This document shows, one piece after another, positions 1-64,000 of a stretch of 64,000 nucleotides of DNA (its first letter is position 1; each line of letters opens with the position of its first letter). The DNA comes from a virus. Under the pieces are notes generated by a model. The model was given only the letters and a program-made list of their open reading frames with translations. It did no database searches and was not told where the DNA came from. Both the position numbers and the translations under genes were made by a program. Where the stretch lies: IMG/VR virus record IMGVR_UViG_3300027969_000072, positions 27,524 through 91,523 of that record. One strand, given 5' to 3'.

Positions 1-264
1 TTAGGTAGTATAAATAAATTTAAAGATTTTGTCTCAAAGGCAAGTGGTTTTGATGAACTAACTAACTCAATACAAGATAAATCGATGGATGAAGTTTGGA
101 AAATGGTAGGATTTAATGGAGAAGATATTACAAAAGGTATAAAAGCAGCAGTTATGAAAATACCATACGTTGGTTCAATACTAAATGTATTAGACACATT
201 GGTAATATCTGTGGGTATCTATATGATAGTAAAGCCAAAACTTGATGCATTAAAAATAGCATAA
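1..264 (+). CDS. C-terminal fragment of unknown protein
   Basis: The window opens inside this reading frame; 87 codons precede a TAA at 262-264, and the start lies upstream. The visible part is a charged helical stretch followed by a hydrophobic region (about residues 55-80, with an IPYVGS turn and a VISVGIYMIV core) that could be a membrane-active or membrane-spanning hairpin. It ends 4 bases before the next gene, so the two are probably cotranscribed. I do not recognise a family. Confidence 0.6.
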   Translation, partial: LGSINKFKDFVSKASGFDELTNSIQDKSMDEVWKMVGFNGEDITKGIKAAVMKIPYVGSILNVLDTLVISVGIYMIVKPKLDALKIA

Positions 265-268
265 ATAT

Positions 269-853
269 ATGAAATACTTAAAAGAATACAAAATATTTGA
301 ATCTATAGAGGAAAAACTATATCATGGTAATAGAAAAGGAGATTTCCCACCAAAGAGAAAAAGATTTGCAGGTGCTATATTTTTAACAAGTAATTTAGAC
401 TTTGCAAAAAACTTTGCAGGATTCGATGAAAGAGAACAATTTCCAGAAGGAGCCGTTTGGGAAATAAAAATAAAGTCAAATCTAAAAATATGTGATCCGG
501 TGCAAGTAAAGACAATGAAAGAGTTAGAACTTAAATCAATATTACAAAAAATGATAGATGATAAATATGAAGATCCTACAAATGGTAAAAAATTTATAGC
601 AAATAGAGGTAAAGGATTCAAAGGATTTGATTATCATACCGAAAAAGAATTTGATTTAGAAGATGTTTCACAAACTGTTTATAACTATCTTTGGCTAATA
701 AAGAATGGTTCCTGGCAAATAATAGAATGTGATCCAATTATCAATCAAATAAAGTCAAAAGGATATGATGGATTTATGGTTGCAGAAAGAGGTTCTAAAA
801 ATGTGGCAATATTTGATGAATCCTCGATTGAAAAATTTAATAAGATTTTATAA
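269..853 (+). CDS. Putative ADP-ribosyltransferase-like protein with N-terminal packaging-type tag
   Basis: This 194-residue protein begins MKYLKEYKIFES, one of many copies in this window of an N-terminal tag resembling the T4 capsid-targeting peptide, with an I-x-E site after residue 11. The rest resembles the ADP-ribosyltransferase domains found in phage polyvalent proteins: an early LYHGN segment, then GAIFLTSNLDFAKNFA, and a C-terminal KGYDGFMV followed by VAIFDESSIEKF. T4 also packages an ADP-ribosyltransferase (Alt) that is injected to modify host RNA polymerase, so this could be a functional counterpart. The fold call is by motif pattern only; catalytic residues are not assigned. The stop overlaps the next start (TAATG). 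Confidence 0.5.
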   Translation: MKYLKEYKIFESIEEKLYHGNRKGDFPPKRKRFAGAIFLTSNLDFAKNFAGFDEREQFPEGAVWEIKIKSNLKICDPVQVKTMKELELKSILQKMIDDKYEDPTNGKKFIANRGKGFKGFDYHTEKEFDLEDVSQTVYNYLWLIKNGSWQIIECDPIINQIKSKGYDGFMVAERGSKNVAIFDESSIEKFNKIL

Positions 854-1119
854 TGTTACCTTTTAAAGAAGAAATAGTATCAGATAATGTATTTATCAGA
901 GAGTTTAAACAAGATACTGACTCTGGAGATTATCAATGGCACAGAGATAGAGAAGATAGGATAATTGAATCTATTGGTGAAACAGATTGGATGATACAAA
1001 TAGATGATGAATTACCAAAAGTTATCAAAGGAGAAGTTTTTATACCAATGGGTGTTTATCACAGAGTTATAAAAGGAACTGGAGACTTAAAAATAAGATT
1101 ACAAAAAAACCCTATCTAA
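853..1119 (+). CDS. Small cupin-like phage protein
   Basis: This 88-residue protein has a YQWHRDREDR segment, a central acidic beta-rich part and a C-terminal FIPMGVYHRVIKG segment. The two histidines about 45-50 residues apart, in short beta-rich context, suggest a single-domain cupin that could bind a metal. Similar short proteins are, to my recollection, common in marine T4-like phages, but no function is established. It is translationally coupled to the upstream gene through TAATG and ends in a bidirectional terminator. Confidence 0.5.
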   Translation: MLPFKEEIVSDNVFIREFKQDTDSGDYQWHRDREDRIIESIGETDWMIQIDDELPKVIKGEVFIPMGVYHRVIKGTGDLKIRLQKNPI

Positions 1120-1130
1120 TAGGGTTTTTG
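1102..1130. terminator. Bidirectional hairpin terminator
   Basis: A CCCTAT/ATAGGG stem with a 3-base loop is flanked by A and T runs. It sits between convergent genes and can serve both strands. Confidence 0.8.
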
Positions 1131-1312
1131 TAATTTAACTCGTGGTTAAATCGTTTACTTATAAAATCATTTAACTTCATACACTTCTCAAACATTTCTT
1201 GTTCTTCTAATTCTTTTACAATTACTTGTAAATAATCTTTTGTATAAATTTTTAAATTACGGTTATATAATATACCATTTGTAATTCTTTCAAATACGTT
1301 TTCTGCTCTCAT
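1112..1312 (-). CDS. Small unknown protein downstream of the SbcD-like gene
   Basis: The open frame extends upstream to 1366, but I place the start at the ATG at 1312, giving 66 residues beginning MRAENVFER. That ATG lies one base after the stop of the SbcD-like gene, a typical tight operon junction. The protein is highly charged and probably helical. Its last codons run into the terminator hairpin. No family recognised. Confidence 0.5.
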   Translation of the reverse strand: MRAENVFERITNGILYNRNLKIYTKDYLQVIVKELEEQEMFEKCMKLNDFISKRFNHELNYKNPIR

Positions 1313-1313
1313 T

Positions 1314-2432
1314 TTAATCTTTTTTAGAACTATAGTTCTCGTTATAAATTTTAATAACCTCATCATATTCAGCTACTACTCCTTCTCTAAAAGTATCATT
1401 GTCATACTTTTGTTTGTTTATATACTCTTTTATATAATCTGCGTAATCAAGTTGTATAGAAATGTCTAATTTCTCTTCATCAAATTCCTCATCAGGTGTT
1501 ATATCAACAGATTCATCAACCTTAGTAACTATATCATCAATATAATCAACAGAAGAAAATCCACTATTTTCTAATAAAACCTCTAACTTTCTTCTTAACT
1601 TTCTATTACTAATAAGTAAGTTATTTGAAATAGACAAATCAATATAATCTTTTGAATTTCTTAAAGCATCCAATCCATCAACATCAGTTTCTGAAATAAC
1701 ATTATATTTTCTGAATACTGGTGAATATGTATTTGGTATAAACGTCACTTCATCATCAGATAAATCCAACATTGTTATTCCTTTTTGATCACCATAATCA
1801 TTTCTATCCATTTGATATAAAGACCCTATAAACGTGAAATTACTATTCTCTTGGCGAATATGTATATGACCAGAGAAAGCTCTCTTATATGACTTAAAAT
1901 CTTCTACATCTATCTTATCAGCGTTTCTATGAGCAACCGAATTAAGGTGCATTTTACATCCGTTTAAGTCAGAGTGACACATTAGATAATCACCTTGATT
2001 AGATCTAATTTCATTGACCATATCTAAACGTTTTTCAACCCAAGGCATTAAAACGATTCGTTGACCACCCAATTGTAAGATTGTCGTTTCTTCATATACG
2101 GTAATGTTATCGATATATCCATATAATCTAACAGAGTTTACTTCATTAGAACCTTTATTAAACAAATCATGATTTCCTAACATTATATGAACTGGTAATA
2201 TCTTACTTAACTCTTTTAAAATCTTTTCTACTTTATTTAAAGTTATTATTGGTATGCTAGTTCTATTATCAAATAAATCTCCTAGATGTATTAGTACGTC
2301 ACCTTCTCTAACATTTTCTTTTAAATAAGGAATTACAAATTCATAAAATGTAGATTCCATCATATTTTGCCATTTATCCAGATTATTTAAGTAGATACCA
2401 AAATGGGTATCTGTTATCATAAAAACTCTCAT
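1314..2432 (-). CDS. SbcD/Mre11-like recombination nuclease (T4 gp47-like)
   Basis: This is a 372-residue calcineurin-like metallophosphoesterase with all expected metal-binding motifs: D8-x-H10 (TDTHFG), GDLFD around D52, GNHD at 86-89, a histidine in MCHSD (H153) and GHIH at 188-191. That order is diagnostic of the SbcD/Mre11/gp47 family, the nuclease subunit that works with an SbcC/gp46 ATPase in DNA end processing, recombination-dependent replication and host DNA breakdown. The ATPase partner is not visible here and is expected outside. A small gene follows one base downstream. Confidence 0.9.
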   Translation of the reverse strand: MRVFMITDTHFGIYLNNLDKWQNMMESTFYEFVIPYLKENVREGDVLIHLGDLFDNRTSIPIITLNKVEKILKELSKILPVHIMLGNHDLFNKGSNEVNSVRLYGYIDNITVYEETTILQLGGQRIVLMPWVEKRLDMVNEIRSNQGDYLMCHSDLNGCKMHLNSVAHRNADKIDVEDFKSYKRAFSGHIHIRQENSNFTFIGSLYQMDRNDYGDQKGITMLDLSDDEVTFIPNTYSPVFRKYNVISETDVDGLDALRNSKDYIDLSISNNLLISNRKLRRKLEVLLENSGFSSVDYIDDIVTKVDESVDITPDEEFDEEKLDISIQLDYADYIKEYINKQKYDNDTFREGVVAEYDEVIKIYNENYSSKKD

Positions 2433-2440
2433 ATTTTAAT

Positions 2441-3172
2441 TTAATTTTTATATCTCCATTTGAATCCATTTGAAGATTTTCTTTGTCCTTTACAAACTTG
2501 TACTATTTTACTATTATGAGTTTTAGTAGATTCTGCTGCCTCCTTTATTGATTTAAAATCTTTAATGAAATTACCATCTAAGTCCATTTGTATTATACCA
2601 CGTTCATAATTACCAAAATGCATCATTTTATCAATGAAATCAACCGGTATTTTTTTATCATAGTTATCTTTTTTGTATCTCCATATAAACTTACCTGCAG
2701 TTTTTCGAATACCTCTGCAACAAGGACCAACATTCACAACACCTGTCTGTGCAACTGCTTCTCCCATTGAAGAAAACTCCTTAATAAGAATACCATCTAG
2801 TCCATATTGTAAAACAGGAACATCAGAATAACCTTGACCTCCTTCAACCATATTTGATAATGGTCCATTACCTGTTATAATTCTACCTATCTTAGAAATT
2901 ACGTATTTCTCATATTCAAATGCATCAATTTCTGATAAATTATCCTTTATTTTTAAAGATTTAATTTCCATATTATTTTGATGAATCTTATCTATTATAT
3001 GACGTTTTATATTATTGTTTACTTTTTCTTTTAAAGATGATTTAATTCTATCATTAATTCCTTTACCTACATAAAAAGGCTCATAATCAAAGTATAAACC
3101 ATCACCATAATCAAAGAAACCAGGTTTATCACTTCTTAAAAAAATATATACATAAAAATTATCGGTACTCAT
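2441..3172 (-). CDS. GIY-YIG homing endonuclease with two NUMOD1-type repeats
   Basis: The 243-residue protein opens with a GIY-YIG nuclease core (FYVYIFLRSD, then FYVGKG about 25 residues later). Two C-terminal DNA-binding repeats follow, each with a YGLDG or MDLDG strand, a F(S/K)S(M/I)xEA helix and a final F(I/K)WRYKK signature (about residues 118-167 and 190-243), as in NUMOD1/IENR1 domains. It stands free between the SbcD-like and tail tube genes, the usual position of T4-type Seg endonucleases. It is most likely a selfish element. Confidence 0.88.
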   Translation of the reverse strand: MSTDNFYVYIFLRSDKPGFFDYGDGLYFDYEPFYVGKGINDRIKSSLKEKVNNNIKRHIIDKIHQNNMEIKSLKIKDNLSEIDAFEYEKYVISKIGRIITGNGPLSNMVEGGQGYSDVPVLQYGLDGILIKEFSSMGEAVAQTGVVNVGPCCRGIRKTAGKFIWRYKKDNYDKKIPVDFIDKMMHFGNYERGIIQMDLDGNFIKDFKSIKEAAESTKTHNSKIVQVCKGQRKSSNGFKWRYKN

Positions 3173-3325
3173 GATTTTATATATTAAAATAACATGATTA
3201 CCTACAGAATAAAATAGAAAAAAATCACTTTTTTATTATAATATATAGAGATAGAGAATACAGAAAAGTAAATATATAATTTAATAATTTGTTATTCAAG
3301 TTAAACAAAAAATAAATAAAAGCAT

Positions 3326-3946
3326 ATGCCATTACCACATTTTACCCAATTACAAGGTGTAGGTTCACCTGGGGGACCTGGTACACTACCAGATGAAGTA
3401 GTATATTTAAACTTATTTGAGATAACATTTATATTACCTGTTATCTTACAAGCACAAGGTAGAGATCCAATCTTGTTATTGCAAAATGCAACTAAGATAG
3501 ATCTTAACTTAACAGAATTTGATATAACCTCTAAACAACAGAGATTCAAATACTCTACAAGAGAGTTTCTTTCAACTCCTAATAAAACTTCTGGTGAAAT
3601 TGTTATTCCTATTCAGGTTAATGTTAATCAACAGGGTTCTATGGAGAATTGGAATACAATGAAAGCTTGGTATGACTTAGCATTCAACTCTCAAAATGGA
3701 GCACTTCACTATAAAAGTGATTTGATTGGTACTATTATTGTAAATCAACACGATAAAAAAGGAGTTGTTTTAAGAAGAGTTACTTTCCAAAACTGTCAAT
3801 TATATAAACTAACAGGATTCTCACTTGACTGGTCTTCAAATAACATTCAAGATAACGTTAGTGGTACTTTTACATATGATTACTTCATTGATGAGTATAT
3901 TGATAATAACTTTACAATCAACCCACCGTTGGTTTCTGGTTACTAA
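3326..3946 (+). CDS. Probable tail tube protein (gp19-like)
   Basis: This 206-residue beta-rich protein has features of contractile-tail tube proteins: a glycine/proline-rich N-terminus, a central W-N-T-M-K-A-W segment near residue 110 and a C-terminal region ending in strands with the F-x-Y-D-Y-F pattern. Length and position near the sheath and a hub protein fit. The leader is long and A-rich, preceded by TATATAATTTAATAA. A structural alternative is another tail-completion protein; the family call comes from pattern and neighbourhood. Confidence 0.6.
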   Translation: MPLPHFTQLQGVGSPGGPGTLPDEVVYLNLFEITFILPVILQAQGRDPILLLQNATKIDLNLTEFDITSKQQRFKYSTREFLSTPNKTSGEIVIPIQVNVNQQGSMENWNTMKAWYDLAFNSQNGALHYKSDLIGTIIVNQHDKKGVVLRRVTFQNCQLYKLTGFSLDWSSNNIQDNVSGTFTYDYFIDEYIDNNFTINPPLVSGY

Positions 3947-3965
3947 TATCATCTTATATTAAAAT

Positions 3966-3998
3966 AAAAAAATCCATCAAATTGATGGATTTTTTTTA
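3966..3998. terminator. Bidirectional hairpin terminator
   Basis: A 10-bp stem AATCCATCAA/TTGATGGATT is followed by a T run on the plus strand and preceded by A-rich sequence. It lies between the convergent tube and tail-chaperone genes. Confidence 0.85.
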
Positions 3999-4009
3999 TT
4001 TTTATCTAT

Positions 4010-4264
4010 TTAGAATTTAGGCATTTGCATATTTCCTGTCATACTTTGAGCACTTTTCATCATTGATCCAGTGTCTGGCATTGAACCTCTTTGACCCTCT
4101 TCCTCTTTTTTCTGGTTCTTGTCTTCTTCTTCAAGAATCTCATTAACTAATTTAATGTTTTCTTCAAGCATCCAAAAAGGCCATTCATCCATTGCTGCTT
4201 CCTGAGTATGGAAATGTTTTTGAAGTAGTAATTTATTCTTTAATATATGCTTCAAAGGCATCAT
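4010..4264 (-). CDS. Small protein overlapping the gp26-like gene, possible gp51-like or frameshift extension
   Basis: An open frame overlaps the 3' end of the gp26-like gene. Candidate starts are the tandem ATGs at 4264/4261 (84-85 residues, overlapping the upstream stop by about 30 bases) or the ATG at 4192 (60 residues, no overlap). The core DEWPFWMLEENIKLVNEIL is followed by a Lys/Glu coiled-coil stretch and a Met/Gly/Ser-rich tail. Because the frame stays open upstream of any good start, a +1 frameshift from the gp26-like gene is also possible. In T4, gp51 and gp26 are adjacent hub-assembly factors. Confidence 0.5.
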   Translation of the reverse strand: MMPLKHILKNKLLLQKHFHTQEAAMDEWPFWMLEENIKLVNEILEEEDKNQKKEEEGQRGSMPDTGSMMKSAQSMTGNMQMPKF

Positions 4265-5180
4265 GAATAACGAAAATACCTGACGTTCCGTTGGGAAACT
4301 GCATTTCTGTGGTAACCTCCTCACCACACGTACAAGCCTTACCAAGTTTTTCAATACCGAAAGTCATTTTACCTATAGCAGCATTTAAAAATTGAAATGA
4401 AATGTCATCCATTTCTTGGAATTCTTTTAATTTTGCTTTAATACCATCTAAAGTGATACTTGATCTACCATTTAACATAAATGGAATGATTTTTAAGAAA
4501 GCCAAATTAGGAGTATTTTTCTCATTATTCTCTTTAATGATATAATCAGTAAAAGCTTTTTGTAATCCAATATTAGGAGGAGTTATTTCAAACTGACCAC
4601 CATTTATTGTTTTAAACGAGAATGAACTTGAAGCAGGTGAGTAAAATTTATCCAATTTCTCATCAATTTTATGAAATCTAAAGTTATCTCTTTTTAATTC
4701 TATTGCTATTTCTTCACCACAAGTACATTTTGCATTTACTGTCAGTGAATTACCTTGTTGAAATGTTAGTTCTCTAATTAAGAAGATTAAATAAATTCTG
4801 TCTTGATCTTTAACTTCTAAAAAAGAACCTACTCTACCATCGGTATATTTAATACGAACACATGCTTGTAACATATCATTCATTTTTTCAACTACATCGT
4901 AGAAGTTATTATCATCTACCATTGAGTAAGCTTGAATTTCTCTAACTTGAGCAGGTCTAACCATAAACATAGTTCCAATTGGATAGAATTTTCCACAAGG
5001 AAAGTCTCTAACATCAAAGCTAAAATATTGTAGATCACTAGTTCTTGTACTTTCAAGTACTGGCTCAGTGATAGTATCATCAAATGAACTAGGTGTGTTA
5101 TTTTTTTTAGTAGTGTCTATATCACCTAAATGTCTTTTTAAGTAATCTTCTTCACTCATATCCTTTTTATTATCTGACAT
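4233..5180 (-). CDS. Baseplate hub/tail assembly protein (gp26-like)
   Basis: The 315-residue protein has an unstructured acidic N-terminus. A core resembling gp26-type hub proteins follows: MVRPAQVREIQAYSM, then a region with MLQACVRIK, then QDRIYLIFLIREL. Two CTCGE knuckles (around residues 152 and 284) could bind a metal ion together. It lies between the tube and sheath genes, consistent with tail assembly. An overlapping +1 frame continues beyond its stop. The gp26 assignment rests on segment patterns and context. Confidence 0.55.
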   Translation of the reverse strand: MSDNKKDMSEEDYLKRHLGDIDTTKKNNTPSSFDDTITEPVLESTRTSDLQYFSFDVRDFPCGKFYPIGTMFMVRPAQVREIQAYSMVDDNNFYDVVEKMNDMLQACVRIKYTDGRVGSFLEVKDQDRIYLIFLIRELTFQQGNSLTVNAKCTCGEEIAIELKRDNFRFHKIDEKLDKFYSPASSSFSFKTINGGQFEITPPNIGLQKAFTDYIIKENNEKNTPNLAFLKIIPFMLNGRSSITLDGIKAKLKEFQEMDDISFQFLNAAIGKMTFGIEKLGKACTCGEEVTTEMQFPNGTSGIFVIHDAFEAYIKE

Positions 5181-5261
5181 AATTTAATTATTATTTTTTA
5201 TTTATATATTGATACAATCAATGTCTCTATTATATTAAATAATAACTAATTGGTTTAAAAT

Positions 5262-5292
5262 AAAAAACCCTTAGATTTCTCTAAGGGTTTTA
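5262..5292. terminator. Hairpin terminator after the tail sheath gene
   Basis: AACCCTTAGA/TCTAAGGGTT stem with a T run reading leftward from the sheath gene, and A-rich on the other side. Confidence 0.85.
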
Positions 5293-5308
5293 ATATTTAT
5301 TTAAGTGA

Positions 5309-8300
5309 TTATGCGTTTTGGAATCCACCAGCTGCAATAGCACCAGTTCTTAAAATTGTAACATTGTTTACAATGATACCCATACCTTTAATTGGTTCTA
5401 CATAAGTATCAAGAACTCCAATTTGACTGTCAATAATATCAGATGTATTATTCTCATCATCCATTTTGTTGAAGTAGTTATATAAACCATTTCTGTTTAC
5501 ATAAGTTTCACAAATAACGTCAGCTCTTAATTTAATTTCAGCTCTAACATCAGGAGTATTGAATTTCCATTGGTAATCAAGCAACATTGCAGAAAGTTCT
5601 CTTTCTAACTCAACTAGAACTTCTCTCACGTGGATTAAAGATAATGCTGATTTATAAAGTGTTAAAGCAGTGTTTTCTGTCTCAATCACATATCCTCTGT
5701 TTCTTTTGAATACAATTGGATTCATTTGTGCTTGGTTTAAGAATTCAATATCTGTTGGGTCAAATTCGTGTTCAACACCAGCAATATTTGTAATTCTACC
5801 ATTTGTAACACCAGCCGCAATTGTCCAAGGAGTAACTGAACTTACGTTAGAAATATGTTTTCTCATATAAGTAGTTGCTGCATAAGACGCAGGTGGGAAA
5901 TCTAATGGTCTACCATTATCATTTACTGTTACATAAGGTGTGAAATAACCAACTGTAGAAACACCAGTTCCATCACCGAATGAGTAAAGGTATGCAGGAT
6001 TACTTTCTGGATCACCACCTTTAGCAATAAACTCAACTTGTAAAGTACCTTCACTGTTTACGAAACTAGGAGATGAAGAGTTTTTGAATGATTTTAATGA
6101 TGGCATATTTATGAAACCAAATACATTTAATCTTTCTCCACAAATATCTACTAATTGTTGTTTCGATCTTTCAGTTAAACCTAATCCGAATGAATCTACT
6201 AAATATCTAAAGTCAAATGCTTCTTTATTGATTAAAGCCTTGAATAGCGGAGTTCCTTTAGCAACTAAGTTTAAAACTTGGTTTTGTTTAGTTTCTGTAC
6301 CATCTGGTAAAGAAGCTTGTCTAATTCTAAATCCTTTCATCGCAATACCTTTATAAGTTGTTGCATATTGATCAACACTTGAATATCTTGTTGTTTGGTA
6401 ATCTTGACCACCCGCTTCATTAGTATATGGAGTTCTTGATATTTTTGCATCACAAGTAATTTCAGATAAACTAGTATTACCAGCATATTGTCTTTTACTT
6501 AAAACTCTTGTAAGATTTCTTTGTTGAGTTTGACCATTCATCAATTCAACATTTTCATTATCTGCCAATAAGAAATCACCAACTTTTAATTCAGTATATC
6601 TTGAACCATTTACTAAAATTTTATTAGGAGTTTCAACATATCCAGATGGTGTTTCAATTTCAATAGTTTGTTTTAAGTTACTTAATTCTGACTGTACATT
6701 AAATGTAAAATTAGTTTGTATATCAATATTTTCTGTTGATGCTAAAGTTTTTTCTGTAAAGTCTACTTCTAAAGTACCATCTAAATTGATAAGCATTTTT
6801 AAATAATGTTTATCTAAATTATTATAAACCATAGTAACATCCGATACTTGTTCAAACGTAACATTCTCAGATACAGTATACGCAAAGAAATGATTACTTG
6901 CAGTAAATCCTAATGCCTGTGCCAATTCAACTGCACTATCTTCTGGATGAACAGTGTTTTGTGCTATTGTAAATACACCAGTATTGCTCTCAGACTGAGG
7001 GAATGAAATTTCTTCCAATAAACCTAAATCTAAAGCAGCCTCTGCTTGAACACCAGTAAGTCCATCTACTTCAAAAACAATATAGTTATATCCTGCATAG
7101 TCTCCAGTAACACCAGAAGCAGCAGTTATATTAGTTGGACTTGGAGAAGCTTCACCATTTACAAAAGTAACATTTACTTTTAAGACATTACCATCATTAT
7201 CAATAAAATCATTAACAATTCCATCAGATCCAGCAAGTAATCTATTATCATAGAAGAAGTCACCAGTATTGATCAAACCATTAAAATATTTTTCATAGAA
7301 TGTAGAATATTTAGCAACAACACCTTGTACTGGTGTAGCACTGATATTAGTAGTAAGTAATCCATCAGTACCAAGTATAAATTCATTATCTTCTTTATAG
7401 AAAATCAATCTACCCTCACCTGCTATGTAAGACACATCAGATAAACCAGTTTTAAGTACAAAAGATTTGTTTTGAGATGTTGAAGTAACTATATTTGTTA
7501 CAGTCATATCTGCTAAACTTTTCTTAGTTCTATTTCCAGTTATATCTTCACTTACAATCATAGTAGCTCTATCTTTATAAGAACTATTGATGAAAGATAA
7601 GATTGTATTAAACATTTTTATTTTTCTATATTGGCTATAGTTTTTAGAATCTGCGGCAGCATTTGTTCCCCAGAAAACTAATTGAACATCACCTTGTGCA
7701 TAACCAGGAGTATTACTTAAATCATAAACATAATAGTCATGAACTGTTGAGTTTGTACCGAATCCAAGGTCATTAGAAACACCATCAGTAAGATAAACAC
7801 CATCAACATACTCAGGAACAACAAAATCAAATATACCACCTGATGTACTTATTGCAACCGGTGAAAATTCTATTGATGATTCAATAAATTCTTGTTGATA
7901 AACATCAACTGTTAAGTAACCTAGAACTATATCAGTTGCACCAACTGATGGATTATAACCAGCAGAATAACTACTAACACTTGAAATAACTCCACTTGAG
8001 TTAAGAGTAAATGCAGTTGTATAACTTGCAGTTGCATTACTGTAAGGATAGTTTACTGATCTCAATGTAGTTGATACAGTACCACCTACAACTGGAACAT
8101 ATTGACCACCTATAACACAGAATGGTTCAAATTGTGAATTATCTGCTAGATATTTAACATTTATTGTTGATGAAGTTCCAGATCCTGCATAAGTATATCC
8201 AGAACCAGGTTGACCACCTTCTAAAACACTAACGTGTAATACAGCACCCTCTGTAAACCAAGCAGTTCTATGTTTACCACCAGTAACTACACCAGATTGA

Positions 8301-9403
8301 GCAGGATCACCATAAGCGTGACCCATTTGATCAACATATGAGTAAGTACCAAATAAAGCAACAACATTTCCAGGTAAATCCAATGGAACTTGTGCAAATT
8401 CTACTGACTCTACAATAGTTTCTTTGTAAGATAAGAAATCAATAGTTTTTTTCTCAGAACCAACTAAAGTACCACCTATAAGGTCAACTAAACCAGTATA
8501 GAAGTCTTGTTCTACTAAGTCTGCATTAAATGCACAATATAAACCTGTTGAATCTGTATCTCTATTTATTGTTGTTTCGATAAATATATTTTTACCGTTT
8601 AAATCTCTAAAATATGGAATCAATGACAAACCTTCATAATAAGCTAATAAAGTCATATTTCTATCATTTGCAAAATTTCTTAATTGACCTTTAATTAAAC
8701 CATCTGCATTAAAATATTGACCCCATCTGTTATCAACCGCCAATTCTTTGTAGTTAGACCAATCACCACCTACAACTATAACATCAACCATATAGTCAGA
8801 TGCATAATCTACAGTACTTACATAAGCAGGCATTTTTTCAATAGAACCATACCATTCTAATAAAGTTCTATCAAATCCAGATACCGCAGTTTTTACTACA
8901 AAAACTGTAATATATCTATCAGATAAGTTAGTAAAACTGAACGCTCTATCAGAGTATCCACTATTACGTTTTGTTAGATTGATAAATGATTCAGTATCTT
9001 TCTTCCAGAAACCAGTTGTATCAAAGAATCTTCTATAAGGTCCTTCTCTCTTAATATCATTAGTTTTTAATGCAGAAGAAGACAAAGATTTATATTCAAT
9101 AATATCTAATGTATCATCAGTTATCAATAAGTTCATTGCATAAACAGGACTTGTTTCTAACATTTTAGAAACAGTTCTGTGAAAAAACGAACCTTTTCTT
9201 TCCAAGTTTCTATCCAACTGACCAAAAACTGTTTCTAAGTCATTTACAGTTGTTAGTCTAATCGGTGTATTAACAGGTCCTTTTTTAGAAACTCCCATTA
9301 CAAGGTTAGTTATTCCTTCTACAGTAGCTGTACTGAATACAGACTTGTCAATTTCTTCGATGAAGATACCAGATCTTTTGTATTTTCCAATTTGAATTGC
9401 CAT
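5309..9403 (-). CDS. Tail sheath protein, very large variant
   Basis: The N-terminus (KYKRSGIFIEEIDKS, then a GVSKKGPVNTP segment and a T-x-x-D-L-E-x-x-F-G motif) and the C-terminal 250 residues (NPIVFKRNRGYVIE, then a helical VREVLVELERELS segment and a final beta strand) match contractile tail sheaths, which polymerise around the tube and contract on injection. At 1364 residues it is about twice T4 gp18 (659). The extra length is a long Ser/Thr/Gly/Tyr-rich beta region in the middle, probably surface-exposed insertion domains. The leader is about 30 bases, with an AT box at 9432-9443. Confidence 0.88.
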   Translation of the reverse strand: MAIQIGKYKRSGIFIEEIDKSVFSTATVEGITNLVMGVSKKGPVNTPIRLTTVNDLETVFGQLDRNLERKGSFFHRTVSKMLETSPVYAMNLLITDDTLDIIEYKSLSSSALKTNDIKREGPYRRFFDTTGFWKKDTESFINLTKRNSGYSDRAFSFTNLSDRYITVFVVKTAVSGFDRTLLEWYGSIEKMPAYVSTVDYASDYMVDVIVVGGDWSNYKELAVDNRWGQYFNADGLIKGQLRNFANDRNMTLLAYYEGLSLIPYFRDLNGKNIFIETTINRDTDSTGLYCAFNADLVEQDFYTGLVDLIGGTLVGSEKKTIDFLSYKETIVESVEFAQVPLDLPGNVVALFGTYSYVDQMGHAYGDPAQSGVVTGGKHRTAWFTEGAVLHVSVLEGGQPGSGYTYAGSGTSSTINVKYLADNSQFEPFCVIGGQYVPVVGGTVSTTLRSVNYPYSNATASYTTAFTLNSSGVISSVSSYSAGYNPSVGATDIVLGYLTVDVYQQEFIESSIEFSPVAISTSGGIFDFVVPEYVDGVYLTDGVSNDLGFGTNSTVHDYYVYDLSNTPGYAQGDVQLVFWGTNAAADSKNYSQYRKIKMFNTILSFINSSYKDRATMIVSEDITGNRTKKSLADMTVTNIVTSTSQNKSFVLKTGLSDVSYIAGEGRLIFYKEDNEFILGTDGLLTTNISATPVQGVVAKYSTFYEKYFNGLINTGDFFYDNRLLAGSDGIVNDFIDNDGNVLKVNVTFVNGEASPSPTNITAASGVTGDYAGYNYIVFEVDGLTGVQAEAALDLGLLEEISFPQSESNTGVFTIAQNTVHPEDSAVELAQALGFTASNHFFAYTVSENVTFEQVSDVTMVYNNLDKHYLKMLINLDGTLEVDFTEKTLASTENIDIQTNFTFNVQSELSNLKQTIEIETPSGYVETPNKILVNGSRYTELKVGDFLLADNENVELMNGQTQQRNLTRVLSKRQYAGNTSLSEITCDAKISRTPYTNEAGGQDYQTTRYSSVDQYATTYKGIAMKGFRIRQASLPDGTETKQNQVLNLVAKGTPLFKALINKEAFDFRYLVDSFGLGLTERSKQQLVDICGERLNVFGFINMPSLKSFKNSSSPSFVNSEGTLQVEFIAKGGDPESNPAYLYSFGDGTGVSTVGYFTPYVTVNDNGRPLDFPPASYAATTYMRKHISNVSSVTPWTIAAGVTNGRITNIAGVEHEFDPTDIEFLNQAQMNPIVFKRNRGYVIETENTALTLYKSALSLIHVREVLVELERELSAMLLDYQWKFNTPDVRAEIKLRADVICETYVNRNGLYNYFNKMDDENNTSDIIDSQIGVLDTYVEPIKGMGIIVNNVTILRTGAIAAGGFQNA

Positions 9404-9431
9404 ATTTTTTATTTTAATTTTTTAGTTTAAT

Positions 9432-9443
9432 GTATATATTAAA
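9432..9443 (-). promoter_or_regulatory. AT box, putative late promoter of the sheath gene
   Basis: Read on the minus strand this is TTTAATATATAC, the same motif found before many virion and tagged genes here. It lies 28 bases before the sheath start codon. Confidence 0.45.
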
Positions 9444-9463
9444 AGAAAAAAATCATATTTTCT

Positions 9464-10045
9464 CTATTTTTGATTAACATTAGATATTTTTTTGATATAT
9501 TCGGTCATATCTGAACCTGTCTTGTTGATTTTAGCAGTATGTTCTGCAAAACTTTTATTAAAATCATTTTGAATCTGTGTCAATTTAGGAGTTCGATCCA
9601 TAATTCTTTTATTTACATCTGCTATTTTTTTAGTAATAACTAATTTTTGTGCAGGATCATTACTCTTATTAGCATCTAAATCTTTTAACTCTTGATTAAA
9701 ATCATCAATGAATGCTTTATCATACACATTTTGTTGTTTCATTGATTCCACATCAGCCTTTAACTTCGCCAAATGTGCATATTCTACAAGAAAAGGATTC
9801 CTATCTTTACCATTCTGTATATCAGTACCACCTAGTATTTCCTTTAATTTAGTCTCAATTTGAGTAGGATCTTTTACTTCTAAGTATAACTTATCAATTA
9901 AAGATTTCTTTGTCTTATACTCATCTAAATTAAGTTTCATAGTATTCATTCCATCCTTTGCTATCTTAACATCAGGAGTATCTGTCACCTGAACATCAAA
10001 TTCAGCTTCTTCTAAAAACATAACATATTTTTTTAAATGTTTCAT
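9464..10045 (-). CDS. Coiled-coil internal or head protein with packaging-type tag
   Basis: This 193-residue protein begins MKHLKKYVMFLEEAE, the shared tag with an L-E-E site, and continues as Lys/Asp/Gln-rich helices with heptad-like spacing. No enzyme motif is visible. It lies between the sheath gene and a larger tagged protein whose stop abuts its ATG. A prohead core, scaffold or internal protein is the most economical reading, but not proven. Confidence 0.55.
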   Translation of the reverse strand: MKHLKKYVMFLEEAEFDVQVTDTPDVKIAKDGMNTMKLNLDEYKTKKSLIDKLYLEVKDPTQIETKLKEILGGTDIQNGKDRNPFLVEYAHLAKLKADVESMKQQNVYDKAFIDDFNQELKDLDANKSNDPAQKLVITKKIADVNKRIMDRTPKLTQIQNDFNKSFAEHTAKINKTGSDMTEYIKKISNVNQK

Positions 10046-12765
10046 TATATTGTTTTTATTTCGGTTCCAGCTTTCTTATCAACCTCAGACTTAACATCAC
10101 TTTTTATACCTGCTTTATTAAGAATTCCATTAAACTTAGTTCTTTGTTCATCAGATAGTTTATACAGTTCGTCTTCATCTACTTTATTAAGTGTATAAAC
10201 ATTTGTTATCTGTATATTATCCGCCTCAGACTGAGTACCCTTTGAATCTACTGTAACTATACTTAACTTCTGATTAGATTTTAATTTTTTAAAATTTTCA
10301 ACAGATATTTTAGTATAGAATACATCACCACTTCTATCAGTACTCAATGGTTTTGTAAAATCACCTTGACCAATTTCGTGTTTTGGTTCTAATGAATCTA
10401 AATAAGTATTAAACTTCTTTAAATATGTTGTAGATATAATCCAAACATAACCCGCAGCAACTTTATCTATAAAGAATGATCTTTGTATATCTCTATTAAA
10501 AGTTTGAGGATCTGTTTTAGAAGCACCCTTACCCTCTATTGTAAAGAATGTATTTGGTGTTGCACCAATATCAGTTTGTTTTTTTAATTCTAGTTTAACT
10601 GCATTTGCTGCAATAGCGGCAGCATTTTCTGCACTTTCTGCTAACGCAGCACTATCAATATCTGAGGCAGCCTTACCTTCACTAACAGTACCATCACCAA
10701 AATATTTCTCAATAAATGTAGCAACCGCACCTGTTGTAGCAGCACTTTTATATAATGTATCACCATCTAAAACATCATTGATAAATTTTCTAAATGAAGC
10801 ACCTGCCTTAGGCTTAATAGTCCAATCTTCTGGATTAGCAGGATCTGGATCTGTTACTTTTGGTAATCTTAAATTTGCATTATCAGTAAATATTGCTTGG
10901 TACTTACGGTCTTTTCTTATATTATTTACTGCTTCTTCCCACATATCAAATAATTTATTATTTCTATAAGGACCTGTTTTACCACCATCTTCACCTGATT
11001 GACCAAATGATGTATATTCAGATAATGTATTTGTATCAACGGCCTCTGTTCTCTTAGTAATAGTTTTAACAGTATAAATCTTATACGCCTTAATGAATAA
11101 ATTCATAATTGCAATAATTGGATCTATTGTCATCTCTATTTTTTTACCATCTTCTGTTTTTACTTGATCTATTTTAGTTTGTATAGACTTTCTTTCTTCA
11201 TCAGAAACAGTATAAGCTCTTACTTCAATACAAGTTTTATTAAAAAACTCTAATATTTTTGCAGAAACGTCATCAACACCTTTACCATCATCCTTTCCTT
11301 GTGTCTGTGATGCAGTTCCAGTAGTAGTTGTAGGTTTATTATCATCATCAGTTGGTGCTGCTTGTCCACTACCACCCTGATTATCTAAAATATTTTTAGC
11401 TTCTAAGAATGAATAGTAATCAAATAAAGACTCTTTTTTAGCAGTAACTATAGGTAATTTATTTATTTCTCTCAATGTTGTTACAAATGTTTGTAATGGA
11501 ACTTTTAGATCACCTAAACCACCATATAAATTCTCTTTCTCAAATTGAAAAGCTCTTTTAGCAAATCTTGCAATTTTCTCAGCAACAACTACAGTTTTAT
11601 TCTTATCATTTAGTACTTCAATACCTTCCGTATAAAGTTTATCTTTCTCTTGTATTGTAGCTTTTTTATCACCAACCAAATATCTATTTATCTCATTATA
11701 AAGATTTTTTATAAGTTCTTTATTACTAGTATTATTTGAATTTGTAGCAATATCATTGATGAATTTATAATCAACTCCAATTCCTTTTTCTCTTGTAGAT
11801 ATTAAAACTTCAATATCTTTTTTCAATTTATTGAATGCTTGAGTTAAATGGTCTTCACCAACTACAGTCTTACCTCTATTTGCACCCCCACCAGTTCCTA
11901 TTGTATCAACAGTTGCTTCCATAAGAAGAACCATTCCAGAAGGAAGTGATTGATCATCTTTTGCATATCCACTTAATTTAGGATTTTTACTTCTAATAGA
12001 AGCAATATCTAATTTATTAGGATTTTTAACCACATCACTTTGAATTAGATTTAATTTATCTCCATTCTTTGTAATATATGTCTTTTTTGGTTTACCCGTT
12101 GAACCTGTTGAACCAGTAGTATTAACTTTTGTATAGTTGGCCAAAATTAAAGCAAGTGCTTTTAAATTTTTAACCATCGTAACATATCCAGTACCTGCAG
12201 CTCCCGTATCAGTAGATTTATCACCATCAGTAGAATCTTTATCATCCTCTTTATCCTCTTCATCATCATTTGAACCTTGATCATCTTTAAATTGATCTAA
12301 AAATTCTCTAAATTTCTTCAATTCTTCTAAAAGAACTGCTTTTTTATCAAACTCTGCCATATCAGTAACTCTTTTAATACAACCATCAGTCAGTCCTTTT
12401 AGAATACCAACTTTGAAATTATTCTCAACTGCGTGTATTAGTTCTTTAAAGAATACATCTAGTTCTATTTGAATTACTAATTGTTGATCCTCTGCAGATA
12501 AACTATAAACTTTAGCTTGACCTACAATTTGTTCAAACTCATCTTTTAACTGACTAATTAAGCTTTTTATTCTAGGTACTTTTGCAGCGATTCTTGCTTT
12601 TCTAATAACATGATTTATTAAACGACCTAATAAAGAGTCATTCCAACCCACATCATTTGCAAATGGACCAGCACTTGAGGTCATCTCTAGTAATGTTTCA
12701 TATGGAACTCCTTGTATATGTTGTTTCTTCTTTAAGAAATCTTCTCTTTTGTTTAAATATCTCAT
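10045..12765 (-). CDS. Large structural or internal protein with N-terminal tag-like segment
   Basis: The 906-residue protein begins MRYLNKREDFLKK and has an L-L-E site at about residues 24-26, just before a conserved-looking TSSAGPFANDVGW segment. The rest alternates charged helices with low-complexity linkers: an Asp/Glu/Lys/Ser stretch near 160-190, TGSTGSTG near 218, and a Thr/Gln/Gly-rich linker near 470. No enzymatic motif is evident. The overlapping junction with the next gene suggests coexpression. A virion-internal or head-vertex role is inferred from the tag and position. Confidence 0.5.
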   Translation of the reverse strand: MRYLNKREDFLKKKQHIQGVPYETLLEMTSSAGPFANDVGWNDSLLGRLINHVIRKARIAAKVPRIKSLISQLKDEFEQIVGQAKVYSLSAEDQQLVIQIELDVFFKELIHAVENNFKVGILKGLTDGCIKRVTDMAEFDKKAVLLEELKKFREFLDQFKDDQGSNDDEEDKEDDKDSTDGDKSTDTGAAGTGYVTMVKNLKALALILANYTKVNTTGSTGSTGKPKKTYITKNGDKLNLIQSDVVKNPNKLDIASIRSKNPKLSGYAKDDQSLPSGMVLLMEATVDTIGTGGGANRGKTVVGEDHLTQAFNKLKKDIEVLISTREKGIGVDYKFINDIATNSNNTSNKELIKNLYNEINRYLVGDKKATIQEKDKLYTEGIEVLNDKNKTVVVAEKIARFAKRAFQFEKENLYGGLGDLKVPLQTFVTTLREINKLPIVTAKKESLFDYYSFLEAKNILDNQGGSGQAAPTDDDNKPTTTTGTASQTQGKDDGKGVDDVSAKILEFFNKTCIEVRAYTVSDEERKSIQTKIDQVKTEDGKKIEMTIDPIIAIMNLFIKAYKIYTVKTITKRTEAVDTNTLSEYTSFGQSGEDGGKTGPYRNNKLFDMWEEAVNNIRKDRKYQAIFTDNANLRLPKVTDPDPANPEDWTIKPKAGASFRKFINDVLDGDTLYKSAATTGAVATFIEKYFGDGTVSEGKAASDIDSAALAESAENAAAIAANAVKLELKKQTDIGATPNTFFTIEGKGASKTDPQTFNRDIQRSFFIDKVAAGYVWIISTTYLKKFNTYLDSLEPKHEIGQGDFTKPLSTDRSGDVFYTKISVENFKKLKSNQKLSIVTVDSKGTQSEADNIQITNVYTLNKVDEDELYKLSDEQRTKFNGILNKAGIKSDVKSEVDKKAGTEIKTI

Positions 12766-12836
12766 TATGATAAAAAAATTTTTAGTATATATATAAAATA
12801 ATAAGTATCATTTTTGGATATTTTAAATATTATCTA

Positions 12837-12844
12837 TATCTTTG
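12837..12844 (+). promoter_or_regulatory. Bacteroidota-type promoter (TATCTTTG)
   Basis: A perfect TAnnTTTG -7 box with an upstream TTTG at 12813-12816, 20 bases apart. It decides the start of the next gene at 12862. Confidence 0.65.
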
Positions 12845-12861
12845 TTAAAATAAAAATAACT

Positions 12862-13416
12862 ATGGCAGATTTTAATATTGATAAGGTAGTTTGTTTAAAT
12901 CTAAAGACAATGGATTTAAAACAAATTTTTAGTATTTCAGAAACATATTCTTGGGATTTTGAGGTATTATTAAATGATAAAAAAACAGGTTCTACTAAAT
13001 TATATGTTGAATCCAACACAGGTGAAGTTATCGGTATGGAAGAACAACTATGGTGTAAATACACTAATAAATTCCATGATCCACAATTCATGGTTTTTAG
13101 TAAGTTTTCACCAGTTACTAAAAAGATCTATGATAGATTAAAAAATATGCAACCAGTTAAAGTACCTAAAGTACCTAAAACTGAAAGATCATTAAATACT
13201 TACTTATATTTACTTGAAAAAGGATATGATATTAGAATGGTAAGTTTTGACCGATATATTGAGTCTTTACGAAATAAACAAAGTGAGAATAGCGATGTTC
13301 TTATTACAGAAGACTTATCAAAACTAAGACAAAGTGAGATTGAATCATTGATTGATGCTGCGTTAGATAGAAAAGACTACACAGAAGTTGATAAACTAAT
13401 GAAGTTTAGAAAATAA
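12862..13416 (+). CDS. Unknown protein
   Basis: I place the start at the ATG at 12862 (MADFNIDK, 184 residues) because the TATCTTTG promoter box lies inside the longer frame. The protein has a WDFEVL segment, a cysteine in EEQLWCKY, a KVPKVPK linker and a C-terminal helical region (LRQSEIESLIDAALD). I do not recognise it. It has its own promoter and terminator, so it is probably a monocistronic host-promoter-driven gene. Confidence 0.6.
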   Translation: MADFNIDKVVCLNLKTMDLKQIFSISETYSWDFEVLLNDKKTGSTKLYVESNTGEVIGMEEQLWCKYTNKFHDPQFMVFSKFSPVTKKIYDRLKNMQPVKVPKVPKTERSLNTYLYLLEKGYDIRMVSFDRYIESLRNKQSENSDVLITEDLSKLRQSEIESLIDAALDRKDYTEVDKLMKFRK

Positions 13417-13420
13417 TATT

Positions 13421-13448
13421 AAAACCAGGTAAATCACCTGGTTTTTTT
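13421..13448 (+). terminator. Hairpin terminator
   Basis: AACCAGGT/ACCTGGTT stem followed by eight Ts. Confidence 0.85.
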
Positions 13449-13461
13449 TATATATACTCAT

Positions 13462-13971
13462 ATGATAAACTTAAAAACATATGAGAATTTTACAGGTAGG
13501 ATAAAATATACCAAACCAGAAGACTTAGATACTCACGAAGTTATCGAGTTGATAAATATTTTATTTGAACTAAAACCTAGTTTACCAGATGAATTTCCAA
13601 AAGCAGACTTATCAAAACTAATTAAAAATGAAGTAACTTATTTATCAGATGATGATAGATTTAAAATAGAAGTAGGGTTTAGTGAAAATGATACTTATGT
13701 AAATAAAGAAGGTGAATTGATTACAGGTAAATACAAAACCATATTTAAAGTAAATATATTTAGAAATATAGAAGATGATGAAGAAAGTGGCTTTAAACTT
13801 TCAGAAGTCAAAGAATACATTCTTCTAACATCACAATTGGTTGAAAAAACATATGATAAAGTACAAATGTTGGTTGATATAGAAGATAATAAATTATCAA
13901 TACAGGAGTTTGAAGATTTATCTGATAATACTGAATTAAATGAAGTAACATTTCTTATAAAAATATTATAA
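13462..13971 (+). CDS. Unknown protein with weak tag-like N-terminus
   Basis: The 169-residue acidic protein begins MINLKTYENFTGR, similar to the shared N-terminal tag but without a clear (L/I)-x-E site. It continues with alternating helices and strands and no recognised motif. A TTTATATATA box lies a few bases before the ATG, and a terminator follows at once. Confidence 0.55.
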   Translation: MINLKTYENFTGRIKYTKPEDLDTHEVIELINILFELKPSLPDEFPKADLSKLIKNEVTYLSDDDRFKIEVGFSENDTYVNKEGELITGKYKTIFKVNIFRNIEDDEESGFKLSEVKEYILLTSQLVEKTYDKVQMLVDIEDNKLSIQEFEDLSDNTELNEVTFLIKIL

Positions 13972-14000
13972 AAAACCGAGATAAATCTTGGTTTTTTTTT
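13971..14000 (+). terminator. Hairpin terminator
   Basis: AACCGAGAT/ATCTTGGTT stem (one G-U pair) with a run of ten Ts. Confidence 0.8.
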
Positions 14001-14114
14001 ATTTTTTATTTTTTTTCAAATCCAAATCTTCATTTTTGAGGAAAAATTAGATAAATTGAAAAAGAATGTCAGGTGTCAAAAAATATATATACTTGTAAAA
14101 AGATTATTTTTAGA

Positions 14115-14405
14115 ATGGGAATTATAGAACTTAAATATAGTGATAAATCTATCACAACAAAATCGGAAATTTTAAAGAAATTAAAAGAACTTGGATTCAA
14201 TTGGCTAATTGATTCTGAAGTAGAGAATGCTATTATAGAAATTAAGAAAGAAACCTTAATTTGGCATGAAGGTGTTTTTAAATATGGAGATTGGAAATAC
14301 GGGATATTCAAGAATGGTGCTTTTCATGGAACATGGGAAAACGGCATTTGGGAAGATGGATTTTTTAAAGGGACTTGGAAGAGTGGGTTGAACAAACCTA
14401 TCTAG
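14115..14405 (+). CDS. Small protein with W/G/F-rich tandem repeats
   Basis: The frame opens at 14073, but the ATATATATA box lies there, so the ATG at 14115 (MGIIELKYSDKS, 96 residues) is preferred. The C-terminal half is built of short repeats in which Trp, Gly and Phe recur every 5 or so residues (for example EGVFKYGDWKYG, then FHGTWENGIWEDG), which would form a repetitive beta structure like those used as phage surface or adhesion modules. The N-terminal 45 residues form a helix-strand lead. Function unknown. Confidence 0.5.
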   Translation: MGIIELKYSDKSITTKSEILKKLKELGFNWLIDSEVENAIIEIKKETLIWHEGVFKYGDWKYGIFKNGAFHGTWENGIWEDGFFKGTWKSGLNKPI

Positions 14406-14424
14406 ATAAAAATAATTACTAACT

Positions 14425-14880
14425 ATGAGAAAGAAAAAGACTTTACTGAAAGAAATTGGAACTAAAATCATTTATGATGACAACACAATAATAATTAGCA
14501 GGGAGGGAAATGAATGGTTCTTCGAAATAGGTAAAGAGTTGACAACAGATTTAGGGGAAGCAGTTTCATTATTACTAAGAAATTGTGATGCAAGTGATGA
14601 AGTTTGGAAAACTGATATTAAAGAAATGAATATTGATAATATATCACCAGAAAAAAGTTTATATTGGCTAACAGGTGGTGAGAGAGAGTGGAAAACACTA
14701 GAGAATTATAATAGACCTTGGTGTGATTGTTACTTAGATTTTCAAGAAGAATTTGGATTATTAGTTATAAGTATTATAAAAAGATCTAAAACATTAGAAG
14801 ATATGAGAAAACACTTTATAGAATATTTAAACTTACCTGTTCTATATGACTTTGCACTAAGTAGAAAATTATTAAGATAA
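14425..14880 (+). CDS. Unknown protein
   Basis: A 151-residue protein with a basic start (MRKKKTLLKE), a strand-rich first part and a CDASDEVW and PWCDCYLDF cysteine/tryptophan region. The C-terminus is helical. It follows the repeat protein by 19 bases and ends in its own terminator. No family recognised. Confidence 0.55.
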   Translation: MRKKKTLLKEIGTKIIYDDNTIIISREGNEWFFEIGKELTTDLGEAVSLLLRNCDASDEVWKTDIKEMNIDNISPEKSLYWLTGGEREWKTLENYNRPWCDCYLDFQEEFGLLVISIIKRSKTLEDMRKHFIEYLNLPVLYDFALSRKLLR

Positions 14881-14885
14881 AAAAT

Positions 14886-14917
14886 AAAAACCTATCATAA
14901 AAGATAGGTTTTTTTTA
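14886..14917 (+). terminator. Hairpin terminator
   Basis: AACCTATC/GATAGGTT stem with a T run. Confidence 0.85.
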
Positions 14918-14928
14918 TTTATATATAG
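14918..14928 (+). promoter_or_regulatory. AT box before the 14933 gene
   Basis: TTTATATATAG ends 4 bases before the start codon, matching the spacing of the AT boxes elsewhere in the window. Confidence 0.35.
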
Positions 14929-14932
14929 TACT

Positions 14933-15784
14933 ATGAACGGACATTTTTTTGACTTAAATAGTCTAATAACAATGAATAGTAAAGTTTGGATAGTAAATAC
15001 TCGAACTCCTAATAAACCTTTGATAAGAATATCAAAGTCTGAATTTAATCTTTTAAGAAAAGGTGTTTATAAAAAGGATAATATAAACTTTAATATAGAT
15101 GGACAAACTTATTGGTTAAGTGAAGAACTTTTTAATAAGATTAAAATTAAATCTAAAAATAATAATGTAAATATATCAGAACTTTCTTTCTCAATGCAAG
15201 AATTTATGAATAAAGATATTATTGAAAATGGTGACTTTACAATACACTTAGAGAATATAAGACATCTTAATAATACTCAAGATGATATTTATGTTATTTG
15301 CTCTAAAAACTCTAAAAGAAGTTATGAGTCACTAATTGAGAAACTAGAAGAAAAACTATTAGACTTTGGACTAAAAATAAAGAACTTCTATTTCATATCA
15401 GAAACATTCTATAACAGAGATAGAGACGATATAATACACAAAAAAGTAAGATTGGTACTCCAACACATAATTGGATTAAAGACCGCTGATACGAAGTTTA
15501 CAGAAGAAGAAATAACTAAATATGATCAAGTTTCTTTATATGATGATGATGTAAATACAATCAAATTAGCAAAAGGTGTAAATGATGTACTTCAATTTTT
15601 AGTAAAGAATAGTGATGATGAAGTAAAAGAGAAAGTAAAAGAGGTACTTAAAATGGAAGAGTGTGAACTTATTATAAATCAAGTTACTTTTAATAAAGTA
15701 AACCCATTTATTATAACTAAAGTAGAGTTAAATCTAAATAAAATTGTAAGAACTTTTGAAAATTTTATATACAAAAAAGACTAA
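14933..15784 (+). CDS. Unknown protein
   Basis: The 283-residue protein begins with a W-I-V-N-T-R-T-P segment followed by alternating charged helices. A central part reads like a nucleotide-fold half (IYVICSKNS, KNFYFISE, then VSLYDDDVNTIKLA), reminiscent of HAD-like phage proteins in which an aspartate-rich strand precedes a helix. No complete catalytic set is visible, so I leave it unnamed. Confidence 0.5.
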   Translation: MNGHFFDLNSLITMNSKVWIVNTRTPNKPLIRISKSEFNLLRKGVYKKDNINFNIDGQTYWLSEELFNKIKIKSKNNNVNISELSFSMQEFMNKDIIENGDFTIHLENIRHLNNTQDDIYVICSKNSKRSYESLIEKLEEKLLDFGLKIKNFYFISETFYNRDRDDIIHKKVRLVLQHIIGLKTADTKFTEEEITKYDQVSLYDDDVNTIKLAKGVNDVLQFLVKNSDDEVKEKVKEVLKMEECELIINQVTFNKVNPFIITKVELNLNKIVRTFENFIYKKD

Positions 15785-15803
15785 CAAATGTTAGTCTTTT
15801 TTT
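15774..15803. terminator. Bidirectional hairpin terminator
   Basis: GACTAACA/TGTTAGTC stem with a 2-base loop between A and T runs. It lies between convergent genes. Confidence 0.85.
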
Positions 15804-16422
15804 ATTTCTCATCCCTTTTAGTCATCGCATTTTTAATCAAATCATTTAGATCTCGATTATTAGTAACTAATCCCTCCGAAGATGTATCAGATTTTTCTGC
15901 TTCGGCTTGTTTAACTTCAGGGTTTTCAATTTCATTATAACCTAAGTCTTTTCTTAATGTTTTATAGAACTTCTCTAATTCAGTTCTTTGATTTGATAAA
16001 AACTTACCATTCTCTCTAATCTGACCAATTGTTTGATTGACAACTTCATGCATTCTTGCTGCGTTATCACCATTATCAACTTGTCTTAATTGAGATAGAA
16101 AGTTTTTTCTAGTCATTTTTGATAAGAAAATTGCTTCTGCATAAACCATGGCATCCTCTCGCATCTTATTCCTAATATAAGAGTGTTCTTTTAATTTTGG
16201 TATATCACTTAGATATAAATCAACCAAAGATTCTAATACATCCATTGATTGTTGTGTAGCCACAGTTAAATCAGCATCATAATCATATATCTCAATTTCA
16301 CCTAAATCAGGTAAATCTTCTGGCTTTGCTAAGTGTAGAGAGATGTCGAATTCCGAGTTTTCTGACTGGATTTGATCGAATTCATCTTGTAGTCTAATTC
16401 TTTGTTCCTCACTTTTTGACAT
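15802..16422 (-). CDS. Putative small terminase subunit
   Basis: The open frame extends to 16497, but the ATG at 16422 (MSKSEEQRIR, 206 residues) avoids overlap with the divergent terminase gene. The protein is largely helical and acidic, with a long middle coiled coil (VVNQTIGQIRENGKFLSN) and a disordered charged C-terminus, a layout shared with T4 gp16-type small subunits that recognise DNA for packaging. The strongest argument is position: head-to-head with the large subunit, 48 bases apart. Sequence identity is not diagnostic. Confidence 0.4.
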   Translation of the reverse strand: MSKSEEQRIRLQDEFDQIQSENSEFDISLHLAKPEDLPDLGEIEIYDYDADLTVATQQSMDVLESLVDLYLSDIPKLKEHSYIRNKMREDAMVYAEAIFLSKMTRKNFLSQLRQVDNGDNAARMHEVVNQTIGQIRENGKFLSNQRTELEKFYKTLRKDLGYNEIENPEVKQAEAEKSDTSSEGLVTNNRDLNDLIKNAMTKRDEK

Positions 16423-16440
16423 AAGTAAACGGTTTTTTAC

Positions 16441-16450
16441 AATATATATA
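16441..16450. promoter_or_regulatory. AT-box promoter region between divergent terminase genes
   Basis: AATATATATA is nearly palindromic and lies about 20 bases from both divergent start codons (16422 minus, 16471 plus). It could serve as a bidirectional late promoter. Confidence 0.4.
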
Positions 16451-16470
16451 AAAAAAGTTAAAGTCCAATT

Positions 16471-18618
16471 ATGGCAAAAGAAATAATAGAGAAACAAATG
16501 ATCTTTACCACGAAGCTGGTAGATGAATCAACAGATAAAATAAATGATGGTATAGTCATCAAAAGATACCAAAATCCTTGGTTAAAATCTGAAGTAGGAT
16601 TAAGAAGAGCAGGTGTATCTTTTAGGATGTCACCTGAAGAACAAGAAGAATATATTAAGTGTGCATTAGATATACACTACTTCACAGAACAATATTGTAA
16701 AGTAAAAACAGAAGATGGATCAGTAGGTCAAATTAAGTTGAGAGAGTATCAAAAAGAAATATTAGATAATTTTGTAAATAGTAGATTTAACATACTAATG
16801 GCAAGTCGTCAGGTTGGTAAAACAATATCGGCATCAATTTTCATGTTGCATACAATTCTATTTAGTAATGATAAGAATATAATGATTGTCGCCAATAAAG
16901 GAGATACTGCAGTAGAGATTGTAGATAAAATTAAGTCTATATATTCATTATTACCATTCTTTTTAAAACCAGGTATTAAAACTTGGAATCAAAAGTCTCT
17001 AACATTTGAGAATGGATGTAGAATAAAAACATCCGCAAGGTCTAAAACTCCAGCAATTGGTTTTACGATTGACGTACTTTATCTTGATGAGTTTGCACAT
17101 ATTCCCTCAAATATTATCGAACCTTACTATACCGCTGCTTATCCAACCGTGTCAGCAGTACAAAACTCAAAGATTATTATCACATCAACACCAAATGGTA
17201 TGAACTTGTTTCATAAATTACTTAATGATGCAGAAAGGCCAGATGGAGATCCACTTAAAAATAACTATAAAGCAATGCGTGTTTACTGGCATCAAGTTCC
17301 GGGAAGATTTGTTACATATTTGAGATTAAATGATCATAGATTATATGAACATGGTGTAACAAAAGAACAAATATTTAGTAGTATCAAAGAAACATATCCA
17401 GAGAATATAACAAAAACTCATATGGGATTCAATTCGGATTTTCAAAAAGACATCATCTCTGTATTTAATAATGAGAGATGTACTGATGAAGATGTTAAAA
17501 ACTTAACATTTATTGATTCAAAAGGATTCGAAGTACCTTTGAGAGCAATTGGTGAGATGACAACTTGGAAAGAAGAAGCAGTAAAGGATATTGGTGGTGA
17601 GGATGCTTTTAACCAAGAATATGGTTTAAGATTTATCAATTCAAGTAAGTCATTATTAAATGAAGCAATAATTGATAGTCTTTTAAATAATAAGAAAAAT
17701 TATAAATTTGAGGAGATTTACGAATTTGAAAGTAAATTAAGATTTAGTTATAAAGATTTAAGGTGGATAGATGATGATGAGATTTTTATACCAATGAATA
17801 GGAAAAATGAAAAGATTATACTATCAGTCGATATTGCAGAAGGTTTAGGACAAGATTATTCAATTATAAATATATTTAAAATATCTAAAAAAGATATGGA
17901 TACAATAGAATCACAAAGATTGGCATATAAATCAGTTACAGATTTTTTTAGATTAGAACAAATTGGATTATTTAGAAGTAACTTAGTTTCAGTTAAACAA
18001 TTAGCAGAATTACTTTATATTTTAGCATTTGAGTATTTAAACCCAGATAATGTTAAAATAGTTTTAGAGTTAAATAACTATGGAAATACTTTACTTGCTG
18101 AACTACCACACGTTTTTGATGGGAATAATCAATATGGATCATCTATTTTCCTTAGATACAAACATAGAGCTGATGCAACCGAAGAAAAAGTTGGATTAAA
18201 AGTAGGTGAGAATAAGAATATGATGGTTAAAGATTATCAAGATTTAATGATTTCTAAAGGATTTTCTATAAATAATGAGGAAACTGTTAGAGAGATTACA
18301 ACATTTGTTAAACATACAACAACTGCAGGTAATACTAGATATGCTGCAGATGTTGGACATGATGACTGTGTAATGACCATTGTAAATGCAACTTCTGCAT
18401 TTGTAAAAAATGATTTTAAGGAGATGGTTGAAGATACTTTACAAAATGATCACATATTTAAGATATATGTAGAAGATTGTTTAAAAAATCTTGAATTTAC
18501 AGAAACTGTTGATTATACACAACTACTAAATGTTAGAAGAAAAATTTTAAATAGAAATAAAACAGTTAGTGAATCTAATACAACTGGAATAAATTGGTTT
18601 AATAGTGGTGGTAAATAA
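16471..18618 (+). CDS. terL: Terminase large subunit (gp17-like packaging ATPase/nuclease)
   Basis: The 715-residue protein carries the packaging ATPase at its N-terminus: a Walker A-like MASRQVGKT (110-118), a Walker B VLYLDEFAH (D206, E207) and an ITSTP coupling motif near 235. The C-terminal RNase H-type nuclease follows, with LSVDIAEGLGQDYS supplying the first acidic residue, an acidic VLELNNYG strand, and VGHDDCVMT near the end. This is the T4 gp17 arrangement: it cuts concatemers and pumps DNA into proheads at the portal. At 715 residues it is somewhat longer than T4 gp17 (610). Confidence 0.95.
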   Translation: MAKEIIEKQMIFTTKLVDESTDKINDGIVIKRYQNPWLKSEVGLRRAGVSFRMSPEEQEEYIKCALDIHYFTEQYCKVKTEDGSVGQIKLREYQKEILDNFVNSRFNILMASRQVGKTISASIFMLHTILFSNDKNIMIVANKGDTAVEIVDKIKSIYSLLPFFLKPGIKTWNQKSLTFENGCRIKTSARSKTPAIGFTIDVLYLDEFAHIPSNIIEPYYTAAYPTVSAVQNSKIIITSTPNGMNLFHKLLNDAERPDGDPLKNNYKAMRVYWHQVPGRFVTYLRLNDHRLYEHGVTKEQIFSSIKETYPENITKTHMGFNSDFQKDIISVFNNERCTDEDVKNLTFIDSKGFEVPLRAIGEMTTWKEEAVKDIGGEDAFNQEYGLRFINSSKSLLNEAIIDSLLNNKKNYKFEEIYEFESKLRFSYKDLRWIDDDEIFIPMNRKNEKIILSVDIAEGLGQDYSIINIFKISKKDMDTIESQRLAYKSVTDFFRLEQIGLFRSNLVSVKQLAELLYILAFEYLNPDNVKIVLELNNYGNTLLAELPHVFDGNNQYGSSIFLRYKHRADATEEKVGLKVGENKNMMVKDYQDLMISKGFSINNEETVREITTFVKHTTTAGNTRYAADVGHDDCVMTIVNATSAFVKNDFKEMVEDTLQNDHIFKIYVEDCLKNLEFTETVDYTQLLNVRRKILNRNKTVSESNTTGINWFNSGGK

Positions 18619-18619
18619 T

Positions 18620-18651
18620 AAAAAAAGACATCTTAAAGATGTCTTTTTTTT
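18620..18651. terminator. Bidirectional hairpin terminator
   Basis: AAAAAGACATCTT/AAGATGTCTTTTT stem between the convergent terL and clpS genes. Confidence 0.85.
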
Positions 18652-18934
18652 ATTCATTCACTTCCATGGTAGCAGAGAGTCCCGCTCCTCTTAGTTTATT
18701 TTTCATTTCTGAAATGGTTTCTAAATCACCATATTTAACATCACATTTTCCACTATTATGAATTATGTGAGCACACTGTGTAGCTTGTTCATATTCATGA
18801 TCACAAACTTTCATTAGACAACTAATAACGTGGTCAAATGAATTGTAATCATCATTATGAACTATTAGTTTATAAGGTTTAGATAAAATCTCTTGTACTT
18901 TAGACTGTGTTTTTTTCTTAGTAATAGTTGGCAT
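18650..18934 (-). CDS. clpS: ClpS-like adaptor protein
   Basis: The 94-residue protein matches ClpS throughout: a disordered basic N-terminus, the signature YKLIVHNDDYNSFDHV (N-end-rule pocket strand), the helix SCLMKVCDHEYEQA, then AHIIHNSGKCDVKYG and a C-terminal LRGAGLSATMEV. ClpS delivers substrates with destabilising N-termini to the ClpA or ClpC unfoldase. The window also encodes ClpP (31208) and a ClpC-like ATPase (61917). It follows the HAD gene by 1 base. Confidence 0.88.
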   Translation of the reverse strand: MPTITKKKTQSKVQEILSKPYKLIVHNDDYNSFDHVISCLMKVCDHEYEQATQCAHIIHNSGKCDVKYGDLETISEMKNKLRGAGLSATMEVNE

Positions 18935-18935
18935 T

Positions 18936-19448
18936 TTAATTGAATGTTTTTGTTGTTTTGTTTATTACATCTATTATAGTGATTTTACAATCAATAGTTT
19001 CCGTCCATTTTTCAAATTCAACTAGATGCTCAAATCTATCATCATACATGATGAATTCCTCTGGTTGCAATTCACTAATTAGTTTTTCAAATAATCTACT
19101 TTTAAAAGTAAATGTGTCTCCACCATTGTTTAAATATAGAGCATCGAATGATAAATTTAGTTTATGTAAAACTTTTTCCACTTCAGTTCTTAATTTTTCA
19201 ATACGACCTGTTGCACAAAAAACATAGTTATCAGGATCAGAGACTGCTTTTAAGTATTCTTGGTATACATAAGGGTTTATTTTTGTATCAAAAATATCTA
19301 AGTCTAAGGTTTCTGGTTTAGACCACCATCCTCTATGAGGCCAATCTGTACCAAATTTTTCTTTCCAGATAGGTTTACCTTCCTCTGGTTTCAAGGTATG
19401 ACAAAGAGTATCATCAAAGTCAAAACATATCAATTTTTTTATCTCCAT
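18936..19448 (-). CDS. HAD-family phosphatase, Swiss-Army-Knife RNA repair type 1
   Basis: The 170-residue protein has the HAD nucleophile motif FDFDDTL (D10, D12), then a GWWSKPETLD segment, motif II threonine in FCATGR and the motif IV acid pair in MYDDRFEH. The early DFDDTL plus GWW combination resembles the HAD domain found in Swiss-Army-Knife RNA repair proteins (formerly DUF2410), which are proposed to remove phosphates from broken RNA ends. It is transcribed from a TATATTTG promoter with ClpS. Confidence 0.7.
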   Translation of the reverse strand: MEIKKLICFDFDDTLCHTLKPEEGKPIWKEKFGTDWPHRGWWSKPETLDLDIFDTKINPYVYQEYLKAVSDPDNYVFCATGRIEKLRTEVEKVLHKLNLSFDALYLNNGGDTFTFKSRLFEKLISELQPEEFIMYDDRFEHLVEFEKWTETIDCKITIIDVINKTTKTFN

Positions 19449-19468
19449 ATTTTCTATAAAATTTTATA

Positions 19469-19476
19469 CAAATATA
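19469..19476 (-). promoter_or_regulatory. Bacteroidota-type promoter (TATATTTG)
   Basis: On the minus strand this TAnnTTTG box lies 20 bases before the HAD phosphatase start and probably drives HAD and clpS. Confidence 0.55.
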
Positions 19477-19630
19477 TATAAAAAATTTTAATATATAAAA
19501 TATTATTAGTATTATTATATGTTTTAGTAAATTACTAACCAGACTAAAAAAAATTTAATATATAATAAAAAATAATAGAGTTGTAAAGTTATTTTATTAT
19601 CTTTACAACTTAAAAAAATAATAAAAAAAT

Positions 19631-20221
19631 ATGAAATTTAACTTTAATATAATTCTAATTTTATTTTTACTAATATCAACAGTTGGTTTTGGACTTACTT
19701 GGTACTTCGGTGGCTTTTCTGAATCAAAAGAAAGAGTTAAACAGCTTGAAAGAGATTATAAAAAATTAGAAGGAGAGAAAAAAATTGCAGAAGAAAAAGT
19801 TGCTGCTTGGCAGGAGGTATACCGACTAAAGGATATAGAAGATAAAAAATTGATAATAGAAGTTACTAATGCAAAAAAAGAAGTAACGATTGCAAGAGCA
19901 ATGGCTGCAAAATTTCAGTTAGAACTTTCTAACATAAAAGGAGATATGGCACAGACACGAAGAGAAATTGAAGAGTTGAAAAATAATCCAAGAGTTCTAA
20001 CTGATGAGGAACTTTTAAAAGATTTAGTAAAAAATACAACCCCTAAAGAGATTCAAAAAGTAGATAAACCAACAGAAATTAGACATAAAGTACTAAAACA
20101 TGAAACATTATATTCTTTATCAAAGTTATATAATGTAAGTATAAGTGAAATGATTGAACAAAATAAGTTTTTGGTGAATGGTTTACAAACAGGACAAACT
20201 TTAATAATTATTACTAAGTAA
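19631..20221 (+). CDS. Membrane-anchored coiled-coil protein with C-terminal LysM domain
   Basis: The 196-residue protein has one N-terminal membrane segment (about residues 5-26, ending WYFGGF), a long coiled coil (30-120) and a C-terminal LysM domain (about 148-196: a KHETLYSLSKLYNVS strand-helix, then GLQTGQTLIII). LysM binds peptidoglycan, so the protein would sit in the inner membrane and reach the wall. A role in lysis or envelope attachment is inferred. The next gene also encodes a coiled coil with membrane signals. Confidence 0.7.
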   Translation: MKFNFNIILILFLLISTVGFGLTWYFGGFSESKERVKQLERDYKKLEGEKKIAEEKVAAWQEVYRLKDIEDKKLIIEVTNAKKEVTIARAMAAKFQLELSNIKGDMAQTRREIEELKNNPRVLTDEELLKDLVKNTTPKEIQKVDKPTEIRHKVLKHETLYSLSKLYNVSISEMIEQNKFLVNGLQTGQTLIIITK

Positions 20222-20241
20222 CCTAAAAAATAAAAATAAAA

Positions 20242-20748
20242 ATGAGAAAATTATTTACAATACTAATAACATTAGTTTTTACAACAATGTTTTCACAGGG
20301 TAAACAAATAGAATATCCAAAGTTTGAGGTTGATTCACTTGGTCAAAAAGTAATAACAATGACTATTCCACAAGCGATGCATCTTAATAATAACTCAAAT
20401 ATTCTAGAAAAATTTGAGAAGTTGTCAGAGGAAATGAAAGATTATGAGACACTAACATTAAAAGTAATTGATGAAAAGGATAAAGTAATTGCCAAACTAG
20501 ATATTGTTGTTAAAAAACTAGACGAACAAATACTGATTAAAGATGATAAAATAAAGTCACTTCAAGGTGAAATACTTGCTTGGATGCAGAAAAGTAAAGT
20601 ATTAGAGACACAATTAGCAAATAGACAACAAGTAATTGATGAAAAAGATAAACAATTAGGACGGCTAAAAACTAAGATGATTGTAGGTGGAATAGGTGGG
20701 TCTATAGTAATAATAGGATTAGTATTATCCGTATTAGGAGTTTTTTAA
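20242..20748 (+). CDS. Exported coiled-coil protein with C-terminal membrane segment
   Basis: The 168-residue protein starts with a signal peptide (MRKLFTILITLVFTTMFSQG, cleavage probably near the serine-glutamine), followed by a coiled coil (about 55-140) and a C-terminal hydrophobic helix rich in Gly/Ile/Val. There is no lipobox cysteine. Placed 20 bases after the LysM protein, the two could form a periplasm-spanning pair, for instance a spanin-like lysis complex, but this is conjecture. Confidence 0.6.
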   Translation: MRKLFTILITLVFTTMFSQGKQIEYPKFEVDSLGQKVITMTIPQAMHLNNNSNILEKFEKLSEEMKDYETLTLKVIDEKDKVIAKLDIVVKKLDEQILIKDDKIKSLQGEILAWMQKSKVLETQLANRQQVIDEKDKQLGRLKTKMIVGGIGGSIVIIGLVLSVLGVF

Positions 20749-20810
20749 AAAAATACAAAAAATGGCTTTTTATTCTTAATATATAAATCATATAAAAAAT
20801 AAACAAAAAC

Positions 20811-21371
20811 ATGAAACACGTTAAAGCATTTGAAAAATTTCGTATTCAAAAAAATAGAGAAGAGATTATTAAAGAATCTGTTTTCCAAGTTAACGATCTT
20901 TATAAAGTAAAAACTATGATTGACTTACCTCAATCTTTAATCAACGCTTATGTTAAAAAAGTAAAAGATACAACAGGTAAAAACTTACGTCAATTTTTTG
21001 GCGATGTAGATATTGCAGAAGAAATCATTAAATATGTAACAACTACTTTCTTAGATATAGATAAAATTCCTGGTGGTGCTATAATGGGTGGCCAAACTCA
21101 AGCACAAACACAAGGTCAAGGACAAGTTCAAGTACAAACTGAACCTCAGGCACAAACTGAACCTCAGGCACAAGCTCAACCACAAGTACAAACTGAAGGT
21201 CAACCACAAACTCAAGCACCTGCAGAAGGAGAATTTGAAGAACCTGCACAAGGACAAGCTCAAGAACCTGCACAAGGACAAGCTCAACCTGCACAAGAAC
21301 CTGCACAAGGACAAGCTCAAGAGGAAGAAGAACCTAAAGAAGAAGAGGAAGAGGAAGAATTACCACTTTAA
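20811..21371 (+). CDS. Tagged protein with long Gln/Pro/Ala-rich tail
   Basis: The 186-residue protein starts MKHVKAFEKF with an I-K-E site at about residues 20-22, followed by a compact helical domain to about residue 85. From residue 90 it is almost entirely Gln, Ala, Pro, Thr and Glu, in imperfect repeats of QAQTEPQ and then EPAQGQAQ, ending in a polyglutamate tract. The tail looks disordered. The tag suggests it is placed inside the capsid. The repeats also create spurious open frames on other strands. Confidence 0.6.
   Translation: MKHVKAFEKFRIQKNREEIIKESVFQVNDLYKVKTMIDLPQSLINAYVKKVKDTTGKNLRQFFGDVDIAEEIIKYVTTTFLDIDKIPGGAIMGGQTQAQTQGQGQVQVQTEPQAQTEPQAQAQPQVQTEGQPQTQAPAEGEFEEPAQGQAQEPAQGQAQPAQEPAQGQAQEEEEPKEEEEEEELPL
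21080..21325 (+). repeat. In-gene tandem repeats encoding Q/P/A-rich tail
   Basis: Imperfect tandem units built on caaactgaacctcaggca and gaacctgcacaaggacaagc fill this segment of the 20811 gene. Such repeats can change copy number by slippage. Confidence 0.75.
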
Positions 21372-21383
21372 TCTAATAATAAA

Positions 21384-21414
21384 AGAAAAACCACTCATTG
21401 AGTGGTTTTTTTAT
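21384..21414. terminator. Bidirectional hairpin terminator
   Basis: AAACCACTCA/TGAGTGGTTT stem between convergent genes. Confidence 0.85.
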
Positions 21415-21752
21415 TTAATATACTTTGTAAGTATAAAATCTCTTCGTATTATCATTAGTAAATTAAACATATCTTCATCATCATTTTTATAATACTTAAT
21501 ATGTTTGTTTATGATCTCTAAACTTAAATCTTTTTTATTATAATTTATCCAATCCTCTTTTATATAAATTGGCATCTTAGAAACATCACTGATCTTTTCT
21601 TTATCATCTTGAATATAAAAATACAAACTATCTCTTTCGAGAATAATAGAGGTCAATCCTAATATCCAGTGATTCTCATAATCACTTAAAATTGATACTA
21701 TTTTAAAATCACCAAAATTAGAGTTAAACCCATTTAATTCTAGATTATTCAT
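21411..21752 (-). CDS. Unknown small protein with C-terminal RRDFILTKYIK motif
   Basis: A 113-residue protein with alternating strands and helices and no recognised family. Its extreme C-terminus (IRRDFILTKYIK) is a weaker version of the C-terminal motif R-[DEN]-x-K-[IL] that recurs in this window. It overlaps the upstream gene by 8 bases, indicating coupled translation. Confidence 0.5.
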   Translation of the reverse strand: MNNLELNGFNSNFGDFKIVSILSDYENHWILGLTSIILERDSLYFYIQDDKEKISDVSKMPIYIKEDWINYNKKDLSLEIINKHIKYYKNDDEDMFNLLMIIRRDFILTKYIK

Positions 21753-22380
21753 TATTATAACTATCTAAAAATCTTTTTTCCTCTGGTGTAAGATTTTCAA
21801 TACCAACAGATGTAATTCTATCTAATATATCATCTATATTAAACTTTATCTCATTCTGTCTTTTTATCTTTTCAATATCTGACATTTCTTCTTTTGGAAA
21901 AGCACCAAACATACCCTTCTTCATATCTTCTACTTTTATTTTGAATTTACTCTCAAATTCATCACGAGAGAAGACCATCCCCATTACATTTACAACATCA
22001 TTTATCTCATGCTTATAGAAAACATCTAGACCCACAATGATTTCATCAACTAATAATTTATCTATTGAATCTGATGTATAGATACACTTATCTCCCTTAA
22101 ATATAGCAATATCACGTCTATCCATAAGATAAACAACATTTACCATACCTATATTATTTAGTTCGGTCATAATAGTAACAGTACCATTGATACGACTAAC
22201 AAAACTTGTTTTATTTGTATAAAGATTATCCAATACACTTTGAAAAATATCCGTAATTTCCTTTCGATACTTACCATCGTTATATCCCTCAATAATCTTT
22301 CTTAAAAGATTATTAAATAAATATCCTAAACAAAAGAACCCTATAATAATTGCGATAATTGAACCGTTACTGTATACCAT
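21745..22380 (-). CDS. Membrane-anchored unknown protein
   Basis: The 211-residue protein has one N-terminal membrane segment (about residues 8-25) and a soluble mixed alpha/beta region. Its C-terminal motif DILDRITSVGIENLTPEEKRF resembles the short ILDKIxxxGxxxLTxxEKxFL segment found at the end of Bacteroidota rhomboid proteins, and recurs in the small gene at 58646. No catalytic motif is seen. The start overlaps the end of the RlaP gene by 14 bases. Confidence 0.5.
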   Translation of the reverse strand: MVYSNGSIIAIIIGFFCLGYLFNNLLRKIIEGYNDGKYRKEITDIFQSVLDNLYTNKTSFVSRINGTVTIMTELNNIGMVNVVYLMDRRDIAIFKGDKCIYTSDSIDKLLVDEIIVGLDVFYKHEINDVVNVMGMVFSRDEFESKFKIKVEDMKKGMFGAFPKEEMSDIEKIKRQNEIKFNIDDILDRITSVGIENLTPEEKRFLDSYNNE

Positions 22381-23632
22381 AAACTGATTTTCTAATTTTT
22401 ACTAATAAACTATTTATAAAATTTTCATCTACCTTTTCTGGTAAATTTGATTCTTTAAACAAAGTATCCACTTCTTTAATCTCACTTTCAACATGATCAA
22501 TCAAAGTTTGTAAATCTATTTCACCTCTTCTAATTGAAAGAAGTTCTTGTGCATTATCTCTTTTAACAAGTATACCTTTACCTTCTGCAATCTCTCGTGC
22601 CATATCCATCAATCTACGACAGTGCATCATATTCTTACCATCAATTTGTTGACCGTGAGACTTAACATCTACCCATCTTTGAAGATTTCTTTTTGATAAC
22701 CATTCTTCATACTCTCTAAAGTCTTTACAGTGTTCAGAATATCCATCTTTATTATAAGTAATAGTACAAAATGGTTCTTGTCCCTTTGGAATTGATGATA
22801 ATCTCAATTGATTTGAGACACCTAAGTTCTTTTCTGCCTCTTTTTGAAAAACTAACTCAAGTCTATCAATTTGATCATCAGTCATATTAGTAAGTTTACT
22901 TCTATCAATAGTTGCACCTGCTTTAACCAATCCCTTATAACCTAGACCCAATGCAAGACCAGAGTCTTTACGTTGTTGAATCATAGTATCACTTAACTCT
23001 CTAGATTCTTTTCCAGAAAACATCATATCAGATTCAGTATCATAGAATAAGGTATATACGTCTTTTGCATATGGAACATTTACTGCACCAATAAATCTTT
23101 CATCATATTTCCCATCATTCCATTTTTTCCATGGAATAGCTTTTGTTCCTTGTATAACATAACAAAAATCAAGTAAGTCTTTACGAGTTACTTTATCTTT
23201 TTCCCAGTTTTGTTTTTTATTTTGACCTTTTGCTTTACCAATTTGAGCTCTCGCATAACCACCAAAAGAGTTGGCACAGATTTTAGTAATAAACTGATCT
23301 CTATTCTCTAATATTAAATCAAAAATAGGATCTTTATAGATAATACAGTCTTCTGGTGTATTAAGTAATTCTAAAACTGTTGGGTTATTACTAGCTAATA
23401 GTTCTAAAAATCTACGTAACTCATAGATTACAGTATCATTAGTATCATCATTTACTTGTTGCTTGTATTTACTACCAAGAATATCATCCAATGACTGGAT
23501 AAATACACCTGCGTAGTCAGTATCGGAAGTTTCTATATTAGTTCCGTATGCATGTGACCCCCTAACAACCAAGAAGATTGGTTTAGATCCAGGAGATCTT
23601 TCATTTATAAGTTGGCTTAGTTGTTCTTTCAT
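22367..23632 (-). CDS. RlaP-type nucleotidyltransferase (DNA polymerase beta superfamily)
   Basis: The 421-residue protein has the nucleotidyltransferase signature RGSHAYGT followed by TSDTDYAGVF (G25-S26, D37, D39), an ELRRFLELLASNNPTVLELL helix typical of the family, and an all-helical C-terminus. This layout is that of RlaP, the RNA-ligase-associated polymerase-beta-like family proposed to act in RNA repair. No RNA ligase gene is visible in the window. Two HAD repair-type phosphatases are. A TATATTTG promoter box lies 17 bases upstream. Confidence 0.75.
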   Translation of the reverse strand: MKEQLSQLINERSPGSKPIFLVVRGSHAYGTNIETSDTDYAGVFIQSLDDILGSKYKQQVNDDTNDTVIYELRRFLELLASNNPTVLELLNTPEDCIIYKDPIFDLILENRDQFITKICANSFGGYARAQIGKAKGQNKKQNWEKDKVTRKDLLDFCYVIQGTKAIPWKKWNDGKYDERFIGAVNVPYAKDVYTLFYDTESDMMFSGKESRELSDTMIQQRKDSGLALGLGYKGLVKAGATIDRSKLTNMTDDQIDRLELVFQKEAEKNLGVSNQLRLSSIPKGQEPFCTITYNKDGYSEHCKDFREYEEWLSKRNLQRWVDVKSHGQQIDGKNMMHCRRLMDMAREIAEGKGILVKRDNAQELLSIRRGEIDLQTLIDHVESEIKEVDTLFKESNLPEKVDENFINSLLVKIRKSVYGIQ

Positions 23633-23649
23633 CTTTATTATAATTTTTA

Positions 23650-23657
23650 CAAATATA
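23650..23657 (-). promoter_or_regulatory. Bacteroidota-type promoter (TATATTTG)
   Basis: TAnnTTTG box on the minus strand 17 bases before the RlaP start codon. Confidence 0.55.
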
Positions 23658-23679
23658 GTGAAAAAAATTTAATGTTCAA

Positions 23680-25023
23680 CTATCTAAACTTCTTTTTTAA
23701 TTCACTTAAATCTAGTAGATACATATCCTTTGGATCAGTACCCTCTAATATTTTAATTTCTTCCTTTTTAGCAGTGAAGTCCTGTTTCATCTTTTCAAAT
23801 AACTCTTTTGTCAAAGAGTAGATTGGCATTCTTAATAAATAATCATAAGAGTCATCTATTTGCTCTAAACCTAATGTTTCTATACTTGTTATAATCTCAG
23901 TTTTAGAAACATTATTTATTTTTAATTTCTCATCTAAAATATATTTTATAAATCTACCTCTATTACTTAATATCTTTAATTCTCTATTAAGTTTATCTAA
24001 TGTATGTTTTTTTCTTATATCATAATAAGTTAGTCTAAATTTAGTGAAGTATTCTATTATCTCCTCCGATGTTTCAAATATTTTTAATTTACCAAACTCA
24101 TCAAGTGTTGTAAATATCTCTGTTGATGATTCTTCTAACTTTAATAACTTAATCATTGCAGTATCATCAATACCCTCTAAAACGGCTCTTTGAAATTTAA
24201 TGGTATAATCTATATTATCTTTACAATTATCATCATATGATACAATGTCTTTATTATCAACTAGCTTATCTAGTATCTCTTCATACTTTTCATAAGTCAT
24301 AGAAGGTGGTAATTCTGTTATTCTAACAGTTGAAGTATTCACTCTTTGGAATAAACCTCTTATTATCCATCTTTTAGGATTTTCTTTATCTTGTATGAAT
24401 TCACCAGTAAACTCATTTAAAGAAGGTTTAATACTCGTTATTTTTTTACCCTCAATAACTCTTACACAAGTATCAATAATACTTTTAATGTCTCTATTTA
24501 ACACATTAGAGGCAAATCCTACTGCAATACCAGAAGAGCCATTCAATAATACTGTTGGTATAATTGGTAGAAAGTATCTAGGTTCAATTGTTTCACCTTC
24601 TTCTTCTTTATATTCAAGTAAATCAAAATCTTTATAAATCAATCTAAAATTATCACTTAATTTTGTTCCGATATATCTTGCCGCACCCGGTTGTGGAGAA
24701 CGTAATGAACCAAATTGTCCATCTTCTTCTAATAATGCAGCATTATTTTTAAATTTCTGTGCCATTGTAACAATAGCATTTTCTAATGAGGTATTACCAT
24801 GATGATAGAAAGCATCTGATGCTACTTTACCAGCCAATTGAAATACCTTTAGATTCTTCTCATTACCTGTTCTCCATATTTGATTGGAGATGTGAATGAT
24901 CTTTCTCTGTGTTGGTTTAAAACCATCAACAACTGATGGTATTGCCCTACCTTCAATAGAATACATTGCGAACTCTTTATACTCAAGTGAAAGAAAGTCT
25001 GAAATTGTTTTTTCTGTTATCAT
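23680..25023 (-). CDS. Type II DNA topoisomerase, GyrA/gp52-like breakage-reunion subunit
   Basis: The 447-residue protein matches the GyrA/ParC core: EGRAIPSVVDGFKPTQRKI near the start, the YHHGNTSLE segment, GQFGSLRSPQPGAARY with catalytic tyrosine Y117 next to R116, and the LLNGSSGIAVGFASN loop. It stops after the coiled-coil gate and lacks the C-terminal pinwheel, so it is the size of T4 gp52 (442). It cuts and reseals DNA together with an ATPase subunit (gp39/60-like), which is not in the window. Confidence 0.92.
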   Translation of the reverse strand: MITEKTISDFLSLEYKEFAMYSIEGRAIPSVVDGFKPTQRKIIHISNQIWRTGNEKNLKVFQLAGKVASDAFYHHGNTSLENAIVTMAQKFKNNAALLEEDGQFGSLRSPQPGAARYIGTKLSDNFRLIYKDFDLLEYKEEEGETIEPRYFLPIIPTVLLNGSSGIAVGFASNVLNRDIKSIIDTCVRVIEGKKITSIKPSLNEFTGEFIQDKENPKRWIIRGLFQRVNTSTVRITELPPSMTYEKYEEILDKLVDNKDIVSYDDNCKDNIDYTIKFQRAVLEGIDDTAMIKLLKLEESSTEIFTTLDEFGKLKIFETSEEIIEYFTKFRLTYYDIRKKHTLDKLNRELKILSNRGRFIKYILDEKLKINNVSKTEIITSIETLGLEQIDDSYDYLLRMPIYSLTKELFEKMKQDFTAKKEEIKILEGTDPKDMYLLDLSELKKKFR

Positions 25024-25087
25024 AATTTTATATATAGTAAAAAATAATCTTTGTTTTTATCTAGATTGAAAACAATAATAATTTAAT

Positions 25088-25762
25088 ATGAAAAAAGTAA
25101 AGAAATATAGTGATTTTTTAATACTAGAAAGATACGATAAGAATATAAAAGCACAACTTATTAAAATGGGTGTGACTGATAAAGAAGAATTGAAAAAACA
25201 AATCTCTTTATCTAAACAAGGACACTTAGCTACTTACTTACATTCTAAAGGTGAGAATTTTACATTTGGTATTCTTAGAGCAATATTTAAAGACGCAGTT
25301 GATGCAAAAAAGAAAACAACACTAAAGAAGAATATATTTAGTATTCTACCAATTGCAATTCCTTTATCATTAGCACCTTTCTTTCCAGTACTTGCGGTAG
25401 TAGGTACAATATTTGGTTCCTCTCGTTTAGTACACAGAGTATTTGATACATTATTTGAATATTTAGAACCACAATCTAAATATACCGATTTCTTAAAGAA
25501 AACTATTGATACTTATATGATGTTACCAGAAGGAGAAGTTCCGTTAAAAGATAGATTTTCAAGAGCATTTGTTGTATCTGATAGATTGATCGAAGCACTT
25601 AAACCTGAAGTAGTAAATAGTTTCACATCATTTATTAGTGATAAAATGGAAAAGGAAGATGATGGTAAATTAGTACCAGATCATTATATAGAAAATGAGT
25701 TAAAAACTTATATTAATGATAATTTTGATGTAAATCCTGCAATACCTTTAAAGAAGAGTTAG
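25088..25762 (+). CDS. Tagged protein with internal hydrophobic hairpin
   Basis: The 224-residue protein begins MKKVKKYSDFLILERY, the shared tag with an I-L-E site at residues 12-14. A long hydrophobic region follows at about residues 85-115 (IFSILPIAIPLSLAPFFPVL), which could insert in membranes, then a helical domain. A virion-internal protein able to enter a membrane would suit DNA delivery, but this is inference. It overlaps the convergent gene by 4 bases. Confidence 0.5.
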   Translation: MKKVKKYSDFLILERYDKNIKAQLIKMGVTDKEELKKQISLSKQGHLATYLHSKGENFTFGILRAIFKDAVDAKKKTTLKKNIFSILPIAIPLSLAPFFPVLAVVGTIFGSSRLVHRVFDTLFEYLEPQSKYTDFLKKTIDTYMMLPEGEVPLKDRFSRAFVVSDRLIEALKPEVVNSFTSFISDKMEKEDDGKLVPDHYIENELKTYINDNFDVNPAIPLKKS

Positions 25763-26268
25763 TCAATATAAACATTAAAGTCTTTCCCATTAGAGAAAAC
25801 AAAATCACCAGGTATTTCAACACCATCATAGAATACTTCAGAAACCATTTTAAAACTTTCCAATCTTTTAATTTTCAAAGTAAGTAACTCTGGATTAAAT
25901 TCTTCAATTTCAAAATCTCCTTCAAAAAAAGTACCTTTTTCAGTAGATACACAGGTAATAGCACATTCCTCATCAGTAGAATAAATAGGTTTTGTTATTA
26001 CTTCATTATAAATCAATTCATCACAAGGTCTTTCATATATAGTTGTACCTTCTTCATCAATAATTTGAATTGAAGACTCTTCTAAATAAGCAGCAGAGCA
26101 GTGAAAGTTATCGTCGATTTCATACCAACTAAAGTCTTCATCAATATATTGACTAAAGTATTCCTCTAATGAATCACTACTTTCATATATTTTCTCAACT
26201 TTCTCATTTGTCAAAGTTCCCTGAGTAACTTCTGCACCGTATCCGGAAATGTAAATTTTTAATTTCAT
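25759..26268 (-). CDS. Unknown acidic protein
   Basis: A 169-residue beta-rich acidic protein starting MKLKIYISGYGAEVTQG, with scattered cysteines (HCSAAY, RPCDEL, ECAITCVS). Repeating strands and the GYGAEV start suggest a small beta-sandwich. No family recognised. It converges on the 25088 gene with overlapping stop codons and no terminator between them. Confidence 0.5.
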   Translation of the reverse strand: MKLKIYISGYGAEVTQGTLTNEKVEKIYESSDSLEEYFSQYIDEDFSWYEIDDNFHCSAAYLEESSIQIIDEEGTTIYERPCDELIYNEVITKPIYSTDEECAITCVSTEKGTFFEGDFEIEEFNPELLTLKIKRLESFKMVSEVFYDGVEIPGDFVFSNGKDFNVYID

Positions 26269-26319
26269 AATAATTATATTAAATTATTCTTAGGAGTTGA
26301 AATATAAAATATATACAAT

Positions 26320-26484
26320 ATGGAACTATTAAAAAAACTAGGAATTGAAAAAGTTAAAGTTGTTGATAATAACTTCGATGAGATTTATGATAAGTATGAA
26401 CAAAAAGCCAAAGAACTAGGATTTTATGGTGAACTTAAATTTATTAAAGAACATAGTAAAGTGATTATTTATGTGGTAAATTGA
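26320..26484 (+). CDS. Small unknown protein (54 residues)
   Basis: An open frame with an AATATAAAATATATA box before the ATG encodes a 54-residue protein beginning MELLKKLGIEK, with a helix (DEIYDKYEQKAKELG) and a terminal strand. Codon use matches the neighbours. It overlaps the opposite-strand small gene at its 3' end by 16 bases. Confidence 0.5.
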   Translation: MELLKKLGIEKVKVVDNNFDEIYDKYEQKAKELGFYGELKFIKEHSKVIIYVVN

Positions 26485-26630
26485 TCTTTATCTATAAGAA
26501 GATATATTCCCAATAGGAATATAATAAAGGAATTAAATATAGGAAGTCTAACTTCTATAAAATAGTTATTATCAACCAATATTCCAATCAATAATGAAAT
26601 CACAATTAAAACTATACCTATAATCTTCAT
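26469..26630 (-). CDS. Small two-helix membrane protein (53 residues)
   Basis: Read on the minus strand, ATG at 26630 opens 53 codons encoding two hydrophobic helices (IIGIVLIVISLLIGIL and a second ending IIFLLGIYLLI) separated by a short DNNYFIEVR loop. Small phage membrane proteins of this type include holins and antiholins, but nothing specific supports either. Confidence 0.45.
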   Translation of the reverse strand: MKIIGIVLIVISLLIGILVDNNYFIEVRLPIFNSFIIFLLGIYLLIDKDQFTT

Positions 26631-26682
26631 ATTTGTATATATTAAGTTTTAATATATAATAAGTTAAAAAAATAAAAAACAA

Positions 26683-27267
26683 ATGAAAAGATTACTATCG
26701 ATTTTCTTATTTATAACAACATTCACTAGTTATTCTCAAGTTGTTAGAGACAGTGTATTAGTTAAAACTGACATTTTTGAAGTATCATATTCAGAAAAAT
26801 TTGAACAACCATTAAGAGTTAAGTACCGTGTACTTTGTCAAGATGGTAAAGCATCAAGACAAGGTATGGACTTCTATACTGAAAAACTTTATAAGACATC
26901 TGATGCAAAGGATTATGAATCCAACGTATATGACAAAGGACATTGTGCACCGGCTGCAGATTTTAATTGTGATAAAGTAATGTTATTTAAAACATTCACT
27001 TATTTAAACTGTACATTACAAGATCAATACTTAAATAGAGGAACTTGGAGACTTTTAGAAGTATATGAAAGAGAACTAGCTAAAAAATATACAGTTGATG
27101 TTGAGATAAAACTTATATTTTCCAATAAATCAATTAAGCTACCAACTGGTGCAACAGTACCAGATGCTTTTCTTAAAACTATAAAATATAATGGTATAAC
27201 AGAAAAGTATTACTTTGTAAATGAGAGACCAAAATTTAGTAATTTTAAACTTTACTTAATAAAATAA
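26683..27267 (+). CDS. Secreted DNA/RNA non-specific endonuclease (EndA/NucA type)
   Basis: The 194-residue protein has a signal peptide (to about residue 18, TSYSQ) and a beta-beta-alpha-metal nuclease core. YDKGHCAPAADF carries the DRGH-type motif (D84, K85, G86, H87), and LNCTLQDQYLNRGTW contains the conserved asparagine (N118) that binds magnesium. K in place of R at the second position of the DRGH motif is the only deviation I see. The enzyme should act in the periplasm or outside the cell. It has its own AT-rich promoter region and terminator. Confidence 0.82.
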   Translation: MKRLLSIFLFITTFTSYSQVVRDSVLVKTDIFEVSYSEKFEQPLRVKYRVLCQDGKASRQGMDFYTEKLYKTSDAKDYESNVYDKGHCAPAADFNCDKVMLFKTFTYLNCTLQDQYLNRGTWRLLEVYERELAKKYTVDVEIKLIFSNKSIKLPTGATVPDAFLKTIKYNGITEKYYFVNERPKFSNFKLYLIK

Positions 27268-27297
27268 AAAAGAGACTCATTTGAGTCTCTTTTTTTA
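27264..27297. terminator. Bidirectional hairpin terminator
   Basis: AAAGAGACTCA/TGAGTCTCTTT stem between the convergent nuclease and nusA genes. Confidence 0.88.
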
Positions 27298-28527
27298 GTT
27301 AAATTCGATTTCTAAAATTTTAATAACTTCTCTTATTGTTTCTTCTTCAAGATCTGTTTGTTTTACAATATAATTAAAGTCTGCTTTCAATACACTCTTA
27401 GCAGTGTCAAATCCAACTTTCCTAAACTCATCAATAATCCAACCATCAATTTCATCAGAGAAATCTTCTAATAAAACGTCCTCATTGTGTTCAACATCAG
27501 AAAATACATTTATTTTATATCCACTTATTTTACTTGCTAGTTTAATGTTCATACCACCTTTACCAATTGCCAATGAAATATTTTCAGAAGGTATAATCAC
27601 ATTAGCTGCTTTCTTCTCTTCATTTAACTCAACAGTTGCTTTACTTTGACCAAGTGCTCTCATAACAAATAATGATTTATTTGTAGTGTAACTGATAACA
27701 TCAATGTTTTCATTATTAAGTTCTCTTACAATACTATGTATTCTACTACCTTTAACCCCAACACAAGTTCCAACTGGATCAATTCTATCATCATAAGACT
27801 CAACAGCAACTTTTGCTTTAGAACCAGGTTCTCTAACAACTGCTTTAACTGTAATTAAACCATCAAATACTTCAGGTATTTCAAGTTCAAATAACTTTTC
27901 TAAGAATTTGTTAGAAGTTCTTGATAAAGTCATAAAAAGTTTACCATTATCAATAGAAACACTTTGTAAAATCGCTCTAATTGAGTCACCTTTTCTATAA
28001 AAGTCACCAGGTACTTGCTCAGTTTTAGGTAAAACAAACTCATTACCTTCATCATCAATAACAATAGCTTCTTTTCTTAAAATTTGATATACTTCACAAG
28101 TGAAAATTTCACCTTCTCTATCTTTATATTTTTTATACAAAGATTCCTTACCTAAATCAATGATTTTAGATTTAAGTATTTGACGAATTGATGAAATTGC
28201 ACGTCTTCCAAAATCAGCGATTTTAACTTCATCAGAGTAATCCTCACCTATCTCAAAACCAGATTCGATTTTATTTACATCAGTAAATTTAATGTGAATA
28301 TTCTCATCATAATCATCATCATTATCATCAATAACCATTCTATTTCTCCATATTTCTAAATCTCCCTTATTTGGATTTACAATAATATCAAAGTTATCAG
28401 TAGATCCATATTTTTTTAAGATTATAGTTTGAAAAACTTCTTGCATTATTTTAATCATTGACTCTTTATCAATGTTTTTAACATCTTTTAACTCGGTAAA
28501 AGACTCTACTAGATTTATATTATCCAT
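27295..28527 (-). CDS. nusA: Transcription factor NusA
   Basis: At 410 residues this is a complete NusA of Bacteroidota type: the N-terminal RNA polymerase-binding domain (FDIIVNPNKGDLEIWRNR near 45-62), an S1 domain (about 130-200), KH1 with VGVKGSRIHSIVRELNNE, KH2 with AIGKGGMNIKLASKISG, and a C-terminal helix-hairpin region (SDEIDGWIIDEFRKVGFD). NusA modulates pausing, termination and antitermination. The organisation and segments match cellular NusA closely, indicating capture from a host. No other Nus factor is seen. Confidence 0.93.
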   Translation of the reverse strand: MDNINLVESFTELKDVKNIDKESMIKIMQEVFQTIILKKYGSTDNFDIIVNPNKGDLEIWRNRMVIDDNDDDYDENIHIKFTDVNKIESGFEIGEDYSDEVKIADFGRRAISSIRQILKSKIIDLGKESLYKKYKDREGEIFTCEVYQILRKEAIVIDDEGNEFVLPKTEQVPGDFYRKGDSIRAILQSVSIDNGKLFMTLSRTSNKFLEKLFELEIPEVFDGLITVKAVVREPGSKAKVAVESYDDRIDPVGTCVGVKGSRIHSIVRELNNENIDVISYTTNKSLFVMRALGQSKATVELNEEKKAANVIIPSENISLAIGKGGMNIKLASKISGYKINVFSDVEHNEDVLLEDFSDEIDGWIIDEFRKVGFDTAKSVLKADFNYIVKQTDLEEETIREVIKILEIEFN

Positions 28528-28574
28528 AGTATTTATATTATATTTTTATTTGTATTAAAATTATACAATTATGT

Positions 28575-28606
28575 TTAAAATAAAAAAGATGTAATTAAAC
28601 ATCTTC
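28575..28606 (-). terminator. Hairpin terminator after the lipoprotein gene
   Basis: On the minus strand AAGATGT/ACATCTT forms a stem followed by a T run. It overlaps the last codons of the 28595 gene. Confidence 0.7.
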
Positions 28607-29500
28607 TTCTTTTTTTTCTTTTTTCCTCTTCCACAATAGCCAAAACCATTGAAAAAGCGGGATAAAAATTACACCCATAAACCACTCCCAGTTTTTGAGT
28701 ATAAAGTCTTTTATACTGGAACCCAGATTAGACTTGACTTTTATCTTTCTCTCAAAGACGGTAATATCTTTATAATAATCATTACCATCCTCTTTTATTC
28801 TAATTTTTACATTAAGTTTTAAATTATTTTCACCACCTTGTAAAGGAATTACATTCCAACTCCATTCAGTATATCCCTCATCATCTATATTTTGAATTTC
28901 TGTTGATAATGTAGTTATCTCAAAATCCCTTTTACTTGATAATAAACTTGCTGACATTATTGGAGAAACTGTTATGGATTCAACTCTAACATCTTCTAAA
29001 TTATCTGATATAGGAATTTCTCTATCACCAACTAATAAAACTGTTCTATCATCCTTCTTACTTATTCTTACTTTTACTAAATAATCATCACCAACTTCCA
29101 TTTCACTAGGAACTGAGTAAGCAATTAAACCCTTAGGTCTAATTTCCTTTGTTTGAATTATCAGTGTCTCATTTTTTTTAACATTTTTACTCTTTACATC
29201 TTTATTATCAACAGTGGCTGGTTCCGTCTCTTTTGCAGATTTAGCAATTATAATACTATCTTTTGTTCCTGAATATTTTTCATTTTCTTCACTACCAGGA
29301 CAACCCATATTATCTCTACTACCTTTTATATCAGGACATTTATCATCTTTGTCAGGAACACCATCTTTATCATAATCAGGAAACCTCTCTATCTTATCCA
29401 CAAGAGGTGGTGGAGGTAGTGGAGTACTATCAGTTCTTGTATCCATTGTAGTTTTACAAGAAAATAATATAAATAAAAAAAGAAAGAATATATATCTCAT
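28595..29500 (-). CDS. Lipoprotein with TSP3-type calcium repeat and C-terminal membrane anchor (u-spanin-like topology)
   Basis: I prefer the ATG at 29500 (MRYIFFLFLFILFSC, 301 residues) over an upstream one at 29521, because the lipobox LFSC then sits at a normal distance. After the lipidated cysteine come a proline stretch, a DKDGVPDKDDKCP thrombospondin-type-3 repeat, a beta-rich ectodomain and a C-terminal transmembrane helix (VIFIPLFQWFWLLW) with a basic cytoplasmic tail. An outer-membrane lipid anchor plus an inner-membrane helix is the topology of a unimolecular spanin, although at 301 residues it is much larger than the T1 type. Confidence 0.65.
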   Translation of the reverse strand: MRYIFFLFLFILFSCKTTMDTRTDSTPLPPPPLVDKIERFPDYDKDGVPDKDDKCPDIKGSRDNMGCPGSEENEKYSGTKDSIIIAKSAKETEPATVDNKDVKSKNVKKNETLIIQTKEIRPKGLIAYSVPSEMEVGDDYLVKVRISKKDDRTVLLVGDREIPISDNLEDVRVESITVSPIMSASLLSSKRDFEITTLSTEIQNIDDEGYTEWSWNVIPLQGGENNLKLNVKIRIKEDGNDYYKDITVFERKIKVKSNLGSSIKDFILKNWEWFMGVIFIPLFQWFWLLWKRKKEKKEEDV

Positions 29501-29527
29501 AACATATATATTCTTTCTCAAATCTTC

Positions 29528-29953
29528 TTATTTCAAAACTTCATTGATTTTATAATCTCTAAAACTTTGAACATCAATGTCTGTAGGTTTTACTTCATAA
29601 AAACTTATACTAACCATCTCCATATATTTCTCAATCTCTTCATCATTTGCCAGTGGATGTAAAGTATTTTCAACATCATTCCAAGAATCTTTTTTAACTA
29701 TCTTACCATACTTTTCAACCAAAGATTGATTGAATTTTTCATATTCTTCAATATCAACATTTAATATGTCCTCTAATTCATATGAATAATAACTAAGTGA
29801 AGTTGTTTTAAATTCCTGTTTATTTAATTCATTTACTTTTTTATCCGCATCTTCTTTTGAGAAACAAATAAGTTCAGGATTTCCACCCTCTGATTCTGAA
29901 TAGATATTATCATCATACTCATATCCTTTTTTTACAATTACGTGTGCTTTCAT
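29528..29953 (-). CDS. Unknown protein with C-terminal FRDYKINEVLK motif
   Basis: A 141-residue acidic protein starting MKAHVIVKKGYEYDD, with a strand then helices. Its last residues, FRDYKINEVLK, are a strong copy of the C-terminal motif that recurs in this window, including in the adjacent gene at 29956. I do not recognise a family. Confidence 0.55.
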   Translation of the reverse strand: MKAHVIVKKGYEYDDNIYSESEGGNPELICFSKEDADKKVNELNKQEFKTTSLSYYSYELEDILNVDIEEYEKFNQSLVEKYGKIVKKDSWNDVENTLHPLANDEEIEKYMEMVSISFYEVKPTDIDVQSFRDYKINEVLK

Positions 29954-29955
29954 TT

Positions 29956-30468
29956 TTATTTTAATAAATCGTTAATTTTTTTATCTCTAATGTATTGTGT
30001 TCTTAAACCTGCCAATGACATATTCCAATTATTTTTAATATCGCTAATATATGAGTTATTTAAAAAGTCTTCTTCAAATTTATCTATATTTAATGAAAAT
30101 CCACTTCTTTCCCTTTCCAATTTATAAATATAATCAAATTTATAATCTGGATAATCATATGATAAATCATCAGTAACTAAAATAACTGGTAAGTCTGTTA
30201 CTTCTCTTATAGAGTCAAGTAAAAAGTTAAATTTTCTATTTGACTCAATAATGATAATATTTACTCTAAATAAGTTCTGTGACAAGACATCAGGTATTGA
30301 GTCATATGTAGTATAAGTACAAGAAGCACATTTAAGTTGTAATGTGTCATTCTTATGAGTTAGAAATAAACAATTATGACCCATAAGATCATAATCGTCT
30401 ATTAGTTTACTAACAACATAGTTAGCCTTATCATTTAAGAAAAGATTTGTTTTACCAATGTCTAACAT
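29956..30468 (-). CDS. Unknown protein with C-terminal IRDKKINDLLK motif
   Basis: The 170-residue protein has the alternation of a Rossmann-like or P-loop-like fold (NCLFLTHKND, VNIIIIESNRK, LPVILVTDD) but no Walker motif. A CASCTYTTYD segment carries two cysteines. It ends in IRDKKINDLLK, one of the clearest copies of the shared C-terminal motif. It lies between the S2P protease gene and the 29528 gene, 2 bases from each, so these probably form one transcript from the S2P promoter. Confidence 0.55.
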   Translation of the reverse strand: MLDIGKTNLFLNDKANYVVSKLIDDYDLMGHNCLFLTHKNDTLQLKCASCTYTTYDSIPDVLSQNLFRVNIIIIESNRKFNFLLDSIREVTDLPVILVTDDLSYDYPDYKFDYIYKLERERSGFSLNIDKFEEDFLNNSYISDIKNNWNMSLAGLRTQYIRDKKINDLLK

Positions 30469-30470
30469 TT

Positions 30471-31088
30471 TTAATATTTTTGTTCTATTTCTTTATATGA
30501 ATAAAATACAAATAAGGCGGCAAATATCGCCATAAGTAAATTACTAGTCATAATAGAGACAATAAAAAGTAATATACTAAAAACTATAGAAATATATCCA
30601 TTTATTTTTCTTCCAATCGAAGGTTTAGTCAACCATTGACAAATTGCTTTACTAATTCGACCACCATCCATAGGATAAATAGGTAATATATTAAAGATAA
30701 ATAAAAACATATTTACCTGTGCAAATATATCTAATCCTAAATAAGAACCAATAAAATATAATATTAAGTTCGACAAAGGACCTGCAGCAACAATTAAGAT
30801 TGTTTGATTATAAGGAGAATAAGTAGTATCAATTGCAGCGGCACCATTAAATACATCTAGGTAAACATGTTCCACAGAATGATTTAATTGTTTAGCAACT
30901 GCGGTATGTGCTAATTCATGGATTAAGACTGCTGCAAAGATTGATAAGAACCAATCTAATCCAGTTAGAAATCCTTGTTCAGTAAATCCACCAGATTGTA
31001 ACATAAATAAAGGAAGTAAGATAAAGAACCAGTATTTCAAATAAACTGGAGTTCCCATAAAATCAAATAACTTAAAAGCGTTTTTCAT
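30471..31088 (-). CDS. Site-2-protease-like (M50) membrane metalloprotease
   Basis: The 205-residue multi-helix membrane protein has HELAH (H57, E58, H61) in its second hydrophobic segment and NILPIYPMDGGR (D141) in a later one. These are the two zinc-binding motifs of the M50/S2P family, which cleaves substrates within the membrane. It lacks PDZ and CBS domains, so it is a minimal form. A TATCTTTG promoter box lies 22 bases upstream on the minus strand. Its substrate is unknown; envelope stress anti-sigma factors are typical cellular targets. Confidence 0.85.
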   Translation of the reverse strand: MKNAFKLFDFMGTPVYLKYWFFILLPLFMLQSGGFTEQGFLTGLDWFLSIFAAVLIHELAHTAVAKQLNHSVEHVYLDVFNGAAAIDTTYSPYNQTILIVAAGPLSNLILYFIGSYLGLDIFAQVNMFLFIFNILPIYPMDGGRISKAICQWLTKPSIGRKINGYISIVFSILLFIVSIMTSNLLMAIFAALFVFYSYKEIEQKY

Positions 31089-31110
31089 ATATAATTTTTA
31101 GTTTAAAAGA

Positions 31111-31118
31111 CAAAGATA
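31111..31118 (-). promoter_or_regulatory. Bacteroidota-type promoter (TATCTTTG)
   Basis: Perfect TAnnTTTG box on the minus strand ahead of the S2P-like protease gene. Confidence 0.6.
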
Positions 31119-31207
31119 TGAAAAAAGAAGTGAAACTAAAAAAATATTATTGATAAACTTTTATCACTTTTTGATATATCAATTTAATAACTTTAAATTA
31201 TAAAAAA

Positions 31208-31945
31208 ATGGATTTTGGAAAAGATTTTAGAAAGTATGCTTTAAGTGAAGGAATTTCTTCTTTAAACTTAGATTACTTTGAAAAAGGTTTAGTAGAGAAT
31301 AGTATGACACCATATATTCTTGAAGAGAGAGAAATGAGAGTAACGCAGATGGATATTTTTAGTAGACTCATGCGAGATCGTATATTATGGGTTGCCGGTG
31401 TTGTAAATACACAAATGTCAACCGTTGTTCAAGCTCAATTGATGTATTTAGACTCTGTTGAGAAAAAAGACATCAAAATGCATATTGACTCACCAGGTGG
31501 ATCAGTTTTAGCTGGATTAGGTATGGTTGATGTTATGAGATATATCAACTCTGATGTTGAAACAATCAATACTGGTATGGCAGCATCTATGGGTTCTATC
31601 TTATTATCATCTGGAACTAAAGGTAAAAGAGCATCATTAAACTTCTCTAAAGTAATGATACATCAAGTTTCTTCTGGTGCATCAGGACACGTTGAAGATA
31701 ATCGTATTTCTCAAATGGAATCAGAAAAATACAACTATATCTTATTCAAGATGCTTGCAGAGAATAGTGGTAGAGATTTTGATTATGTACTTGAAAGTGC
31801 TAGAAGAGATAATTGGTTAAACTCACAAGAAGCTTTAGACTTTGGATTTATTGATGAAATCATCATAACTGATAAATCAACTCCGATTACTACTTACTTG
31901 GATGGTTTTGAAGATTACTACACTAAGGAAGTTTTAAGAAAATAA
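31208..31945 (+). CDS. clpP: ClpP serine protease
   Basis: The 245-residue protein is a full ClpP: the N-terminal MTPYILEEREMRV segment that lines the pore and docks ATPases, SPGGSVLAGLGMVD, the nucleophile motif GMAASMG (S127), MIHQVSSG with H152, and RDNWLNSQEALDFGFID with D201. The complete triad predicts an active peptidase. Its N-terminal features (MDFGKDFRKYA) resemble Bacteroidota ClpP. It needs an ATPase; a ClpC-like one with a VGF loop is encoded at 61917. Confidence 0.93.
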   Translation: MDFGKDFRKYALSEGISSLNLDYFEKGLVENSMTPYILEEREMRVTQMDIFSRLMRDRILWVAGVVNTQMSTVVQAQLMYLDSVEKKDIKMHIDSPGGSVLAGLGMVDVMRYINSDVETINTGMAASMGSILLSSGTKGKRASLNFSKVMIHQVSSGASGHVEDNRISQMESEKYNYILFKMLAENSGRDFDYVLESARRDNWLNSQEALDFGFIDEIIITDKSTPITTYLDGFEDYYTKEVLRK

Positions 31946-31954
31946 TAATAAATA

Positions 31955-31986
31955 AAAACCCATCTTAAATTAAGATGGGTTTTTTA
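31955..31986. terminator. Bidirectional hairpin terminator
   Basis: AACCCATCTTAA/TTAAGATGGGTT stem between the convergent clpP and 31970 genes. Confidence 0.85.
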
Positions 31987-32326
31987 GTATTCGTTCTAAT
32001 TTATATTCTCTTCGTAGTATCTGTTTATTTAGTAAGTCTAAGTTTAGAGGATTATATCCAGTTTTTAGTGTCATTGGTGAATATCCTTCTGTAATCTTCG
32101 GTTCTATAAGAACTGTATAAAAACCACCTACATGTAATATGTAATCTTTTATCTCATATTCTATATGTGAGAGATATGTAGGTGCAAAGAATTTACACCT
32201 CCATCCGATCGGATACCATTTTTCGAGTATCTTTAATTGTATTTCTACTGGTGTTTTACTGAAACGATTTGTTTCATTGGAATTGTAATCCCAAAAAAAT
32301 AACGCTTTCTTACCAAATGTACTCAT
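31970..32326 (-). CDS. Unknown protein
   Basis: The frame opens at 32344, but the TATCTTTG promoter box overlaps there, so the ATG at 32326 (MSTFGKKALFFWDY, 118 residues) is chosen. The protein is rich in aromatic residues, with a WYPIGWRCKFFAP segment and beta-strand pattern. It ends RREYKLERILKNPS, a variant of the recurring C-terminal motif. No family recognised. Confidence 0.5.
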   Translation of the reverse strand: MSTFGKKALFFWDYNSNETNRFSKTPVEIQLKILEKWYPIGWRCKFFAPTYLSHIEYEIKDYILHVGGFYTVLIEPKITEGYSPMTLKTGYNPLNLDLLNKQILRREYKLERILKNPS

Positions 32327-32341
32327 TTTATATAATTTTAA

Positions 32342-32349
32342 CAAAGATA
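32342..32349 (-). promoter_or_regulatory. Bacteroidota-type promoter (TATCTTTG)
   Basis: TAnnTTTG box on the minus strand, 15 bases before the 32326 ATG. Confidence 0.6.
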
Positions 32350-32404
32350 TGTATAATTTATGAGAATGAGAAAATAATATATAATAAAAAATTATATTAT
32401 AATA

Positions 32405-33844
32405 ATGTTAAAAAAATATATTGATTTTATAACAGAATCTCATGATTTAATAACAGAATCAAAATTGATCGAACTTCTATTAGAATCAGATGTAATGTTT
32501 TCAGATAACTTTAAGAAAGTATTGGGAAAGATTGATAGTCCTGTTGCTAAAAAGATTTTAGGCTTAGAGAAAAAAGACTTACCAGTAGTTGCTAACTACT
32601 TTGATATAGATCCAGAAAGAAATGATTACTTATATTTTACTGCAGATAGAAAAGCTCAAGAGATTTTAAATGACCCAAAAGAATTATATCGTTTTGTAGG
32701 AAACAATGGTGGATGGCTAACTCATGGTGAAGCTAATAATGCTATTTTTGGTAGATTAGGATATGTTCCAGAAGGTGATGTTTATAAACCTACATCAGCA
32801 GAAGTTGGTGAAGTTGTTGAAAAGATAGTTTCTGAAAAATCTGGTAAAACTTGGATTTGGTTAAAATTTGCAAATGGTCAAGGTGTTTTTAATTTAGAAA
32901 AATTGAGACCAGTTGATGATAGAAACAAATTAGTTTGGTCAAAAAATCGTCAGGATGTTAGAGTTGGTAGATCAATGAATGCTCTTTTAGCTTTAGCCGC
33001 TAGAGAAGATGATACAGCTAAATTTACAGCAAGAGATATTGAAATCTTTGTGAATTTATATAAAGCTCAGATGGACAAATTCAATGATAAGTTCTCATTC
33101 TTTGATGTTGTTCAAGGTGATGATATTTATTATAAGTATCAATATGATAATTACTATGACCCAAGTGGTACATTAGCAAATTCTTGTATGGCAGAAGCTG
33201 ACTCTAGTTGGTTAGATCCATATACTGAAAATAACACAGTATCTTTAATTATTTATAAATCACAAGATGATGATAGTAAAATTATTGGTCGTGCAATTCT
33301 TTGGGAATGTTTAAATGGTAAAAAATTAATGGATAGGGTTTATACTAATTCTGATTCTGATGTTGAACTGTTTAGACAATTTGCACAAGATAGTGGTTGG
33401 TGGTATAAATCAAATAATAATAGTTCTTCAACTATAAATGCTATAGGTCCAGAAGGTCAACAAGAAAATTATTTTACTGCACAAGTTCAATTACACAAAA
33501 GACATGAAAATTTTCCTTATATGGATACTTTAAAATATTATAGCCCTGAAACTGGAATTATATCAAATGAAAATTCAGAAAGTGGGGTAGTTTACTATTG
33601 TGAATCAACTGAAGGTTATTATGATAAACTTTGTGCAACTTGTGAACAAGATGGTACTATTACTTGTCCAACTTGTAATGGTGATGGAGAAGAAGTTTGT
33701 ACTGAATGTAATGGAGACGGTGAAGTAGAAGTTGATGGAGAATCAACAGAATGTTCAACTTGTGGTGGAGAAGGTAGAAAAACTTGTTCACAATGTGATG
33801 GTGATGAACAGATTACTTGTCCTGATTGTGAGGGAGATTACTAA
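32405..33844 (+). CDS. Tagged DnaJ-type zinc-repeat protein, paralogue A (6 CxxC)
   Basis: The 479-residue protein has three parts. Residues 1-30 are the tag, with I-T-E, I-T-E and L-L-E sites. A conserved domain (about 35-395) is shared with the genes at 33910 and 45485; its landmarks are IDSPVAKKIL, NSCMAEAD, RAILWE and LMDRVYT. The C-terminus has six CxxC knuckles in CxxCxGxG style, as in the DnaJ cysteine-rich domain, but there is no J domain. The zinc part suggests protein or nucleic-acid binding. The tag and AT-box promoter suggest a virion protein. The core domain is unknown. Confidence 0.65.
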   Translation: MLKKYIDFITESHDLITESKLIELLLESDVMFSDNFKKVLGKIDSPVAKKILGLEKKDLPVVANYFDIDPERNDYLYFTADRKAQEILNDPKELYRFVGNNGGWLTHGEANNAIFGRLGYVPEGDVYKPTSAEVGEVVEKIVSEKSGKTWIWLKFANGQGVFNLEKLRPVDDRNKLVWSKNRQDVRVGRSMNALLALAAREDDTAKFTARDIEIFVNLYKAQMDKFNDKFSFFDVVQGDDIYYKYQYDNYYDPSGTLANSCMAEADSSWLDPYTENNTVSLIIYKSQDDDSKIIGRAILWECLNGKKLMDRVYTNSDSDVELFRQFAQDSGWWYKSNNNSSSTINAIGPEGQQENYFTAQVQLHKRHENFPYMDTLKYYSPETGIISNENSESGVVYYCESTEGYYDKLCATCEQDGTITCPTCNGDGEEVCTECNGDGEVEVDGESTECSTCGGEGRKTCSQCDGDEQITCPDCEGDY

Positions 33845-33855
33845 CAAATAAAAAT

Positions 33856-33885
33856 GAAAAAATCCCTTTTTAAAGGGATTTTTTC
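33856..33885 (+). terminator. Hairpin terminator
   Basis: AAAATCCCTTT/AAAGGGATTTT stem with a T run between the two paralogues. Confidence 0.85.
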
Positions 33886-33894
33886 ATGATGCAA

Positions 33895-33906
33895 TTTAAT
33901 ATATAA
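33895..33906 (+). promoter_or_regulatory. AT box, putative late promoter
   Basis: TTTAATATATAA ends 3 bases before the ATG of the 33910 gene, the same spacing as at 41484, 45430, 49205 and 56643. Confidence 0.5.
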
Positions 33907-33909
33907 CTT

Positions 33910-35463
33910 ATGATTTCAAAATATTTAGACTTTATTACAGAAAGTAAACTAGAACTTCTTTTAGAAGCCAAAATAGTTTATACCCAACAGTTTTTAGATG
34001 TATTAGATCAAATAGATTCTAATATAGCCAGTCAAATTTTATCATATAAAGGTAGAGATATGGATGTTGATAGAAACTATATTGATATAAATAGAGATAA
34101 AACTGATAGTATATTTTTCAAACCACAAGATAAGATTGATAAGGCTATATACACATTACGTAGTAATGGTGGTGTTTATGATAATCTATCAAAGGCTGCT
34201 GAGAAAATGGATATTATTCATGGTTGGAAGGAACCATCTGATGGTCAGACTGGAATAGTTATAAAAAAACTTACTTTAGAGGAAGTTTTAAAGATTTCTC
34301 CAAATAGTCCAGGTGTTTGGTCTTATATGTATGATAATAATCAACAATTATTTATTTTTCAATTTGAAGAAAGAGGTAAAACTTATGAGGCAATTGTTTT
34401 AGATAACTATCTTGTAAAAGATGTTTCTAAAATAACATCTACTGAGGTAAATGTTGGTAGATTTGTTAGAGCTTTTCTAAAAAATTTAGGATTAGAATAT
34501 AAAGATAAAGAAATTGAAGACTTTGTTGATAAATATAAAAAAGTATTAGAATTACAAAAGAATGTTTTTAAAAGATTTAAAGAAGTCAAAGGTGATGAAA
34601 TAAAAAAATGGTATTTAGAAGATAATTATGAAAAAGTTGCAGGACCATTAGGTGGTTCTTGTATGCGTCATTCAGAATGTCAGAAATATTTTGATATTTA
34701 TACCGAAAATACTGATAAAGTATCTATGATTATTTTAATAAGTGAGGAAGATTCTACTAAAATTAGTGGTAGAGCTATTCTTTGGTTAGATGAAGAAGGA
34801 AGAAGATTTATGGATAGAATATACACTATCAGAAATTCTGATATACTTCTATTTAAAGAATACTGTTATAAAAATGATTATTATCACAAAGCAGAACAAA
34901 GTTATGAAGAAGATTCTAGTTTAGTTTTTAATGGAAATGAAGTATATGGTAAAGAAAGTGTAGTAACAGTTAAACTTAGAAGAGAATATTATGATTATTA
35001 TCCTTATATGGATACTATGAAATATTATAGTCCAGATCTTGGTCTAATCTCTAATAGAGAGTTCCCCTGGTCGAATCACACAACATATTATACACTAACT
35101 CAAACTAATGGTTCTAATGGACAAGGTTGTGATATATGTGAAGGAAGTGGAATAGTTGATTGTCCTGAATGTGAAGGAGAACGTACTACAAATTGTCGTG
35201 TTTGTCATGGTACTGGTGAATCAGATTGTTCTGAATGTGAAGGAAGTGGTGGAGTAGATTGTCAAGAATGTTCTGGATCTGGAACAATAGAATTATTGTC
35301 TGGTGAGGTAGAATGTTCTACTTGTTATGGAACTGGTAAGAATGAATGTGAAACATGTGAAGGTGAGAAAAGAGTAGAATGTTATAACTGTGATGGACGA
35401 GGTGAAGAATCTTGTGATATATGTAATGGACGAGGAGAAGTCGGTTGTCCTGAATGTAATTAA
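33910..35463 (+). CDS. Tagged DnaJ-type zinc-repeat protein, paralogue B (10 CxxC)
   Basis: The 517-residue paralogue starts MISKYLDFITESKLELLLEA, with I-T-E and L-L-E cleavage-type sites. It has the same core domain (VGRFVRAFLKNLG, GDEIKKWYLEDNYEK, LGGSCMRHSECQKYF, FMDRIYT, YPYMDTMKYYSPD) and then ten CxxC knuckles. One longer linker (about 12 residues, with LLSGEVE) separates knuckles five and six. The invariant Gly-x-Ser-Cys-Met in the core is a candidate active or binding site. A terminator follows directly. Confidence 0.65.
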   Translation: MISKYLDFITESKLELLLEAKIVYTQQFLDVLDQIDSNIASQILSYKGRDMDVDRNYIDINRDKTDSIFFKPQDKIDKAIYTLRSNGGVYDNLSKAAEKMDIIHGWKEPSDGQTGIVIKKLTLEEVLKISPNSPGVWSYMYDNNQQLFIFQFEERGKTYEAIVLDNYLVKDVSKITSTEVNVGRFVRAFLKNLGLEYKDKEIEDFVDKYKKVLELQKNVFKRFKEVKGDEIKKWYLEDNYEKVAGPLGGSCMRHSECQKYFDIYTENTDKVSMIILISEEDSTKISGRAILWLDEEGRRFMDRIYTIRNSDILLFKEYCYKNDYYHKAEQSYEEDSSLVFNGNEVYGKESVVTVKLRREYYDYYPYMDTMKYYSPDLGLISNREFPWSNHTTYYTLTQTNGSNGQGCDICEGSGIVDCPECEGERTTNCRVCHGTGESDCSECEGSGGVDCQECSGSGTIELLSGEVECSTCYGTGKNECETCEGEKRVECYNCDGRGEESCDICNGRGEVGCPECN

Positions 35464-35465
35464 AA

Positions 35466-35490
35466 AAACACATCTTTAAGATGTGTTTTC
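35466..35490. terminator. Bidirectional hairpin terminator
   Basis: AACACATCTT/AAGATGTGTT stem between convergent genes. Confidence 0.8.
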
Positions 35491-35721
35491 TTATTGGAAT
35501 ATATTTATAATCTTTCTTTTTCTAATAGCAACTTTCATACTTATTTTATAATAATACTTTTTCTGAACACTTGGATACAAAGAAGCAAAGTCATAAGACA
35601 TAAATGGATTATCAATTAAATTCTGATGTGGTTGTGGTGGACTAACTGTTAAAGTTTGACCTCTATAGGTTTGTCTATTTGTAAGTAAATCTCGATATAA
35701 TTTTTCTAATTCTTCATCCAT
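35491..35721 (-). CDS. Unknown small protein
   Basis: A 76-residue protein beginning MDEELEKLYRDLL. It has a YDFASLYPSVQ segment that by chance or descent looks like motif A of family B DNA polymerases, but nothing else polymerase-like. It ends IRKRKIINIFQ, a possible divergent copy of the recurring C-terminal motif. Its start is directly coupled to the upstream nucleotidyltransferase stop. Confidence 0.45.
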   Translation of the reverse strand: MDEELEKLYRDLLTNRQTYRGQTLTVSPPQPHQNLIDNPFMSYDFASLYPSVQKKYYYKISMKVAIRKRKIINIFQ

Positions 35722-36431
35722 TATTTCTCAGTTACTTTTCTAAATAAACTTAACATTAGATTATATGTAATTTTAAACTCTAAATTTAAAGAATCCCAAT
35801 CCCATTTACTATCTTTCTTTTGATAACTAGGAACTTCATCAAACATAAGTCTTCTCCAAATAAAGTTAGCAGTTGTAAAGTCAGTTATTCTACCACTTCT
35901 GGCAATTTGTGTTGCAAACATAGGTATTCTTATAGAATGATAGAATGATTTTATAGCAGTACGATACTGATCATCAATCAATAGTTTTTTCTTACATTTT
36001 ATCCAAGAATTAGAACTAATATGTGATGAAGCATGTCTTAATTTTTTTAAGTCTAAGTTAAACTCATATTTTTTATCTTCTTTTAACTTAGCCCAGTCTG
36101 GTGCAAAGATACATTCAAGATTATTCATACGATGCCAATCTAAATCCTTTTGAAATCTATCTGGTGTATAAATGTGAATGTTATATGTAATAAATCTATG
36201 ATTCATATTATAAGAATACTCGTCTTGCACAGTTTCTTTTAACTCAATTGCTTCTACTGAATTATTTGCAACTATAATAATATCCCAGTCAGATGCTGAA
36301 TCATAATTACCATAAACACGTGAACCAAAAATAGTTACGTTAAATACTCGACTTGGATGTAGACCGGAAATCTTGATAACATCATCTAATTTGGGAACCC
36401 ATTTGAATGTTGCGGGTAGTAATTTTACCAT
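35721..36431 (-). CDS. Predicted nucleotidyltransferase (MNT/DNA polymerase beta superfamily)
   Basis: The 236-residue protein has FGSRVYGNYDSASDWDIII (G36-S37, D48, D50), the catalytic signature of minimal nucleotidyltransferases, then a helical C-terminus. Such enzymes transfer NMP to RNA, protein or small molecules. The phage role is unknown. It shares no obvious similarity with the RlaP-type protein at 22367 beyond the signature. It overlaps the gene upstream by 7 bases. Confidence 0.7.
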   Translation of the reverse strand: MVKLLPATFKWVPKLDDVIKISGLHPSRVFNVTIFGSRVYGNYDSASDWDIIIVANNSVEAIELKETVQDEYSYNMNHRFITYNIHIYTPDRFQKDLDWHRMNNLECIFAPDWAKLKEDKKYEFNLDLKKLRHASSHISSNSWIKCKKKLLIDDQYRTAIKSFYHSIRIPMFATQIARSGRITDFTTANFIWRRLMFDEVPSYQKKDSKWDWDSLNLEFKITYNLMLSLFRKVTEK

Positions 36432-36961
36432 ATTTTTTTACTTAATAATTTCTTTAATTTTTCTTCTCTAATTTGAGACTTTGTTTTATAATACTTTCTT
36501 GATTCAAAGTAACCTACCGTAATAATCATTTCACCATTACCTTTTTTTAGCATTAGTCTCCAATCTTCTTTCTCTTCTTTTAAATCAATAATCTTAAATT
36601 CTGTTCCTTTCTTTACAAAAAGTGTATTAGGTTTACTAGTATGACTATGTATGTGATTTGATTTGACATAACCATCCCAATAAAAATCTTTTGTCGTTAC
36701 TATAATTTCTTGTTCTTGTGGTACATCATATACTGACTTATCTAGTTTCCAATCTTGACCTAAAATTTTTGCTTTTATAAAGACAACATAAAAACATATG
36801 ATAGATAATAATCCAATACCATAAAAAATAGTAGGTTCATAACTAATCATAAATGTAGAACCAACAACTAATAGTAAAACAAGTAATGAGTTTCTATCTT
36901 TGTATAACCACTTATCGAATAAGTATAATTTGTTTTTTAACATGCTAGGTGAAATGTACAT
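36425..36961 (-). CDS. Membrane protein with two N-terminal helices
   Basis: The 178-residue protein (or 172 if started at the ATG at 36943) has two membrane helices (about residues 24-45 and 47-66) and a soluble beta-rich C-terminal domain with HIHSHTSKP. The C-terminus carries IREEKLKKLLSKKIW, an internal-style copy of the recurring motif. It overlaps both neighbours, so the block 37302 to 35491 reads as one operon. Confidence 0.55.
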   Translation of the reverse strand: MYISPSMLKNKLYLFDKWLYKDRNSLLVLLLVVGSTFMISYEPTIFYGIGLLSIICFYVVFIKAKILGQDWKLDKSVYDVPQEQEIIVTTKDFYWDGYVKSNHIHSHTSKPNTLFVKKGTEFKIIDLKEEKEDWRLMLKKGNGEMIITVGYFESRKYYKTKSQIREEKLKKLLSKKIW

Positions 36962-37302
36962 TCGTTACTATTTAATACCTTATTTATTTGTTCTTGTCTT
37001 TTGTAAGTTTTCATTATATTAGAAACTTTATTATAATAGATCCTTAAACTATCTCGTCTTTCTTCGCTTCTCCAACGAATACTATCATCATATAAATAAT
37101 CTATCTCGTCAAGAACATCTTGATAAGTCATAATAGGTTTAGAATAATTATCTCTAATTAGAACAATAGATTGTGTGTTTGGATCTGAATAAAATGAACT
37201 CACATCTTCACATAACATATCATCACAATCAGTTATGAAAGGGAAATTCATCTTTCTTTCTATTACTTTAAAGGCAATGCCATGTCGTTGTATAATTTCC
37301 AT
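36937..37302 (-). CDS. Unknown protein, first gene of a minus-strand operon
   Basis: A 121-residue protein with a FITDCDDMLCED segment and a basic helical C-terminal half (KTYKRQEQINKVL). The start codon lies only 4 bases after a perfect TATCTTTG box, so the mRNA should be leaderless or nearly so. No family recognised. Confidence 0.55.
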   Translation of the reverse strand: MEIIQRHGIAFKVIERKMNFPFITDCDDMLCEDVSSFYSDPNTQSIVLIRDNYSKPIMTYQDVLDEIDYLYDDSIRWRSEERRDSLRIYYNKVSNIMKTYKRQEQINKVLNSNECTFHLAC

Positions 37303-37306
37303 TTCA

Positions 37307-37314
37307 CAAAGATA
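37307..37314 (-). promoter_or_regulatory. Leaderless Bacteroidota-type promoter (TATCTTTG)
   Basis: TAnnTTTG box on the minus strand ending 4 bases before the ATG at 37302. Transcription would start at or beside the start codon. Confidence 0.65.
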
Positions 37315-37400
37315 GTATATTTTTTTTATTTATTTAATTTTTTGTTTCAATTATTTTTTGTACTTTTGTAAAACAAATACGAAATACAAGTATATATATA

Positions 37401-37408
37401 TATCTTTG
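37401..37408 (+). promoter_or_regulatory. Bacteroidota-type promoter (TATCTTTG) of the tRNA gene
   Basis: TAnnTTTG box 10 bases before the first base of the tRNA. A second candidate box, TACTTTTG at 37361-37368 with TTTG at 37341, lies upstream. Confidence 0.65.
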
Positions 37409-37418
37409 TAGAATGATA

Positions 37419-37497
37419 GGCGATTTAACTCAGTCTGGTAAGTAGTAGCTCGCTCATAACGAGAAGGTCGGGGGTTCAAATCCCTCAATCGCCACCA
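37419..37497 (+). tRNA. tRNA with CAT anticodon (Met elongator or Ile2)
   Basis: A perfect 7-bp acceptor stem GGCGATT/AATCGCC is followed by an encoded ACCA end. The anticodon stem CTCG/CGAG holds a 7-base loop CTCATAA with anticodon CAT, and the T arm is GGGGG-TTCAAAT-CCCTC. The D stem is weak. A G1-C72 pair argues against an initiator. Without tools I cannot separate elongator Met from the lysidine-modified Ile2 type. Confidence 0.85.
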
Positions 37498-37519
37498 CAA
37501 TTAAAAATAAAAATTCAAA

Positions 37520-37828
37520 ATGGAATTAAACGATATTAAAAAAGATTTATACAAATCTAAAGCAATGGCAAAATTAAGTCACTATGTTAGTGGTAATCTT
37601 TACTATACGGTAGAGTTAGCTGACGGTGTTTACCAATTCCCTATTTCTACAGTTGAATATAATGAAGATGGTTCAACTTTTAACATAGGTAATTTAGAAT
37701 TATCTTCTGATTTAGGTACAACAACATTCGAGTCAGAAATGAAAGGTTCAGATTTAAACAGGTGGATCAGCAAAGCTATAAGTAATGGTGAATTCACAAA
37801 AATTCGTGAAGTTGTGGTTAGTGAGTAA
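37520..37828 (+). CDS. Small unknown protein
   Basis: A 102-residue acidic protein starting MELNDIKKDLYKSKAMAKL, with beta strands (LYYTVELADGVYQFPI) and a C-terminal helix. It follows the tRNA by 22 bases and may be cotranscribed with it. It could be a small regulatory or inhibitor protein; nothing specific is visible. Confidence 0.6.
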   Translation: MELNDIKKDLYKSKAMAKLSHYVSGNLYYTVELADGVYQFPISTVEYNEDGSTFNIGNLELSSDLGTTTFESEMKGSDLNRWISKAISNGEFTKIREVVVSE

Positions 37829-37846
37829 CACAACTTTACCTATTTG

Positions 37847-37882
37847 TTTAAACCCTTACTTGTAAAAGTGAGGGTTTTTTTA
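37847..37882 (+). terminator. Hairpin terminator
   Basis: AACCCTTACTT/AAGTGAGGGTT stem followed by seven Ts. Confidence 0.85.
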
Positions 37883-37908
37883 TGTAACAAAATTAAAAAT
37901 TAGAAAAA

Positions 37909-39087
37909 ATGAAAATAGATATAAATAAAATAAAGACAACACCATCAGATTTAGGGTTTAACTTCTGTGTATTCGGAAAACCTTCTGATGAAATTATAAA
38001 TTGGTGTAATTACTGGAACTTAAAAATGGAAGATTCTGGTAAATACACAAACATCATCTTAAATGATGATACAAAAATCAGTGATATATTCAATCAACCA
38101 AATAAATATGATTATATTGATGGGTTTAGTCCTAACTTAAATAAACATTTACACGTTGGTCACTTTTCTAACCTTGTTTTAGCAAATTCTTTTCAAAAAT
38201 TAGGTGTTGGAAATAAATTTATTGCCATTTTTGGTGATACTTTGGAAGGTGTAGTTCAAAAAGATGATGCTTTAAAATCATATTTTGAATATTGTGAGAA
38301 CTTTAACTATAAAGTAGATGAAGTATTCTTTGCTTCTGAAATGAAACTTCAAAATGAAGATCTTTTGATAGATGGAGAAGGTACATACGAAGGTTCAAAG
38401 ATTTTTGATTTAGTAGACGAAAAATTAGTTGGTATAAAAAGTTCTGGTTCAACATCTTACTTCTATCAAGATGTCGCCTTAGCTAGTAAATTAAATTCTT
38501 CTACGTTATATCTAACAGGAGTAGAACAAGATAATCACTTTAAATCTTTAAAGAAGTTATTTCCTACTACAAATCATGTTGGTCTTGGGTTAGTTCAATT
38601 AGATGGTAAGAAAATGTCTAGTAGTGAAGGTAATGTAATCTACATGACTGATTTTATAAATAGTTTACTACCATTATTCAATAATGATATGAAACTTGTT
38701 TATAATATAATAGCTGGCCAAATCTTAAAGTCTGTACCAACTTCAAGTAAATCAATAGATACAAAATTGATTGGTAATCCAAAACTATCTTTAGGTTTAT
38801 ATTTAAGTTATACTATGGCACATATTAAAAGCTGTGGAGTTACCGTACAAGATAAAGAAGATTTTTATTCTAAACAATTAGAATTTTCTGAGTTAAAAGC
38901 TAAAAGTAATTTATCACCGAATATATTATTCGATGCTTTAATAAATCACTGTAAGTATATAAATAAGTTATATGAGAAATTATACATAAAAGATAATGAA
39001 GTAAATAAAAAAATTTTTTCTGACTTATTGACAGACTTACAAATAGGTATGAAAAAAATTGGATTATTCCCAGTAGATAAAGTATAA
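37909..39087 (+). CDS. Arginyl-tRNA synthetase-like protein containing no arginine
   Basis: The 392-residue class I synthetase has the ArgRS-type start of the catalytic domain, FSPNLNKHLHVGHFSN (HIGH variant HVGH at 82-85), the STSYFYQDVALASK segment, TGVEQDNHFKSL, and LDGKKMSSSEGNV (KMSKS variant at 235-239). A short C-terminal helical part follows. It is much shorter than cellular ArgRS (about 550-590) and lacks the usual N-terminal domain. Remarkably, the protein contains not a single arginine. It should charge tRNA-Arg or act on a tRNA fragment; activity is not proven. Confidence 0.82.
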   Translation: MKIDINKIKTTPSDLGFNFCVFGKPSDEIINWCNYWNLKMEDSGKYTNIILNDDTKISDIFNQPNKYDYIDGFSPNLNKHLHVGHFSNLVLANSFQKLGVGNKFIAIFGDTLEGVVQKDDALKSYFEYCENFNYKVDEVFFASEMKLQNEDLLIDGEGTYEGSKIFDLVDEKLVGIKSSGSTSYFYQDVALASKLNSSTLYLTGVEQDNHFKSLKKLFPTTNHVGLGLVQLDGKKMSSSEGNVIYMTDFINSLLPLFNNDMKLVYNIIAGQILKSVPTSSKSIDTKLIGNPKLSLGLYLSYTMAHIKSCGVTVQDKEDFYSKQLEFSELKAKSNLSPNILFDALINHCKYINKLYEKLYIKDNEVNKKIFSDLLTDLQIGMKKIGLFPVDKV

Positions 39088-39088
39088 T

Positions 39089-39118
39089 AAAAAGTCCTTT
39101 TTCAAGGACTTTTTATTT
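39089..39118. terminator. Bidirectional hairpin terminator
   Basis: AAAGTCCTT/AAGGACTTT stem between convergent genes. Confidence 0.82.
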
Positions 39119-39550
39119 TATTCTTAACTCATTTAGATCCTTTATTATATCATCAACATAAGCATTAAATTTTTTAATGTTTACAAACTTTCTATCAGTT
39201 CTTTCAAAAAAATCTTCTATACCAGCTACTTTATCAGTTATCTCTTCCATTTTATCCCAAATAAATGGCATTCTTATATCTTCTCTTTGGTAACTATCAA
39301 AAAATTCAGGAAACCTAGAAATTGCCATTTCTGCACTTTCTACTTCTTTACCTGGTTCACATTCTACTAAAAATCCACCATCATAAGGTTCTCCTACTAA
39401 TTTAAGACCTACTCGATCAAGCAATTTCTTAGCAAAATCATAATCAACATCTTTATTTTTAATCTGATCCGACCAAATTATTATCTCACCTTTCTTATAA
39501 GAAGGCTGTCGTAGAGGTATAGCATTCTCAAATAATTTTATGTATTTCAT
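39113..39550 (-). CDS. Tagged unknown protein
   Basis: A 145-residue protein beginning MKYIKLFENAIPL, the shared tag with an L-F-E site at residues 6-8. A soluble mixed domain (KGEIIIWSDQ, EPYDGGFLVECEPG) and a C-terminal helix follow. An AT box at 39555-39566 lies 4 bases before the ATG. The combination suggests a late, virion-packaged protein of unknown role. Confidence 0.55.
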   Translation of the reverse strand: MKYIKLFENAIPLRQPSYKKGEIIIWSDQIKNKDVDYDFAKKLLDRVGLKLVGEPYDGGFLVECEPGKEVESAEMAISRFPEFFDSYQREDIRMPFIWDKMEEITDKVAGIEDFFERTDRKFVNIKKFNAYVDDIIKDLNELRIK

Positions 39551-39554
39551 AAGA

Positions 39555-39566
39555 GTATATATTAAA
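39555..39566 (-). promoter_or_regulatory. AT box, putative late promoter
   Basis: TTTAATATATAC on the minus strand, 4 bases before the start codon of the tagged 39113 gene. Confidence 0.45.
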
Positions 39567-39637
39567 TTTTAAAAACAAAAATTATATTATTATTTAGTTA
39601 TATATCATGATGTTGCATGAAAGTGAATATATAGATA

Positions 39638-39880
39638 ATGTGGTATGTTTATATTTTAGAGTGTAGTGATTTGACGTTATATACCGGTATAACCAATAAC
39701 GTAGAAAAGAGAATTGATACACATAATAAGAAGAAAGGTGCTAAATACACCAAGACAAGAACACCAGTAAAACTGATGTATCAGTGTGAATTTGAAACAA
39801 AATCTTTGGCAGCAAAAGAAGAGTGGAGAATTAAACAACTAACAAGAATTCAAAAAATTTCTCTAATAAATCAAAAATAA
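39638..39880 (+). CDS. GIY-YIG domain protein, YhbQ/UPF0213-like
   Basis: This 80-residue protein is just a GIY-YIG nuclease domain: WYVYILECSD, LYTGITNNVEKRIDTH and a C-terminal AAKEEWRIKQLTR segment carrying the conserved glutamate. Length and pattern match the bacterial YhbQ/YazA family rather than a homing endonuclease, since DNA-recognition repeats are missing. A role in DNA repair or degradation is plausible but unproven. Confidence 0.8.
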   Translation: MWYVYILECSDLTLYTGITNNVEKRIDTHNKKKGAKYTKTRTPVKLMYQCEFETKSLAAKEEWRIKQLTRIQKISLINQK

Positions 39881-39884
39881 TTCT

Positions 39885-39892
39885 TATCTTTG
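39885..39892 (+). promoter_or_regulatory. Leaderless Bacteroidota-type promoter (TATCTTTG)
   Basis: TAnnTTTG box ending 5 bases before the ATG of the HAD fusion gene, implying a leaderless transcript. Confidence 0.65.
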
Positions 39893-39897
39893 CTATT

Positions 39898-40731
39898 ATG
39901 AAAACAATATTTCTTGACATAGACGGCGTTCTAAACGTAGATTATGATGATAAAGACCAATTCGGTCATATCTTTAGGGAAGAGTATGTTCAAAATTTAA
40001 AAGAAATCATCGAGAAAACAGGTGCGAAAATCGTTATCTCTTCTACTTGGAAAGATAAAGGTATTGAAAGAATGTTAGACTTATGGAAAGAACGTCAACT
40101 ACCAGGTGAAATAATTGATGTAACACCAGATTGTGTAGATGTATGTGAATCAACTAATATAGTTTATTATGACCAAGTAAAAAGAGGTCATGAAATTAAA
40201 CTTTGGTTAGATAGACACCCAGAAGTAACTCAGTATGTTATATTTGATGATATACAAGATTTCCTAGATGAACAACAAGATTATTTTGTAAATTGTTCAA
40301 CGGGAGAACCAGTAAAACCCTGGAAATTAGGAATACCAGGACTAAAAGAAGAATGTAAAATTAAAGCAATAAATATATTAAACATGAAAGATAAAATAGA
40401 ATTTTCGGAATTTTTAGATGCTTCATCTAAATTAGAAATTAAAACAGGAAAGATTATATCAGTAACAGATGTACCTAAATCAGATAAACTTATTAAGTTA
40501 GAAGTTGATTTTGGCGAAGATACACCGAGAGTCGTTGTAACAAATATTAAACCTTCATTAGGTGAGAACTACGTTGATAAATTAGAAGGATACTCTTTCT
40601 TGTTCATAACAAATTTAAAACCTGTTAAAATGATGGGGATTGAGTCACACGCGATGATTATGCCAGGTGAATTAGAAAATGGTACACCAGCATTTGTTGT
40701 AAATACGAAACCAGGTACTAAAATACTATAA
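39898..40731 (+). CDS. HAD phosphatase fused to a tRNA-binding OB-fold domain
   Basis: The 277-residue protein is a fusion. Residues 1-160 are a HAD phosphatase of the Swiss-Army-Knife RNA repair type 2: FLDIDGVLN (D7, D9), VISSTWKDKG and YVIFDDIQDF. Residues 165-277 match the tRNA-binding OB fold of MetRS C-termini, EMAP-II and Trbp111: LEIKTGKIISV, a SDKLIKLEVDFG strand, ITNLKPVKMMGIESHAM. The product should bind tRNA and remove phosphate from it or from an attached group, possibly in repair of cleaved tRNA. Transcription is probably leaderless. Confidence 0.82.
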   Translation: MKTIFLDIDGVLNVDYDDKDQFGHIFREEYVQNLKEIIEKTGAKIVISSTWKDKGIERMLDLWKERQLPGEIIDVTPDCVDVCESTNIVYYDQVKRGHEIKLWLDRHPEVTQYVIFDDIQDFLDEQQDYFVNCSTGEPVKPWKLGIPGLKEECKIKAINILNMKDKIEFSEFLDASSKLEIKTGKIISVTDVPKSDKLIKLEVDFGEDTPRVVVTNIKPSLGENYVDKLEGYSFLFITNLKPVKMMGIESHAMIMPGELENGTPAFVVNTKPGTKIL

Positions 40732-41096
40732 TGAAATTAGTTAAAGTAGGAGATTTAATTCATAATCACCTCGGTGGGAAATCTACCGAGGTTTCTTATG
40801 TTATGGTAGATATGGAAAATAAATACTATAAAAAAATACTAGATAATAAAGAATTTGTAGATAAATACACTATACAAAAATGTAAAGGTATGATTCATAT
40901 GGAACCAGCAAATGTAGATTTTTTAGAGATTGGTCAAATAGTTACAAGTAATAAAAATGTAGGAACTATGTCATTAAGAACAACATCAAAAATTATTGAG
41001 ATTATTGATGATCTAATTATTACAGATTCAAACCTTTTTATTGTTGACGATATAAGTTTCTATAGAGATAAAATATTAAATAAATTAGGAATATGA
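40731..41096 (+). CDS. Unknown protein coupled to the HAD fusion
   Basis: A 121-residue protein whose ATG overlaps the HAD fusion stop (TAATG). It begins MKLVKVGDLIHNHLGG, contains beta-strand-rich segments and ends FYRDKILNKLGI, a variant of the recurring C-terminal motif. A hairpin-like CCTCGGT/ACCGAGG repeat lies near its start (about 40767-40791). No family recognised. Confidence 0.5.
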   Translation: MKLVKVGDLIHNHLGGKSTEVSYVMVDMENKYYKKILDNKEFVDKYTIQKCKGMIHMEPANVDFLEIGQIVTSNKNVGTMSLRTTSKIIEIIDDLIITDSNLFIVDDISFYRDKILNKLGI

Positions 41097-41488
41097 TAAC
41101 AACACAATCAAGATATATCAGTTATAACCAAGCAAACTTTCAAATACCTGCATATAGTAAGATTTTAAATATATTTCATGATAACGATAATCAATTTACA
41201 ATTTTATATGAATATGACAGTAACGAAACAGAAAGTAAAACATTTGTAATAGAATTTTGGAATGAAAGAAGTAGTAATAGTGATATTTATGAGCCATCAC
41301 TTGGATTTAACTATTGGGGAAGTATTACAAAGACAAATCCAACTTTAGATAGTCAATCAAGTGGTGCCGGAATGAGTACAAATATTTCATTTAACTTGAT
41401 TACTTTTACGAGTAATTTTCATATCTTTGTAAAAGAAATTTTATCTACTGCAGAAATGAGAGATAAGAAAATTGAAGAAATAATTTAA
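41093..41488 (+). CDS. Unknown protein with C-terminal MRDKKIEEII motif
   Basis: A 131-residue protein overlapping the upstream stop by 4 bases (ATGA). Aromatic- and Asn/Ser-rich strands (FTILYEYDSNETES, IYEPSLGFNYWG) suggest a beta-rich fold. It ends AEMRDKKIEEII, a strong copy of the recurring C-terminal motif. Function unknown. Confidence 0.55.
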   Translation: MITTQSRYISYNQANFQIPAYSKILNIFHDNDNQFTILYEYDSNETESKTFVIEFWNERSSNSDIYEPSLGFNYWGSITKTNPTLDSQSSGAGMSTNISFNLITFTSNFHIFVKEILSTAEMRDKKIEEII

Positions 41489-41495
41489 TATATAA
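41484..41495 (+). promoter_or_regulatory. AT box, putative late promoter
   Basis: TTTAATATATAA ends 3 bases before the ATG of the 41499 gene and overlaps the end of the preceding gene. Confidence 0.5.
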
Positions 41496-41498
41496 ATT

Positions 41499-41972
41499 AT
41501 GATAACAAAATTTAGTAGTATAGTGAACGAAAGTTCAACAGCAAAATTCAAAATCGGTATTGATATACACGGAGTAATCGATGCTCTTCCAGAGTTCTTT
41601 GTATTTTTAGCCGATTCTGTTATAAAAAATGGTGGTGAAGTTCATATAATCACCGGAGGTGAATGGACTGATAAATTAGAAAAACAATTAAGTGGTATAA
41701 ATTACACACATAAATTCTCAGTTTATGACCACTTATTAAAAACTGCAGAAACCTTAGGAGAAATTGAGTTTCCAGATGGAACAGTTCAGAAAAAATTCGA
41801 TGATGTTCTTTGGGATTCAACAAAAGCAGAATACTGTAAAGAAAATAGTATAGATCTTCACATTGATGATACTTTATGTTATAATGATTATTTTACTACA
41901 CCATTTGCAAGATTGTGGTCTCACAACGGTAACCAAAAATCTTCTCATAAAGATATTAGACACTTAGACTAA
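41499..41972 (+). CDS. HAD-like hydrolase with tag-like N-terminus
   Basis: The 157-residue protein begins MITKFSSIVNESS, similar to the packaging-type tag. A small HAD-like domain follows: IGIDIHGVID (first Asp kept, second position His instead of Asp), VHIITGGE as motif II and LHIDDTLCYND as the acidic motif IV. The His at the general acid position suggests altered or lost phosphatase activity. It differs from the two repair-type HAD proteins in the window. Confidence 0.6.
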   Translation: MITKFSSIVNESSTAKFKIGIDIHGVIDALPEFFVFLADSVIKNGGEVHIITGGEWTDKLEKQLSGINYTHKFSVYDHLLKTAETLGEIEFPDGTVQKKFDDVLWDSTKAEYCKENSIDLHIDDTLCYNDYFTTPFARLWSHNGNQKSSHKDIRHLD

Positions 41973-42002
41973 ACAAATTTTAATTCTTTAATATAATTTA
42001 AT

Positions 42003-42971
42003 ATGGAAGAATTAAAAATTATAAGTCTATTCTCAGGGTATGGTACCCAAGAACTAGCACTAAAGTATAGTGGTATTAAATACCGTAACGTCGCAAACTG
42101 TGACATTCTAAAATCAGCAAACGAAGCTTATGACTCATTACACACTACCGAACAAGGTAATTTAGGTGATGTATCAAAAGTTGATGAAAAAAATTTCCCA
42201 CATTGTGATTTTTTAACATACTCATTCCCTTGTCAAGATATATCTATATCCGGTGTACAACGTGGTATTGAAAAAGGAACTCGAAGTGGTTTGTTGTACG
42301 AAGTAGAAAGAATCGTAGAACATAATAAACCAAAGTATCTACTAATGGAAAATGTTAAAAATCTAGTTTCCAAAAATCACATCAAAAAATTTAATGATTA
42401 TATTGAAAAACTTAACTCTCTAGGTTATGGTTCAGCTTGGATGGTACTTAACGGTGCCGACTTTGGTTGTCCACAAAATCGTGAGAGAGTATTTATGTTC
42501 TCAGTATTAGGAGAATCTTCTTTAAATGTTTCTAATAAAATGATGGGTGTTCATAATCATAAAAAAACTAGAGTTCCGATGAAACCATTTATTGATCCAA
42601 CCGTGAATAATAGTTTATTTATTACACCACCTTATGAAATAAATACACCTAAATTAAGTTCAGTGTGTAGAATGATTGCACGTAGAACTGATGTAAAATA
42701 TGATCAGGCAAGAAGAATCTATTCAATAGATGGTTGTTCACCTTGCTTAACCACATCAGGTTCACCACAAATTATGCTAGATGATAATAAAATTAGAACT
42801 TTAACTGCAAGAGAGGGTTATCGTTTTATGGGAGTTAAAGATGCAGATATTGATAATCTTTTAACTACAAGTTTAACAACTAAACAACACGTAGCACTAG
42901 CTGGAAATTCAATATGTGTTCCAGTAATGCAAGCTATCTTTGAACAATTTTTCACAGAGTATATGAACTAA
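42003..42971 (+). CDS. DNA (cytosine-5) methyltransferase
   Basis: The 322-residue protein has the ordered C5-methyltransferase motifs: I (LFSGYGTQE), IV with the catalytic cysteine in SFPCQD (C77), VI (LMENVKNL, E116), VIII (ADFGCPQNRERVF), a short target-recognition region, and IX-X (RTLTAREGYRFMG, ALAGNSICVPV). It should methylate cytosines in a specific site, most likely protecting phage DNA from host restriction. No cognate endonuclease is nearby, so it is an orphan. The target cannot be read from the sequence. Confidence 0.93.
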   Translation: MEELKIISLFSGYGTQELALKYSGIKYRNVANCDILKSANEAYDSLHTTEQGNLGDVSKVDEKNFPHCDFLTYSFPCQDISISGVQRGIEKGTRSGLLYEVERIVEHNKPKYLLMENVKNLVSKNHIKKFNDYIEKLNSLGYGSAWMVLNGADFGCPQNRERVFMFSVLGESSLNVSNKMMGVHNHKKTRVPMKPFIDPTVNNSLFITPPYEINTPKLSSVCRMIARRTDVKYDQARRIYSIDGCSPCLTTSGSPQIMLDDNKIRTLTAREGYRFMGVKDADIDNLLTTSLTTKQHVALAGNSICVPVMQAIFEQFFTEYMN

Positions 42972-42997
42972 AAAAACCCACTTTCGAGTGGGTTCTT
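42972..42997. terminator. Bidirectional hairpin terminator
   Basis: AACCCACT/AGTGGGTT stem with a stable TTCG loop between convergent genes. Confidence 0.85.
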
Positions 42998-43206
42998 CAT
43001 TTTCCTATTTTTAAAACTATTTTACTTTCTCCTGAACGAGTTATTCCTTTTATAGTATAATCTTTAAGGCCTTCCATTCTCACAAATCTAAGTAATTTAG
43101 TTAATCTACTATTATATAATTCCTCTGGCTTACCGTTTTCAGTAAACTCAAGTAGGTATTCCATGAATACATCCTTATTTTCGTTAAATTCTTTCAAGTA
43201 CCTCAT
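42997..43206 (-). CDS. Small tagged protein
   Basis: A 69-residue protein beginning MRYLKEFNENKDVF, close to the shared N-terminal tag, with an L-L-E site near residue 20. The remainder is a basic helix and a strand. It probably follows the small gene at 43258 on the same strand. Unknown function. Confidence 0.5.
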   Translation of the reverse strand: MRYLKEFNENKDVFMEYLLEFTENGKPEELYNSRLTKLLRFVRMEGLKDYTIKGITRSGESKIVLKIGK

Positions 43207-43257
43207 AATTATTTTCCTTATGCTATATATAAATAAAAAATACCTAAAATTAGATTT

Positions 43258-43404
43258 TTAAGACTTTATTGTGTTTTTCTTTAAAAAATCAATAATTATT
43301 CTTTCAAATAACTTATTTTTATCATATCCTACTTTATCTAGATGTTCTTTGTAACGTATAACAATTTCATCATCTAATAAAAGAAATATATTTTTCTTTT
43401 CCAT
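43258..43404 (-). CDS. Small ribbon-helix-helix-like protein (48 residues)
   Basis: ATG at 43404 opens 48 codons: a start MEKKNIFLLLDDEIV (strand), then helices around YKEHLDKVGYDKN and LFERIIIDFLKK. The strand-helix-helix order, size and basic character resemble Arc/CopG-type DNA-binding regulators. It fills what would otherwise be an empty 230-base gap. The call is by shape. Confidence 0.45.
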   Translation of the reverse strand: MEKKNIFLLLDDEIVIRYKEHLDKVGYDKNKLFERIIIDFLKKNTIKS

Positions 43405-43438
43405 ATTATTATATATATAATAAAATTATATAAAAGTT

Positions 43439-43732
43439 ATGATGTTTAAAATACTAAATCAATCATTATACATATGTGATACTATGGGAAATCTTGGTAG
43501 AAGAATATCCGAGAATGTTGCATTTGGTACATATGACGAATCACAAAAGATTTTTTTAATAACCAGTATAGATGGTAAATTAGAAACTAAAGATATTGGT
43601 GGTAACCCGATAAGAGTTTTATCACAAGGAGTACTGGAAGCAAGATTCTCAGGAACAGATATATTAGTTCGTAAAAAAGATGGTAAAAATGTTCTAATAG
43701 ATAAAGCCGGAAATATTAAAAGATACTTTTAA
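43439..43732 (+). CDS. Small beta-rich unknown protein
   Basis: A 97-residue protein with short repeated strand-turn units (DTMGNLGRRISE, TSIDGKLETKDIGG, KKDGKNVLIDKAGNIKR), reminiscent of small beta-propeller or WG-type repeat blades. It converges on the 43729 gene with a 4-base overlap of stops. Unknown function. Confidence 0.5.
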   Translation: MMFKILNQSLYICDTMGNLGRRISENVAFGTYDESQKIFLITSIDGKLETKDIGGNPIRVLSQGVLEARFSGTDILVRKKDGKNVLIDKAGNIKRYF

Positions 43733-45426
43733 ATTACTCTCAGATACCTGGGTGTATCAAAATCAGAAGTTTGAATAGAAAGAGCATGTCTCATTATTTT
43801 AGTCATAACATCATTACCTAACATAGGATTCGCTTTATATATCTTAGCAATAGAAGCTAATATCTGTAGAGACTGTAACTTAGATATTAATTTATTTTTA
43901 ATATTACCATCTTCCTCTTCAGTTTTAGATAAATCAGTGTATTTAATAACTTTATCCCAAGAAGTACCAGTAGGAATACCTTTTTTTAATCTCGGAACTT
44001 GAATAGTAGAAGGCATTTCAACAACATCAACACCATTTGAAAATTCCCTTAAATTAAGTAATTCATTATACAAACTAGTAATAGAGTTTCTTAAATCAGT
44101 AAGAGTTCTTTTTTTAAGTTCAGAATGTTTCTCTATCTCATCTAAATTAAATTCATCTTTATGAATATCCAATATAGACTTTATTCCAGTAAAAGATATT
44201 TTTCCATGTCTCGATGAAGAACCAGCAACCTCACCATCAACATTTACAGAGTTACCAGTATTTGATGAATCAATAGTTATATCTCTATCTTTTCTAATTG
44301 TATTATCTTGCCCATTTTGAGTACGTTCTTCACTCCATTTAGATACAGTAGATATTTTTGATCCAATACCTTTAGTAGGATCTTGTGTTATTCTAAAATA
44401 CTTAATATCAAAGTCTGGTAACTTTTTATTCTCTTCTTTATTGACAATTATTTGAAATGTCTCATCTCCATTTTTCACTTTTTTAAGTGATATTGGTATT
44501 AGAATATCTCTATCAAAATAACTATCCATAAGAGCTATTAAATCACCCATATTTACACAATCAGAAATTGCTTTATTTAATATATCAATATGTTTTGTTT
44601 CTATAATATAAACATCTGCTGGACAAAATTTAGAAAAATTAATAGAAGTTGTTTTATCTGTATCATTTTTGTTTTTACCAACTACTTTTTTATTTTTTAA
44701 CTTATTAAACTTTTCTACCAACTTTTTAACAGGTGATATATCATCGTCATTAGACTCATGAAAAACAGAATAATTCCTTCTAGGTGAAAATTTTCCTTTA
44801 AATCTATATAACAACTCAGGTACTTTAACAAAAGTATTAAACCAATCTCTATTAGTAGATAAACTATCTAACATATCTTCTGTGATTACAACCTTATTAT
44901 CTAAATAAATATTAATTCTTTTTAATGCCTCGGCATCCTTATTACAATAATTCTCCCAAAAATCTAAAACATCTTGTAGTAGTATAGACTTTCTAGGATA
45001 CTTTAACTTATATGCTATAAATAAACATTGAATTGCTTCATATTCTCTAGTTAAAACACCTGGACCAACTGCACCAAATTCCGATGTTTTTTTTACTTGA
45101 TTTAGTTTAAATACCTCTTCTCCAGAAACAAAAACATCTTTATATCTAGGTTTACCAAATAACTTAGCACCTTTACTATCATCATAAGTATTAGTATTTC
45201 CTGTCTTAATAGCATTTGCTGCAATACTAGGAACTACATCCTCACCATCAACTTTTATATGATCAATAGTTCGTTCACCTTCTCCTTTTATAGTTAATTT
45301 AACTTCTGGCTCTTGTAATTTCTTTATTAAAGCATTACCCCTCTTTTCTCCACCTCTCTTCTTTTCTAACTCACCTAAGTTAAGTTCAACTTCTTCAAAA
45401 AATTTAAGATACTTTAAAACTCTCAT
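43729..45426 (-). CDS. Large tagged protein, possible packaged nuclease
   Basis: The 565-residue protein begins MRVLKYLKFFEEVEL (tag) and has no obvious homologue among cellular families. A central part contains FCPADVYIIE followed about 55 residues later by LIPISLKKVKNG. A conserved Asp followed at a distance by a Ser-Leu-Lys strand recalls PD-(D/E)xK nucleases and phage proteins with a PADIW...SLKK pattern. The C-terminus is helical. An AT box lies 3 bases before the ATG. Function is uncertain. Confidence 0.5.
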   Translation of the reverse strand: MRVLKYLKFFEEVELNLGELEKKRGGEKRGNALIKKLQEPEVKLTIKGEGERTIDHIKVDGEDVVPSIAANAIKTGNTNTYDDSKGAKLFGKPRYKDVFVSGEEVFKLNQVKKTSEFGAVGPGVLTREYEAIQCLFIAYKLKYPRKSILLQDVLDFWENYCNKDAEALKRINIYLDNKVVITEDMLDSLSTNRDWFNTFVKVPELLYRFKGKFSPRRNYSVFHESNDDDISPVKKLVEKFNKLKNKKVVGKNKNDTDKTTSINFSKFCPADVYIIETKHIDILNKAISDCVNMGDLIALMDSYFDRDILIPISLKKVKNGDETFQIIVNKEENKKLPDFDIKYFRITQDPTKGIGSKISTVSKWSEERTQNGQDNTIRKDRDITIDSSNTGNSVNVDGEVAGSSSRHGKISFTGIKSILDIHKDEFNLDEIEKHSELKKRTLTDLRNSITSLYNELLNLREFSNGVDVVEMPSTIQVPRLKKGIPTGTSWDKVIKYTDLSKTEEEDGNIKNKLISKLQSLQILASIAKIYKANPMLGNDVMTKIMRHALSIQTSDFDTPRYLRVI

Positions 45427-45429
45427 AAA

Positions 45430-45441
45430 CTATATATTAAA
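45430..45441 (-). promoter_or_regulatory. AT box, putative late promoter
   Basis: TTTAATATATAG on the minus strand, 3 bases before the start codon of the tagged 43729 gene. Confidence 0.5.
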
Positions 45442-45484
45442 AAAATAATTGACTTTTCACATAAAAAAAAATAATATATACATT

Positions 45485-46882
45485 ATGAATAATAAAATAT
45501 CAAAATACGACGAATTTTTACTAGAAAAAGACATGATGCTTTTATTAGAAGCAACAATTGTACTAGATGATAAGTTTTATGACTTATTGAAAAAAATAAA
45601 ATCTCCAGTTGCATCTGAATTATTAAAATTAGACGGTGAAGAGGTAGATACTAACTATAACTATATCTCATATGATGTAGATAAAGAAGATAAAGTATTC
45701 TTTACACCAGATGATAAAGCAAAAAAAGTAGAAGATCCTAAAACAATTAAAAAATCTGACATGAATGTTGGTAGATTTGTAAGAGCAATTCTAACTAAAG
45801 CAGGCATCGAAGTTAAACCAAAAGATCTTGAAGATTTTGTAAGTAAATATAAAGCAACTATCTTAATAGAGAAAGAATCTTTTACAAGATTTGAAATAGT
45901 TAATGGTAATGATATTAAAAAATGGTATCATGTAGATAATTACGACAAAGAATTAGGTACATTAGGTTCTTCTTGCATGAGATATCCAAAATGTCAACAA
46001 TTCTTATCAATCTATTCCGATAATCCGGATAGAGTATCACTTATTATATTAAGATCTGCAGAGAATCCAGATAAAATTACAGCTAGAGCACTTCTTTGGT
46101 TAGATGATAAAGGAAGAAAATTCATGGATAGAGTTTATATTATAAACAGTGCCGATATTGAATTATTTTTAGACTTTGCAAAAGAAAATGGATTCTATTA
46201 TAAAATGAATCAAACATTTCACACAGGTGATCCTATTATGTTTAATGGAGAACAACTTGGAAGAGAAGATAGCTGGGTTTATGTTACATTAGAACAATCA
46301 AATTTTGATGATTATCCTTATATGGATACTATGAAATATCTTCTAAGAGACAAAGGACAACTTAGTACGAACTATAACTCAAACTACGATGCAGAACTAA
46401 CTAGTACCGATGGTGGAGATGGTTCTTGTGATAATTGTGGTGGAAGAGGTAGCTTTGAATGTGAAGAATGTGATGCAGGAGAAAGACAATGTTACAGATG
46501 TGATGGAGAAGGAGAACAAGAATGTTCTGAATGTGAAGGTGATGGAACAGAGAACTGTCCAAAATGTGATGGAGATGGTGAAGTAGAGTGTCGTGATTGT
46601 GATGGTTATGGCGAAGTAGAATGTGAAACTTGTGATGGAGACGGAACTGATGAAGAAGGTGAAGAATGCACTGACTGTGAAGGAAATGGGAAAAAATCAT
46701 GTGATGATTGTCATGGTGATGGTAGATCAACTTGTGATAAATGTGACGGAGAATGCACAGTAGATTGTACAGAGTGCAGCGGACGTGGACTTGAAGAGTG
46801 TACTAGATGTGATGGAGAAGGAACATCTGAATGTGATGAATGTGGTGGTTCTGGTAGAGTTGATTGTTATGAATGTAACTAA
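45485..46882 (+). CDS. Tagged DnaJ-type zinc-repeat protein, paralogue C (14 CxxC)
   Basis: The frame opens at 45449, but the ATG at 45485 follows the ATAATATATA box and yields the expected tag MNNKISKYDEFLLEKD with L-L-E sites, 465 residues in all. The core domain matches the 32405 and 33910 proteins (VGRFVRAILTKAG, GNDIKKWYHVDNYDK, LGSSCMRYPKCQQF, FMDRVYI, YPYMDTMKY). Fourteen CxxC knuckles follow. One linker with DEEGEE lengthens the spacing near the eighth knuckle. There is no J domain. Role unknown. Confidence 0.65.
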   Translation: MNNKISKYDEFLLEKDMMLLLEATIVLDDKFYDLLKKIKSPVASELLKLDGEEVDTNYNYISYDVDKEDKVFFTPDDKAKKVEDPKTIKKSDMNVGRFVRAILTKAGIEVKPKDLEDFVSKYKATILIEKESFTRFEIVNGNDIKKWYHVDNYDKELGTLGSSCMRYPKCQQFLSIYSDNPDRVSLIILRSAENPDKITARALLWLDDKGRKFMDRVYIINSADIELFLDFAKENGFYYKMNQTFHTGDPIMFNGEQLGREDSWVYVTLEQSNFDDYPYMDTMKYLLRDKGQLSTNYNSNYDAELTSTDGGDGSCDNCGGRGSFECEECDAGERQCYRCDGEGEQECSECEGDGTENCPKCDGDGEVECRDCDGYGEVECETCDGDGTDEEGEECTDCEGNGKKSCDDCHGDGRSTCDKCDGECTVDCTECSGRGLEECTRCDGEGTSECDECGGSGRVDCYECN

Positions 46883-46885
46883 ATT

Positions 46886-47410
46886 ATGATATACTTAAAA
46901 AAATTTAATGAGTCTAAAAGACTTACAGAAGATGATGTAACCTATTCAGTATTAGAAATATTGGATGAGGGATTTACTTCTAATGGAGATTTATCTACAA
47001 TGATCGCACATTTTAACTTTACTGAAAAAATGAAAATGATTTCATTTGTTAGAAGATGTGATACTAATAAAAATGAAAGAACTGATAGATTTAACGTACC
47101 AAGTGATAAAGGAAGATGGATTTTACAAGCGACCGGTATCGAAAGAAATGGAGACTATAGTGGATTTCAATATGGTAATGTTTGGAGAAAGAAAAACTAT
47201 GAAATTCCTAAAGAACAAGAGTATCTTCGTTACATAGGATTTGAATCTGCAATTAAATTACTAAGACTAACCGATTATAAATATGTAACTTTATCAATAC
47301 ATTCAATTCCTAGTGGTGGAGCACATAAAGAAGACTTCTTTACAACCACCGAATGTATTAAGTTTACATTTAGTAATGATTGTTACACTTCTCCAATATC
47401 AGAAGATTAA
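46886..47410 (+). CDS. Unknown protein with tag-like N-terminus
   Basis: A 174-residue protein beginning MIYLKKFNESKRLTED, resembling the tag with an L-T-E site, 3 bases after the zinc-repeat gene. It has a TGIERNGDYSGFQYGN glycine/aromatic loop and a C-terminal beta region with HSIPSGGAHKEDFF. Not recognised. It may be cotranscribed with the zinc-repeat protein. Confidence 0.5.
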   Translation: MIYLKKFNESKRLTEDDVTYSVLEILDEGFTSNGDLSTMIAHFNFTEKMKMISFVRRCDTNKNERTDRFNVPSDKGRWILQATGIERNGDYSGFQYGNVWRKKNYEIPKEQEYLRYIGFESAIKLLRLTDYKYVTLSIHSIPSGGAHKEDFFTTTECIKFTFSNDCYTSPISED

Positions 47411-47439
47411 ACTTTTTAATTTTTTTTCATAAAATATTT

Positions 47440-47931
47440 ATGATAACAATTATAGCTGCAGCCGGAGAAAACAATTCTTTAGGTAAAGACAATGACTTAG
47501 TCTGGCACTTACCAGACGATTTTAAACGATTTAAAGAACTTACATCAGGTAATCATATACTTATGGGTAGAAAGACGTTTGAAACATTCCCTAAACCTTT
47601 ACCTAATAGAACACATCTAATTATAACAAGACAAAATGACTATTCAGTACCAGAAAAATGTTTCACATTTGATAGTATTCAATCTGCATTGGATGAAGTA
47701 TTAGAACATTCAGATAACAATATTTGGATAATCGGTGGTGGAGAAATCTACAAACAATCAATGGAAATTGCAGATAGAATTGAACTAACAAGAGTACATT
47801 CAGAGTTTGATGCAGATACTTTCTTTCCAGAAATTGGTGATGAATGGAAATTAGTTTCAGAAGAATACCATCCTGCAGATGAAAGACATAAGTATGACTT
47901 TACATATTTAACTTATGACCGAAGAAAATAA
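47440..47931 (+). CDS. folA: Dihydrofolate reductase
   Basis: The start at 47440 (MITIIAAAGENNSLG, 163 residues) matches the family N-terminus. DHFR motifs follow in order: LVWHLPDDFKRFK, ILMGRKTFETF, LPNRTHLIITR, WIIGGGEIYKQ, and the C-terminal DADTFFPEI strand. It makes tetrahydrofolate for thymidylate synthesis, as T4 frd does. No thymidylate synthase is in the window. It overlaps the next gene by 17 bases. Confidence 0.95.
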   Translation: MITIIAAAGENNSLGKDNDLVWHLPDDFKRFKELTSGNHILMGRKTFETFPKPLPNRTHLIITRQNDYSVPEKCFTFDSIQSALDEVLEHSDNNIWIIGGGEIYKQSMEIADRIELTRVHSEFDADTFFPEIGDEWKLVSEEYHPADERHKYDFTYLTYDRRK

Positions 47932-48175
47932 AGAAATAATTGTAAAAGATTATCTAATTAAACTTGAAAAAAATCAAGTCAGAATTATAATCAATACGAT
48001 TGATGATTTTAGTGATCATCCGAGAGGACCTTGGATTAAAATATTCTATACTGTGATAAAAACGGAAAATAATCTACATACTAAATTAGATAAAGTATTT
48101 TCTAAATCAGGAACATTTGATAGTTTATTTGTTTCAGAAATTAGAGATCAAAAACTAAAAGATTTAGGTGTTTAA
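47915..48175 (+). CDS. Small unknown protein with C-terminal IRDQKLKDLGV motif
   Basis: An 86-residue protein overlapping the end of folA. A strand-rich core (VRIIINTIDDFSD, WIKIFYTVIKTENN) is followed by IRDQKLKDLGV at the very end, a strong copy of the recurring C-terminal motif. Unknown function. Confidence 0.55.
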   Translation: MTEENKEIIVKDYLIKLEKNQVRIIINTIDDFSDHPRGPWIKIFYTVIKTENNLHTKLDKVFSKSGTFDSLFVSEIRDQKLKDLGV

Positions 48176-48871
48176 TTATGAACGTCTTCCGTAATTTATT
48201 ACTTGTTGTTGAGTTCTCGCATCCTTATCAGATGCAGCAAAGTATTTAATTACATTAGGATCCTTGAAATTTGACATCAACTCACTATTACGTAAACTAG
48301 AATCTCTAAGATCTAATCTTTTCATATGATGAAAATCACCAACGATTCTTTTAATATTCAACTCAGGTTTTTCCTTGTATAACCAATAAGGAACTTTAAT
48401 ATAAAAGAAGCCTTCTTTTTCAGGAACTGGTCCAAGAATAGCAATTTGTGAAGTTGGATAAACTCCTTTATGAAAAGTAACAGAATATGGTCTAGCATTA
48501 TCCATAAAAGTTGCAGTATCTGCCGCAAATTCCTTTATGTTTAAAATCTCAACCGATTTCTCATTTTCTTTAGTTATAAAATAAGCACCAATAATAGCTC
48601 TTTCATCTGATAAATAAACGGCTTTATCAAAATCATATTCAATATCATCTCTATAAATATGTTTATCCAAAGGTTTATATTCTGAATAAAAAGTATTTGG
48701 GTTAATATGCCATTTGTTTTCTGGATCTGATAATCTATAATAACCAATATTACCATACTGATCTGGTCTTAATATAAATATTTTTTCACCTTTATCATTG
48801 ATCCATCTAGAACCAAGTTCCGGCATCGTCTCAACTCCTTCAAACATTTTAAACTCTTTAATAAATCTCAT
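48176..48871 (-). CDS. Tagged unknown protein
   Basis: The frame extends to 48988, but the ATG at 48871 gives the tag MRFIKEFKMFEGVE and places an AT box (TTTTTAATATATAC) about 22 bases upstream. The 231-residue protein has a SRWINDKGEKIFILR beta segment, a WHINPNTFYSEYKP aromatic region and a Ser/Arg-rich helical C-terminus. Unknown function, probably virion-associated. Confidence 0.55.
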   Translation of the reverse strand: MRFIKEFKMFEGVETMPELGSRWINDKGEKIFILRPDQYGNIGYYRLSDPENKWHINPNTFYSEYKPLDKHIYRDDIEYDFDKAVYLSDERAIIGAYFITKENEKSVEILNIKEFAADTATFMDNARPYSVTFHKGVYPTSQIAILGPVPEKEGFFYIKVPYWLYKEKPELNIKRIVGDFHHMKRLDLRDSSLRNSELMSNFKDPNVIKYFAASDKDARTQQQVINYGRRS

Positions 48872-48910
48872 TATAAAAATTAGTTTTTTGTATATATTAA
48901 AAATTAAATG

Positions 48911-48918
48911 TAACTTTG
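48911..48918 (+). promoter_or_regulatory. Leaderless Bacteroidota-type promoter (TAACTTTG)
   Basis: TAnnTTTG box ending 4 bases before the ATG at 48923. Confidence 0.6.
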
Positions 48919-48922
48919 TAAA

Positions 48923-49198
48923 ATGAGAAATAAATTTGACCTTAATAAACCAGTTTACCATAAATCTTATGGTAAAATGTCTATACAACGTTATTTAGAA
49001 GCTAACCTAGATGAACCAGATACAGAAAATCAATATGATTGTGAGTATAGTGGTCGTCTCGCTGATGTCGTTACCTGGTATCATAGAAATGCACGTCTTT
49101 TTAAAGAATCTGAGCTAATGTCAGAAGAAGATTACATAGTTTGGGAACTTGCAGTTAAAAGAGAAGAAAAACTAAAAAATATATTAAAGGAGGAATAA
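48923..49198 (+). CDS. Small unknown protein
   Basis: A 91-residue protein from a leaderless promoter. It has a YGKMSIQRYLEANLDEP helix, a TWYHRNARLFKE segment and a C-terminal KREEKLKNILKEE helix similar to the recurring C-terminal motif. Unknown function. Confidence 0.55.
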   Translation: MRNKFDLNKPVYHKSYGKMSIQRYLEANLDEPDTENQYDCEYSGRLADVVTWYHRNARLFKESELMSEEDYIVWELAVKREEKLKNILKEE

Positions 49199-49204
49199 TA
49201 CTCA

Positions 49205-49216
49205 CTTAATATATAA
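49205..49216 (+). promoter_or_regulatory. AT box, putative late promoter
   Basis: CTTAATATATAA ends 3 bases before the ATG of the CAP lipoprotein gene. Confidence 0.45.
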
Positions 49217-49219
49217 ATA

Positions 49220-49684
49220 ATGAAAGTAAAAATTCTTCTTTTCATTTCATTATTATTTATATCTTGTACAAAACAAGATGAAGAAATCTATCCAAAATAT
49301 ACTTATAATTTTAGTCAACAAGAACTTGAAGTAATGCACGTTACTAATGTTTATAGAAATCAAATAGGATTAGATACTTTAAAAACAATTGAACATATCG
49401 GTTATATATGTGAAGAGCATAATATTTATATGATCGAACAAGATACAATTACACATGACTATTTTCATGAGAGATCAGATAACTTAATTAAAACATTACA
49501 TGCAGAACGTGTAGGTGAAGTTCTAGCTTATAATTATAATTATCCACAGTCTGTTTTAAATGCGTGGATAAATTCACCATCACATAAAAAAATAATAGAA
49601 GGTGATTTTACTAACTTTGGTATTGCAATAAAACAAGATTATATTGGACGTAAGTACTATACCTTTATTTTTGTTAAAATTTAA
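49220..49684 (+). CDS. CAP/SCP-domain lipoprotein
   Basis: The 154-residue protein has a lipoprotein signal (MKVKILLFISLLFISC) and a CAP domain: TNVYRNQIGLDTL, then HNIYM, THDYFHERSDN, VGEVLAYNY, AWINSPSHKKII and FTNFGIAI. The histidines of CAP proteins (in HNIYM, THDYFHER and SPSH) are present. It should be lipid-anchored in the cell envelope. CAP-domain function in bacteria is poorly known. An AT-box promoter suggests late expression. Confidence 0.82.
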   Translation: MKVKILLFISLLFISCTKQDEEIYPKYTYNFSQQELEVMHVTNVYRNQIGLDTLKTIEHIGYICEEHNIYMIEQDTITHDYFHERSDNLIKTLHAERVGEVLAYNYNYPQSVLNAWINSPSHKKIIEGDFTNFGIAIKQDYIGRKYYTFIFVKI

Positions 49685-49733
49685 GGAAAAGGAATTTCAC
49701 TATTGAATATATAATGAAAAATAAATTCCTACG

Positions 49734-50120
49734 ATGAAAAACATACTAATAAATTGCAAGATCACTTATCAACAAGAATCACTTAAAAACACTTTAACCG
49801 CAATTTTTTATGAGCATTCGAGGAACCAATTTATTACATTATCAGGTAAAATATCAGCAGAACTAACACAAGATTTATACCATAATAGTACACATATTTC
49901 ACAACTAGATTTCTCTAATTTTAAAGAGGAATTAGAACCTAGTGAAGAAGAAATGATACAAATCTATCAAGAACTTCTTTCAAAGAAAAATTCTGGTAGT
50001 TCACTAAGATATAAAAAATCTAAACTTGAACAATTTGAAGTTACCGCATTTGAATTATTATCAGAAAAACTTGCTTCTTATTTTAGAAATGAAAAATTAA
50101 ATTCTATTGGTATTTTTTAA
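49734..50120 (+). CDS. Unknown protein with C-terminal FRNEKLNSIGIF motif
   Basis: A 128-residue protein that is helix-rich in its second half, with an EPSEEEMIQIYQELLSKK helix. It ends YFRNEKLNSIGIF, a copy of the recurring C-terminal motif with N in place of D. Unknown function. Confidence 0.55.
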   Translation: MKNILINCKITYQQESLKNTLTAIFYEHSRNQFITLSGKISAELTQDLYHNSTHISQLDFSNFKEELEPSEEEMIQIYQELLSKKNSGSSLRYKKSKLEQFEVTAFELLSEKLASYFRNEKLNSIGIF

Positions 50121-50131
50121 TATTTATTTTG

Positions 50132-50139
50132 TATATTTG
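50132..50139 (+). promoter_or_regulatory. Bacteroidota-type promoter (TATATTTG)
   Basis: TAnnTTTG box 16 bases before the ATG at 50156. Confidence 0.55.
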
Positions 50140-50155
50140 TTTTATATAAATAAAT

Positions 50156-50494
50156 ATGAGTAAGATAAACGATAAAACAAATGAAATAGTTTTCAATGGA
50201 CTATTTGAAAAAGGAATGATTTTTCAAGAAATGCTAACATTTTGGTTAGGTATTTTAGATATAACAGATGATGGTATAATTATTACATTAGAAGGTAACC
50301 GTATCAGAGAAATGAAACTAAAGAAATATACTAGCGAAGAACTTACAAAGTTTATGAAGTATAGTACAATGGATAACTGTTGGTTAGATTACCAAAAAAC
50401 AGACATTGATGTCGTACATGATTGGTTTACACAAAAAGCAACATATGATACTATAGAAAATAGAAGAGATTTAAAAATTGATCTTTTAACATAA
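50156..50494 (+). CDS. Unknown protein with C-terminal RRDLKIDLLT motif
   Basis: A 112-residue protein with an aromatic helix (FQEMLTFWLGILDI), a strand pair and a C-terminal region ending NRRDLKIDLLT, another copy of the recurring C-terminal motif. Unknown function. About 200 AT-rich bases without an obvious gene follow it. Confidence 0.55.
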   Translation: MSKINDKTNEIVFNGLFEKGMIFQEMLTFWLGILDITDDGIIITLEGNRIREMKLKKYTSEELTKFMKYSTMDNCWLDYQKTDIDVVHDWFTQKATYDTIENRRDLKIDLLT

Positions 50495-50700
50495 AAAAAT
50501 AATTTTTTTATCTCAGTATTTGTAGTATCTAACATAAAAATAACACAAAAATACTATAAAAAATCCACACCAAAAAGTTTTTTTAATATACTAGGTTACT
50601 ATATAAATAGTGAAATTTATAAAAATATAAACATTTTCAAGTTATATCATATAATATTTAGCAATTACTTAGGTAAAAAATAAAAAAAAATAATAATAAA

Positions 50701-51375
50701 ATGGCAGGAGAAATCGCTCAACAATTTGCAGGTCTACCAATAGAAGATCTAATCGTACAACCATTAGTTGGTATGGCTAAAGGACAAGCACAACTTAATG
50801 ATGTTACATGGAAATATATTTCAGATGTAGCATTTGAAGATGTTTTATCTACAACTGAGAAATATACCGCAGCAGATGGTGTTGCAACAGAATTAATAGG
50901 AAAATTCAAACCAACAGGTAAAAAGAAAACACGTAGTTTAGACGTTCAGTTAAACAGATATGTAACTAATCCAGAAACAGGTGAACAAGAATTACAAGTG
51001 ATTACTTCAATGATACCAATGTTACCATTAGTACCACTTCCTTCATTAGCAATTATGTCAGCAGACATCAATTTTACAATGGAAGTTAAGACTACCGAAA
51101 TGACTAAAACAAGTGATGATCATGAAGCAAGTATTCAAGCAAGTGCAGAAGGTGGATTTTGGGGTATGAAATATTCAGTTGCGATGCAAGGTAAAATTGC
51201 AACACATAAAGAAAATACAAGAAGTACTGATAACTCTGCAAAGTATGAGGTTAGAATTCATGCAGAGCAAATGCCAATTACAGAGGGTATGAACAAATTA
51301 AATGATATGTTAAACTTAATGATTGAACCATCTGTTCAGCCAGGACAAGGTGGAACACAATCTAAAAAAATCTAA
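50701..51375 (+). CDS. DUF2589-type protein
   Basis: The 224-residue protein fits the DUF2589 layout: an N-terminal helix (PIEDLIVQPLVGMAKGQAQ), a linking segment with FEDVLSTTEKY, a central beta sandwich (MSADINFTMEVKTTEM) and a C-terminal EVRIHAEQMPITEGMNKLNDML unit. It heads a three-gene cassette with the genes at 51398 and 52105. The biochemical role of DUF2589 is not established. The leader of about 200 bases probably holds a promoter, but I see no clear box. Confidence 0.65.
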   Translation: MAGEIAQQFAGLPIEDLIVQPLVGMAKGQAQLNDVTWKYISDVAFEDVLSTTEKYTAADGVATELIGKFKPTGKKKTRSLDVQLNRYVTNPETGEQELQVITSMIPMLPLVPLPSLAIMSADINFTMEVKTTEMTKTSDDHEASIQASAEGGFWGMKYSVAMQGKIATHKENTRSTDNSAKYEVRIHAEQMPITEGMNKLNDMLNLMIEPSVQPGQGGTQSKKI

Positions 51376-51397
51376 TAATAATTTAATTTTAAAATAA

Positions 51398-52105
51398 ATG
51401 GCTAAAATAAATTTAGAAGAACTATTGGGCGGCTTACAAGAAGCCGCTCTTATAGTTTTGGGTATTCAAGAAAGACAACATATAAACACATTATCTAAGT
51501 ATTTTACTCCTGATGGAGTTCCACTTACTAAAACATTTATAATTGGTGAAAAAGAAGTAAATATACCTCTTTACATATTAGCAGATCACTCATCAATGGG
51601 ATTGGAAGAAATGGATATTGACTTTGATATTCGTTTATTAGCATCTGATGATAGAACACCATCTTCTCTTAAAGAAAATGTTTTACCTATATTTAAAAAA
51701 ATTGAAGATCAGACTATTAGAAGTGCACAAGCCGCATTAGTTAAACTAGGTGAACCTTATGCGAGTATGTTAGGTTCTACGGGATCTGGAAAAAATGGAG
51801 TAGATGGTGTTGTTGGTCCTAAATGTAAAGCTGCACTAATTAAATTTCAAAAAGAAAATAAACTTGAAGAAACAGGTGAAGTTGATGATGAAACTTGTAA
51901 AAAATTAGGAGTTTCAACCGCATCAGAATATACACATACTGTAACAAATATATCTGTAGATAGTAATGCGCCAAATTCAGATAATAAAGCAGGTATGGCA
52001 ACTGTAAAGGTTAAATTTAGAAAGGATGAAAAACCAGAGGCTGTATCAAGACTTGTTGAAATGCTAATACAAAAATTAGATGATGGAGGTCATACAACTA
52101 AATAA
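51398..52105 (+). CDS. DUF2589-like protein with inserted peptidoglycan-binding domain
   Basis: The 235-residue protein begins and ends like DUF2589 (LGGLQEAALIVLGIQERQ with a following beta strand, and a final MATVKVKFRKDE plus AVSRLVEMLIQKL). About residues 107-172 instead match the peptidoglycan-binding-1 fold: RSAQAALVKLG, GVDGVVGPKCKAALIKFQKE, then TGEVDDETCKKLG. The domain appears nested within the beta sandwich. It could tether the cassette to the wall or to a virion tip. It overlaps the next start by 1 base. Confidence 0.65.
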   Translation: MAKINLEELLGGLQEAALIVLGIQERQHINTLSKYFTPDGVPLTKTFIIGEKEVNIPLYILADHSSMGLEEMDIDFDIRLLASDDRTPSSLKENVLPIFKKIEDQTIRSAQAALVKLGEPYASMLGSTGSGKNGVDGVVGPKCKAALIKFQKENKLEETGEVDDETCKKLGVSTASEYTHTVTNISVDSNAPNSDNKAGMATVKVKFRKDEKPEAVSRLVEMLIQKLDDGGHTTK

Positions 52106-52308
52106 TGGCTTTACCTTGTCCAGGATGTCAACAACCAATAGGATTGACTATTGATTTTATAGTAAAGAATCCAATATCACAATGTCCCTTTTGTGGTGTT
52201 ATAATGAATTTTAAAGCAGATCCTAAAGTTGTATCAGAATATAAAGAAGCTATAGATCAAATTAAATCAATTCAAGAAAAATATCAAAAAATTGCCAAAT
52301 TTAAGTAA
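52105..52308 (+). CDS. Small zinc-ribbon protein
   Basis: A 67-residue protein with two CxxC knuckles (CPGCQQ at residues 5-8 and CPFCG at about 27-30), followed by a coiled-coil tail. It overlaps the upstream stop by one base (TAATG), making it the third member of the DUF2589 cassette. Confidence 0.65.
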   Translation: MALPCPGCQQPIGLTIDFIVKNPISQCPFCGVIMNFKADPKVVSEYKEAIDQIKSIQEKYQKIAKFK

Positions 52309-52389
52309 ACAAATAGATAATTTTTTTATATATATCAAGAATAAATTTTAATCAGGGTATTTTTACTTTGATTAAAAAAAAAATCTTAT

Positions 52390-53232
52390 ATGACAAACAC
52401 TTTAATGTACAATTCTCTAGTTCAGAAACTAAGAGAATTTTTTTTGGAAAAAAACTTCGTAGAAGTACCAACACAATCTAGACTATCAATTTTAGCAGCT
52501 TGTGAAAATCCACACTCAGTATCAACCTTTGAATACAATGGTGAGATATGGCCTTTACCACAAACAGGACAAATGTGGCTCGAGTATGAATTATTAAAAA
52601 ATCCTACTTGGGAAGGAGTTTTCTGTGTATCTACAAGCTACAGAGCAGAAAAAAATCCAATTCCTGGAAGACATGAACTAATCTTTCCAATGTTTGAGTT
52701 TGAATCAAAAGGCAAATATAAAGATTTAATTCTATTAGAAAAAGAACTTCTTGAGTATTTAGGATTTGGATCACCTGTTGAAATGGACTATAACAAAACT
52801 TGTAAAGAATATGGAGACGTATCAATTTTAGAAAATGAACATGAAACTAAAATGTGGAATGAAGTAAGCCATTGTGTCTCTCTTCAAAACTTCCCACTAA
52901 GAACTAATCCATTTTGGAACATGCAAAATCAAAAAGATGATATATTCAATAAAGTTGATATAATATTATATGGACAAGAAACAATAGGTGCGGCAGAAAG
53001 AAGTTGTGATATTGACTCTATGAGAAAAATGTTCTATACAATAGAAAATGGTGGATACTCTGAAAAATTATTCGAATTATTTGGAAAAGAAAGAGTAGAA
53101 AAAGAATTAGAAGATTTCTTAAAATTTGACTTCTTTCCAAGATTTGGTGCAGGAATTGGTTTAACAAGATTAGCAAGAGCTATGGAGTTACTTCAAAAGC
53201 AAAATCAAGAACAACTTGAATTACAAGACTAA
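52390..53232 (+). CDS. Class II aminoacyl-tRNA synthetase-like catalytic domain (Asx/Lys type)
   Basis: The 280-residue protein is a stand-alone class IIb core: motif 2 VSTSYRAEKNPIPGRHELIFP with following FEFE strand, and motif 3 GAGIGLTRLARAM. It lacks the N-terminal OB-fold anticodon-binding domain. It could charge tRNA, modify another molecule, or make asparagine as archaeal AsnRS-like paralogues do. Unlike the Arg and Leu-like proteins in this window it shows no codon or residue avoidance (11 arginines, 31 leucines using mainly TTA). Confidence 0.75.
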   Translation: MTNTLMYNSLVQKLREFFLEKNFVEVPTQSRLSILAACENPHSVSTFEYNGEIWPLPQTGQMWLEYELLKNPTWEGVFCVSTSYRAEKNPIPGRHELIFPMFEFESKGKYKDLILLEKELLEYLGFGSPVEMDYNKTCKEYGDVSILENEHETKMWNEVSHCVSLQNFPLRTNPFWNMQNQKDDIFNKVDIILYGQETIGAAERSCDIDSMRKMFYTIENGGYSEKLFELFGKERVEKELEDFLKFDFFPRFGAGIGLTRLARAMELLQKQNQEQLELQD

Positions 53233-53234
53233 CA

Positions 53235-53266
53235 AAAAAGAGAGACGAAAGTCTCTCTTTTATTTT
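53235..53266. terminator. Bidirectional hairpin terminator
   Basis: AAAGAGAGAC/GTCTCTCTTT stem with a GAAA loop between convergent genes. Confidence 0.88.
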
Positions 53267-53445
53267 TTTAGTATTAAATCAATCTTTTGATCCCTAACAT
53301 AAGCTTTACTTTTTCTATAAAAATCCTCTATGACATTTTGAGCATCATAACCATATGATTGCATATCCATAATCTGTTCCCTTGTTAAAGGTAAAGTAAC
53401 TCCTTCACAGATAACATAACCATTTTTATCAAAATCAATCTTCAC
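53260..53445 (-). CDS. Small unknown protein with C-terminal VRDQKIDLILKK motif
   Basis: A 61-residue protein starting MKIDFDKNGYVICEG, with a helix (TREQIMDMQSYGYDA) and ending YVRDQKIDLILKK, a strong copy of the recurring C-terminal motif. Its ATG overlaps the stop of the Fpg/Nei-like gene. Confidence 0.55.
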   Translation of the reverse strand: MKIDFDKNGYVICEGVTLPLTREQIMDMQSYGYDAQNVIEDFYRKSKAYVRDQKIDLILKK

Positions 53446-54245
53446 TATTTAGTTTTACTTTTATATATAGAATAAGAATCCCATTTCTCATCATACCAGA
53501 AAGTTCTACCAGTATTATCTCTACAAGATAAACCTTTCTGATAAAATACCCACTTCTTAAATTCTTCATAATCAGAATCAAATGGATTAGTCCAATCGGA
53601 AAGTTGACCACCATTTAATGTATAAGCTTTAATTGGAACATCTTTACAAAAATCTAATATATCTGGATTTTGTAAAATAATTGTTCTCGCAGATTCAAAT
53701 GGATTTACATTTATGTAATAAAGTATAGTAGAACGTAAGTAATTACCAATTCCATTAAAGTATTTTTGATTTAAAAGAACTTCACAAATTGGTTTATCAA
53801 ATGCTTTCAGTTTTAAATTATCTAAAACATTACTTTTGAATTCATCAAATTCTTTTGTTGGATCTGGTCCTCTTTTTACACCAGTAAATGCACCTAATCT
53901 ATATCGTGGCCCCATATATGAACCATAAAGTAATAAAGAATTACCATCATCAGTATCAATTCTCATTCTAACAAACTTAGTATCATTCCAATTTTCAGTA
54001 GGAACAAACTTCCAATTACCAGACATACCCATAAATACAGAGAAGTCTAATGTTTTTATATCATTTTTAGTTTTTAATTGTAGTTCTTTACCAAAAGACT
54101 CTGCAATTACTTCAAAATCTTCGATTAGTTCAGAGTCGATTGGAATATTACCTTTCTGAACGTGATATAATTTTGTAAACTTTCTTTTCTTTGAGTGATG
54201 ATTTATATAATCCTGCATTATTCTCAATTCCGCTAATTCTGGCAT
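53445..54245 (-). CDS. Fpg/Nei-family DNA glycosylase
   Basis: The 266-residue protein begins MPELAELRIMQ, with the catalytic N-terminal Pro2-Glu3 after Met removal. It has the H2TH region (NQKYFNGIGNYLRSTILYYINVNPF). The C-terminus has a GRTFWYDEKWD segment in place of a four-cysteine zinc finger, a zinc-less arrangement as in NEIL1-like enzymes. It should excise oxidised bases and nick DNA. The last gene of its operon overlaps it by 1 base. Confidence 0.85.
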   Translation of the reverse strand: MPELAELRIMQDYINHHSKKRKFTKLYHVQKGNIPIDSELIEDFEVIAESFGKELQLKTKNDIKTLDFSVFMGMSGNWKFVPTENWNDTKFVRMRIDTDDGNSLLLYGSYMGPRYRLGAFTGVKRGPDPTKEFDEFKSNVLDNLKLKAFDKPICEVLLNQKYFNGIGNYLRSTILYYINVNPFESARTIILQNPDILDFCKDVPIKAYTLNGGQLSDWTNPFDSDYEEFKKWVFYQKGLSCRDNTGRTFWYDEKWDSYSIYKSKTK

Positions 54246-54436
54246 ATTCTTTTTATTTTTTCTTTTCTTTTAAGTACTCTCATATTTCGTTTTGCTAATT
54301 CTTTAAGTCGTTTGGCCATAGTCTGATATGATTTCTGTGTATCCTCATCTAATTCAGTACCGATGATTGGTCCAAATCTATCAACATATGCTTGGTTTAC
54401 ACCAGAGTTATGATCAACTATTACTATATCTTTCAT
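54233..54436 (-). CDS. Small basic unknown protein
   Basis: A 67-residue protein starting MKDIVIVDHNSGVNQ with a strongly basic C-terminal helix (RLKELAKRNMRVLKRKEKIKR). It overlaps both neighbours by 1 and 13 bases. It could bind nucleic acid. No family recognised. Confidence 0.5.
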   Translation of the reverse strand: MKDIVIVDHNSGVNQAYVDRFGPIIGTELDEDTQKSYQTMAKRLKELAKRNMRVLKRKEKIKRICQN

Positions 54437-54870
54437 TATTTTAATAAATCTCTAATTACAAAATCTCTTTTTATGGCAGCTGGTAGTAAATTGATTATTT
54501 GTCTTTTGCTTGTTATTTTATTTATAGTTTCATAAGTATAAATAGTTTTCAATGGACTTTCATCTCTACTACTATAACCAATCGGTCTTTTTATTTCTTT
54601 ATCTTCTAACCAAACCTTATCTATAATATTATTCACAACAGAAATCCAAATTGTATGTCTTTCATTAAAAACTAGTTTCCAAAACGAATTAGACTTTGGA
54701 TGTATCTTAGATATTTCTGTCCAACCATAAGTGCCGTCTTTTCTCTGAGCCCATTTTTTTACAACATTATCTAGTACCATATTATTAGTACCACCATCCA
54801 TGTATTCATAAGGTTTATGAAAATCAGTTCTTGTAAAACCTATCTCTCGCAATTTACTGTGTGTATTCAT
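54436..54870 (-). CDS. Unknown protein, first gene of the glycosylase operon
   Basis: The frame opens at 54888, but the TATATTTG promoter box overlaps that region, so the ATG at 54870 (MNTHSKLREIGF, 144 residues) is chosen, 4 bases after the box and leaderless. The protein has a WTEISKIHPKSNSFW segment, a beta region (HTIWISVVNNIID) and ends IKRDFVIRDLLK, a variant of the recurring C-terminal motif. Confidence 0.55.
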   Translation of the reverse strand: MNTHSKLREIGFTRTDFHKPYEYMDGGTNNMVLDNVVKKWAQRKDGTYGWTEISKIHPKSNSFWKLVFNERHTIWISVVNNIIDKVWLEDKEIKRPIGYSSRDESPLKTIYTYETINKITSKRQIINLLPAAIKRDFVIRDLLK

Positions 54871-54874
54871 ACTA

Positions 54875-54882
54875 CAAATATA
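54875..54882 (-). promoter_or_regulatory. Leaderless Bacteroidota-type promoter (TATATTTG)
   Basis: TAnnTTTG box on the minus strand ending 4 bases before the ATG at 54870. It decides that start. Confidence 0.6.
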
Positions 54883-54916
54883 AAACAATTTTATTAAATA
54901 TAATATAATTTCTATA

Positions 54917-54924
54917 TCTTTGTA
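54917..54924 (+). promoter_or_regulatory. Bacteroidota-type promoter (TATCTTTG)
   Basis: Perfect TAnnTTTG box 14 bases before the coaD start codon. Confidence 0.65.
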
Positions 54925-54938
54925 TATAATTTCAACTT

Positions 54939-55412
54939 ATGAAAACAATCGCAATTTATCCAGGCTCTTTTAATCCTATGCACGTAGGTCATTTAAACAT
55001 TTTAGAGAAAGCAGAGCGTATTTTTGGAAGAGGAAACGTCATTACTGCAATAGGTATCAATCCAGATAAAGTAAATACTAACGATAAAACTTACCTATTT
55101 GAACAAGATAATAAAGCAAAACTTATTTCTCAAAAAATAAACAGAACTGTAATAACTTATAGTAAATTCTTACACGAACTTGTAGAAGATTATGAAAAAG
55201 AAGGTTATAATGTAGTTATAATTAGAGGTTTAAGAAATGGCGTTGATTTAGATTACGAAGTAAATCAAATGAGATTTATAAATGACTTTAAAAAAGATAT
55301 AAATGTAGTTTACATTACTTGTGACCAAGAGTTTGAACATATTTCGTCTTCTGCAATTAGAAAGATTGAACAATTTGGTGGTCCAGATATGATAAAAAAA
55401 TATATTCTATAA
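54939..55412 (+). CDS. coaD: Phosphopantetheine adenylyltransferase-like (CoaD)
   Basis: At 157 residues this is a full-length CoaD: IYPGSFNPMHVGHLNIL with HVGH at 15-18, the IIRGLRNGVDLDYE signature, FINDFKK, and the ISSSAIRKI motif near 133-141. It transfers AMP to 4'-phosphopantetheine in coenzyme A synthesis. No other CoA gene is visible. It could also accept a related substrate. The stop overlaps the next start (TAATG). Confidence 0.88.
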   Translation: MKTIAIYPGSFNPMHVGHLNILEKAERIFGRGNVITAIGINPDKVNTNDKTYLFEQDNKAKLISQKINRTVITYSKFLHELVEDYEKEGYNVVIIRGLRNGVDLDYEVNQMRFINDFKKDINVVYITCDQEFEHISSSAIRKIEQFGGPDMIKKYIL

Positions 55413-55612
55413 TGGTTAGTTACAATGGTTGTTGCGAAAGTTGTAATCACTATACAACTATTGAAATAGATACAACAAAAAATTATAATACTTCTTATCA
55501 CGAAAAAACATTTTTGTGTCAAGAGTGTGAAAAAAAACAAGAGATTGAAAAAAGAGATAAAAAATTAAACCAGTTACTTAAACGTAACTGGTTTGATATA
55601 TTTAAACGGTAG
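55412..55612 (+). CDS. Small zinc-finger protein
   Basis: A 66-residue protein with CCESCNHY and FLCQECEKK knuckles about 30 residues apart, a likely single zinc finger. It contains KRDKKLNQLLKR near its end, matching the recurring C-terminal motif with a 10-residue extension that coincides with the hairpin at 55566-55596. It is translationally coupled to coaD. Confidence 0.6.
   Translation: MVSYNGCCESCNHYTTIEIDTTKNYNTSYHEKTFLCQECEKKQEIEKRDKKLNQLLKRNWFDIFKR
55566..55596 (+). terminator. Terminator-like hairpin inside the end of a coding region
   Basis: AACCAGTTAC/GTAACTGGTT forms a strong stem within the last codons of the 55412 gene. The T run after it is short (tttgatatattt), so it may be a weak terminator or mRNA stabiliser. 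Confidence 0.5.
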
Positions 55613-56639
55613 ATTTATTTAGATAATCTGTATAGTTTGCTACTATTGAATTTACTTTTTTGAAATCATGTGGTTCTTTACCAGTAAAATCAACATCTAA
55701 ATAAAAAAGTAATTCAACAAAGTCTAAATTATATTTATTAGCAGTAGTTATAATTTTCGTATCTGATAAAATTTGAATTATTTTCTCTTGAGTTATAACA
55801 TCATTCATATCCATTAGATAACCATTTTGTATCATCCATCTTTTTAATCCGTGAAATCTAACATAAACCTCTGCGGGTGAAGTTAAATAGTCGGTAGTAT
55901 GTTTATCATCAAACATACTTTGAAACTGATCTCTAAAACTATCTACTGCATCAATTGCAATCTTTTTACCTTCTGGATTCTTAATATCACTTATCTTTGT
56001 TTTAATAGCAATCTCAACTAATTGTTTTGAATAAAAATCTATCTTACCTTGTAGTTTTTTCTTACCCTTATCGTTTTGAAGAACTATATCCTTATCCAAA
56101 ATATCAACAATATTTGTAAATTCACTATATGGTAAATCCTTATCACTCATAATATCATCAACTAAGTGTCTAAGTTCATGATTTACAACTTGTTCTGATC
56201 CCAACGAATTAAGTCTTTGTTTATCAACAATAATTGCTTTTACCTTATTACCTCTTTCATCAAAGTGTCTCATATAACATGCCATAACACCTTTCTCACC
56301 ACCTATAAACTCCATAGTTTCTGTATCAACACACACAAATCTAATATCTTTAATTTTGGATATAACCAAATCCTTCTTTATCGTATCTAACTTATCAGTT
56401 GATAAAATATCATCTATTAAATCTTGTTTAAATTTAGTTATTAAAACTCCCTCTTTTGTAGTAGGTTTATTACTTATATCATAAATGATCTTATCAGTTT
56501 CTTTAGTAGTAATTTTATGATCTTTAAGATAATATCTCAAAGCACACATAATTCCAATTCCAACTAAAAGCTGTCTCCAACTAATATCTAACTCTTCATT
56601 GATATTATCATAATCATTTATCTTTTTAATATACTTCAT
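55602..56639 (-). CDS. Tagged HExxH metallopeptidase-like protein
   Basis: The 345-residue protein begins MKYIKKINDYDNINEELD (tag with an I-N-E site), has one hydrophobic segment near 22-36 and a zincin-like helix VVNHELRHLVDD (H154, E155, H158). A downstream SPAEVYVRFHGLKR could supply the third zinc ligand. This suggests a metalloprotease, possibly carried in the virion. The AT box at 56643-56654 lies 3 bases before the ATG. Substrate unknown. Confidence 0.6.
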   Translation of the reverse strand: MKYIKKINDYDNINEELDISWRQLLVGIGIMCALRYYLKDHKITTKETDKIIYDISNKPTTKEGVLITKFKQDLIDDILSTDKLDTIKKDLVISKIKDIRFVCVDTETMEFIGGEKGVMACYMRHFDERGNKVKAIIVDKQRLNSLGSEQVVNHELRHLVDDIMSDKDLPYSEFTNIVDILDKDIVLQNDKGKKKLQGKIDFYSKQLVEIAIKTKISDIKNPEGKKIAIDAVDSFRDQFQSMFDDKHTTDYLTSPAEVYVRFHGLKRWMIQNGYLMDMNDVITQEKIIQILSDTKIITTANKYNLDFVELLFYLDVDFTGKEPHDFKKVNSIVANYTDYLNKSTV

Positions 56640-56642
56640 AGT

Positions 56643-56654
56643 TTATATATTAAA
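56643..56654 (-). promoter_or_regulatory. AT box, putative late promoter
   Basis: TTTAATATATAA on the minus strand, 3 bases before the start of the tagged HExxH gene. Confidence 0.5.
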
Positions 56655-56663
56655 TATAATTAT

Positions 56664-56671
56664 TATATTTG
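56664..56671 (+). promoter_or_regulatory. Bacteroidota-type promoter (TATATTTG)
   Basis: TAnnTTTG box 31 bases before the LeuRS-like start codon. Confidence 0.55.
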
Positions 56672-56702
56672 CAACTAAACTATAATAAAGACTATAAATA
56701 AG

Positions 56703-57962
56703 ATGAAAGATAAAGATTATAAATATATTGCAACATTTTTCCCATACCCTTCTGGTAGTGGTTTGCACTGTGGACATTGGTATAACTATGCGATTATGGA
56801 TAGCTACTGTAGATACTTGAGATATAAAGGTGAAGAAGTTTTTCAACCATTTGGATATGATTCATTTGGATTGCCAGCAGAAAACTATGCAAAGAAAGTT
56901 GGTAGAGATCCAAGAGAAGTTACTTACGAGAATATAGAAAATTTTAGAATACAGATGGATAACATGGATACTCAATATGAGGAAATGTTGATTACTTCTG
57001 ATCCTAACTATATTGAGTACACACAATGGTTGTTTAAACAATTGTATGATAAAGGATTGGCTTATAAAAAAGATGGTGAAGTCGACTTCTGTAATAGTTG
57101 TGAAACTGTATTGGCCAGAGAACAAGTAAAAGAAGGTAAATGTGAAAGATGTTCTACAGAAGTAGAGAAGAAAACATTGAATCAATGGTATTTCAAAATT
57201 ACCGACTATAAAGATAGATTGATTGCTGGTTTGGATAAAATTGACTTTCCAGAATCTACGATAAAGTCACAAAGAAATTGGTTGGAAAATCAACATGACT
57301 GGTGTGTATCAAGACAAAGAAGTTGGGGTTGTCCTATTCCTATCGAAGGAGAAACAGATACAATGGACACATTTGTAGATAGTTCTATCTATACTATTAT
57401 CTATTGTATAATGAAGGGTATTAAACCAAAACCAGTTGATTTGTATGTTGGTGGATCAGAACATGCTTGCATGCACTTGATTTACATCAGATTTATTACA
57501 ATGTTTTTGTATGATATTGGATTTATTGACTTTGAAGAACCAATAACTAAATTGATACACCAAGGAATGATATTGAATCAAGGTGAAAAAATGTCTAAGT
57601 CTAAAGATAATGTAGTTAGTTTGGATGGATATGACCCAGATGAAATCAGATTTTACTTGATGTTTATTGGTCACTACTTTGATGGTGGATCTTGGTCTGA
57701 TGAAAATATAATCGGAATTAGAAGATTTATAAATAGAATGAAAACGTGGTTGGATAAAACAGGTGAAGAAACTATTGACATAGAAACATTCAAGAAAACT
57801 ATATTTGACTTTACAGATGCTTTTAAATTTAATAAAGTTGTAAGTTCATTTATGATTTTGTTGAATCAAAACAAAAATAAAGCGTTGACACCAGAGTGTA
57901 AAGAAGAATTGATACAATTGATTGAGATTTATATGCCTGGAATCCGAGCTAAATTAAACTAA
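56703..57962 (+). CDS. Minimal leucyl-tRNA synthetase-like protein without editing domain
   Basis: The 419-residue protein has the LeuRS catalytic core: FFPYPSGSGLHCGH (HIGH variant at 22-25), SFGLPAENYA, a zinc module (C130, C133, C147, C150), the WCVSRQRSWGCPIP segment, VGGSEHA, and EKMSKSKDN (KMSKS at 296-300). In cellular LeuRS the roughly 200-residue CP1 editing domain lies between QRNW and the SRQR segment; here only a few residues separate them. The anticodon-binding C-terminus is shortened too. Of 26 leucine codons, 25 are TTG and one (near the end) is TTA; neighbours use mostly TTA. It could charge tRNA-Leu or act on a fragment. Confidence 0.85.
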   Translation: MKDKDYKYIATFFPYPSGSGLHCGHWYNYAIMDSYCRYLRYKGEEVFQPFGYDSFGLPAENYAKKVGRDPREVTYENIENFRIQMDNMDTQYEEMLITSDPNYIEYTQWLFKQLYDKGLAYKKDGEVDFCNSCETVLAREQVKEGKCERCSTEVEKKTLNQWYFKITDYKDRLIAGLDKIDFPESTIKSQRNWLENQHDWCVSRQRSWGCPIPIEGETDTMDTFVDSSIYTIIYCIMKGIKPKPVDLYVGGSEHACMHLIYIRFITMFLYDIGFIDFEEPITKLIHQGMILNQGEKMSKSKDNVVSLDGYDPDEIRFYLMFIGHYFDGGSWSDENIIGIRRFINRMKTWLDKTGEETIDIETFKKTIFDFTDAFKFNKVVSSFMILLNQNKNKALTPECKEELIQLIEIYMPGIRAKLN

Positions 57963-58006
57963 ATATCATTTTTTAGATATAACTTACAAATGAGAGAGAA
58001 GATGGA

Positions 58007-58345
58007 ATGGATAAACATAAAAAAAACTTTACTAAAGATAAAGTAGTAAACAAAAGAATAAATGACTTTTTAGATAAATATCATATGAGAGATAAAGGTA
58101 AATTATTTTGGAAAGAAAGATGGTTTTCACTATGTAGTGCTCATCAACAATATGATAAAGAGTGTAACACTTGTAATATTGGTACTTGGGAAAATGTCTG
58201 GAGAACAAATATAGAGAAAGTAGTATTTATAATATCACCTAAATTATATAGGTGGTTATTAAAATTTAAAAAAGTGCAGACAATAGATATTAAAAAACAA
58301 GATGAATCCAAGAAATATTACAGAAGAAATCAAAGAAAAAATTAA
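58007..58345 (+). CDS. Small basic unknown protein
   Basis: A 112-residue, very basic protein. It contains a WKERWFSLCSAHQQYDK segment and CNTCNIGTW, which with the nearby histidine could form a metal site, and a C-terminal KKYYRRNQRKN tail. It may bind nucleic acid. Its 3' end overlaps the next gene. Confidence 0.5.
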   Translation: MDKHKKNFTKDKVVNKRINDFLDKYHMRDKGKLFWKERWFSLCSAHQQYDKECNTCNIGTWENVWRTNIEKVVFIISPKLYRWLLKFKKVQTIDIKKQDESKKYYRRNQRKN

Positions 58346-58511
58346 GAATGCACATTATCATAAATTTGGTGCAGTTGCACCAGATGGGTTCGTTTTAATA
58401 CCAGTTGAAACATTAGAAAGATTAAAAGATTTTGAAGTTTGGAAGAATTGGAAGCATAATCCACAAACATTAGAAGAGTTAGCAATTGAAGATTTAAAAA
58501 AACAAGAATAA
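58302..58511 (+). CDS. Small unknown protein
   Basis: A 69-residue protein in another frame, with its ATG 44 bases inside the end of the preceding gene. It has a helix (TEEIKEKIKNAHYHKF), a FVLIPVETLERLKDFE segment and an acidic C-terminus. The overlap suggests translational coupling. Unknown function. Confidence 0.5.
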   Translation: MNPRNITEEIKEKIKNAHYHKFGAVAPDGFVLIPVETLERLKDFEVWKNWKHNPQTLEELAIEDLKKQE

Positions 58512-58535
58512 ATTTGGTGTATTAAAAATTAGTTG

Positions 58536-58543
58536 TATCTTTG
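58536..58543 (+). promoter_or_regulatory. Bacteroidota-type promoter (TATCTTTG) before the tRNA-like element
   Basis: Perfect -7 box with TTTG at 58513-58516, 19 bases upstream, the classic Bacteroidota spacing. It directs transcription into the tRNA-like element. Confidence 0.65.
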
Positions 58544-58561
58544 TCAAACAATAAAGAAAAC

Positions 58562-58628
58562 GGCTTTGTATGGTAGTCTAAGGCCTCTAAAACCAGAAGA
58601 CGAGGGTTCGTTTCCCTCCAGGGTCACA
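58562..58628 (+). tRNA. Degenerate or unusual tRNA-like element
   Basis: GGCTTTG can pair fully with CAGGGTC if G-U pairs are allowed, enclosing TA at positions 8-9 and a perfect T arm GAGGG-TTCGTTT-CCCTC. The middle is too short (about 66 bases in all), and no proper D arm or 7-base anticodon loop can be drawn: the best anticodon stem CCTCT/AGAAG has one mismatch and a 6-base loop. No CCA is encoded. It may be a decayed tRNA, a tRNA mimic or an atypical tRNA. A promoter sits directly upstream. Confidence 0.4.
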
Positions 58629-58645
58629 AAAATATAATATATAAT

Positions 58646-58831
58646 ATGTTAAATTGGTTTAAAAAACTATTTAAAACAAACGTTGAAAAACGACTTATTG
58701 ATGATTATGAATTTAATTCAATAAGAAAAGAAAAAGAAGACGAATTAAATCGAATACTGGATAAAATTTCAGAAAAAGGTATGAAAGGTCTAACAAAAAA
58801 AGAACAACAATTTTTAAAAAATAATAAATAA
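58646..58831 (+). CDS. Small protein with rhomboid-tail-like motif
   Basis: A 61-residue protein beginning MLNWFKKLFKTNVEKR. It ends RILDKISEKGMKGLTKKEQQF, the ILDKIxxxGxxxLTxxExxFL pattern seen at the end of Bacteroidota rhomboid proteins and in the 21745 protein. The amphipathic start could touch membranes. It follows the tRNA-like element by about 18 bases. Confidence 0.55.
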   Translation: MLNWFKKLFKTNVEKRLIDDYEFNSIRKEKEDELNRILDKISEKGMKGLTKKEQQFLKNNK

Positions 58832-58899
58832 TTATGAAAAATATGTAGATTAAGGTTACAAACCACAACAAACCATTTTTATTTTTTAATATATATAAT

Positions 58900-59817
58900 A
58901 TGGAAAATAAAAAACTACAAATATTTATTGAAAAATCATCAATAAAACATAATAACTTCTACTCATACGAGTATTCTATTTATATAAATAATAATACAAA
59001 TATTATTATAACCTGTCCTATACATGGAAACTTTATACAAAGTCCTAAAAATCATTACCTAAAAGGATGTGGTTGTCCAAAATGTGGTAATGAAAAACGA
59101 AGTATTTCATCATCAAAGGGTTTAGAAAATTTTATAAATGAATCTAGTAAAATACATAAAAATAAGTACAAATACTTAAAATCTATGTATATAAATACAA
59201 ACACTAAAATTATCATAACTTGTCCGGAACATGGAGATTTTGAACAACTTCCACTACATCATATAAAGGGAATTGGTTGTTCAAAGTGTGCAAATAATTA
59301 TAATAAAACAAATATAGAGTTCATAGAAATATCAAACACTAAACATAATAATAAATATAATTATGATAAAACCAACTTCATAAATAATAATATTAAAGTT
59401 ATAATAACTTGTCCTGAACATGGTGACTTTAAACAATCACCATATCATCACATAAAAGGATTTGGATGCAAAAAATGTAGTGACTCAAAAGGTGAGTTAT
59501 TTATTGATAATTATCTTATCAATAATAATATAAACTTCATAAGAAATAAAACATTTGATGGTTGTATATATAAATCAAAACTAAAATTTGATTTCTATCT
59601 AAATGAATACAATATATGTATAGAATATGATGGTAGACAACACTATGAAGCGGTTGATTTTTTTGGAGGAAATGCTGCACTACTAATCTCAAAAAAGAGA
59701 GATAATATTAAAAATAAATATTGTAAAAGTAATAATATAAAACTATTCAGAATAAAATACTCTGATAATATTGAACAAAAATTAGAAAAAATTAAAAACT
59801 ATATAAAAATGACTTAG
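58900..59817 (+). CDS. Free-standing Vsr/EDxHD-type homing endonuclease with zinc repeats
   Basis: The 305-residue protein has three tandem repeats of about 60-70 residues, each ending in an ITCPxHGxF...GxGCxKC pattern (zinc-binding cysteines and histidine), as in DUF723-type DNA-binding modules. A C-terminal nuclease domain follows, with CIEYDGRQHYE and a final RIKYSDNI strand, as in Vsr-like EDxHD nucleases. It is unusually rich in Asn and AAT codons. It is probably a selfish mobile gene inserted between phage genes. Confidence 0.78.
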   Translation: MENKKLQIFIEKSSIKHNNFYSYEYSIYINNNTNIIITCPIHGNFIQSPKNHYLKGCGCPKCGNEKRSISSSKGLENFINESSKIHKNKYKYLKSMYINTNTKIIITCPEHGDFEQLPLHHIKGIGCSKCANNYNKTNIEFIEISNTKHNNKYNYDKTNFINNNIKVIITCPEHGDFKQSPYHHIKGFGCKKCSDSKGELFIDNYLINNNINFIRNKTFDGCIYKSKLKFDFYLNEYNICIEYDGRQHYEAVDFFGGNAALLISKKRDNIKNKYCKSNNIKLFRIKYSDNIEQKLEKIKNYIKMT

Positions 59818-59844
59818 ATTAAAAACAAACAAGAAGAAACAAAA

Positions 59845-60723
59845 ATGATAATTATAACAAGAACAGATCTTAGTTACGGTTATCAAAGTCAACAAAGTTG
59901 TCACTCAATTGCAGACTTTGCACACGAGTTTCCACAACAATTTAAAGAATGGAAAACTACATCTAATTCTATCATCTGTTTACAAGTAAACAATGAAAAA
60001 GAATTAAATGACTTATACTTAAAGTTATCCAAACTTACCTCAGTCACAAAATTTTACGAACCAGATTTAAACGATGAACTTACATCTATTTGTTTATACG
60101 CAGATAAAGATGTCAGAAAGAAAGTTTCATATCTTCCATTATTAGGTAAAAAATCAAAACTAACATACGAAAAAGTTATTTTTGATATGAATGATACACC
60201 ACAAACTGATACACAAAGTGTACTAGATCACGGTATCTCTGTCAATAAGTATTTTAATGATTTAACTAGTAGTAATACAGTATTTGAATGGAAGTTACCT
60301 ACTTGGTTTACCGAAAATAAAGATTATATCTTATCTAATATACATAGCAAAGATATTGTTAAAGAATATCAAATTATGCATGATTGTGGTAAACCTTATT
60401 GTATGACAATTGATGAAGACGGTAAAAGACACTTCCCAAATCACGCACAAGTATCATTTGATACATTCTCTAAGATTTCTGATAATAAGATAGTGGCTGA
60501 CTTAATTTTAAAAGATATGGTATTTCATACCATTAAATCAGATGAAGTAGAAGATTTTGTTAAAAATAATTCAATCGAAAATATTTTAACATTATTAGTG
60601 ACAGCTCTTTGTGAATTACACTCTAATGCAGCAATGTTTGGTGGTATTGAAAGTACATCATTTAAAATAAAATACAAACAATTAGATAAAAGAGGAAAGC
60701 AAGTACTAAATTTATTAAAATAA
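59845..60723 (+). CDS. Pth2-like peptidyl-tRNA hydrolase fused to an HD domain
   Basis: In the 292-residue protein, residues 1-100 resemble Pth2: IIITRTDLSYGYQSQQSCHSI (the conserved substrate-binding start), a VNNEKELNDLYLKLS helix and FYEPDLNDELTSICLY (the conserved aspartate before the final strand). From about 160 a metal-binding HD-like domain follows (QIMHDCGKPYC, then FPNHAQVS and later HTIKSDE). The fusion suggests hydrolysis of a tRNA-linked ester plus a phosphohydrolase step. Both halves are called from patterns. Confidence 0.65.
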   Translation: MIIITRTDLSYGYQSQQSCHSIADFAHEFPQQFKEWKTTSNSIICLQVNNEKELNDLYLKLSKLTSVTKFYEPDLNDELTSICLYADKDVRKKVSYLPLLGKKSKLTYEKVIFDMNDTPQTDTQSVLDHGISVNKYFNDLTSSNTVFEWKLPTWFTENKDYILSNIHSKDIVKEYQIMHDCGKPYCMTIDEDGKRHFPNHAQVSFDTFSKISDNKIVADLILKDMVFHTIKSDEVEDFVKNNSIENILTLLVTALCELHSNAAMFGGIESTSFKIKYKQLDKRGKQVLNLLK

Positions 60724-60728
60724 AATCG

Positions 60729-60736
60729 TATATTTG
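60729..60736 (+). promoter_or_regulatory. Bacteroidota-type promoter (TATATTTG)
   Basis: TAnnTTTG box about 28 bases before the SpoT-like start codon; an ATAATATATAA box lies between. Confidence 0.5.
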
Positions 60737-60764
60737 CATTATAATATATAAAAAGAAAAGAGTT

Positions 60765-61355
60765 ATGGCGAACGCACCTATCACACCGAAAGAAAAATTA
60801 GCTTGGGAATTTGCCCAAAGAGCTCATAAAGATCAAGTAAGAAAATTTACAGGAGAATCCTACTTTGATGCACACGTACAAAAAGTAAACGGTACATTAA
60901 AGTTATATACTACCGATGAATCTACACTAATTGCAGCACTTCTTCACGATGTCGCAGAAGATTGTTATGATGATATTTGGGATGCTTATGCCGATGTAAA
61001 AGAACTTTTTGGTAAAGAAGTTGCAGACCTTATGTTAGAACTAACCTCTAATACAGACGAAATTAAACATAAATATAATGGTAGTAAAGTAGCTTACCTA
61101 ATCAATAAAATGTTGAAAATGTCTGACAAAGCGTTTACTATTAAACTATCTGACAGATTTAATAACATTGCTGACGCATTCACTGCATCCGAAAGATTCA
61201 GAACAAACTATTACAGAGAAACTTGTGCAATAGTTGATGCAATGGAAGAAGGTAGAACTTTTACAAAAGTTCAAAGACAATTACTTGATGATATTAAAGC
61301 AAAACTTGATAATATCAATAGATTATTTAAAGTAAAAAAATTAAACGAAATATAA
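60765..61355 (+). CDS. HD-domain (p)ppGpp hydrolase-like protein (SpoT/MESH1 type)
   Basis: The 196-residue protein has the motif order of small alarmone hydrolases: AQRAHKDQVRKFTGESYFDAH (first histidine and substrate loop), LIAALLHDVAEDC (H61, D62, E65, D66), a long helical part and TIKLSDRFNNIAD (D130). No synthetase domain is present. It should cleave (p)ppGpp and could dampen the host stringent response, but related HD enzymes with other nucleotide substrates exist. Confidence 0.82.
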   Translation: MANAPITPKEKLAWEFAQRAHKDQVRKFTGESYFDAHVQKVNGTLKLYTTDESTLIAALLHDVAEDCYDDIWDAYADVKELFGKEVADLMLELTSNTDEIKHKYNGSKVAYLINKMLKMSDKAFTIKLSDRFNNIADAFTASERFRTNYYRETCAIVDAMEEGRTFTKVQRQLLDDIKAKLDNINRLFKVKKLNEI

Positions 61356-61465
61356 ACAAAAAATAAATAAACAACATGAGATAGATTGTAATCAGAGGTC
61401 CAACTTAATATTTTAACTTAGAAGATTAAAATTATTAAAAAATAACTAAAAAAAATATTAAAAAA

Positions 61466-61882
61466 ATGGACACAAAAAACACAAACACAGGAGTAAATGA
61501 ATTAGATGTAAACTTGAAAAATCTAATGGTAAAAGCAACACAAGTTGCAATTGATAAAAAGTATATAATAAAAGTTGACGGTGAAGTAAACGAACACTTA
61601 GAGTGGATAAACTTTAAGATTGATCACTTAACACAAACTGGAAAGAAAAAGTTAGCAAGACGATTATTTCTTGTTGGTAAAAAAACAGGACAAAAGTCGA
61701 TCAATAACTTCTTCTGGTACTTAAAACTTAAAAATGTTATTGACTTTAAAGTTGTATTAGAAACAAGTCAAAAAGAAAAACAAATTCAATTACTTAGAAA
61801 AGAATATGTTAAATTAAGATCTCAAGCGGAAGAAGCAAGATTAAAATATGTAGAAGAAAAAGGAGATTTCTACAAATCATAA
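61466..61882 (+). CDS. Unknown coiled-coil protein
   Basis: A 138-residue, basic, helical protein with an HLEWINFKIDHLTQTGKKK segment and a C-terminal coiled coil (RKEYVKLRSQAEEARLKYVEE). The long A-rich 110-base leader has no TAnnTTTG box but contains several TAATATT stretches. Codon use is typical. A terminator follows at once. Unknown function. Confidence 0.55.
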   Translation: MDTKNTNTGVNELDVNLKNLMVKATQVAIDKKYIIKVDGEVNEHLEWINFKIDHLTQTGKKKLARRLFLVGKKTGQKSINNFFWYLKLKNVIDFKVVLETSQKEKQIQLLRKEYVKLRSQAEEARLKYVEEKGDFYKS

Positions 61883-61883
61883 A

Positions 61884-61916
61884 AAAGAAAACCACTCATT
61901 TGAGTGGTTTTTTTAT
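61884..61916. terminator. Bidirectional hairpin terminator
   Basis: AAACCACTCA/TGAGTGGTTT stem between convergent genes, nearly identical to the stem at 21384. Confidence 0.87.
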
Positions 61917-63977
61917 TTATCTATTCTTTTTTAAAAACTCATTTAATGGTTTAAGATATTTGAAACTTTTACTTTCATTTACATCAAACTGTTTACCATT
62001 AAGTAAAATCTTATTAGATGAAGGATCATAATCAACCACAACATTTCCTTCTAATTCACCACCTAATATTTCATCAGAAAGTGGATCTTCTAAGTAATGT
62101 TGAATTGCTCTTTTTAATGGACGAGCACCCATTTTTTCATCATATCCTTTATCAATCAATAAATCTTTGAAAGCAGTTGTAATTTCTAATGATAAATTCA
62201 TAGCTTTTAGTTTAATCTCAACCTTTTTAATTTCAATATCAATAATTTTATAAATATTTTCTTTTGATAAAGAAGAGAATATAATAATTTCATCAATTCT
62301 ATTGATAAACTCAGGTTTTAATCTTTTACTTAACTCAGCTTTAATGATAGCTTTAGCATTCTCTTCTTTAACCATTGGTTTATCTGCACCAAATCCAACA
62401 GGTGTTACCATTTGATTAACCGCACTTGCACCAATGTTAGAAGTCATAACAATAATAGTATTTCTAAAATCTACTTTTCTTCCTTCACCATCTGTTAAGT
62501 GACCATCATCAAAAATCTGCAACATGATATCCATTACACTAGGATGTGCTTTCTCTAACTCATCAAATAATATAATACAATAAGGTTTTCTTCTTACTTT
62601 TTCAGTCAATTGACCACCTTCACCATATCCTACATACCCCGGAGGAGAACCAATCATTCTAGCAACATTATGTTTCTCAGCATATTCTGACATATCAACT
62701 CTAATCATTGCGTCTTCTGTACCAAATACATTCTTTGCTAATGTTTTTACAGTATGTGTTTTACCAGTACCAGTAGAACCTAAGAAAAGAAATACACCGG
62801 CTGGTCTATTAGGGTCTTTTAAACCGGCTCTGTTTCTTCTAATAGATTTTGCAATTTTTGTAACAGCTTCATCTTGTCCGATAATTTGCATTTTTAATTC
62901 ACCTTCTAATCCTAAAAGTCTTTTACCTTCATCACCAGTTACTTGTGTAGGTATACCAGTTTTTAAAGAAAGGATTCTTTCAACATCTTCTTTAGTAATT
63001 GTAATTCTCGGCATATCTTTTGCAGCTTTCTTAATTTCAATAGCTTTAACAACCAATTCATTTTCTCTCGGTCTTAAATCACCAGCTTCCTGATATTTTT
63101 GTGCTTTTAAAAATTCTGATTTTTGTAATCTTATCTCAGATAATTCTTTTTCTATTTCTATAAGTTCTGTAGGGGTATTTTTCTTAGCAGAGATTCTCAT
63201 TTTTGCACCAACCTCATCCATTAAATCAATTGCCTTATCTGGGAAGTATCTATCAGAAATAAATCTACCTGATAAGGTAACACAAGCTTCGATTGCATCA
63301 TCATTATATGAAACTTTATGAAAGTCTTCATATTTATTTTTAATTTTCATTAAAATTTCAATTGTATCTTCAATAGATGGCTCTTCAACATTTACTTTTT
63401 GAAATCTTCTTTCCAATGCACCATCTTTTTCAATAGAATTTCTAAATTCATTATTTGTAGTTGCACCAATTAAACGCATTTGACCTCTTGCTAGAGCTGG
63501 TTTGATTTGATTTGCCATATCAATCGGCACACCTTTATTTACCATTAAGTGAATTTCATCAATAAAAAGAATAATTTCTGGATTATCACTAAGTTCATCC
63601 ATTAAAGCTTTTACTTTAGCTTCTAAACCACCTTGTCCCGCCATGATAGTACCCATATCAACAGATACAATTCTCTTACCTTCTAATGCCTCAGGACAAT
63701 CTTCTGTTACCATAAGTCTTGCAATACCTTCGATAATTGCAGTTTTACCAACACCTGGCTCACCAATAATAACTGGATTGTTTTTATTTTTTCTAGATAG
63801 AATCCATATAACTTGGTCGATTTCTTTTTGTCTACCTATTACAGGATCAAGTTTATCATCTTCTGCAAGTTTAGTCATATCAACACCATATGCGTCTAAG
63901 AATGGAGTTTTCTTTTTAGTCTTTGGTTGTTCACCTTCTTCTCCAGTAAATAACTCATAAAGCTTTAATTTCTTCAT
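61917..63977 (-). CDS. ClpC-like AAA+ unfoldase with tag in place of the N-domain
   Basis: The 686-residue protein has two AAA+ modules: D1 with GEPGVGKT (72-79) and ILFIDE (136-141), D2 with GSTGTGKT (400-407) and IILFDE (468-473). A short ClpC-type middle coiled coil with a UVR-like FLKAQKYQEAGDLR segment lies at 275-310. A VGF tripeptide at 527-529 occupies the position of the ClpP-docking loop. The usual N-terminal adaptor-binding domain is missing; instead it begins MKKLKLYELFTGEEGE, like the packaging-type tag. It probably partners the phage ClpP. Confidence 0.9.
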   Translation of the reverse strand: MKKLKLYELFTGEEGEQPKTKKKTPFLDAYGVDMTKLAEDDKLDPVIGRQKEIDQVIWILSRKNKNNPVIIGEPGVGKTAIIEGIARLMVTEDCPEALEGKRIVSVDMGTIMAGQGGLEAKVKALMDELSDNPEIILFIDEIHLMVNKGVPIDMANQIKPALARGQMRLIGATTNNEFRNSIEKDGALERRFQKVNVEEPSIEDTIEILMKIKNKYEDFHKVSYNDDAIEACVTLSGRFISDRYFPDKAIDLMDEVGAKMRISAKKNTPTELIEIEKELSEIRLQKSEFLKAQKYQEAGDLRPRENELVVKAIEIKKAAKDMPRITITKEDVERILSLKTGIPTQVTGDEGKRLLGLEGELKMQIIGQDEAVTKIAKSIRRNRAGLKDPNRPAGVFLFLGSTGTGKTHTVKTLAKNVFGTEDAMIRVDMSEYAEKHNVARMIGSPPGYVGYGEGGQLTEKVRRKPYCIILFDELEKAHPSVMDIMLQIFDDGHLTDGEGRKVDFRNTIIVMTSNIGASAVNQMVTPVGFGADKPMVKEENAKAIIKAELSKRLKPEFINRIDEIIIFSSLSKENIYKIIDIEIKKVEIKLKAMNLSLEITTAFKDLLIDKGYDEKMGARPLKRAIQHYLEDPLSDEILGGELEGNVVVDYDPSSNKILLNGKQFDVNESKSFKYLKPLNEFLKKNR

Positions 63978-64000
63978 AAAAAAAATATTTTTAAGTATAT

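Follow-up and report, generated by a model that had tools for sequence, protein, structure and literature searches.

An open reading frame on the minus strand of a phage genome (27295..28527, from an ATG start to and including the stop codon) encodes a complete, 410-residue NusA of the Bacteroidota type. In bacteria, NusA is positioned where RNA leaves RNA polymerase, and it modulates how the enzyme pauses and stops. With a probability of roughly 70%, we read the phage gene as coding for a working NusA, captured from a Bacteroidota bacterium, that would tune pausing and hairpin-dependent termination by the host polymerase. The window analysed here comprises 64 kb of a 91.5-kb IMG/VR record that is classed as linear, a class that often denotes a fragment.

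Profile, sequence and structure comparisons identify the protein. Residues 6–344 match the NusA family TIGR01953 of NCBIfam at 333 bits, above the curated equivalog-domain cut-off of 253.4 bits, and Pfam reports NusA_N (E 6e-24) and KH_5 (E 3e-22) along with weaker KH2-type NusA matches. T. maritima NusA is the top PDB sequence match (E 3e-61). An AlphaFold model built with 38 sequences (mean pLDDT 85.7, pTM 0.64) has NusA chains as its first PDB structure matches (E 2e-36); whole-chain TM-scores against NusA structures are low, at about 0.55–0.6, which probably reflects flexible domain placement, and S1–KH1–KH2 of the model alone fits M. tuberculosis NusA at 2.3–2.4 Å over 218 columns. Because the profile, PDB sequence and model structure matches all point to NusA, we consider the protein complete, as the preliminary description had proposed in listing an NTD, S1, two KH domains and a C-terminal region.

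The domains follow in the order of bacterial NusA, all encoded on the minus strand: an RNA-polymerase-binding NTD (residues 1–106, 28210..28527, by Pfam NusA_N), a linker helix with S1 (residues 107–204, 27916..28209), KH1 (residues 205–294, 27646..27915, by Pfam KH_5), KH2 (residues 295–345, 27493..27645, by Pfam, with its GKGG loop intact) and a C-terminal helical domain (residues 346–410, 27298..27492, by alignment with cellular NusA). S1 receives no Pfam call in the window protein, but both the TIGR01953 and the phmmer alignment span it, and the model shows its β-strands. The likeness to Bacteroidota-type members of TIGR01953 extends to overall length, to GxxG loops intact in both KH domains and to the C-terminal helical domain. 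In E. coli, the AR2 domain contacts the α-CTD. Neither the phage protein nor the aligned cellular Bacteroidota NusA proteins have AR2, and instead of the proteobacterial AR1–AR2 layout the phage protein stops after one short C-terminal domain; the C-terminal region described earlier is thus present, in its Bacteroidota form and without AR2.

The DNA around the gene is that of a phage. The window contains a terminase large subunit, a tail sheath, a T4-like topoisomerase II subunit and a ClpP/prohead-protease-like gene, and over the stretch surrounding the topoisomerase gene its DNA shares 79% identity with LR745206, a phage of 635 kb. Eleven IMG/VR relatives carry nusA in the same neighbourhood, sharing genes for an M50 peptidase, ClpP, topoisomerase and an RlaP-like protein around it, with NusA proteins that are 85–97% identical in eight relatives, about 72% in two and 63% in one (L116). 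Cellular nusA genes lie in a rimP–nusA–infB setting, and neither rimP nor infB stands beside nusA in the window or its relatives. Misassembly of host DNA into a viral contig does occur among sequences of this kind, as three 'phage' records (MT835665, OQ572408 and OR846587) carry rimP–nusA–infB and are host chromosome. Against such an origin here, for which we see a negligible chance, terminase, sheath and topoisomerase share the record with nusA, gene order is identical in many independent contigs that lack rimP and infB, and the nearest cellular protein is just about 60% identical. Cross-contig synteny and the distance to cellular NusA rule out contamination, in agreement with the earlier assignment of the region to a phage. 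The three mislabelled records, which derive from Enterococcus, Pseudomonas and a faecal scaffold, would mislead surveys of phage NusA.

Several other features of the window were recorded alongside. ClpP (31208–31945, plus strand), a ClpS adaptor (18650–18934, minus strand, Pfam E 5e-19) and a two-AAA Clp ATPase (61917–63977, minus strand) possibly form a complete ClpAPS-like phage protease; alternatively, ClpP could serve as a protease in head maturation. An RlaP-like nucleotidyltransferase (22367–23632) and two RNA-repair-type HAD domains (18936–19448 and 39898–40731), one of them fused to a tRNA-binding domain, are a possible tRNA repair set alongside a phage tRNA-Met (37419–37497). Many proteins share an N-terminal leader, for example MKHLKRFKTFINES, that resembles a T4-type capsid-targeting sequence; it occurs at window positions 25088, 32405, 33910, 43729, 269 and 9464 and many times in record L002, and a loose pattern counts it in 6 of 75 window ORFs, 9 of 55 ORFs of L002 and 0 of 24 bacterial controls.

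The closest cellular relatives of the phage NusA proteins are Bacteroidota sequences, at 53–60% identity. Further viral copies are present in LR756504, a phage of 636 kb whose copy recurs unchanged in IMG/VR contig 3300012582_000005, and in two groups comprising L021 and L023–L025, each in a gene neighbourhood unlike that of the window. LR756504 is likewise a Bacteroidota-associated giant phage that encodes full-length NusA and no recognisable RNA polymerase, but its NusA is 52% identical, lies in an unrelated neighbourhood and shares the genome with NusG and several sigma-like genes. In a tree, phage NusA falls inside Bacteroidota at three places, with long branches in the three non-window lineages. 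The tree needs three changes, but an AU test does not reject a single phage clade (P = 0.22) and the branches are long, so either one capture or several may lie behind these genes. The related phage LR745206 has no NusA, and phages of this type can therefore do without the gene. The huge-phage study assigns all its genomes above 634 kb to Bacteroidetes hosts and the Mahaphage clade (PMC7162821), and from their lengths we infer that LR756504 and LR745206 belong to this group. The phage carrying nusA in the window is probably a giant phage that infects Bacteroidota.

Rates of substitution indicate that nusA is kept under purifying selection, with dN/dS of 0.04–0.15 among near relatives and 0.28 against L020. 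We counted near-invariant positions, defined as those at least 95% conserved among 80 cellular sequences, and the window protein retains 132 of 153 (linker and S1, 22/26; KH1, 51/55; KH2, 14/21; C-terminal domain, 21/23; NTD, 24/28), where cellular sequences in a leave-one-out control retain 98–100% on average. The preliminary description held that the segments contacting RNA polymerase are retained, which is borne out for the NTD and does not extend to AR2, as in the aligned cellular relatives. Within the NTD, F32 and F46 are invariant (17/17 phage and 79/80 cellular sequences) and align with E. coli L31 and V45, two residues whose NMR signals respond to RNA polymerase (PMC4642336); K38 is retained in 17 of 17 phage sequences and R108 in 16 of 17. 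At the position of E. coli L27, where cells have L, I or V, the window clade has M28, and it has Q in place of the adjacent E29 (80/80 cells). In KH1, A254 (80/80 cells) is replaced by T or I in 15 of the 17 phage sequences, a difference from cellular Bacteroidota NusA that is not by itself loss of function because an Enterococcus NusA also has T at this position. The NTD of NusA binds the β flap-tip helix while S1–KH1–KH2 guide RNA (PMC8940904), and judging from its residues the phage protein retains what both activities require. PMC4499122 also mentions a link between E. coli NusA and DNA repair, so the phage protein could serve outside transcription as a scaffold, for instance in repair or RNA chaperoning; we regard such a role as very improbable, since the polymerase-binding NTD is conserved as well as the remainder.

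KH2 is the most diverged domain relative to cellular Bacteroidota NusA, with changes at 7 of 21 near-invariant positions versus 14 of 132 elsewhere (Fisher P = 0.011, a post hoc comparison and a lead only), and L002 (12/21) and L023 (13/21) likewise retain less of KH2 than of any other domain; RNA binding could thus be altered or weakened. This bears on a plainer account in which the phage adds supply only: its NusA would top up a factor that runs short during transcription of a huge genome once host synthesis has stopped, with an activity identical to that of the host factor. The retention of most near-invariant positions and the purifying selection on the gene fit this account, which we entertain as a real if tentative possibility, but the greater divergence of KH2 hints at changed RNA handling.

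Termination itself is well represented in this phage. A bidirectional intrinsic terminator (27266..27295, −16.6 kcal/mol) between nusA and a convergent nuclease gene (26683–27267) is conserved in the window clade; L116 retains its stem despite changed sequence. Another terminator of the phage lies at 21384–21412. On the other side, a hairpin with a T-run (28583..28608, minus strand) that ends the upstream gene (28595–29521) is conserved in 11 aligned phages, and the conserved AT-rich stretch that follows it (GTATAATTT...AATACAAATAAAAATA, 28528..28582, minus strand) would be the promoter-like region of nusA. The gene thus looks like a single-gene transcription unit between two terminators, unlike the rimP–nusA–infB arrangement of cellular Bacteroidota. 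Perfect stems of at least 9 bp occur at 21 of 43 transcription-unit ends, compared with 0.07 in shuffles, and at no site inside genes; intrinsic-terminator-like sites in three 20-kb stretches number 14, 16 and 10 versus 4.1, 4.5 and 4.3 in shuffles. Because both counts exceed shuffles, hairpin-dependent termination is likely real in this phage. A strong hairpin had been proposed for nearly every unit; many intrinsic terminators are indeed present, at about half of the unit ends.

Upstream of nusA, neither an ATATATA nor a TCTTTG motif was found, and TATAAATA at −10 was rejected as its promoter, being no more frequent upstream of genes than in shuffles and missing from some relatives. A sigma-70 consensus scan of three 20-kb stretches showed no excess over shuffles. 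Elsewhere, ATATATA occurs in 23 of 41 upstream regions (100 bases before first-in-unit genes; 5.6 expected from dinucleotide shuffles, 0/500 as high), often within TTTAATATATA at −11 or about −30, sheath and terminase included, and is a candidate phage late promoter. TCTTTG, which resembles the Bacteroidota −7 box TAnnTTTG, is present in 6 of 41 such regions (0.9 expected).

We searched for partners with which a phage NusA might act. RNA polymerase β/β′ families (Rpb2_6 and Rpb1_2) had no match in the window record, its relatives, LR756504 or LR745206; control families matched in 14 of 14 genomes of this search, which highly divergent phage polymerases could escape. With no match in any record, a phage-encoded polymerase was rejected as the partner of NusA, and because none was found the phage NusA should act on host RNA polymerase as its natural partner. 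A NusG homologue (TIGR00922, cut-off 135.7 bits) is present in LR756504 (1480–2040, 145 bits) and, below the cut-off, in LR745206 (1300–1836, 111 bits, about 7 kb from the topoisomerase genes), and both phages have sigma-like genes; because they carry NusG and sigma-like genes, these two giant phages appear to adjust several steps of the host polymerase.

Such gene sets raise the idea that phage NusA displaces host NusA and, with phage NusG or another protein, produces read-through or a preference for phage RNA. Phage λ N converts NusA to an antiterminator, which makes NusA a known hinge for takeover of this kind (PMC4499122), and LR756504 has NusA, NusG and sigma factors together. However, of the parts of a λ N-type complex, NusG was found in the two related giant phages and no NusB homologue was found in the searched phage records. 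Moreover, terminators remain numerous in the phage and flank nusA on both sides, which favours the use of termination, and we consider antitermination unlikely. In a further and unlikely reading, giant phages of Bacteroidota would assemble an elongation complex of their own on host RNA polymerase from their NusA, NusG and sigma factors, with an altered KH2 that prefers phage RNA; if so, phage and host transcripts would be paused and terminated by different rules within one cell.

Our preferred reading remains a captured, working NusA. NusA shifts the polymerase to a swivelled, pause-prone state (PMC8940904). A giant phage would have captured nusA from a Bacteroidota bacterium, and purifying selection would have kept the gene. 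During infection the phage NTD would most likely dock on the β flap-tip of the host enzyme while S1–KH1–KH2 would hold the emerging RNA, in competition with or in addition to host NusA, with which it presumably exchanges. The expected outcome is tuned pausing and hairpin-dependent termination, above all on phage transcripts.

To our knowledge, phages are noted for encoding small proteins that target host NusA and not for carrying NusA. The phage proteins λ N, λ Q and Xp10 p7 change termination by host RNA polymerase together with NusA (PMC4499122, PMC7171158, PMC6624301), which makes them the nearest comparison; all three are small and unrelated and operate alongside the host's own NusA, whereas here the phage supplies NusA itself. 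The window protein matched no PHROG family, its model had at most partial S1-domain-like matches in a viral structure library, and among the records opened from a set of 50,697 phage records LR756504 was the sole NusA match in a phage context. Our literature search found nothing on phage-encoded NusA; the main text of the Al-Shayeb huge-phage paper leaves Nus factors unmentioned, and its supplementary tables may hold an earlier annotation. A phage carrying NusA thus appears to be rare and undescribed in the libraries searched: the protein itself is an ordinary NusA, and the carrier is what is unusual. If the protein works, the phage would alter the elongation phase of host RNA polymerase through factor supply, and its NusA would offer a natural variant for separating the surfaces that set termination.

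Follow-up and report, generated by a model that had tools for sequence, protein, structure and literature searches.

Confinement of leucine to single codons, and loss of the cognate amino acid, in aminoacyl-tRNA synthetases of huge phages

Why would a viral gene for leucyl-tRNA synthetase (LeuRS) write nearly all of its own leucines with a single codon that is rare in the genes around it? The question is raised by a stretch of 64,000 nucleotides, here called the window, taken from a virus record of 91.5 kb (IMGVR_UViG_3300027969_000072, positions 27524-91523) that is itself a fragment. The gene and its relevant elements are listed below.

56703..57962, plus strand: LeuRS gene, 419 aa, with exact open reading frame boundaries
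56766..56777, plus strand: class I signature HxGH, present as HCGH (residues 22-25); H22, G24 and H25 are invariant in a 23-sequence alignment
57588..57602, plus strand: KMSKS signature (residues 296-300); K296, M297 and K299 are invariant in a 23-sequence alignment
57954..57956, plus strand: the sole leucine codon other than TTG, a TTA at codon 418 of 419

An initial annotation of this DNA had reported 25 TTG codons among 26 leucines, a penultimate TTA and no CTN codon, and a recount returns exactly these figures. It had also stated that neighbouring genes favour TTA, CTA and CTT. This is borne out by the remaining genes of the window, in which leucine is encoded by TTA (59%), CTT (17%), CTA (14%) and only 9% TTG. 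The binomial probability of at least 25 TTG codons in 26 is 1.2e-25, and leucine in this gene is the top codon outlier among the 1058 gene-by-amino-acid tests made in the window. The class II gene used for comparison in the annotation, which is described below, has one TTG among 31 leucines on recount as well. The TTG codons are distributed over the whole of the LeuRS gene and are not gathered in a leader.

One explanation is that the pattern is an artefact of composition, resulting from foreign origin, a shift in GC content, an antisense overlap or a mis-called frame. The GC content at third positions is indeed higher in the LeuRS gene (0.26) than elsewhere (~0.17). However, every other amino acid is encoded by ordinary, local codons throughout the gene, as the initial annotation had argued when it set foreign origin aside. 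In addition, TTA and CTN triplets are present at normal levels out of frame, so that a regional sequence bias is absent. The antisense strand contains in-frame stops, and the use of CTT would create none. Local codons, out-of-frame triplets and antisense stops thus rule out foreign origin, regional base composition and antisense overlap. As dozens of relatives with different codons or with amino-acid loss also refute an artefact, we give this explanation next to no weight.

The identity of the protein was established from profiles and a predicted fold. Its best NCBIfam match is leuS_bact (E 6e-110), with 368.7 bits against a full-length cut-off of 548. The score lies under the cut-off because domains are absent: the profile aligns over positions 27-221 and again from ~412, skipping ~222-411, which is the CP1 editing domain, and the alignment ends before the C-terminus. 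The phage enzyme is without both the editing and the C-terminal domains and has 419 aa versus 860 in E. coli. An AlphaFold2 model (pLDDT 90.5) has as its best PDB match the LeuRS of Mycoplasma mobile (3ZIU, TMq 0.91), and AgnB2 LeuRS of Agrobacterium K84 (5AH5) is also among the best fold matches. M. mobile LeuRS has no CP1 editing domain, and AgnB2, an additional LeuRS, confers protection from a compound that poisons LeuRS. With M. mobile as an editing-free precedent, the missing domain lowers full-length equivalence and not identity as a LeuRS. Judged by sequence and model, the window gene is a catalytic-core LeuRS of the bacterial type that is presumably active. The likeness to the M. mobile and AgnB2 enzymes is one of fold, and to our knowledge neither has been reported to avoid leucine or particular codons.

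Homologues of this LeuRS are carried by phage contigs, which are often huge and reach 608 kb in IMG/VR and 735 kb in GenBank. TTG is the exclusive codon in most of the relatives that are confined to one box, accounting for 20/20 leucines in L012/L180, 20/20 in L202, 18/18 in L027 and 33/34 in L203. Other relatives are confined elsewhere. CTG is used for 19 of the 20 leucines in L019/L188, from phage G018, versus 5% genome-wide (log10 P -21); CTC/CTT for 20 of 22 in L197; and TTA/TTG for all 29 in L193 and all 22 in L207. At shared conserved leucine columns the window has TTG, L188 has CTG, L197 has CTC/CTT, L193 has TTA/TTG, L183 is mixed and L216 has isoleucine, methionine or phenylalanine. 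At these positions, one phage differs from the next in entire columns. The codon states require 12 changes on a tree of 46 rows, the minimum being 6 for 7 states, and the two CTG rows do not form one group. TTG as such is not the point, since relatives confine leucine to other codons.

The initial annotation held that its reading would suffer if many genes proved equally TTG-exclusive, or if homologues used ordinary leucine codons. No gene of the first kind was found in the TTG-type phage contigs scanned. LeuRS is the strongest leucine outlier in each of them, the exceptions being repeat-like or foreign-looking open reading frames in G008, G009 and G019. Homologues of the second kind do exist among several relatives, for example L183, L187, L201 and L204; most close homologues, however, are equally extreme, sometimes with a different exclusive codon.

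A sister group of LeuRSs dispenses with leucine. There are no leucines in L028 (LR756501.1; 508 aa), L215 (519 aa) or L216 (511 aa) and one in L217. The four proteins are 508-541 aa long, and ~41 leucines would be expected from the phage proteomes. They are a single clade with support of 100/100. L028, L215 and L216 exceed the leuS_bact cut-off of 548 with 558, 570 and 552 bits, respectively, and the model of L216 (pLDDT 88.3) has N. gonorrhoeae LeuRS as its best match (TMq 0.89). The 42 leucines of E. coli LeuRS that align to L028 are replaced mainly by isoleucine, methionine and phenylalanine. Clusters of tRNA-Leu genes adjoin the leucine-free LeuRS genes. Cellular LeuRSs (n=80) contain 5.7-9.5% leucine with a median of 7.7%, and none falls below 5.7%.

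The loss extends to other aminoacyl-tRNA synthetases (aaRSs). When the retrieved phage genes were scanned for composition, aaRS-like proteins emerged that each lack one common amino acid. Names came afterwards from family scans, in which the whole profile counts rather than any one residue type, and the absent residue proved to be the cognate of the named synthetase. The set of aaRSs was completed by Pfam searches that are blind to composition. The 508-kb phage G011 encodes 18 aaRSs or aaRS-like proteins. Above curated cut-offs are IleRS, with no isoleucine in 742 aa (~60 expected), AspRS (0 Asp/425 aa), AsnRS (1 Asn/392), TyrRS (0 Tyr/359), ThrRS (0 Thr/346), ProRS (0 Pro/368) and GlnRS (1 Gln/539), as well as SerRS and GluRS. 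Assigned by best match, below the cut-off, are ValRS (0 Val), LysRS (1 Lys) and TrpRS-like (0 Trp), HisRS-like (0 His), GlyRS-like (1 Gly) and ArgRS-like (1 Arg) proteins. An AlaRS-like protein has no alanine in 240 aa. The "PheS-related mystery ligase SrmL" of G011 (L090:15861-16958; NF051887, 434 bits) has no phenylalanine in 366 aa, and a second Phe-free SrmL-like protein is present in LR745206.1 (L319:8822-9898). By the cognate rule, and going by composition, the substrate of SrmL should be phenylalanine.

The three exceptions among the 18 proteins of G011 are LeuRS, which uses TTG only, SerRS, which uses AGY only, and GluRS, in which glutamate is halved. All 12 serines of SerRS are AGY, where 27% would be expected since 73% of serine codons are TCN, and this enzyme is the serine counterpart of the LeuRS codon pattern. 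Two GluRSs are also poor in glutamine, that of G011 (L070:13987-15510) with 2 versus ~16 expected and that of LR745206.1 (L027:5968-7443) with 5 versus ~15, as if two charged tRNAs were avoided. The scan also returned Lys- and Glu-poor outliers, and two depletion outliers of G011, one a membrane-like protein poor in arginine and the other a TTA-rich repeat protein poor in lysine, were set aside as they are unlike synthetases by sequence.

The depletion recurs in further phages and is specific to the cognate residue. In LR745206.1, IleRS, AspRS, AsnRS and the ValRS-like, MetRS-like, SrmL-like and ArgRS-like proteins all have zero cognate residues apart from the start methionine, as do IleRS, AsnRS and the ValRS-like protein of G014. 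In G011, 15 of the 18 enzymes have 0-1 cognate residues, compared to none of the 272 off-diagonal cells (C, W, H and M excluded). The cognate residues in this phage total 57, whereas 200,000 permutations of the labels give 379 on average and never fewer than 197. Across 63 labelled aaRSs, which are not independent, being from related phages chosen through their LeuRS, the cognate is the most depleted of the 20 amino acids in 52, with 516 residues seen versus 1735 expected. In G010 and G015, TyrRS and GlnRS were labelled from Pfam and similarity. Cognate depletion thus covers ~18 aaRS types in these phages; it is absent in 13 E. coli aaRS genes, where counts are near expectation, and in the cellular LeuRSs. 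The pressure is not universal, since some phage LeuRSs are ordinary and cognate residues are retained by the GluRS of W02 and the AspRSs of G026 and G035. An Ile-free IleRS of 841 aa (L428:1501-3687) on a 181-kb viral contig is 35% identical to the G011 enzyme, and several viral IleRSs at a similar distance are not Ile-free, which points to repeated evolution of isoleucine loss.

The window itself contains two further synthetase-like genes.

37909..39087, plus strand: ArgRS-like protein, 392 aa, with HVGH and KMSSS motifs and no arginine (13.4 expected)
52390..53232, plus strand: class II Asp/Asn-RS-like core, 280 aa (PF00152, 57.5 bits; weak asnS and aspS matches)

The absence of arginine from the first has a log10 P of -5.9, and its relatives have 0, 1 and 1 arginines in 392 aa. 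Its sole NCBIfam match is a weak one to argS (E 2.8e-8; 32.6 bits versus a cut-off of 261.7), and because this lies below the cut-off the protein is called only ArgRS-like. The second gene was considered as another self-avoiding synthetase and rejected, as its 11 aspartates and 17 asparagines show no depletion beyond noise; from its sequence it is unlikely to function as one of the synthetase set.

What would a synthetase gain by avoiding its own amino acid? An ordinary LeuRS cannot be made without Leu-tRNA, nor Leu-tRNA without LeuRS. With an ordinary leuS gene the loss of Leu-tRNA would be permanent, because the leuS message could not be read without it. This dead state would be absorbing, as no charged tRNA would mean no enzyme and no enzyme would mean no recovery. 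Removal of the cognate residue would remove the dead state, and fewer cognate codons would lower the threshold for recovery; a toy calculation shows the shape of this threshold effect and serves as illustration, not evidence. Leucine, a common residue, would either be cut to ~20 residues on one isoacceptor or be eliminated. As the window lineage places leucine on TTG, which is read by tRNA-Leu(CAA), only one charged isoacceptor would be required. The single-codon LeuRS is best read as a partial form of the same avoidance, since the cognates that are kept can be codon-restricted (TTG in LeuRS, AGY in the SerRS of G011).

On these sequence comparisons we think it likely that phage aaRSs have been selected not to need their own aminoacyl-tRNA, so that translation can restart after its loss. 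As for the trigger, we infer that the loss survived is the removal of host charged tRNAs during infection, after which the phage enzyme would charge phage tRNAs to restart translation. Removal could take place through cleavage by host anticodon nucleases or through replacement by the phage's own tRNA set. There is a limit to what this would achieve: one cognate-free enzyme would not by itself restart all 20 if every charged tRNA vanished at once, and the benefit would come with the loss of a single family or a small number of them. The initial annotation had proposed selection for translation under isoacceptor shortage. Its core has good support, as relatives use CTG, CTC/CTT or TTA/TTG or are leucine-free and other aaRSs drop their cognate, but its focus on TTG and leucine was too narrow. 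A broader reading, to which we lean only slightly, is that some huge phages carry a near-complete aminoacylation system, with aaRSs for up to 18 amino acids and 40-70 tRNAs, in which each enzyme has evolved to be independent of its own tRNA and which could take over on destruction of the host's charged tRNAs, perhaps an act of the phage.

Amino-acid starvation would produce a related pattern. If the free amino acid were short, as in infected or poor hosts, important genes would use the isoacceptor that is still charged or would avoid the amino acid. TTG makes up ~10% of leucine codons in several of these phages, usually with a dedicated tRNA(CAA), and a rare codon with its own tRNA is the isoacceptor that should keep the highest charged fraction. 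Moreover, a weaker cognate bias has been published for biosynthetic enzymes (PMC4209129). However, LeuRS is useless without free leucine and there would be little reason to make it, and most of the phage aaRSs do without the amino acid altogether, rather than without its sensitive codons only. Starvation therefore fits worse than tRNA loss, and we regard it as improbable.

The tRNA genes bear on two further explanations. The relatives carry up to 67 tRNAs by ARAGORN, and in several phages clusters of tRNA-Leu genes lie beside LeuRS, with tRNA-Leu(CAA) just upstream in L178, L198 and L202. In the window's 91.5-kb record, a fragment, ARAGORN finds no tRNA-Leu and only a single tRNA:

37419..37497, plus strand: tRNA-Met(CAT)

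An exclusive codon whose matching tRNA-Leu(CAA) often lies just upstream would suit a regulatory loop, also suggested in the initial annotation, in which a run of TTG lets LeuRS synthesis sense charged tRNA-Leu(CAA). Such a sensor needs cognate codons; the Leu-, Ile-, Val-, Asp- and Tyr-free enzymes have none with which to sense, and TTG is spread gene-wide without gathering in a leader. As the removal of cognate codons cuts a loop, this suggestion lacks support and is given very little credence.

Most of these phages have two kinds of tRNA with leucine anticodons, one with a long variable arm and one that is short (73-78 nt) and class I-like (G011, G010, G015, G018 and G020; L197, L203, L215 and L216). 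Possibly the short tRNAs form an orthogonal pair with the truncated phage LeuRS. Coexistence of the two kinds would also fit short tRNAs that carry another amino acid or misread, with LeuRS avoiding the ambiguous codons. Such a decoding conflict is weighed down by the finding that G011, G010 and G015 prefer TTG although their only CAA tRNA is short, by the free use of all leucine codons in other genes of the same phages, and by the Ile-free IleRS and Tyr-free TyrRS, which it leaves unexplained; we rate it marginally lower still than the regulatory loop. A rule that LeuRS codons are those of the long-armed, presumably host-chargeable tRNA-Leu fits G018, L197, G009, L202 and G019 and fails in G011, G010 and G020. 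A rule that CTG is used only where tRNA-Leu(CAG) is present was dropped, as L203 has the CAG tRNA and uses TTG. The nearest upstream tRNA-Leu reads the preferred LeuRS codon in 6 of 10 clusters, a post hoc count that is suggestive only.

Selection of aaRSs for independence from their own aminoacyl-tRNA has forerunners in logic. The cognate bias hypothesis was reportedly put forward for amino-acid biosynthetic enzymes by Alves and Savageau in 2005. Selective tRNA charging theory, said to be due to Elf, Ehrenberg and others, reportedly predicts graded isoacceptor preference in cellular genes. Under it, genes needed in a shortage of Leu-tRNA are predicted to use isoacceptors that stay charged, as here, whereas synthetases free of their amino acid are not predicted. 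In cellular biosynthetic enzymes cognate bias is a statistical tendency explained by starvation, with TrpA lacking tryptophan as a noted case (PMC4209129). A term search of that article found no phages or viruses and "synthetase" once, for tryptophan synthetase. The likeness is that a protein supplying an amino acid is poor in it and can be made when it is scarce. In contrast, the phage proteins are tRNA-charging enzymes, the depletion is total or almost total in 15 of the 18 enzymes of a single set, and it extends to codon choice. They match tRNA-ligase families on phage contigs, and not cellular biosynthetic enzymes. Because the defining setting of cognate bias, a biosynthetic enzyme of the cell, is not that of the phage proteins, we place the phenomenon outside the known kinds; the enzymes themselves are members of ordinary aaRS families, and cognate bias anticipates the logic.

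Huge-phage genomes have been described that encode as many as 15 synthetases and 67 tRNAs, the synthetases being suggested to charge phage tRNA variants (Al-Shayeb et al. 2020, PMC7162821). The phages considered here belong to the same group, and the 18 aaRSs or aaRS-like proteins of G011 exceed the maximum of 15 given in the parts of that article drawn on here, which make no mention of synthetase composition or codon use. Hosts are known to cut tRNAs, and jumbo phages, which usually have no conserved aaRS complement, answer with tRNAs and RNA repair (review, PMC7824862). The present case would likewise be an answer to attack on translation, and the window has genes of the RNA-repair type. However, anti-anticodon-nuclease systems replace or mend tRNAs, whereas here the charging enzyme itself would be freed from the attacked step. 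No earlier report of synthetases without their own amino acid was found in the open-licence literature searched; subscription journals lie mostly outside it, and an earlier report is possible.

If correct, selection against dependence on the cognate aminoacyl-tRNA would be a natural answer to the chicken-and-egg problem of translation, with the maker of Leu-tRNA needing none itself. On this view, loss of particular charged tRNAs would be frequent in infected cells, the amino acids under attack could be read directly from the synthetases, and the abundance of tRNAs and synthetases in huge phages might be accounted for. Missing amino acids would also predict substrates, as for SrmL, which lacks phenylalanine in two phages. 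Finally, Leu-free LeuRS and Ile-free IleRS, as large enzymes that nature has stripped of one amino acid, would be useful for reduced-alphabet protein design and for self-starting cell-free translation.

Other genes of the window encode proteins linked to RNA repair, tRNA and related functions.

22367..23632, minus strand: RlaP-family nucleotidyltransferase, RNA repair (PF10127, E 9.5e-20)
27295-28527: phage NusA homologue
31208-31945: ClpP protease homologue
39898..40731, plus strand: HAD domain of the "Swiss Army Knife" RNA-repair type (HAD-SAK; PF18143, E 4e-26) fused to a tRNA-binding domain (PF01588, E 1.5e-16)
59845..60723, plus strand: protein with an N-terminal peptidyl-tRNA hydrolase 2 domain (PF01981, E 9.6e-6)
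60765..61355, plus strand: HD_4 protein of the SpoT/MESH1-like (p)ppGpp hydrolase type, with the function predicted from the family (PF13328, E 1.2e-15)

Homologues of RlaP are present in G005, G002, G011, G020 and G010. The RNA-repair and tRNA-binding neighbours fit tRNA loss as the pressure and do not prove it. Between the LeuRS and peptidyl-tRNA hydrolase genes, a 305-aa protein (58900-59817) has scattered weak matches to DUF723, treble-clef and Colicin_D and has homologues in many of these huge phages; by sequence it is probably a mobile gene of the endonuclease type. In addition, tRNAs with a CTA anticodon, labelled Pyl by ARAGORN, are found in G011, G010, G020 and G019 and are possible suppressors of TAG.
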